Source: Bacteroidia bacterium (lineage in GTDB: Bacteria; Bacteroidota; Bacteroidia; Bacteroidales; Prolixibacteraceae). From it: DNA of 18,753 bases. Below the pieces are notes generated by a model. It saw only the letters and a list, made by a program, of their open reading frames with translations. It had not been told where the DNA came from and did no database searches. Positions 1-18,753 of the stretch are shown piece by piece; positions within the stretch are counted from its first letter, which is position 1, and every line of letters starts with the position of its first letter. The stretch is taken from assembly GCA_025358395.1 (NCBI GenBank), contig JANYJT010000131.1, forward strand, positions 1 through 18,753, given 5' to 3'. The translations under genes and the position numbers were made by a program.

Positions 1-1418
1 ACCATGGAAATGATCGGATCAATCTTTTTACCATTGCGATATTGACGGCTTCCGTAACCTGTACACCAGGCACCAACCCGCTTGCCATCTCTGGGATGAA
101 AGTCCATATAAAGGACTGCCAGATGTGATTTGTCCTTGTCCTTCACCTCGTAGGCAACTACTTCGGGATGGTAAACCGGGAGGTCGCTCCGTTTCTCAAA
201 AGTGATTCCATAAAGTTTATTGGCCACATAAAACATCCCCTTCTGAACATTGTCCAATGAAAAATAGGGTTTCAACTCGGCTTCGTCGAGGTTGTATTTC
301 TCTTTTCTTACTTTCTCAGAATAGTACCACCAATCCCATGATTGCACCTTAAATTTTCCTCCTTCTTTGTCGGCGATGGACTGTAAATCGGTCAGCTCAT
401 TTTTAGCCCTTGCAAGGGCAGGAACAAATAGCTTATCTAAAAATTGGTAGACAATCTCAGGCGTTTTGGCCATGTTTTCAACAATGACATAGGAAGCGAA
501 ATTCTTAAATCCCAATAATTTGGCCTTTTCATCCCGCAACAAAACCATTTTTTTGATCAGCTCCTTGTTGTCAAATTGATTGTCATAATCACCACGCATA
601 AAATACCCCCGGTACAATTTTTCACGCAATTCGCGGTTATTGGCGTAAGTAAGAAACGGGAGCATACTTGGCTTGGCAAGGGTAAAAACGTATTTGCCGG
701 GCAGACTGTCTTTCTTTGCTTCGATCGTGGCGGCATCAACCAGATCCGCGGAAAGACCGGAAAGATCCTCCTTCTTATCTACCACCAGTTTGAAGTTTTT
801 GTTGGTTTCCGCCAGAAGGTTTTCGCCAAACTGAAGAACTGTTTTGGACAATTCTTCATTGATTTGTCTGAGGCGGGTCTGATTTTCAGGCGACAGATTG
901 GCGCCATTGCGTTCAAAATCCTTGTAATATTTTTCGACTACTCGGATTTGCTGCGCATCCAATCCCATGCTATTCCTTTTCTCATAAACAGCCTTCACTC
1001 GTTGGAAAAGTTTGGGATTCAGCGAAATATTATCCCTGTGTCTGGTCAGTTTTGGGGTGATCTCCCGGGCCAGTTTCTGCATGGCCGGATTGGTATTGGC
1101 ACCGTTCAGATTCGAAAATATGCGCGAGGCAACCGATAGCTGATCGCCCGCCACATCAAAGGCCAGAATGGTATTTTTAAAATCGGGTGCTGCCGGATTG
1201 TTGACAATTGCATCAATTTCGGCAAGGTTCGCTTTGATACCGGCATCAATGGCAGGGAGGAAATGTTCCAGTTTAATTTCCCCGAAAGGAGGAACCATAA
1301 ATGGTGTGGTAAATGGTTTTAAAAGCGGATTTTCAGCCACAGCTGAATTTTTCTCAGCCATTACGAAAGAGCTTAAAACTAAGGGCATAGCAATCATCAG
1401 AAAGACAAATTTTTTCAT
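1..1418 (-). CDS. M3-family peptidase (Dcp/oligopeptidase A type), partial at the window edge
   Basis: This is a zinc metallopeptidase of family M3, which in related bacteria cleaves oligopeptides or removes C-terminal dipeptides in the periplasm. The frame is open from the ATG at 1418 to the left edge, giving 472 codons of an expected protein of about 700. The N-terminus MKKFVFLMIAMPLVLSSFVMA looks like a Sec signal peptide. It is followed by the family pattern: a helical prodomain with NPLLKPF near residues 30-36, LSPENQTRLRQINEELS in the middle, and near the right end of the visible part PEVVAYEVKDKD, YMDFHPRDGKRVGAW and GYGSRQYRNGKK. The zinc motif HExxH lies beyond the edge, so activity cannot be judged. 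It is the last visible gene of the leftward series, 132 bp after the WalJ gene. Assignment to M3 is firm; dipeptidyl versus oligopeptidase specificity is not resolved. Confidence 0.9.
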   Translation of the reverse strand, partial: MKKFVFLMIAMPLVLSSFVMAEKNSAVAENPLLKPFTTPFMVPPFGEIKLEHFLPAIDAGIKANLAEIDAIVNNPAAPDFKNTILAFDVAGDQLSVASRIFSNLNGANTNPAMQKLAREITPKLTRHRDNISLNPKLFQRVKAVYEKRNSMGLDAQQIRVVEKYYKDFERNGANLSPENQTRLRQINEELSKTVLQFGENLLAETNKNFKLVVDKKEDLSGLSADLVDAATIEAKKDSLPGKYVFTLAKPSMLPFLTYANNRELREKLYRGYFMRGDYDNQFDNKELIKKMVLLRDEKAKLLGFKNFASYVIVENMAKTPEIVYQFLDKLFVPALARAKNELTDLQSIADKEGGKFKVQSWDWWYYSEKVRKEKYNLDEAELKPYFSLDNVQKGMFYVANKLYGITFEKRSDLPVYHPEVVAYEVKDKDKSHLAVLYMDFHPRDGKRVGAWCTGYGSRQYRNGKKIDPIISM

Positions 1419-1550
1419 ATTGAATGGGTTTGATGTTCAGTTGGAAAAGGTACAGTTTTTTTGAAGGATAAAAAAGAATTTTACACAGCGTTACACTGGA
1501 AAGCAATCTGTTGAAACCGTCCGGATTTTGGCAGGAAAACCCAGGACTGA

Positions 1551-2312
1551 TTACCCAAATGTATGGATTTCGCTCGCGGCAAACCGGTCTGTCATTTTAA
1601 TCAGGCATCTTCCTTCCATAGGTTTGAACGCGTTGAGCGCAAGCTCCGGTCTGTTGTTCTCCGCTGATAGGTGGCTCAGGAAGATACATTGTAACTCGGG
1701 ATGAGCATGTTCGCTTGCCAATTCGAAGGCTTGTTTGTTGGAAAGATGGCCTACCGTCGATTCTATTCTGGCTTTGAGGTGATATGGATAGGGTCCCTCT
1801 TTCAGCATTTGCTGGTCATAATTGGTTTCTAAAAAGAGCGCATGGCATTGCCCCAGATGATATTTGACATTTTCACAAGGTTCACCGATGTCAGTAAAAA
1901 CGCCAATACTGATGCCCTCATGTTCGATTCTGAATGAAGTCGGTTCCGAGGCGTCATGACTTTTCAAAACAGGAAAAATCGTCAGCGAACCTACCCTGAC
2001 CGGATCATTATCCTGAACAGGGATATAAGAAATGGGTTGCCAGGTTCGAAAGGCAGCTTTGAAAGTTCCATGGGTCATATAGACCGGGATGTCCAATTTT
2101 TTTCCCATCACCCTTGCTCCCCGGATGTGGTCGCCATGTTCATGGGTAATGAAAAGAGCCTTGACCTTTGCGGGATCGAGAATCTTATCCTTCATGCGTA
2201 GCAGGATCTGCTTGAAAGAAAGTCCGGCATCAACCAATATAGCCTCATTGTTGTTACCAATGTAATAGCAATTCCCATTGCTTCCGGAAGCCAGGGCACA
2301 AATTTCGACCAT
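1551..2312 (-). CDS. MBL-fold metallo-hydrolase, WalJ/YycJ type
   Basis: This 253-residue cytoplasmic protein has the metallo-beta-lactamase fold. The opening strand with LASGSNGNCYYI (7-18), LVDAGLS (26-32) and the metal-binding motif THEHGDH (56-62) match the WalJ/YycJ/VicX group. In Firmicutes that group is linked to WalKR signalling and is thought to have nuclease activity; in Bacteroidota it is a stand-alone housekeeping gene of uncertain role. Further metal ligands are likely H103 region SHDASEP, D141 in GVFTDIGE, and the H in FLSHLSAENNRPE near residue 213. Length is close to the family norm of about 260. No signal peptide is present. It starts 35 bp after the stop of the fucosidase gene on the same strand, so read-through is possible, although the two products share no obvious job. 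The family call is strong; the substrate is unknown. Confidence 0.88.
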   Translation of the reverse strand: MVEICALASGSNGNCYYIGNNNEAILVDAGLSFKQILLRMKDKILDPAKVKALFITHEHGDHIRGARVMGKKLDIPVYMTHGTFKAAFRTWQPISYIPVQDNDPVRVGSLTIFPVLKSHDASEPTSFRIEHEGISIGVFTDIGEPCENVKYHLGQCHALFLETNYDQQMLKEGPYPYHLKARIESTVGHLSNKQAFELASEHAHPELQCIFLSHLSAENNRPELALNAFKPMEGRCLIKMTDRFAASEIHTFG

Positions 2313-2347
2313 TCTAAAATGTTAAGAGGGCGAATTTAGTACTTTTT

Positions 2348-4582
2348 TCAAAGTGTTGAGACGACTAACCTGGGTTTAATGGTTGCATCAATTTCTTTTT
2401 GGATTCCATTTACCCTTACTTTCACTTTACCGGATCTGGCAGCATAAATTTTAAAAACGGTCACTTTCCCATCCTTCCATTGGCAATCAACTTCATAGCC
2501 ACCCCTGGCACGAAGACCCGAAAAGGAACCTTCGGCTGACCAGCTTTTTGGAATCGCCGGTAACAATTGTATCTCACCTGCATGACTTTGCAGCAGCATT
2601 TCGGTTATTGCGGCTGAAATTCCAAAATTGCCGTCAAGTTGAAAAGGTGGATGATTGCAGAAAAGATTCGGCAGTGTGTTGTAAGTCAGTAATCCGCGCA
2701 CCATCATTCCTGCCTTTTCGCCTTCGCCCAATCGTGCCCACATCGCACCACGCCATGGCCAGGTCCACGACCGGCGACTGTCTCCAATGGTCGAGGCAAC
2801 AGTGAAGGTCGTATTTTCATTTTTGCCATAATTACCCGACCTGCTTCGCAGCGAAAGGATGGCAGCTCTGGCCAGATCGGGGGTATTGGTCAGGCTGATT
2901 TGCCTCCCAGGATAGACCGCGAAAAGATGCGAGGTATGGCGATGCTGGTCGTTGGGATCATCGCGATCTTCCTGCCACTCTTGCAGTTGGCCCCATTTTC
3001 CGATCTTGTTGGGCGCAAGGTGTGATTGCATATCGGCTACTTTTTTCTGATAGCCCGGGTCGATATTCAAAGCTTTGGCCATTTCCAGGTAGTTTTGAAA
3101 CAAATCCCAAACCAGCTGCTGGTCGTGCATGATGCCGTCCTCACGTGGACCGTGTTCAGGAGACCATCCCATAGGTACCATCAGCGAACCATCCGGCATT
3201 GCTTTCAGGCGGTCTTCCCAAAATTCGCAAATCTCTTTGATGACCGGATAGGCCGTATTTTGCAAATAGCTGTTATCCTGCGTGAAAGCCCAGTGTTCAT
3301 AGACATGTTGAGCATACCAGGCACTCGCCGGAATGTTCCACTCCCAGCCATTACCGCCGAAAATATTCTGGCTGGTGCGGGCTGTCCAGCCTCGGGTGTT
3401 CTTGCCAAAAGCCTTTCGCGTGGCCAATCTGCAGGGCTCCTGCTGGGCCACGATGTAATCAATGAGAGGCAGTGCGCACTCAGACAGATTGGTCGATTCG
3501 GCTGCCCAGTAGTTCATCTGGATGTTGATGTTGTTGTGGTAATCGCTGGCCCAGGCAGGGGTGTTGCTGTCGTTCCAGAGCCCCTGCAGATTGGCAGGGA
3601 GTCCGCCGGGACGGGAGGAGCTTATCAACAGATATCTGCCAAATTGAAACATTGTTTCCTCCAGATCAGGGTCGTAACCACCTTCCGAATATCTTTTTAG
3701 CCGTTCATCTGTGGGCAATGAAAGCGTTGAAACCTCACTTCTGCCGATCCCGATCATTGCCGACTTTGAAAGTCTGGTAAAGTCTTTTATGTGATTGCTC
3801 AACAATATTTTATATGATTTCTCAGATGCCAGTGCAAGCTCTTTTTCAACAGTGGGTAATGGATCTGCGCCACGCCAGCCTGATGAGTAATCGGGTTTGT
3901 AGTTGGTCCGGGCATCGAGCAGCAGGGTAAAAGAGTTGCATTTCTCGAACACCAGGCAATTGCCTTCGATTCGGATGGTGCCTCCCTGCGAAACAAACCG
4001 GACTTTGGCGGCATATTTCAATTTGTTTGGCATTTCTCCTGAAACGGTCAGGCTATTATCTGATGCCATGGCCACTGCGCCCTGGGCTGAGGACAAGGAG
4101 AGCTTTCCTGATAAGGCACTCTTTTTTGTACAGGTATAGTTGAAAACCATCACCTGATCGGGGTAACTTGCGAATGATTCGCGGGAATATTTGGCGCCTT
4201 CGATTGTAAACCCGGTTGTGTGTAAACCGGAAATAATGTCAAGAGAACGAAGATAGGAAACAGGTTCACCGATAAGATTAAAATCCAGGATCATTTCTCC
4301 GAAGTTTCGGTATGAACCGAATCCAAGATCACCTGTCTCGTATTTGCCATCCCAGTTGTTTTCGCCCGACCATAGGCTTTGTTCGTTGAACTGGATGCGC
4401 TCTTGTTTGACACCGCCAAAAAACATCGCACCCATTCGGCCATTGCCAATTGGTAAAGCTTCGGCCGACCATTTTTCGGCAGGCCTTCCATATGAAAGCG
4501 CGTATTCATGGATATTTAGCGCAAAAACGTTGGTAACCTGGAAAATGGATAGGCTGAAAATCCACAGGCTGATTTTTTTCAT
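2348..4582 (-). CDS. Secreted GH95 alpha-L-fucosidase
   Basis: A 744-residue glycoside hydrolase of family GH95, whose members release alpha-1,2-linked L-fucose, or L-galactose in some plant glycans, by inversion. A signal peptide ([21 protein letters not shown]) sends it to the periplasm or surface. The N-terminal domain has [20 protein letters not shown] (38-57) and FNEQSLWSG (65-73). The central helical barrel has [20 protein letters not shown] (315-334) and [12 protein letters not shown] (348-359). The last of these contains the asparagine pair N351/N353 that activates water in the Bifidobacterium enzyme. The general acid is E476 in GWSPEHG, and D650 in FQLDGNFG completes the set, so all expected catalytic residues are present. 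Length is normal for the family. No SusC/SusD pair, sulfatase or other glycosidase is in view, so this is a solitary fucosidase and not part of a visible polysaccharide utilisation locus. Family confidence is high; exact linkage is inferred. Confidence 0.93.
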
Positions 4583-4883
4583 CTTGTAATAAAATTATGA
4601 ATCAATTGAAGATGAAATTAAGAAAATATTTGCTCATTCCGACAGGGAACAAGACCGGCTCAATATAGAATTTTCGCTCACGGACGGTCTCACACAATTC
4701 CCATTTCTACAAACCTCGCTCCGCCCAGCGGCTTTGTTTCTAAACCTCTCCGTTTCTCTGTTTCAATTCTTCCTGTCCTGCAATCCGGCTCTTGAACGAC
4801 GCAAAACATTTGACACTGACTTTCTGATACAGCGTAATTAATGTCAGCCATTTTTTGAAGATTCAGTCAAAATGGAGGCCAAT
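4583..4883. other. Intergenic region upstream of the fucosidase gene
   Basis: About 300 bases between the small HMA gene and the fucosidase, both leftward. I see no open frame with coding character, no strong hairpin, no repeat and no good TAnnTTTG match on the minus strand. The 60 bases next to the fucosidase start are AT-rich and probably hold its promoter. The rest has ordinary base composition. Confidence 0.4.
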
Positions 4884-5129
4884 TCAGCTGAGCCAGTGAT
4901 CAGACCCCGGAGTTCCGGTTTTTTCACTTCCCTTGAAGCGATAACCTGCTTTTTCCACAGTCGATCTGATCAATTCATCGTTCACATAGTTACCCTTAAC
5001 GGTTACAAGTCCGGTCAGAAGATCAGCACTCACCTCATCAACCCCATGGATACCCTTGAGTCCGTTTTCGACATGCGCTTTACAGTTTTTACAGGTCATT
5101 CCTTCAACCAGAAATATTTTAGAAAACAT
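4884..5129 (-). CDS. Small HMA-domain protein, likely copper chaperone
   Basis: This 81-residue protein is a single heavy-metal-associated (HMA, ferredoxin-like) domain. The metal site is GMTCKNC (10-16), with C13 and C16 binding Cu(I) or a similar soft metal. It is followed by the usual pattern of a helix with HVENGL, a strand with VDEVSADLLTGLVTVKG and a C-terminal EKAGYRF. No signal peptide or membrane segment is present, so it should act in the cytosol as a metallochaperone or sensor partner, normally delivering copper to a CopA-type ATPase. No ATPase or copper regulator is within the window, so the partner is elsewhere. It is co-directional with the TonB-like gene upstream, 138 bp away, and that gap is AT-rich enough to hold a separate promoter. 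The domain call is strong; the exact metal is inferred. Confidence 0.88.
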   Translation of the reverse strand: MFSKIFLVEGMTCKNCKAHVENGLKGIHGVDEVSADLLTGLVTVKGNYVNDELIRSTVEKAGYRFKGSEKTGTPGSDHWLS

Positions 5130-5136
5130 AATATTT

Positions 5137-5156
5137 TAGTTTAAAATAGTTTAAAA
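5137..5156. repeat. Tandem 10-bp AT-rich repeat before the HMA gene
   Basis: The decamer tagtttaaaa occurs twice head to tail, starting 8 bp upstream of the HMA start codon. It may bind a regulator or shape the leader, but in such AT-rich sequence it could also be chance. Confidence 0.3.
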
Positions 5157-5267
5157 TTTTTTTTGTATCGATTACAATTTTATTCAAATATGAGGAATAT
5201 TCAAAATAAATAGCTGGTATTTCAGTTAAAAATTGTATTTCACGCATTAATTTTCTGCAGAACGCAG

Positions 5268-6011
5268 TTATTGCGCGACAAAAAGGTAGGAAATGGTGCC
5301 ACCTTCCTTCTCCGGTGCAGTGTTATCGGCATTAAATATCGTCTTTTCTGCCGCTTGCTTGGCATAAGCCAGGATGGTCGGATCGGAGATTTTGGAGGTT
5401 TCCCTGGGAGTGGCCTGCAGAACTTCACCGTTTCTATTAACGATAATATCAACCACAACCTCACCTCCGCCGAGTGCCAGATAAACAGGAATTGGCAATT
5501 GAAGATGGTAGCGGTTCCCAAGTATATAATGAATATTCGATTTTCCTTTGAAAGAGGAACGTTTGACCTCTTCGCGGGTCATTCCTTCTGTAGTGGCCAC
5601 CGGCATAGGAATATCGCCGATAACCGGGATTTTCTTAGCCAGATTTTTGTTCACATCGCTGGCCAGTTTTTTAGCTTCTGCCACCTCTTTGGCGTACTCC
5701 CTGTCGAAAAAGGGATCACCACTGCTGCGGGCAGACTGGTTCCCTAAATTGACAGCCCGGTTGGAGTTATTGGCACCGGATCTTCCACCGTTCATGGCGA
5801 GTGACTGATTGCCTAAATCTGTTTTTTCTTTTTCCATCTCAGGAACTTGTGATACTTCAGACACCAGATCAACAAACAATGATTCGGCAGGCAAATCGAG
5901 GCCATTCTTTAATTCGGCAAAAAGCAGGCCTAACAGCACGATGAGGTGAATGGCCAATGTGGCAATGATTCCATTGATGTTGTCGCGGTATAGACTAAAA
6001 ATTTTTGCCAT
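5268..6011 (-). CDS. TonB-like inner-membrane energy-transducer protein
   Basis: I place the start at 6011, giving 247 residues (MAKIFSLYRD...). A longer frame from 6101 would have to translate a 10-bp tandem repeat and adds a non-family leader. The layout is that of TonB proteins. There is a short cytoplasmic tail, then one membrane anchor at about residues 13-31 (NGIIATLAIHLIVLLGLLF). A low-complexity periplasmic linker rich in Asn, Gly and Ser follows at 60-105, then a charged helix at 104-127. A C-terminal alpha/beta domain covers 170-247, with GGGEVVVDIIVNRNGEVLQA and PTILAYAKQAAEKTIF. TonB family members couple the proton-motive force to outer-membrane transporters, but no ExbB/ExbD is next to it here. 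The linker lacks the Pro/Lys repeats of classic TonB, so it may instead be a TonB-like envelope protein of other function. It sits 135 bp downstream of mqnD on the same strand. Confidence 0.72.
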   Translation of the reverse strand: MAKIFSLYRDNINGIIATLAIHLIVLLGLLFAELKNGLDLPAESLFVDLVSEVSQVPEMEKEKTDLGNQSLAMNGGRSGANNSNRAVNLGNQSARSSGDPFFDREYAKEVAEAKKLASDVNKNLAKKIPVIGDIPMPVATTEGMTREEVKRSSFKGKSNIHYILGNRYHLQLPIPVYLALGGGEVVVDIIVNRNGEVLQATPRETSKISDPTILAYAKQAAEKTIFNADNTAPEKEGGTISYLFVAQ

Positions 6012-6046
6012 GAACAGATAAGAAGCAGGTCTTGCAATCAATATTA

Positions 6047-6086
6047 CACAGAGTCGCACAGAGGAGCACAGAGTTCCACAGAGTAA
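6047..6086. repeat. Four-copy CACAGAG tandem repeat, 10-bp period
   Basis: The heptamer cacagag starts at 6047, 6057, 6067 and 6077, each followed by three variable bases, so the period is exactly 10 bp. It lies 36 bp upstream of the start I chose for the TonB-like gene, within the likely leader or promoter region. The exact helical-turn spacing would put all copies on one face of the DNA. Confidence 0.8.
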
Positions 6087-6097
6087 AATTACGTCAA

Positions 6098-6112
6098 ACA
6101 AATCAGATTTGT
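6098..6112. promoter_or_regulatory. 15-bp palindrome upstream of the TonB-like gene
   Basis: ACAAATC and GATTTGT flank a single central A, giving a perfect 7+1+7 palindrome, followed at once by a GTATAC hexamer. It lies between the CACAGAG repeat and mqnD and may be an operator. There is no run of T on either side to make it a terminator. Confidence 0.35.
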
Positions 6113-6146
6113 ATACTACTATCTTTTTTTGCAGGCGGGATTTTAG

Positions 6147-6977
6147 TCAATCCAAAAACCATGCCTCCTTCAGGGTAGGGAAGATCTGCTTTTCAATGCT
6201 TTTTTCATAAAGGGTCGTAATGGCTTCTCTGCCTTTTGTGCCAAGGTCGACCGAGAAGTCATTTACATACAGCTGAATATGGTTTCGCATCACTTCCTCA
6301 TCCATGGATTGCGCGTGTTGTCTGACAAACGGGAGCGAATCGTTCGGGTTCGCAAGGGCATATTCGACACTTCGCCTAAGTACCCGGTTGACTTTTATGC
6401 GAATCTCCTGCGGGAGATTTCGTTTGATGATGATTCCGCCAAGAGGGATGGGCAATCCTGTGAACTGATCCCACCATTCTCCCAGGTCGACAATCTTCTT
6501 GAGCCCTTTTGCCTGGTACGTAAATCTGTTTTCATGAATTATCAGTCCGGCATCAGTTTCCCCCGTTAGGATCACCTCCTCGATATCGGAGAAAAGGTAC
6601 TCCTTTTTCTGATTAAGATGCGGATAAGCCAGTGAAAGGAGCAGATTAGCCGTGGTATATTTTCCGGGTATGGCAATTTTCAGATCTTTCAGCTCGTCGG
6701 GATAGATCTTGTGTTTGCTAATCAGCAAGGGACCGTTGCCAAAACCGAGGGCACTGCCTGAGGTCAGCAATTGGTACGCTTCTGACAGATAGGCAAAGGC
6801 GTGATAACTAACCTTCGTAACATCAATAGAGGCGGAAAATGCCAGCCGGTTTAACTCTTCGACATCGGCCAGGTGCACATCGAAACGCATCCCTTCGGTG
6901 TCGATTCTCCCATTGATCATGGCATCAAAGATAAAAGTGTCATTGGGACAGGTAGAGAAACCCAGCGTGAGGTTCAT
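6147..6977 (-). CDS. mqnD: 1,4-dihydroxy-6-naphthoate synthase (futalosine menaquinone pathway)
   Basis: MqnD converts cyclic dehypoxanthine futalosine to 1,4-dihydroxy-6-naphthoate in the futalosine route to menaquinone. The start at 6977 gives 276 residues. A longer frame back to 7193 only reads mqnB out of frame. The N-terminus MNLTLGFSTCPNDTFIFDAM carries the family signature SxCPNDTF. DVTKVSYHAFAYL, LGFGNGPLLISK and IPGKYTTANLLLSLAYP follow, lining the substrate cleft of this periplasmic-binding-protein-like fold. The catalytic histidine is likely H148 in AGLIIHENRFTY, equivalent to H145 of the Thermus enzyme. GLPIPLGGI is present near residue 180. The start codon overlaps the mqnB stop by one base (TGATG), indicating translational coupling. 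mqnA, mqnC and mqnE are not in the window. Confidence 0.94.
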   Translation of the reverse strand: MNLTLGFSTCPNDTFIFDAMINGRIDTEGMRFDVHLADVEELNRLAFSASIDVTKVSYHAFAYLSEAYQLLTSGSALGFGNGPLLISKHKIYPDELKDLKIAIPGKYTTANLLLSLAYPHLNQKKEYLFSDIEEVILTGETDAGLIIHENRFTYQAKGLKKIVDLGEWWDQFTGLPIPLGGIIIKRNLPQEIRIKVNRVLRRSVEYALANPNDSLPFVRQHAQSMDEEVMRNHIQLYVNDFSVDLGTKGREAITTLYEKSIEKQIFPTLKEAWFLD

Positions 6978-7669
6978 CAGGAAAGCTGTTTGATTTTGGC
7001 AAATTTCCGCAGGAAGCGGAACAACTCGTCGGTGAGATTTTCTATGGCAAGCGGAATGTCCCATTTGGTGGTATCCCTCAACTCGACATAGTTGGAAATG
7101 GCGCGAATCTCCAAAAATGGCACTTTTTCGTGTAAACAGACATAAAAGACGGCTGCACCCTCCATCGACTCCACGTCCGGATCGAAGCCGCACGTTATTT
7201 TCTTGATGCTTTCGGAGCTTCCATGACTAATATTACCTGTCACACCATCTACAGAGGCCAACTCCAGTTCCCTGTAGTGATTGGGATTTTCCATCCTTCC
7301 GTTTTTAAAGGGAAACTGATCCGTCTCCATAAATCCGGCATCAAAGAGGGAAAGAACACAGTTGTTTTCTTCGATTCCCAGGTCACATATCTGCTCGCTT
7401 TTGACATTTACTACTGTGCCAATTGAGAGCTCATCCCGGAAACTCCCAGCAATACCGGCATTGATAACCAGATCGTATTTTGTGGTGTAAAGTGCCCTGG
7501 TGAGATGATAGGCGGTAAATGTCATGCCGATGCCCGGAATTAACAAATCAATTTCCAGATCATACCATTTGTACCGGAAGATGTTCTTCCCTTCTCCCTC
7601 TATCTCAACTAGATTTTCAAAAAACTGATAAAGTTCAAAACAGGTGGCTCCAACAAACAAAATTCTCAT
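6977..7669 (-). CDS. mqnB: Futalosine hydrolase
   Basis: MqnB removes hypoxanthine from futalosine to give dehypoxanthine futalosine, an early step of the alternative menaquinone pathway. The 230-residue protein is a nucleoside-phosphorylase-like hydrolase related to MTA/SAH nucleosidase. Visible landmarks are LFVGATCFEL at the N-terminus, PGIGMTFTAYHL (45-56), NAGIAGSF (70-77), VESMEGAA (166-173), whose glutamates hold the ribose, and ISNYVELRD (191-199) in place of the ISD of MTAN. This combination, together with mqnD following with a 1-nt overlap, separates futalosine hydrolase from plain MTA nucleosidase. It is the first gene of the pair and has a TAnnTTTG -7 element at 7702-7709, about 30 bp before its start codon. 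It is divergent from folE. Confidence 0.93.
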   Translation of the reverse strand: MRILFVGATCFELYQFFENLVEIEGEGKNIFRYKWYDLEIDLLIPGIGMTFTAYHLTRALYTTKYDLVINAGIAGSFRDELSIGTVVNVKSEQICDLGIEENNCVLSLFDAGFMETDQFPFKNGRMENPNHYRELELASVDGVTGNISHGSSESIKKITCGFDPDVESMEGAAVFYVCLHEKVPFLEIRAISNYVELRDTTKWDIPLAIENLTDELFRFLRKFAKIKQLS

Positions 7670-7701
7670 TCGGCAAAAAAAGGTCTAATTAATTAGCGGA
7701 G

Positions 7702-7709
7702 CAAAAGTA
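7702..7709 (-). promoter_or_regulatory. -7 promoter element of mqnB-mqnD
   Basis: On the minus strand the sequence reads TACTTTTG, an exact match to the Bacteroidota -7 consensus TAnnTTTG, 32 bp before the mqnB start codon. No clear TTTG -33 box is seen at the ideal distance, so support is only from the -7 element and its position. Confidence 0.5.
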
Positions 7710-7888
7710 AAATTTCCTTGGTCTAAATTGAACCACTAACTAACATTCATACTTGATTTGGCGAAAAAAGTTAATAAAAGTTGTTTATTTGTATCAAGTT
7801 TAATTAAAGATTTGTCCAGAACCCCGCCCCCGAACCATCTGAACTGTTGTTTTGGTTTTCTGGTGTGGATCATTTAAAATATCTTAAC

Positions 7889-8515
7889 ATGCAATTCTCA
7901 TTACACAAGAAAAAATCGGATGGTTACCAGAAAATAGAGCGATATCCTGAGGAGACCGTCACCAAATTGGCAGAACTTTACCGGCAAATAATCGGGTTGA
8001 TTGGCGAAGATCCGTCGCGCGAGGGACTCGATAAATCCCCCCTGAGGATTGCAAAGTCCATTCAATTTATGACCCAGGGCTACAGCATGGACCCGGAGGA
8101 GATACTCCGGTCGGCTATGTTCAAAGAGGAGTATCGCCAGATGGTCATTGTCAAGGACATTGAAATTTACTCCTTGTGCGAACACCACATGCTTCCTTTC
8201 TTCGGGAAAGCCCATGTGGCCTATATTCCAAATGGTTACATTACCGGACTTAGCAAAATTGCCAGAGTAGTGGAGGCTTACTCCCGACGGCTTCAGGTTC
8301 AGGAACGACTCACTCTGCAGATCAAGGAGTGCATCCAGAATACACTTTCGCCACTGGGTGTAGCAGTCGTCATTGAAGCAAAGCACATGTGCATGTGCAT
8401 GCGCGGGATCGAAAAACAGAATTCAGTTACCACTACTTCCGACTTTACCGGAGCCTTCGAGAAGGTCGCAACGAGGGAGGAGTTTATCAGACTTATCAGC
8501 TCGAAGTTGTCGTGA
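7889..8515 (+). CDS. folE: GTP cyclohydrolase I
   Basis: FolE converts GTP to 7,8-dihydroneopterin triphosphate, the first step of folate and pterin synthesis, and can also feed queuosine synthesis. I prefer the start at 7889 ([14 protein letters not shown], 208 residues) over an in-frame ATG at 7847, because the extra 14 residues ([14 protein letters not shown]) look non-coding. The zinc ligands are present as C97 and H100 in [20 protein letters not shown] and C168 in [33 protein letters not shown] and [20 protein letters not shown], which bind substrate at the subunit interfaces of the decamer, are intact. The gene is monocistronic, divergent from mqnB, and its stop lies 11 bp from that of the convergent ATPase gene. 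Confidence 0.95.
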
Positions 8516-8526
8516 ATCCTATTTGG

Positions 8527-9735
8527 CTATAGAAATTCAAACGCCGGGATTACTCGGATGGTCTTGCCATTTGTCAGAATTTCGTCTCTTTGGTTTATGG
8601 TTATGATGGTTCCAACATCCTTATTGAAATATTTCATCGCTTCAAGCAGACCCCTCTCTTCCCTTATTGAAGTATCGTGATTCAGGTCGTAACAAACCTG
8701 TATAAGCTCTTCCACCTCATTGTTTCGCGTTACCACGAAATCGCATTCGAATCCTGTTTCGTTAAAATAGAAAGCCGTTTTGTTAAGTTGTCTAAGTTTC
8801 CAGTAAACGGCATTTTCCAGTTTCCGACCTAAATCTTTTGAATAGGAGGGTGTTACTGCGCCTATCAACCCATTGTCCATGATGAATATTTTGCGTGGAT
8901 TCACCGATTGTACCTTGTAAGAATAGGAGAACTTGGGCATTAAACTCAATAGATAGGTCTGCTCGAAATAGGAGAAATATTCCAGGATAGTAGCCGTGCT
9001 TTTTATTTCAAGGACATGTGTCAATTTGTTTGCTGTTACCATGTTGCCCACATTGGCCACCAGATAAAGAAGAAGTCGTTTTAACGACTGGATGTCTCTC
9101 ACGCCGAACCTTACCGCGATATCACGGAAAAGGATGTCTTCAAACAAAGAGGTGAGTATTTCCGGATTGTTGGTTTTCACGTAATCCGGGAATCCACCTT
9201 TATCGAGATATTTCAACAAAGCCTGTGTGTCAGACTTAAGCTGTAGAAACCTATTGAATTCCTGAAAAGAAAATGGATATAAGATCTTGGTGATATGTCG
9301 TCCTGTCAATTTCGTCCCGAGTTCCTGACTCAATAGTGAGGCATTTGAACCTGTCACGATAACCTTAAATCGCTCGTCTAATTTTTGACGTATATATAAT
9401 TCCCATCCTTTGACAACTTGTATCTCGTCGAAAAATAGCCGGTTACAGCCTTTTTTTGCGATGATCTGATCAAGCATTGTGAAATCGGCCATTTCAAAGC
9501 CATAAAGAAGTGGCGTATCAAAATTGATAAAGAGAAAATCTTCATGCATGCTTTTGATGAGCTGTCCCAATAGGGTGCTTTTTCCACAACGACGGATTCC
9601 TGAGATGATTAATGCATGGTTATCCAGGTTGGCGGGCAGTTCATTCAGCAAATTTCTTCCAATGTCATTTCTCCCGGATGATAAATGCTTTTTCTGAACA
9701 TTTATGATAGTTGTAAGGTCTGATTGCCTGATCAT
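8527..9735 (-). CDS. AAA-type ATPase with C-terminal DUF4143 domain
   Basis: This 402-residue protein belongs to the large, poorly understood group of ATP-binding proteins with an N-terminal AAA_14-type ATPase and a C-terminal DUF4143 domain. An in-frame ATG at 9786 would add 17 residues; I prefer 9735 because MIRQSDLTTII resembles family N-termini. Walker A is SGIRRCGKSTL (45-55), Walker B is LFFDEIQ (100-106) and the sensor is TGSNASLLS (128-136). YPFSFQEFNRF and RDIAVRFGVRD are hallmarks of the family. The C-terminus carries FNETGFECDFVV and EELIQVCYD (about 322-349), resembling the acidic and Q/K residues of a PD-(D/E)XK nuclease-like fold, though with Q where a lysine would be expected. 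The cellular role is unknown. The gene stands alone, convergent with folE and divergent from fabD across an AT-rich palindrome cluster. Such genes often move between genomes. Confidence 0.9.
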   Translation of the reverse strand: MIRQSDLTTIINVQKKHLSSGRNDIGRNLLNELPANLDNHALIISGIRRCGKSTLLGQLIKSMHEDFLFINFDTPLLYGFEMADFTMLDQIIAKKGCNRLFFDEIQVVKGWELYIRQKLDERFKVIVTGSNASLLSQELGTKLTGRHITKILYPFSFQEFNRFLQLKSDTQALLKYLDKGGFPDYVKTNNPEILTSLFEDILFRDIAVRFGVRDIQSLKRLLLYLVANVGNMVTANKLTHVLEIKSTATILEYFSYFEQTYLLSLMPKFSYSYKVQSVNPRKIFIMDNGLIGAVTPSYSKDLGRKLENAVYWKLRQLNKTAFYFNETGFECDFVVTRNNEVEELIQVCYDLNHDTSIREERGLLEAMKYFNKDVGTIITINQRDEILTNGKTIRVIPAFEFL

Positions 9736-9836
9736 CTTTGTCTTATATTGTTTCGCAAATATAATATATTTAATGCAGGACATCAAATATATACATTAAT
9801 AATAAATAATAGTTGTAATTATTAGTGATTAATCCT

Positions 9837-9891
9837 ATTCATTAGTAATGAATAAATGTATATATTACTAATGAATAAGAATTTATTCATT
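9837..9891. promoter_or_regulatory. Cluster of TAATGAAT palindromes between ATPase gene and fabD
   Basis: ATTCATTA and TAATGAAT flank one G at 9837-9853, a perfect 8+1+8 palindrome. AATGAATAA at 9870-9878 and its exact complement TTATTCATT at 9883-9891 form a second stem of 9 bp around GAAT. TAATGAATAA is also repeated directly at 9846-9855 and 9869-9878, a spacing of 23 bp, with a TATATA stretch between. The cluster sits in the divergent promoter region and looks like a multi-site operator, most simply for the ATPase gene. Confidence 0.5.
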
Positions 9892-9956
9892 TCGATGTCA
9901 ATTCGAAGCAATTGTGAAGGTTGATCCGACCCCTCGGATTGTAAACGCTCAATGAT

Positions 9957-9964
9957 TATCTTTG
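9957..9964 (+). promoter_or_regulatory. -7 promoter element of fabD
   Basis: TATCTTTG matches TAnnTTTG exactly and lies 38 bp upstream of the chosen fabD start. A TTG at 9939-9941 is nearer than the usual -33 spacing, so the upstream box is uncertain. An element here also argues against the alternative fabD start at 9952. Confidence 0.45.
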
Positions 9965-10002
9965 CAGCACATATTAATCTTTACACCAAATATTTTTGTC
10001 AC

Positions 10003-10890
10003 ATGCAAGCATACGTTTTTCCCGGTCAGGGAGCCCAGTTTGTTGGAATGGGAAAAGACCTGTTCGACTACTCACCAGAGGCCAAGCTTCTTTTTGAAAA
10101 GGCGAATGAAATACTTGGTTTCAACATCACCGACATCATGTTTAGCGGTACTGATGAAGAGCTGAAACAGACGAAAGTCACCCAGCCCGCGATATTCCTT
10201 CACTCAGTTTTGCTGGCCAAAACAATGGGCGAGACCTTTAAACCTTCCATGGTTGCCGGTCACTCGCTTGGCGAGTTTTCTGCACTCGTAGCCGCCAATG
10301 CACTTTCCTTCGAGGATGGATTGCTGCTGGTTTCCAAAAGAGCCCAGGCCATGCAGAAAGCCTGCGAAATGGAACCTTCCGCTATGGCTGCAATTTTGGG
10401 AGTTGAAGATGCCATCGTCGAGCGGGTTTGCAACGAAATAGAAGAGATCGTTGTCCCTGCGAACTACAATTGTCCGGGACAGCTGGTGATCTCCGGATCC
10501 ATCGAAGGGGTCGATAAAGCCTGTGCCCGACTCACCGAACTTGGAGCCAAACGTGCCCTCAAGCTCAATGTTGGTGGCGCCTTTCACTCTCCGCTGATGG
10601 AACCTGCCCGCACAGAATTGGCTGAGGCTATCAATTCTACAGAGTTCAAAGCCCCGGTTTGTCCAGTTTACCAGAATGTCAATGCCTTGCCTGTTACTGA
10701 CCCGGCTCAGATCAAGGCCAACCTGATTGCCCAGCTGACGGCTCCCGTCCGCTGGACCCAAACAGTGATCAATATGCTTGCCGATGGAGCAAACTCTTTT
10801 ACTGAAGTTGGTCCGGGTAGCGCCCTGCAGGGGATGATCAAAAAAGTGGACCGCACTGTGCAGACGAATGGGGTAAGTACCCTTCAATAA
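10003..10890 (+). CDS. fabD: Malonyl-CoA:ACP transacylase
   Basis: FabD moves the malonyl group from CoA to acyl carrier protein for fatty-acid elongation in the cytosol. The start at 10003 (MQAYVFPGQGAQFVGMG, 295 residues) is the family N-terminus; an upstream ATG at 9952 overlaps the promoter element. The catalytic residues are all visible: the oxyanion-hole glutamine in FPGQGAQ (Q9), nucleophile S88 in GHSLGE, R113 in SKRAQAM, which binds the malonyl carboxylate, and H195 in GGAFHSPLM. NCPGQLVISG (156-165) and FTEVGPGSALQGMIKK near the C-terminus are also typical. No other fab genes are adjacent. A cas6 gene follows after 30 bp on the same strand and may be co-transcribed. Confidence 0.96.
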   Translation: MQAYVFPGQGAQFVGMGKDLFDYSPEAKLLFEKANEILGFNITDIMFSGTDEELKQTKVTQPAIFLHSVLLAKTMGETFKPSMVAGHSLGEFSALVAANALSFEDGLLLVSKRAQAMQKACEMEPSAMAAILGVEDAIVERVCNEIEEIVVPANYNCPGQLVISGSIEGVDKACARLTELGAKRALKLNVGGAFHSPLMEPARTELAEAINSTEFKAPVCPVYQNVNALPVTDPAQIKANLIAQLTAPVRWTQTVINMLADGANSFTEVGPGSALQGMIKKVDRTVQTNGVSTLQ

Positions 10891-10920
10891 TATCCTGCTT
10901 GTAATTTGTAAATTTACAGC

Positions 10921-11691
10921 ATGCGCTATAAACTCACACTCAAACTGGAAGATCTTTCCCGCAAAACTCTGCCGGTGAACTACCAGTTTGAGTTGGGTTC
11001 GTGGTTCTACCGGATGATAAACAATTCGGAGAGCGCACTATACAACCATTTGGTAGCTTCCGGATATACTCAACAAGAAGAGCCCTTCCGTAATTTTGTC
11101 TTTTCTCACCTGATGGTTCCTGACCGAAAAATTGAGGGTGACAGGCTCATGATGCAAAGCCTGCGAATCGGACTGATATTTTCAACCATTCCGGATGAGT
11201 CCTTGGTTCCCTTGGTTGTTGAGATTTTTCAGGGCAACCGGTTCTTACTCGGAGATAGAATTTCGCAGGTGCCTTTTTTGGTTGAAAAGGTAGAACTGCT
11301 GCCTGATCCGGAGTTTACCGATAAGATGACTTTCAAGACCCTTTCCCCGCTTCACCTTACCATGAAGCTGCAGGGGCGAAAGAACGAGCTCTTTCTCTCG
11401 CCCGAGACTTCAGGTTACACAAGTTTTTTTTACGAAAATCTGCATCAAAAATACAAGACCCTCACTGGTCATGACCATCCACATGACCCGCTTGCAGGAA
11501 AGTTTAAACTAAGATCACCGGTTACCCAAAAGGGGATTACCCTGCAATCGGGTAACCCCGGACAAAACAAACTCATTGGTTATCAGCTGCGCTTCAGGCT
11601 TCAGGCCGATCCAGCCTTGATCAGGGCAGGGTATTATCTTGGTTTTGGGGAGAAGAACCACCTTGGGTTTGGGTGTTGTGAGGTACTTTGA
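10921..11691 (+). CDS. cas6: Orphan CRISPR-associated endoribonuclease Cas6
   Basis: Cas6 enzymes cut CRISPR precursor RNA inside each repeat to make guide RNAs. This 256-residue protein has the family outline. The N-terminal RAMP fold contains LPVNYQFELGSWFYRMI (17-33) and LYNHLVASGY (40-49), where H43 aligns with the usual catalytic histidine (LHxxGY). Then come FRNFVFSHL (56-64), a central FLVEKVELLPDPEF and KFKLRSPVTQKG. The C-terminal glycine-rich loop LGFGEKNHLGFG (240-251), ending GCCEVL, is the Cas6 RNA-contact signature. The gene starts 30 bp after fabD, and the next gene is an unrelated peptidase. No cas1, cas2, interference gene or repeat-spacer array is in the window. It either serves a CRISPR locus elsewhere or has another RNA target. 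Family call is strong; function in this genome is open. Confidence 0.85.
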   Translation: MRYKLTLKLEDLSRKTLPVNYQFELGSWFYRMINNSESALYNHLVASGYTQQEEPFRNFVFSHLMVPDRKIEGDRLMMQSLRIGLIFSTIPDESLVPLVVEIFQGNRFLLGDRISQVPFLVEKVELLPDPEFTDKMTFKTLSPLHLTMKLQGRKNELFLSPETSGYTSFFYENLHQKYKTLTGHDHPHDPLAGKFKLRSPVTQKGITLQSGNPGQNKLIGYQLRFRLQADPALIRAGYYLGFGEKNHLGFGCCEVL

Positions 11692-11760
11692 TTTGTAATA
11701 AAATCCAGATTTTCCCTACTTATCAGGATGTTTACCATCGTTCACAATCAATATTAATTG

Positions 11761-11768
11761 TAGTTTTG
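11761..11768 (+). promoter_or_regulatory. Candidate -7 promoter element of the M16 peptidase gene
   Basis: TAGTTTTG matches TAnnTTTG exactly, 96 bp upstream of the M16 start, in the 173-bp gap after cas6. This would give a 5' leader of about 90 bases. No convincing TTTG box is seen upstream. Confidence 0.4.
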
Positions 11769-11864
11769 ATATTTAACATTACCGGTAGGTTGGTCGTATA
11801 AAAGCATTATCATCTTGCTTTCATACCATTTTCTTATCGGAATTACACACCTAAATTAAATCAG

Positions 11865-14681
11865 ATGAAGATCAGAAGATTATTTGGAGTCGCATTTTTT
11901 GGCACCCTGTTGTTCACTTTACTGTCATTCGGGTCTATCGCTCAGCCGGTTGCCCCGGATCCTTCGTTCCGAATCGGTAAACTGCCGAATGGGATGACCT
12001 ATTACATCAAGCACAATGAAGAACCCAAGGAGCGGGCCAGTTTTTACATCATCCAGAATGTAGGGGCCCTTTTGGAGAATGACAGCCAGAATGGCCTCGC
12101 GCACTTTCTGGAACACATGGCATTCAATGGCACCAGGAATTTCCCTGACAAAGGAATTATCAGCTCCCTCGAAAAGCACGGTGTAGCCTTTGGTCGTAAC
12201 ATCAACGCTTACACCGCTTTCACCGAAACGGTATACAATATGAGCGATGTTCCGGCTACCCATCCCGGTCTGGTAGACTCTTGCCTGCTCGTTTTGCACG
12301 ACTGGTCACATTACCTGACCCTGTCTGACAAGGAGATTGATGCAGAGCGTGGCGTCATCGTCGAAGAATGGCGTACCCGCCGAACCGCCCAATTCAGGAT
12401 GCAGCGCGCCATGTTCCCGGTACTTTTCAAAGATTCAAAATATGCGGTTCGCGACATCATTGGTGATTCCGCGATCATCAAGCATTTTAAATATGAAACA
12501 CTGCGAAATTTTTACCACGATTGGTATAGGACAGATCTTCAGTGTATTGCTGTTGTGGGTGATGTCAATGTCGATGCGGTAGAGAAATCCATTAAAGATC
12601 AATTTACATCTATCCCTGCTATTGAGAAGCCATTGCCACGCGGCGATGATGCCGTTCCTTTCCACAAGGAAACCCGTTTTGTGCAGATCAAAGACAAAGA
12701 ATCGACCTCCTATTCGGTCAACATCTACATCAAACATCCTGCACCAAAACCGGCCGCTAAGGACATGGCCTACTACCGTGATATGTTTGCTGTTCAGCCG
12801 CTGTTTAACGCCATGATGGGTACCCGTATTTCTGAATTGCTTCAAAAAGGGGTTCCTCCGTTTACCAATGGAAGTGTCGGATTCGGTGGATTCGTCAGGG
12901 GATATAATGTAATGTCTATTTCAGCCACGGCCAAGCCGGATCAGGAGGATGTTGCACTAAAGGCCATTTATACTGAAGCTCAGCGACTTGTCCGTTATGG
13001 TTTCACACAGGGTGAAGTTGACAGGGCCAAAGTGAATCTGCTTTCTCAGACTGAGACCCGCTGGAAACAAAGAGATAAAATCAGCAACGATACTTATGTC
13101 AATGATATTCAGTCTAACTTTCTCGAAGGAGAACCCCTCACATCAATAGACTTTGACTGGCAGATGTTGCAGAAAATTCTTCCAACAGTAACGACAGAGG
13201 AGCTTTCGGCCAAAGCCAAACAGTGGATCGTTCCTGAGAACAGGGTGATCATCGCCATGGGCCCTGACAAGGAAAATGCAAAAATACTGCCTGAGTCTGA
13301 AGCATTGGCGATTCTTAAGGAAGTGGAAGCTTCAGATATCAAACCTTACGAAGACACCAAAGTCAGCTCAAGTCTGATCGACAAGCCGCTGAAAGGTTCT
13401 CCTGTCGTAAAAACGACTCCTCTGCCACAGTTTAAAGCCGTCGAATGGACGCTTGCCAACAAAGCCAAGGTGGTCTATCGCCAGGCTGATTATGAAAAGG
13501 ACAACATCGCTATTCGGGGATTTAGTCCGGGTGGGAATTCCCTCTTGCCGGTCAATCAGTTGGCCTCAGCCATGATGATGTCTCAGTTTATGGGCATGTT
13601 TGGAGTGGGCGATTTTGATGCTACTACCTTAAAAAAGATGCTGACTGGTAAAATTGTCAGTCTTAACGTCGGACTTTCCGAACTGAATGAATCGGTATCC
13701 GGATCGGCTGCACCAAAAGATTTTGAAACGATGCTCCAATTGCTGTACCTTCAGTTTGAGAAACCACGCTTCGACAAAGAGGCTTTCCTGGCTTTGAAAG
13801 GCAGATTTGCAGGCATGGTAGCAGGGTTGGCCAACAATCCTCAAAAAATCCTGACCGACTCACTTGCATTGATCCTGACCAGCCATAGTCCGCGCACTAA
13901 GCTCGTCACTCCGGCTTTGATCGACGAACTTTCCATCGAACAGATGGAGAAAATCTACCGTGAAAGAATTACGGATGCCGGCGATTTTACCTTCCTGATC
14001 GTTGGTAACCTGGATGAAGCCACTGTGAAACCTTTGGTCGAAAAATACATTGGTTCCCTGACAGATCTGCCAAGAACAGAAAAATGGAAAGACAACAACG
14101 TGGAGGGTCCGAAAGGCAAAACCGTTCGTGAAATTGCGATCCCAATGCAGGTGAATAAGGCGACTGTTGTGGTGAATTATAATAAGTTGGCTGCATATGA
14201 TTCAAGGTCTAACCTCATCATGGATATTCTGAAGGGAGTTCTCAGACTTCGCTATACCGAAGAGATCCGCGAAAAAGAGGGTGGCACTTATGGGGTAAGC
14301 GTTTCGGCTAGCAATGAACATTTCCCAAAAGCAGAGAAAAATCTTCAGATGATGTTTGATGCGGAGCCGGAGCGTTCGGCAAAATTGAAATCGATCATCT
14401 TCAGTGAAATCGACAAGATCGTAGCCAACGGTCCAACTGCTGAGGATCTTGATAAAGTTGTGAAGAACCTCTTGAAAGACCGTGAGCAGAACAAGTTGCA
14501 CAACAACTACTGGATGGGCGCTTTAGCCGAATATTACCAGAATGGCATCAATCCGGATGCACCTGAGAGTTTCGAAAAGATTCTTGCCAGTGTTACGACC
14601 GATGAGGTAAAGAAATTTGCCGCCGGCTACTTTAAAACAGCCGATTTGGTTGATCTGATTTTTCTTCCTGCTAAGAAATAG
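11865..14681 (+). CDS. Secreted M16-family zinc peptidase (PqqL-like, two-half type)
   Basis: A 938-residue inverzincin-class peptidase. The N-terminal signal peptide (about 1-26, ending FGSIAQ) exports it to the periplasm. The first half begins with IGKLPNGMTYYIKHN and carries the inverted zinc motif HFLEH (80-84, E83 as catalytic base), followed by MAFNGTRNFP. A downstream ERGVIVEEW (160-168) supplies the third zinc ligand, E160 or E167. NINAYTAFTETVYNM lines the substrate site. The second half, from about residue 530, repeats the fold without a zinc motif, as usual when both M16 domains are on one chain. GGTYGVSVSAS near residue 806 is the conserved RY-type region (EEIREKEGGTYG). Length agrees with other Bacteroidota homologues, which degrade peptides in the periplasm. 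It is followed by a strong terminator. Confidence 0.93.
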   Translation: MKIRRLFGVAFFGTLLFTLLSFGSIAQPVAPDPSFRIGKLPNGMTYYIKHNEEPKERASFYIIQNVGALLENDSQNGLAHFLEHMAFNGTRNFPDKGIISSLEKHGVAFGRNINAYTAFTETVYNMSDVPATHPGLVDSCLLVLHDWSHYLTLSDKEIDAERGVIVEEWRTRRTAQFRMQRAMFPVLFKDSKYAVRDIIGDSAIIKHFKYETLRNFYHDWYRTDLQCIAVVGDVNVDAVEKSIKDQFTSIPAIEKPLPRGDDAVPFHKETRFVQIKDKESTSYSVNIYIKHPAPKPAAKDMAYYRDMFAVQPLFNAMMGTRISELLQKGVPPFTNGSVGFGGFVRGYNVMSISATAKPDQEDVALKAIYTEAQRLVRYGFTQGEVDRAKVNLLSQTETRWKQRDKISNDTYVNDIQSNFLEGEPLTSIDFDWQMLQKILPTVTTEELSAKAKQWIVPENRVIIAMGPDKENAKILPESEALAILKEVEASDIKPYEDTKVSSSLIDKPLKGSPVVKTTPLPQFKAVEWTLANKAKVVYRQADYEKDNIAIRGFSPGGNSLLPVNQLASAMMMSQFMGMFGVGDFDATTLKKMLTGKIVSLNVGLSELNESVSGSAAPKDFETMLQLLYLQFEKPRFDKEAFLALKGRFAGMVAGLANNPQKILTDSLALILTSHSPRTKLVTPALIDELSIEQMEKIYRERITDAGDFTFLIVGNLDEATVKPLVEKYIGSLTDLPRTEKWKDNNVEGPKGKTVREIAIPMQVNKATVVVNYNKLAAYDSRSNLIMDILKGVLRLRYTEEIREKEGGTYGVSVSASNEHFPKAEKNLQMMFDAEPERSAKLKSIIFSEIDKIVANGPTAEDLDKVVKNLLKDREQNKLHNNYWMGALAEYYQNGINPDAPESFEKILASVTTDEVKKFAAGYFKTADLVDLIFLPAKK

Positions 14682-14693
14682 ATTCACAATGAT

Positions 14694-14732
14694 AAAAAAA
14701 GAGGGTGTCCCAAAAGGCACCCTCTCTTTTTT
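14694..14732 (+). terminator. Bidirectional intrinsic terminator after the M16 gene
   Basis: An A-tract, GAGGGTG, a short CC/GG closure around a CAAAA loop, CACCCTC and a run of six T form a stable hairpin with one bulged base, starting 13 bp after the M16 stop codon. The A-tract on one side and T-tract on the other let it work in both directions, as expected between the convergent M16 and ssrA transcripts before the island inserted. Confidence 0.9.
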
Positions 14733-14740
14733 ATGATTGT

Positions 14741-14757
14741 TGTGGAGCTGAGGGGAG
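14741..14757. repeat. Distal attachment-site copy (tmRNA 3' end duplicate)
   Basis: The 17 bases TGTGGAGCTGAGGGGAG are identical, and in the same orientation, to the end of the tmRNA gene at 18196-18212. The match stops abruptly on both sides. It lies 8 bp beyond the M16 terminator. An isolated piece of a tmRNA 3' end at this distance is the standard mark of integration at ssrA. Confidence 0.8.
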
Positions 14758-14906
14758 ATTGCAACGGTTTTTATCTATTTGATATATAATTATTTACAAA
14801 ATGCCTTTTGAGTACCTATTTTAGCAAAAAGGTGACTAGCCTGGTAACCTGCTGCAGAGCGTACCGAAATGTCCTTTAAAACCACTGCAGCATTGTGTAG
14901 TTTTGA
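14758..14906. other. Non-coding left end of the island
   Basis: AT-rich sequence between the distal attachment copy and the first coding-like fragment. It holds one GGTAACC at 14843-14849 and no hairpin or open frame that I would defend. Confidence 0.3.
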
Positions 14907-15080
14907 TTTTATTTAATAGAAACTACCATTGAACAGTTAGACCTCGCGATCGAAAGTCCTTCCAGGATCAAAGACATTGCAATCGATGAAGCGAATGATT
15001 TGAAAGAGATTGCAGCCAAATCGGAAGAATTAAAAATTATCGTTGACAAGTTCAGAGATAAGTACGATCACCTTCGACAA
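14907..15080 (+). pseudogene. Coding-like fragment lacking a start, unknown protein tail
   Basis: After an in-frame TGA at 14904 the plus strand is open and reads as a charged helical peptide: ETTIEQLDLAIESPSRIKDI, then DEANDLKEIAAKSEELKIIV, then DKFRDKYDHLRQSDD. There is no ATG before the coding-like part. ATT at 14928 or TTG at 15000 are weak options. The composition (regular Glu, Lys, Leu and Ile with a heptad feel) resembles the C-terminal helix of a chemoreceptor-like or coiled-coil protein, but I do not recognise a family. Beyond 15080 the frame only runs antisense to the exonuclease gene, so the real protein probably ended near there or was cut by a deletion joining it to the exonuclease. 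I read it as a 5'-truncated remnant. Confidence 0.35.
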
Positions 15081-15662
15081 TCAGATGATCCTTCTTCTTC
15101 TGAGCTCAAAGAAGCACCGGGCAGTCGCCTGGATGTCAACACTGGCATCGTGGGCTTCCTCAAAATCGGCGCCAAACAACTCAATGTGCAATTCCGATAA
15201 CTTCGGCCATTTGTAACTGCCGTAGCGGAATGGCGGAAGGGCACATAAATCAATGATGGCCTGATGCTTCATCGTACAGAATTTGGGCTTCGTCGATAAT
15301 GGATCCCTCCCGGTTGACCGGATAAATTCGCAGCCCAAAATCTTCTCATCAAATTCCATATTATGGGCAACCAATGCTGTTGCCCTTCCGGCCATGGTTT
15401 GAAAGCTTGTTAAAACGTCATTTAATTCGTGCCCTTCGCGCAGGGCCCGATCCGTAGTTATTCCATGAATCCTGGCAACATCTGCCGGTATGGTATAACC
15501 AACAGGCCTGATAATATGGTTCTGGGTCTCTATTAATGTACCATCCTCGTTGTAGAGCAGGAAAGCCAATTGTACCATTCGGGGCCAGTTTCTCGTGTCG
15601 GTTACCGGGGCGCTCCAGCTGCTTGGAAGCCCGGTTGTCTCGGTGTCAAAAAAAAGATACAT
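15081..15662 (-). CDS. DnaQ-like DEDDh 3'-5' exonuclease
   Basis: This 193-residue protein is a complete stand-alone exonuclease of the DnaQ/RNase T superfamily, removing nucleotides from the 3' end of DNA or RNA with two metal ions. All three Exo motifs are visible: FDTETTG (D6, E8), HNMEFDEKIL (D105) and HDASVDIQAT (H171, D176), the DEDDh pattern. RIHGITTDRA (64-73) is also typical of the epsilon-like branch. It lacks a polymerase-binding tail, so it is not the housekeeping epsilon subunit. It lies 30 bp downstream of the RhuM gene on the same strand and is probably co-transcribed. Its 3' end is opposed by the coding-like fragment on the other strand. Being island cargo, it may act in defence, element maintenance or repair; the sequence alone does not say which. 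Confidence 0.92.
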   Translation of the reverse strand: MYLFFDTETTGLPSSWSAPVTDTRNWPRMVQLAFLLYNEDGTLIETQNHIIRPVGYTIPADVARIHGITTDRALREGHELNDVLTSFQTMAGRATALVAHNMEFDEKILGCEFIRSTGRDPLSTKPKFCTMKHQAIIDLCALPPFRYGSYKWPKLSELHIELFGADFEEAHDASVDIQATARCFFELRRRRII

Positions 15663-15692
15663 GTTTTGATGGTTTTGGTTAGTAATATTTTC

Positions 15693-16718
15693 TTAATCTG
15701 TCTTACTGTTCTTGCGTTTCCTTCCTGATGATAAGCTTTTTAACTTTTTTAAATCCTCTTCCAGCTCTTTAAGGCTACCCATCTTTTCACACAATTTTTG
15801 CTGCTCCTTGTACTTTTCGTATTCCTTATCTGCTTTCCGGGTGGCTAATTCATGGGATATTTTACCGGCATGTGTGAGGATATTCCGCTCATTCATGGTA
15901 AGGATCATCCCAAGCCTGCTAATCCAGTCCTTCATGTACATCGGTTTATGGGCCAGCGCCTGGGATTCGGCAAATGCCAGATATTGTTCTACCAATAATT
16001 TCAGGGCGGCCATCTCCTCTTCATCGAGGTAGTTCTTTGCAACCTCGACATCGGTTTTGCGCAATCTGTTTGGGACTTTGGTAGAAGTAAGCCCCATTTG
16101 GGGATTAAGCGCATTGGCGCGGTAATAAATCAGCTCGGCGGCAGTTTTGCCTGATATTGCCCAAAGAAGCTTGTTTTGAACTTCCTGAAAGAATTTCTGA
16201 GTCATCTTAGAGGAAGGGTCGTAATCAATACTTGTCGCATAAATTTCTTTTACTTGCTGGTAAAACACCCTTTCCGACACACGTATCTCGCGTATCCGCT
16301 CCAATAACTCCCGGAAGTAATTCATTGAAGAGCCTGTCTTGAACCTTTCGTCGTTCAGCGTGAACCCCTTCACAATGTATTCTCTCAATCGTTGGGTTGC
16401 CCAGATTCTGAATTGTGTTGCGGTATTAGACTGTACCCTGTAACCAACTGAGATAATAACATCAAGGTTATAAAACTTAATGTGCCTTGTTACATCTCTC
16501 TCTCCTTCTTTTTGAACTTGTGCAAAACTTGCACAAGTTGAACTTTCATTTAATTCATTCGTCTCATAAATATTATGAATGTGCTTGACTATAGACGTTC
16601 TGTCTGTCTGAAATAAGGCTTCCATTTGACTTTGATTGAGCCAAACTGTTTCATCTTCAATAGTAACGTCAACTTTTATGTTTCCTTCCGGATTTTGGTA
16701 TATAACTATTTCGCTCAT
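15693..16718 (-). CDS. RhuM-family protein
   Basis: A 341-residue member of the virulence RhuM family, named after a gene of Salmonella pathogenicity island 3 and common on genomic islands and phage-like elements; its biochemical role is not established. The N-terminal part, VWLNQSQMEALFQTDRTSIV (25-44) followed by KHIHNIYETNEL, looks like a winged-helix DNA-binding unit. KFYNLDVIISVGYRVQS and RIWATQRLREYIVKGF (81-119) form the Bro/KilA-like core. The remainder holds the conserved RANALNPQMGLTS, KNYLDEEEM, EQYLAFAESQA and MYMKDWISRL, and a Lys/Glu-rich coiled coil at 290-330 ends in a basic tail RKRKNSK. Length matches the family and nothing is missing. A perfect 16-bp palindrome at 16740-16755 lies 22 bp before the start, which fits autoregulation. 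The exonuclease gene follows after 30 bp. Confidence 0.92.
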   Translation of the reverse strand: MSEIVIYQNPEGNIKVDVTIEDETVWLNQSQMEALFQTDRTSIVKHIHNIYETNELNESSTCASFAQVQKEGERDVTRHIKFYNLDVIISVGYRVQSNTATQFRIWATQRLREYIVKGFTLNDERFKTGSSMNYFRELLERIREIRVSERVFYQQVKEIYATSIDYDPSSKMTQKFFQEVQNKLLWAISGKTAAELIYYRANALNPQMGLTSTKVPNRLRKTDVEVAKNYLDEEEMAALKLLVEQYLAFAESQALAHKPMYMKDWISRLGMILTMNERNILTHAGKISHELATRKADKEYEKYKEQQKLCEKMGSLKELEEDLKKLKSLSSGRKRKNSKTD

Positions 16719-16739
16719 GTTATTTTGGATTATATCATC

Positions 16740-16755
16740 TTCCTGACGTCAGGAA
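16740..16755. promoter_or_regulatory. Perfect 16-bp palindrome upstream of rhuM, likely operator
   Basis: TTCCTGACGTCAGGAA reads the same on both strands and stands 22 bp before the RhuM start codon. It has no loop and no adjacent T-tract, so it is not a terminator. It is well placed to be an operator overlapping the rhuM promoter. Confidence 0.6.
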
Positions 16756-16832
16756 AACGATTGCGTTCTAATCACACTACAGTCGCCAAGTATTTAATCC
16801 TATCGTTCAATGTAATTGCTTCGTCAAGATTT

Positions 16833-16851
16833 TTGGCTCTCTCAGAGCCAA
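16833..16851. terminator. Hairpin at the end of the lipoprotein gene
   Basis: TTGGCTCT and AGAGCCAA pair perfectly around a CTC loop; the stop codon of the lipoprotein gene lies inside. On the minus strand no T-run follows, so termination is uncertain; it may protect the 3' end of the mRNA. Confidence 0.4.
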
Positions 16852-17819
16852 TTACGGGCGTATTTTTTAAGCGAACGGCTGTTCCAGCCATACAAAACCA
16901 ATAACATCCCTTTCTCTCCGCCAACTTCAGCATAGTCAATATCGGTGGCAATTACTGCGTTGCCACCTAAGTCCATCGCCTGAATTCTTAATTGGGTAAA
17001 ACACAGATCTTCTCCTCCTTTAATTTTTTTATTATAGGTTTTTGATTGGGCTCCAAAAAAGTCTGTGAAGGAGGATGAAAATTCAGAGAATACTCCGGTT
17101 CCTGTTGTGGATTGACCGGTTACCATTCCAATTATTTCATAATCCCAATTAAAAGGGTTTTGCGCTGACACTACGGGAATACTTGAAATGAGTTTTAGAA
17201 GTTTGCTTTCTGAATGTGTTTTTTCATTCGAGGCCTCTAATTTGGCTTTTGATAGATAATTTTCACCACACTTAGAGCAGTAATTTGGTGACTTTGCTTC
17301 TGAGACAAACTCCCTATATCCCTGCTCCTCGAAAAATTTATCCCAGTTGCATGGTCTTCGAATTAATTTAATAGAATTCGATTCTGTCCCAGCCTCCACA
17401 GTATAAAATTCTTCGTTAAGTATTTTGACTTCATTCTTAGCAACCCGGAATACAACTTTGTAACATGGCTGCTTGCTTACTTTCTCAGATGATGCAGTCT
17501 TTTTAGCTTGGAGGTAAATTTTATTAGCTATTTCTTTTTTCAATGCATTGTACTGCTCGGGTGTTACGGCACCTAAACTCAATTTTGCGGTAATTTCATC
17601 AAATTTCAATTTTGACTCTTCAAAATCCTTTTTAAACAACTTTATATCATTAATAATTTCGACAACATTGGCACTGTCCTGTTTTAACTCCACTATTTCT
17701 GGATTGACAAACCTGGCATTGATATCGTCCCTGATTCGTTTTTCAATACCAGAAGAACAGGAAGCAAGCATAATTGCTGACAATACAGTGAACAAATTTA
17801 TTTTGGTTTGGATTTTCAT
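16842..17819 (-). CDS. Lipoprotein with C-terminal YbjQ-like domain
   Basis: I recognise no full-length family, but two parts can be read. The N-terminus is a lipoprotein signal with lipobox LASC, so C21 would be lipidated and the protein membrane-anchored outside the cytosol. Residues 24-115 are charged and helical (KRIRDDINARF, IINDIKLFKKDFEESKLKF). Residues 119-190 hold C119, C157 and a CSKC pair (C181, C184) resembling half of a zinc ribbon. From about 226, YEIIGMVTGQSTTGTGVFSE, SFTDFFGAQSKTYNKKI and LRIQAMDLGGNAVIATDIDY, then MLLVLYG, follow the pattern of the YbjQ/UPF0145 domain, a small pentamer-forming family often labelled heavy-metal-binding. YbjQ proteins are normally about 105-residue cytosolic proteins, so the fusion to an exported lipoprotein is odd. 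Base composition is clearly AT-richer than the core genes, which fits transfer. Confidence 0.72.
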   Translation of the reverse strand: MKIQTKINLFTVLSAIMLASCSSGIEKRIRDDINARFVNPEIVELKQDSANVVEIINDIKLFKKDFEESKLKFDEITAKLSLGAVTPEQYNALKKEIANKIYLQAKKTASSEKVSKQPCYKVVFRVAKNEVKILNEEFYTVEAGTESNSIKLIRRPCNWDKFFEEQGYREFVSEAKSPNYCSKCGENYLSKAKLEASNEKTHSESKLLKLISSIPVVSAQNPFNWDYEIIGMVTGQSTTGTGVFSEFSSSFTDFFGAQSKTYNKKIKGGEDLCFTQLRIQAMDLGGNAVIATDIDYAEVGGEKGMLLVLYGWNSRSLKKYARNWL

Positions 17820-17841
17820 GATATGCTTATTTAGTAGGATT

Positions 17842-17854
17842 TTAGGTAACCTAA
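17842..17854. promoter_or_regulatory. TTAGGT-A-ACCTAA palindrome before the lipoprotein gene
   Basis: A perfect 6+1+6 palindrome 22 bp upstream of the lipoprotein start codon. A near copy (TTAGGTTACCTA) occurs at 18139-18150, so a shared binding protein is plausible. Confidence 0.45.
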
Positions 17855-17917
17855 TTCTTTATCTCACACTTCTTTTAATCTATTAAGAGTATTATTTCGG
17901 TTATGGTTATAATGGTA

Positions 17918-18085
17918 TTAACTAACCTCCGGTGTACCACCATTAACCTGCACGTGCATCTCCATTGCTTCGAGGGCGGCTATGATCGATATAATTTGAG
18001 TCTTCTCATTTTGTTGGATTTTGATTGGTCTGAGTGTCCCACCACTAAAAACAATCTCACCTATGAAAAAAACTCCAGGATACCA
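17918..18085 (-). pseudogene. Short coding-like frame without a start codon
   Basis: Between an in-frame TGA and a TAA, the minus strand is open for 55 codons and reads WYPGVFFIGEIVFSGG, then TLRPIKIQQNEKTQIISIIA, then ALEAMEMHVQVNGGTPEVS. The even mix of residues and the amphipathic helix near the end look like real protein, but the only ATG codons are close to the end. I do not recognise the family. It lies between the tmRNA and the lipoprotein gene, where an island integrase would often sit, yet shows no tyrosine-recombinase motif. It is most likely the 3' remnant of a deleted gene, or a small gene using an unusual start. Confidence 0.3.
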
Positions 18086-18107
18086 TCAGATACCTACTTT
18101 TCTGATA

Positions 18108-18153
18108 GGTCACCTGTTTGGTCACCTGTTTTGCTGTTTTAGGTTACCTATTT
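18108..18153. repeat. Cluster of GGTNACC palindromes, two in a 12-bp tandem repeat
   Basis: GGTCACCTGTTT occurs twice head to tail (18108-18119, 18120-18131), and a third site, GGTTACCTATTT, follows at 18142-18153. Each contains the palindrome GGTNACC seen again upstream of the lipoprotein gene. The layout suggests repeated operator sites next to the island end. Confidence 0.45.
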
Positions 18154-18195
18154 ACGCAATTTAAAGACCTGTAAATAAGTTACTTAAAGAAGCAG

Positions 18196-18212
18196 TGTGG
18201 AGCTGAGGGGAG
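18196..18212. repeat. Proximal attachment-site copy inside the tmRNA 3' end
   Basis: Same 17 bases as at 14741-14757. Here all but the first two bases belong to the acceptor and T-arm part of the tmRNA gene, so integration would leave tmRNA intact. Confidence 0.8.
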
Positions 18213-18589
18213 TCGAACCCCTGTCCAAACGAGGAAGCAATACGTTTTCTCCATGCTTAGCCTTGATTTGGTTTTCGAATGACAGCTGGCTCGAGGCCAC
18301 CGACCGTCATCTTAACTCCGGTTATTTCGCCAGAGATGCGGAGTAAACCTCTGACTATTCCCGATTTATCTGCACCTCCGGGTCGGGCCGCTTCAGGACA
18401 TGGCACCCGGGAGATGTCTCGCTCCGGTATCTAATACCGGATTAGCAGATCAACTTTGAGTTGATCAAGCGGCAAGAGCGAAGTTATCTGCGCCAACTAA
18501 TTGTTTGAGCCTTAAGATTTACGGGCCAAAACTCAATGCCCGGCATGCTTACATACCTCTTCTGCCCGCTGTCAAAACCGGTCAGCCCC
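18198..18589 (-). ncRNA. ssrA: Transfer-messenger RNA
   Basis: tmRNA rescues stalled ribosomes and tags the unfinished protein for proteolysis. The 5' end reads GGGGCTGACCGGTTTTGACA and the 3' end GGTTCGACTCCCCTCAGCTCCA. GGGGCTG pairs with CAGCTCC to form the acceptor stem. The discriminator A at 18198 is followed by CAC, so the CCA end is not encoded. The tag frame is at 18465-18494 on the minus strand: GGC GCA GAT AAC TTC GCT CTT GCC GCT TGA, coding GADNFALAA. This follows the Bacteroidota form GxxNYALAA, with Phe for Tyr. Length 392 nt is typical of a one-piece tmRNA. A TAnnTTTG element lies 10 bp upstream. Confidence 0.96.
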
Positions 18590-18598
18590 ATGGGGATG

Positions 18599-18606
18599 CA
18601 AATGTA
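18599..18606 (-). promoter_or_regulatory. -7 promoter element of ssrA
   Basis: On the minus strand TACATTTG matches TAnnTTTG exactly and ends 10 bp before the first base of mature tmRNA, the expected place for its promoter. The matching -33 region would fall where the 39-bp repeat array begins. Confidence 0.65.
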
Positions 18607-18624
18607 CGATTAAATACGGAGAAA

Positions 18625-18753
18625 GTACTTAGAATACTTAGAGTTTGGAGTACTTAAGGAAGAGTACTTAGAATACTTAGAGTTTGGAGTACTTAAGGAA
18701 GAGTACTTAGAATACTTAGAGTTTGGAGTACTTAAGGAAGAGTACTTAGAATA
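18625..18753. repeat. Perfect 39-bp tandem repeat, at least 3.3 copies
   Basis: Copies begin at 18625, 18664, 18703 and 18742 and are identical; the last is cut by the window edge. Within each unit the motif (G/A)TACTTA recurs three times at offsets of about 0, 9 and 25. One plus-strand frame is open through every copy and would read YLEYLEFGVLKEE per unit, but no start codon is seen before it. There are no spacers, so it is a minisatellite and not a CRISPR array. Confidence 0.95.

Follow-up and report, generated by a model that had tools for sequence, protein, structure and literature searches.

This locus raises the question of how a short stretch of DNA with no visible integrase came to lie between a core peptidase gene and the tmRNA gene (ssrA) of a member of the Prolixibacteraceae, and whether it is a unit in its own right or the rest of something larger. 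In the window, i.e. the whole stretch of 18,753 nucleotides that was analysed, the 17-mer TGTGGAGCTGAGGGGAG is found without mismatch at 14741-14757 and again at 18196-18212, both on one strand, and at up to 3 mismatches the entire window holds just these two copies. A chance repeat is ruled out, since none of 200 shuffles had two matches (shuffle mean 0.03). The copy at 18196-18212 (plus strand) is the present 3' end of ssrA and the near attachment site, as located by the repeat, ARAGORN and Rfam. The gene itself is complete: ARAGORN places a tmRNA with the tag GADNFALAA at 18197-18589 on the minus strand, and Rfam RF00023 covers 18195-18589 with model positions 1-374 of 374 (150.2 bits). The initial T of the repeat falls immediately outside the ARAGORN tmRNA, which by that call leaves 16 of the 17 nt within the gene. 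The copy at 14741-14757 (plus strand), an exact 17-nt match, is a displaced ssrA 3' end and the far attachment site. It starts 59 bp past the stop codon of an M16 peptidase gene (11865-14681, plus strand; Pfam PF00675/PF05193), right after a terminator-like hairpin and T run at 14690-14733 (plus strand, direct reading) that flank the empty site on its left side. The M16 gene is taken as core flank and adjoins ssrA in three relatives, and hairpins of a similar kind, recognised by eye, trail M16 in L001, L002, L003, L004, L005 and L030. The earlier note on this DNA was therefore right about both the direct repeat at and downstream of the ssrA 3' end and the place of the far copy beside the M16 terminator.

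The earlier note had proposed that in an empty site of relatives the M16 terminator would be followed at once by ssrA and only a single core copy would be present, and this arrangement was found in G003, G007 and G031. In the nearest relative found (G001; 84.4% DNA identity in M16), the M16-ssrA gap contains a single Fic gene instead of the window cargo, and in G001, G002, G005 and G006 different cargo is inserted after M16 at the junction used in the window. The window genes are absent from the M16-ssrA gap in all 7 linked relatives (G001, G002, G003, G004, G006, G007 and G031), so that neither the same genes without a second copy nor a conserved gene order was seen. A conserved core gene order was rejected as an explanation, the sites of the relatives being empty or filled differently. 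Because the site in relatives is empty or filled with Fic, the 3.4 kb was acquired and its site is a hotspot of integration, which bears out the horizontal acquisition first proposed for this interval. We therefore regard it as confirmed that the mini-island, about 3.4 kb with a candidate anti-phage gene, is acquired DNA and that this uncultured Bacteroidota bacterium carries it next to its tmRNA gene. As a side observation, the tmRNA of G003 is 51 nt shorter than that of its kin and its ARAGORN tag is odd, so the assembly may be faulty there; its ssrA 3' end and M16 junction look normal.

The island carries three genes, all on the minus strand, and Pfam recovered the content that had been read from the sequence before, namely rhuM, an exonuclease and a YbjQ lipoprotein. 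The first (15081-15662) encodes a 3'-5' exonuclease of the RNase_T/DEDDh type with 193 aa (Pfam PF00929, 9.8e-11; PADLOC DEDDh, 2.6e-26; phrog_192, 8e-33). The second (15693-16718) encodes a RhuM family protein of 341 aa (Pfam PF13310, 3.4e-107), which matches PADLOC PDC-S05 at 1e-136 over residues 2-327 of 341, near full length, and the N-terminal part of which also matches PDC-S23 at 1e-57. On these profile matches RhuM is a candidate single-gene phage defence of the type PDC-S05; in the literature most PDCs count as unvalidated (PMC12988326). The third (16842-17819) encodes a lipoprotein-like protein of 325 aa with a C-terminal YbjQ domain (Pfam PF01906, 2.9e-13; phrog_15412, 1.7e-21) and, seen by eye in the translation, a lipobox-like LASC; two stretches in viral contigs fit the pattern for this protein and neither was confirmed. 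In addition, translation gave an open frame without a start codon (14913-15092, plus strand; 57-60 aa), for which the best Pfam value was 0.16, no PHROG match was obtained and a search of 140 genomes, run without a positive control, returned nothing; it may be what is left of a gene now lost. The GC content of the island is mixed, about 0.36-0.45, with no sharp step. Positions 17840-17913 match a contig of G031 with 78% over 79 aligned positions, where the matching stretch separates two small ORFs in a region that looks phage-like; this has no explanatory value yet.

The absence of a visible integrase also held up. The integrase box II motif is in none of the ORFs of at least 110 aa between the repeats, and tblastn with 10 integrases of Prolixibacteraceae gave no match with an E-value of 5 or less between 14700 and 18230, leaving no integrase remnant detectable in the window. 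Moreover, no integration or transfer gene was recognised among the island ORFs by Pfam, motif, tblastn and PHROG, and no replication, packaging or integration gene of phage satellites by Pfam and PHROG. An integrase-bearing parent of the same type was not found by a whole-island DNA search of 140 family genomes. In this search 81 of the 140 matched at E <=0.001 (two places per genome scored), mostly on scattered contigs and in DNA that codes for RhuM or the exonuclease (best listed 71% over ~950 bp, G079), and these matches were partial only, so that no relative with the whole unit of the window was seen among the 140. The near end of the window had no convincing match in 393 genomes of the order (best 31-bp, E 4.6e-5; two places per genome scored), the spaced near-end motif matched in 0 of the 393, and the near-end 22-mer was absent from viral contigs. 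These parent searches are weak negatives, since two places per genome were scored and the order sample holds few family members.

Repeats resembling arm-type sites lie at both ends of the island. A putative distal arm inside the far end (14826-14850, plus strand; pair I4) consists of GGTGAC and GGTAACCT, and a putative near arm (18107-18153, plus strand) consists of GGTCACCT at 18108, GGTCACCT at 18120 and GGTTACCT at 18142. The tandem pair has a spacing of 12 nt, and its region corresponds to the TTGTTCACC repeat region of G041 and G067; a further AGGTNACCTATTT-like site with 1 mismatch (17844-17856, plus strand), upstream of the YbjQ gene, may be of the same kind. The motif GGTNACCT, which was picked after inspecting the island ends, has 10 matches against 1.28 expected, a number reached in 0 of 200 shuffles; it is near-palindromic, and the 10 matches are 7 places, 5 of them in the island and all of these toward its ends. 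Among 34 near ends read, only in that of the window does GGTNACC occur more than once within 400 bp. The near and far arms of the window have 7 common 8-mers against 2.04 expected, as many as in 5 of 300 shuffles. Across the elements, the shuffles of 300 that reached the observed value numbered 1 in G132, 6 in G131 and in G065, 8 in G009, 14 in G041, 21 in G006 and 26 in G061 and in G071, and in five of the 14 elements the outcome was close to chance (81 in G067, 95 in G106, 146 in G010, 220 in G044 and 260 in G002). Being so uneven, it is no proof, and the end repeats are best described as putative integrase arm sites. The far-end core GGGAGATT of the window resembles the prophage-type ends of G009 and G017, a likeness of few bases that was left unused.

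Second core copies downstream of ssrA on one contig were found in 16 of the 140 family genomes, and comprise 8 large elements (23-146 kb), 5 small ones (1.25-4.65 kb) and 3 of 109-134 bp. All 8 large elements have an integrase ORF 59-248 bp from the ssrA core, that of G010 being interrupted by IS21-type genes, and the ssrA elements of the family use tyrosine integrases; a complete integrase was found in none of the 5 small islands. The mini-island of G006 has an N-terminal integrase stump (58% identity over 50 aa; Arm-DNA-bind_5, 5.9e-5), and that of G044 matches the far end of the 28-kb element of G041 with 91.4% over 1771 bp, from the displaced copy onward. By their sequences, both look like deletion products of large integrase-bearing elements. 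All six of the small islands that have two core copies at ssrA, the one in the window included, carry a candidate defence gene. Four of the six have a Fic gene, which also occurs near the far end of many larger elements. The Fic genes in the inserts of G001 and G006 share 91.3% DNA identity with 18.8% mismatch at third codon positions, against 49-55% in the flanking M16, rpe and sigma genes, which argues that the Fic cargo crossed lineages. Prophage-like ssrA elements are present in G009, G061, G065 and G071, and on a contig of G017 there is an apparent phage attP that is unoccupied.

With a probability of roughly 0.7, we take 14741-18196 to be an island that site-specific recombination placed at ssrA and that later shrank to a CIME-type element; it looks like a cut-down larger mobile element, which kept its ends and cargo and lost its integrase. 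A genomic island would have entered the ssrA 3' end, and an internal deletion, as apparently in the mini-islands of G006 and G044, would have reduced it with loss of the integrase. The island still has both core sites, repeats like arm sites at either end and three genes that look intact; excision may still be possible given a matching integrase in trans, and RhuM, as candidate phage-defence cargo, could have protected the remainder from loss by its benefit. The earlier note had offered a satellite-like cassette or a remnant of a larger element; the large elements and two deletion-like minis of the relatives favour the remnant, whereas the parent of the window was not found, and for that reason its reduction from a larger element is something we still infer. 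Also against a remnant, the three genes look intact, which is not required of decaying DNA.

A rival reading, which we consider unlikely, is a functioning minimal cassette that has not decayed, a small satellite-like unit moved in trans by the integrase of a resident or incoming ssrA-specific element or prophage. RhuM and the exonuclease span nearly their entire family profiles, arm-like repeats are retained at both ends, two window genes match phage protein families (PHROG), and the lineage-crossing Fic cargo, the prophage-like ssrA elements and the apparent attP are likewise consistent with it. However, the G001 and G006 inserts have different inner junctions and that of G001 has no far arm, which fits transfer of a larger element followed by separate deletions, and no relative was seen with the unit of the window, the whole-island matches covering parts only. 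Moreover, a search with the G008 integrase at 1e-60 found none in G006, G029 and G106, and those in G001, G002, G044 and G131 are only 31-38% identical (at most 12 candidates scored per genome), a weak negative in partly fragmented assemblies. Just as doubtful is the wider proposal that the small ssrA islands of the family form a functioning class of defence cassettes, each with a single gene and mobilised in trans. Each would combine core and arm sites with one conflict gene (RhuM, Fic or DUF2971), cassettes would be cut out and re-used from the Fic slot that many large elements have just inside their far end, and the window would be a third arm-site type with RhuM as cargo. Less probable still is a fixed relic, once mobile, with ends now nonfunctional and end repeats incidental. 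The G001 insert without a far arm and the near ends of G002 and G044, by eye without arm repeats, show that other small inserts have lost an arm and thus that decay is common at the ssrA site; the start-less frame near the far end and the mixed GC also point this way. Yet both core copies are still identical, and the end repeats are above chance, albeit for a motif picked post inspection. An artefact of chance or assembly, with a repeat or gene order that is not biological, is very improbable and in the main refuted by the empty and differently filled sites, since the repeat is far beyond chance, inserts with other cargo occur at the M16 junction in four relatives and second core copies recur in the family.

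As for the marks of an integrative ssrA island, the reduced island has direct-repeat bounds and an empty site in relatives, and no integrase of its own. For integrase-less ssrA islands of Bacteroidota no paper was found among those listed from the open-licence literature with the terms used; in Riemerella anatipestifer, an island with an integrase has reportedly been published (PMC6764341). Phage satellites usually carry genes for integration, replication or packaging. PICMI and other phage satellites are small and dependent on another element (PMC10803314; PMC11389934), as the island would be, which differs in having no recognised integrase, packaging or replication gene. A CIME is described as what remains when an ICE or IME decays, and it is often found in tandem with a further element (PMC5704250). 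The island resembles it in having no recognised integration or transfer genes, and differs in having no visible parent or tandem partner; its two exact core copies and the arm-like repeats at its ends may represent attL and attR. Integrase-less ssrA islands are already known from Dehalococcoides, where, as in the window, islands lie downstream of ssrA and have short direct repeats of the ssrA 3' end as their borders; the account given there is of serine recombinases and many reductive dehalogenases as cargo (PMC3146451), in contrast to the tyrosine integrases and small islands with candidate defence genes in Prolixibacteraceae. In Escherichia coli, a different lineage, a defence-island study describes the tmRNA as hotspot 9, entered by prophages, satellites and other elements, and its islands of unclear mobilisation typically have an integrase or recombinase, unlike the window (PMC10121019).

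TIGER/Islander accepts an island only with one integrase gene or more and leaves out any that is shorter than 2 kb (PMC12424338), and island finders that require an integrase miss integrase-less islands. The family thus offers a testable picture in which the decay of mobile elements leaves defence genes in chromosomes, and its small ssrA islands give a way of looking for candidate defence genes.

The 17-mer TGTGGAGCTGAGGGGAG occurs in two exact copies in the window, at 14741 and 18196, which remain the sole matches there when up to 3 mismatches are allowed (shuffle mean 0.03). The right copy forms the 3' end of a complete tmRNA gene (ssrA, 18197-18589, minus strand), and the left copy lies 59 bp 3' of the M16 stop codon, immediately beyond a terminator-like hairpin; the earlier note had described this pair of copies, one at the ssrA 3' end and one next to the M16 terminator. 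Three minus-strand genes between the copies encode an RNase_T/DEDDh exonuclease, RhuM (15693-16718) and a protein with a YbjQ domain; this is the cargo listed in the note, and its report of a missing recombinase agrees with our finding no integrase trace in the island. A start-less open frame (14913-15092) resembles a gene fragment, for which searches gave no match, and the intergenic stretch 17840-17913 is 78% identical to an intergenic stretch of a phage-like region in the relative G031 (L143, 10180-10256). Outside the island, the 5' end of ssrA is immediately preceded by a perfect tandem repeat (18624-18753; 3.3 copies of a 39-bp unit, 100% matches), and short tandem repeats of different sequence were seen by eye at the same place in the related loci L002 and L003. 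A Cas6 gene (10921-11691), the only cas gene that a scan of window ORFs recognised, adjoins an acyltransferase gene; L002, L003, L004, L005 and L030 have both genes side by side as well (Cas6 protein identity 61-82%).

Fifty loci with M16 relatives were obtained, most of them distant or without tmRNA in the stretch examined, and the M16-to-ssrA interval was read in the close ones. The empty site anticipated in the earlier note exists in G003, G007 and G031, where M16 directly precedes ssrA and its match stops 56-66 bp short of the ssrA 3'-end repeat (the core). The G003 tmRNA (L003, 12832-13173) is 51 nt shorter than those of its relatives and has an odd ARAGORN tag reading, which reflects either a true loss or an assembly fault. 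In G001, whose M16 gene is 84.4% identical to that of the window in DNA sequence, the gap holds a single 361-aa Fic gene, and the core copy on the M16 side is reduced to about 10 nt. The Fic gene in the G006 gap is likewise of 361 aa, G002 has a 512-aa Fic gene with a lipoprotein group, G004 has other ORFs and no second core copy, and the G005 sequence stops shortly inside a Fic-type insert. None of seven relatives (G001, G002, G003, G004, G006, G007 and G031) carries the window's island genes in this gap. RhuM- and exonuclease-like DNA is nevertheless present at other places in the family, where some part of the island is matched in 81 of 140 genomes. The Fic genes of G001 and G006 share 91.3% identity and mismatch at 18.8% of third codon positions, whereas the surrounding M16, rpe and sigma genes are only 73-75% identical (third-position mismatch 49-55%), which points to horizontal transfer of the Fic cargo. 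Since the inner junctions of the two inserts are unlike and the far arm, on the M16 side, is lost in G001, this cargo may have travelled within a larger element.

The core pattern was searched in 140 genomes of the family of G001, a survey that misses diverged copies and includes many fragmented genomes, and in 16 of them the contig that bears ssrA has a second copy downstream of the gene. The intervals are large in G132 (23 kb), G041 (28 kb), G071 (43 kb), G065 (44 kb), G009 (45 kb), G061 (51 kb), G067 (72 kb) and G010 (146 and 110 kb in tandem), small in G131 (1.25 kb), G006 (1.87 kb), G106 (1.95 kb, one mismatch), G044 (1.98 kb) and G002 (4.65 kb), and only 109-134 bp in G033, G097 (where the contig end cuts ssrA) and G100. 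A similar short inverted-repeat stretch was seen by eye between the core copies of these last three (L159 4855-4978, L160 5131-5279 and L161 7017-7134). All eight large cases have an integrase ORF at a distance of 59-248 bp from the core in ssrA, counting the first interval of G010, whose integrase gene (L144) is truncated by IS21-type genes, presumably istA/istB-like from the look of their proteins. By size and neighbouring ORFs, judged by eye, the elements of G009, G061, G065 and G071 look like prophages. When up to 1.5 kb beside ssrA was compared with 16 query proteins in 40 genomes, integrase was found in 12, M16 (empty) in 3, Fic or DUF2971 in 6 (including G006, which also has an integrase stump) and no query in 19. 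On the phage-like contig C42 of G017 (L166), which also has a reverse-transcriptase-like ORF by eye, an integrase ORF adjoins an ssrA-type core copy outside ssrA that looks like an unintegrated attP.

The small island of G006 retains beside ssrA an N-terminal integrase piece (58% identity to the integrase of G008 across 50 aa; Arm-DNA-bind_5 match, 5.9e-5), and that of G044 is 91.4% identical over 1771 bp, from the displaced core copy inward, to the far end of the 28-kb element of G041. In these cases, where the origin is visible, the small islands are, judging from such matches, cut-down large elements. Of 16 segments that start at a core copy and reach at most 5 kb inward, 10 contain Fic-like sequence and none contains RhuM; G005 gave an edge match only, and G010, G021 and G008b were partial or weak. 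Within this length Fic-like sequence is absent from the four prophage-type ends, the G017 phage contig and G012. Several elements thus have Fic at the inner edge of the far end and integrase at that of the near end, next to ssrA, and it is the Fic gene that most of the small islands retain. Searches of family and order genomes and viral contigs, weak as negatives, found no parent element for the window island; since integrase traces are also lacking, it is from the sister islands that we infer its origin by deletion from a larger integrase-bearing element. Absence of an integrase acting in trans is weak evidence, because all genomes are assemblies and many are fragmented.

The near ends of the G041, G067, G132 and G010 elements and of the G006 small island each have one repeated motif about 110-150 bp from the core, of the type TTGTTCACC, TTGCCACC or TTGCCCCC and in both orientations, and several have related copies inside their far ends. 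In the window, GGTNACC sites lie at 18108 and 18120 (12 nt apart), 18142 and 17845 on the ssrA side and at 14843 at the far end. The near-palindromic GGTNACCT has 10 matches at 7 places against 1.28 matches expected, and 5 of the 12 GGTNACC sites of the window fall in the 510 bp that make up the island ends. When 34 near ends were compared, two or more GGTNACC sites within 400 bp occurred in that of the window alone. All these figures overstate the evidence because the motif was picked after inspecting the ends. A test of 8-mers shared by near and far arms was favourable for the window, whose count was reached by 5 of 300 shuffles, and counts were near chance in 5 of 14 elements. We infer that the end repeats would act as arm sites, at which an integrase would bind.

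A candidate defence gene was found in all six small islands with two cores: PADLOC matched the window RhuM to PDC-S05 (1e-136), the Fic protein of G006 to SoFic (2.7e-112; that of G001, 2.9e-110), those of G002, G044 and G106 to PDC-S24 (2.2e-192, 2.5e-186 and 1.4e-190) and the G131 DUF2971 protein to PDC-S31 (1.1e-21). The three 109-134-bp intervals, too short for such a gene, stand outside this count, as does G029, whose Fic beside ssrA matches (1e-192) and which has no second core copy. The window YbjQ protein and the G002 CsgG, the one G002 lipoprotein gene scanned, had no PADLOC match. Of seven ordinary control proteins, including this CsgG, six had none and rho matched weakly (6.3e-5). 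A second control took 285 ORFs of 200-700 aa from M16-bearing loci, with the G006 Fic dropped, shuffled them and scanned the first 60; three families were matched at 1e-15 by one ORF each. These ORFs are mostly core-like, so this control does not demonstrate that small islands surpass other mobile elements. PDC-S23 is a further match of the window RhuM, in its N-terminal half (1e-57), and a later stretch of a PDC-S23 profile has a weak match in the Fic of G001 (1.3e-4), a lead that the RhuM and Fic cargoes may be related in use. PDCs are described in PMC12988326 and PMC12482510 as candidates named by embedding and mostly unvalidated.

The window island belongs to an already known kind. Like it, Dehalococcoides ssrA islands are bounded by 3'-end repeats and include integrase-less cases (15 of 31), for which cis-mobilizable elements (CIMEs) were suggested (PMC3146451); the CIME concept is general (PMC5704250), and the defence-island study PMC10121019 already gives the E. 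coli tmRNA locus as a hotspot. The window adds a Bacteroidota integrase-less ssrA island whose two ends both bear arm-like repeats and, together with its sister islands, a consistent cargo of candidate defence type.
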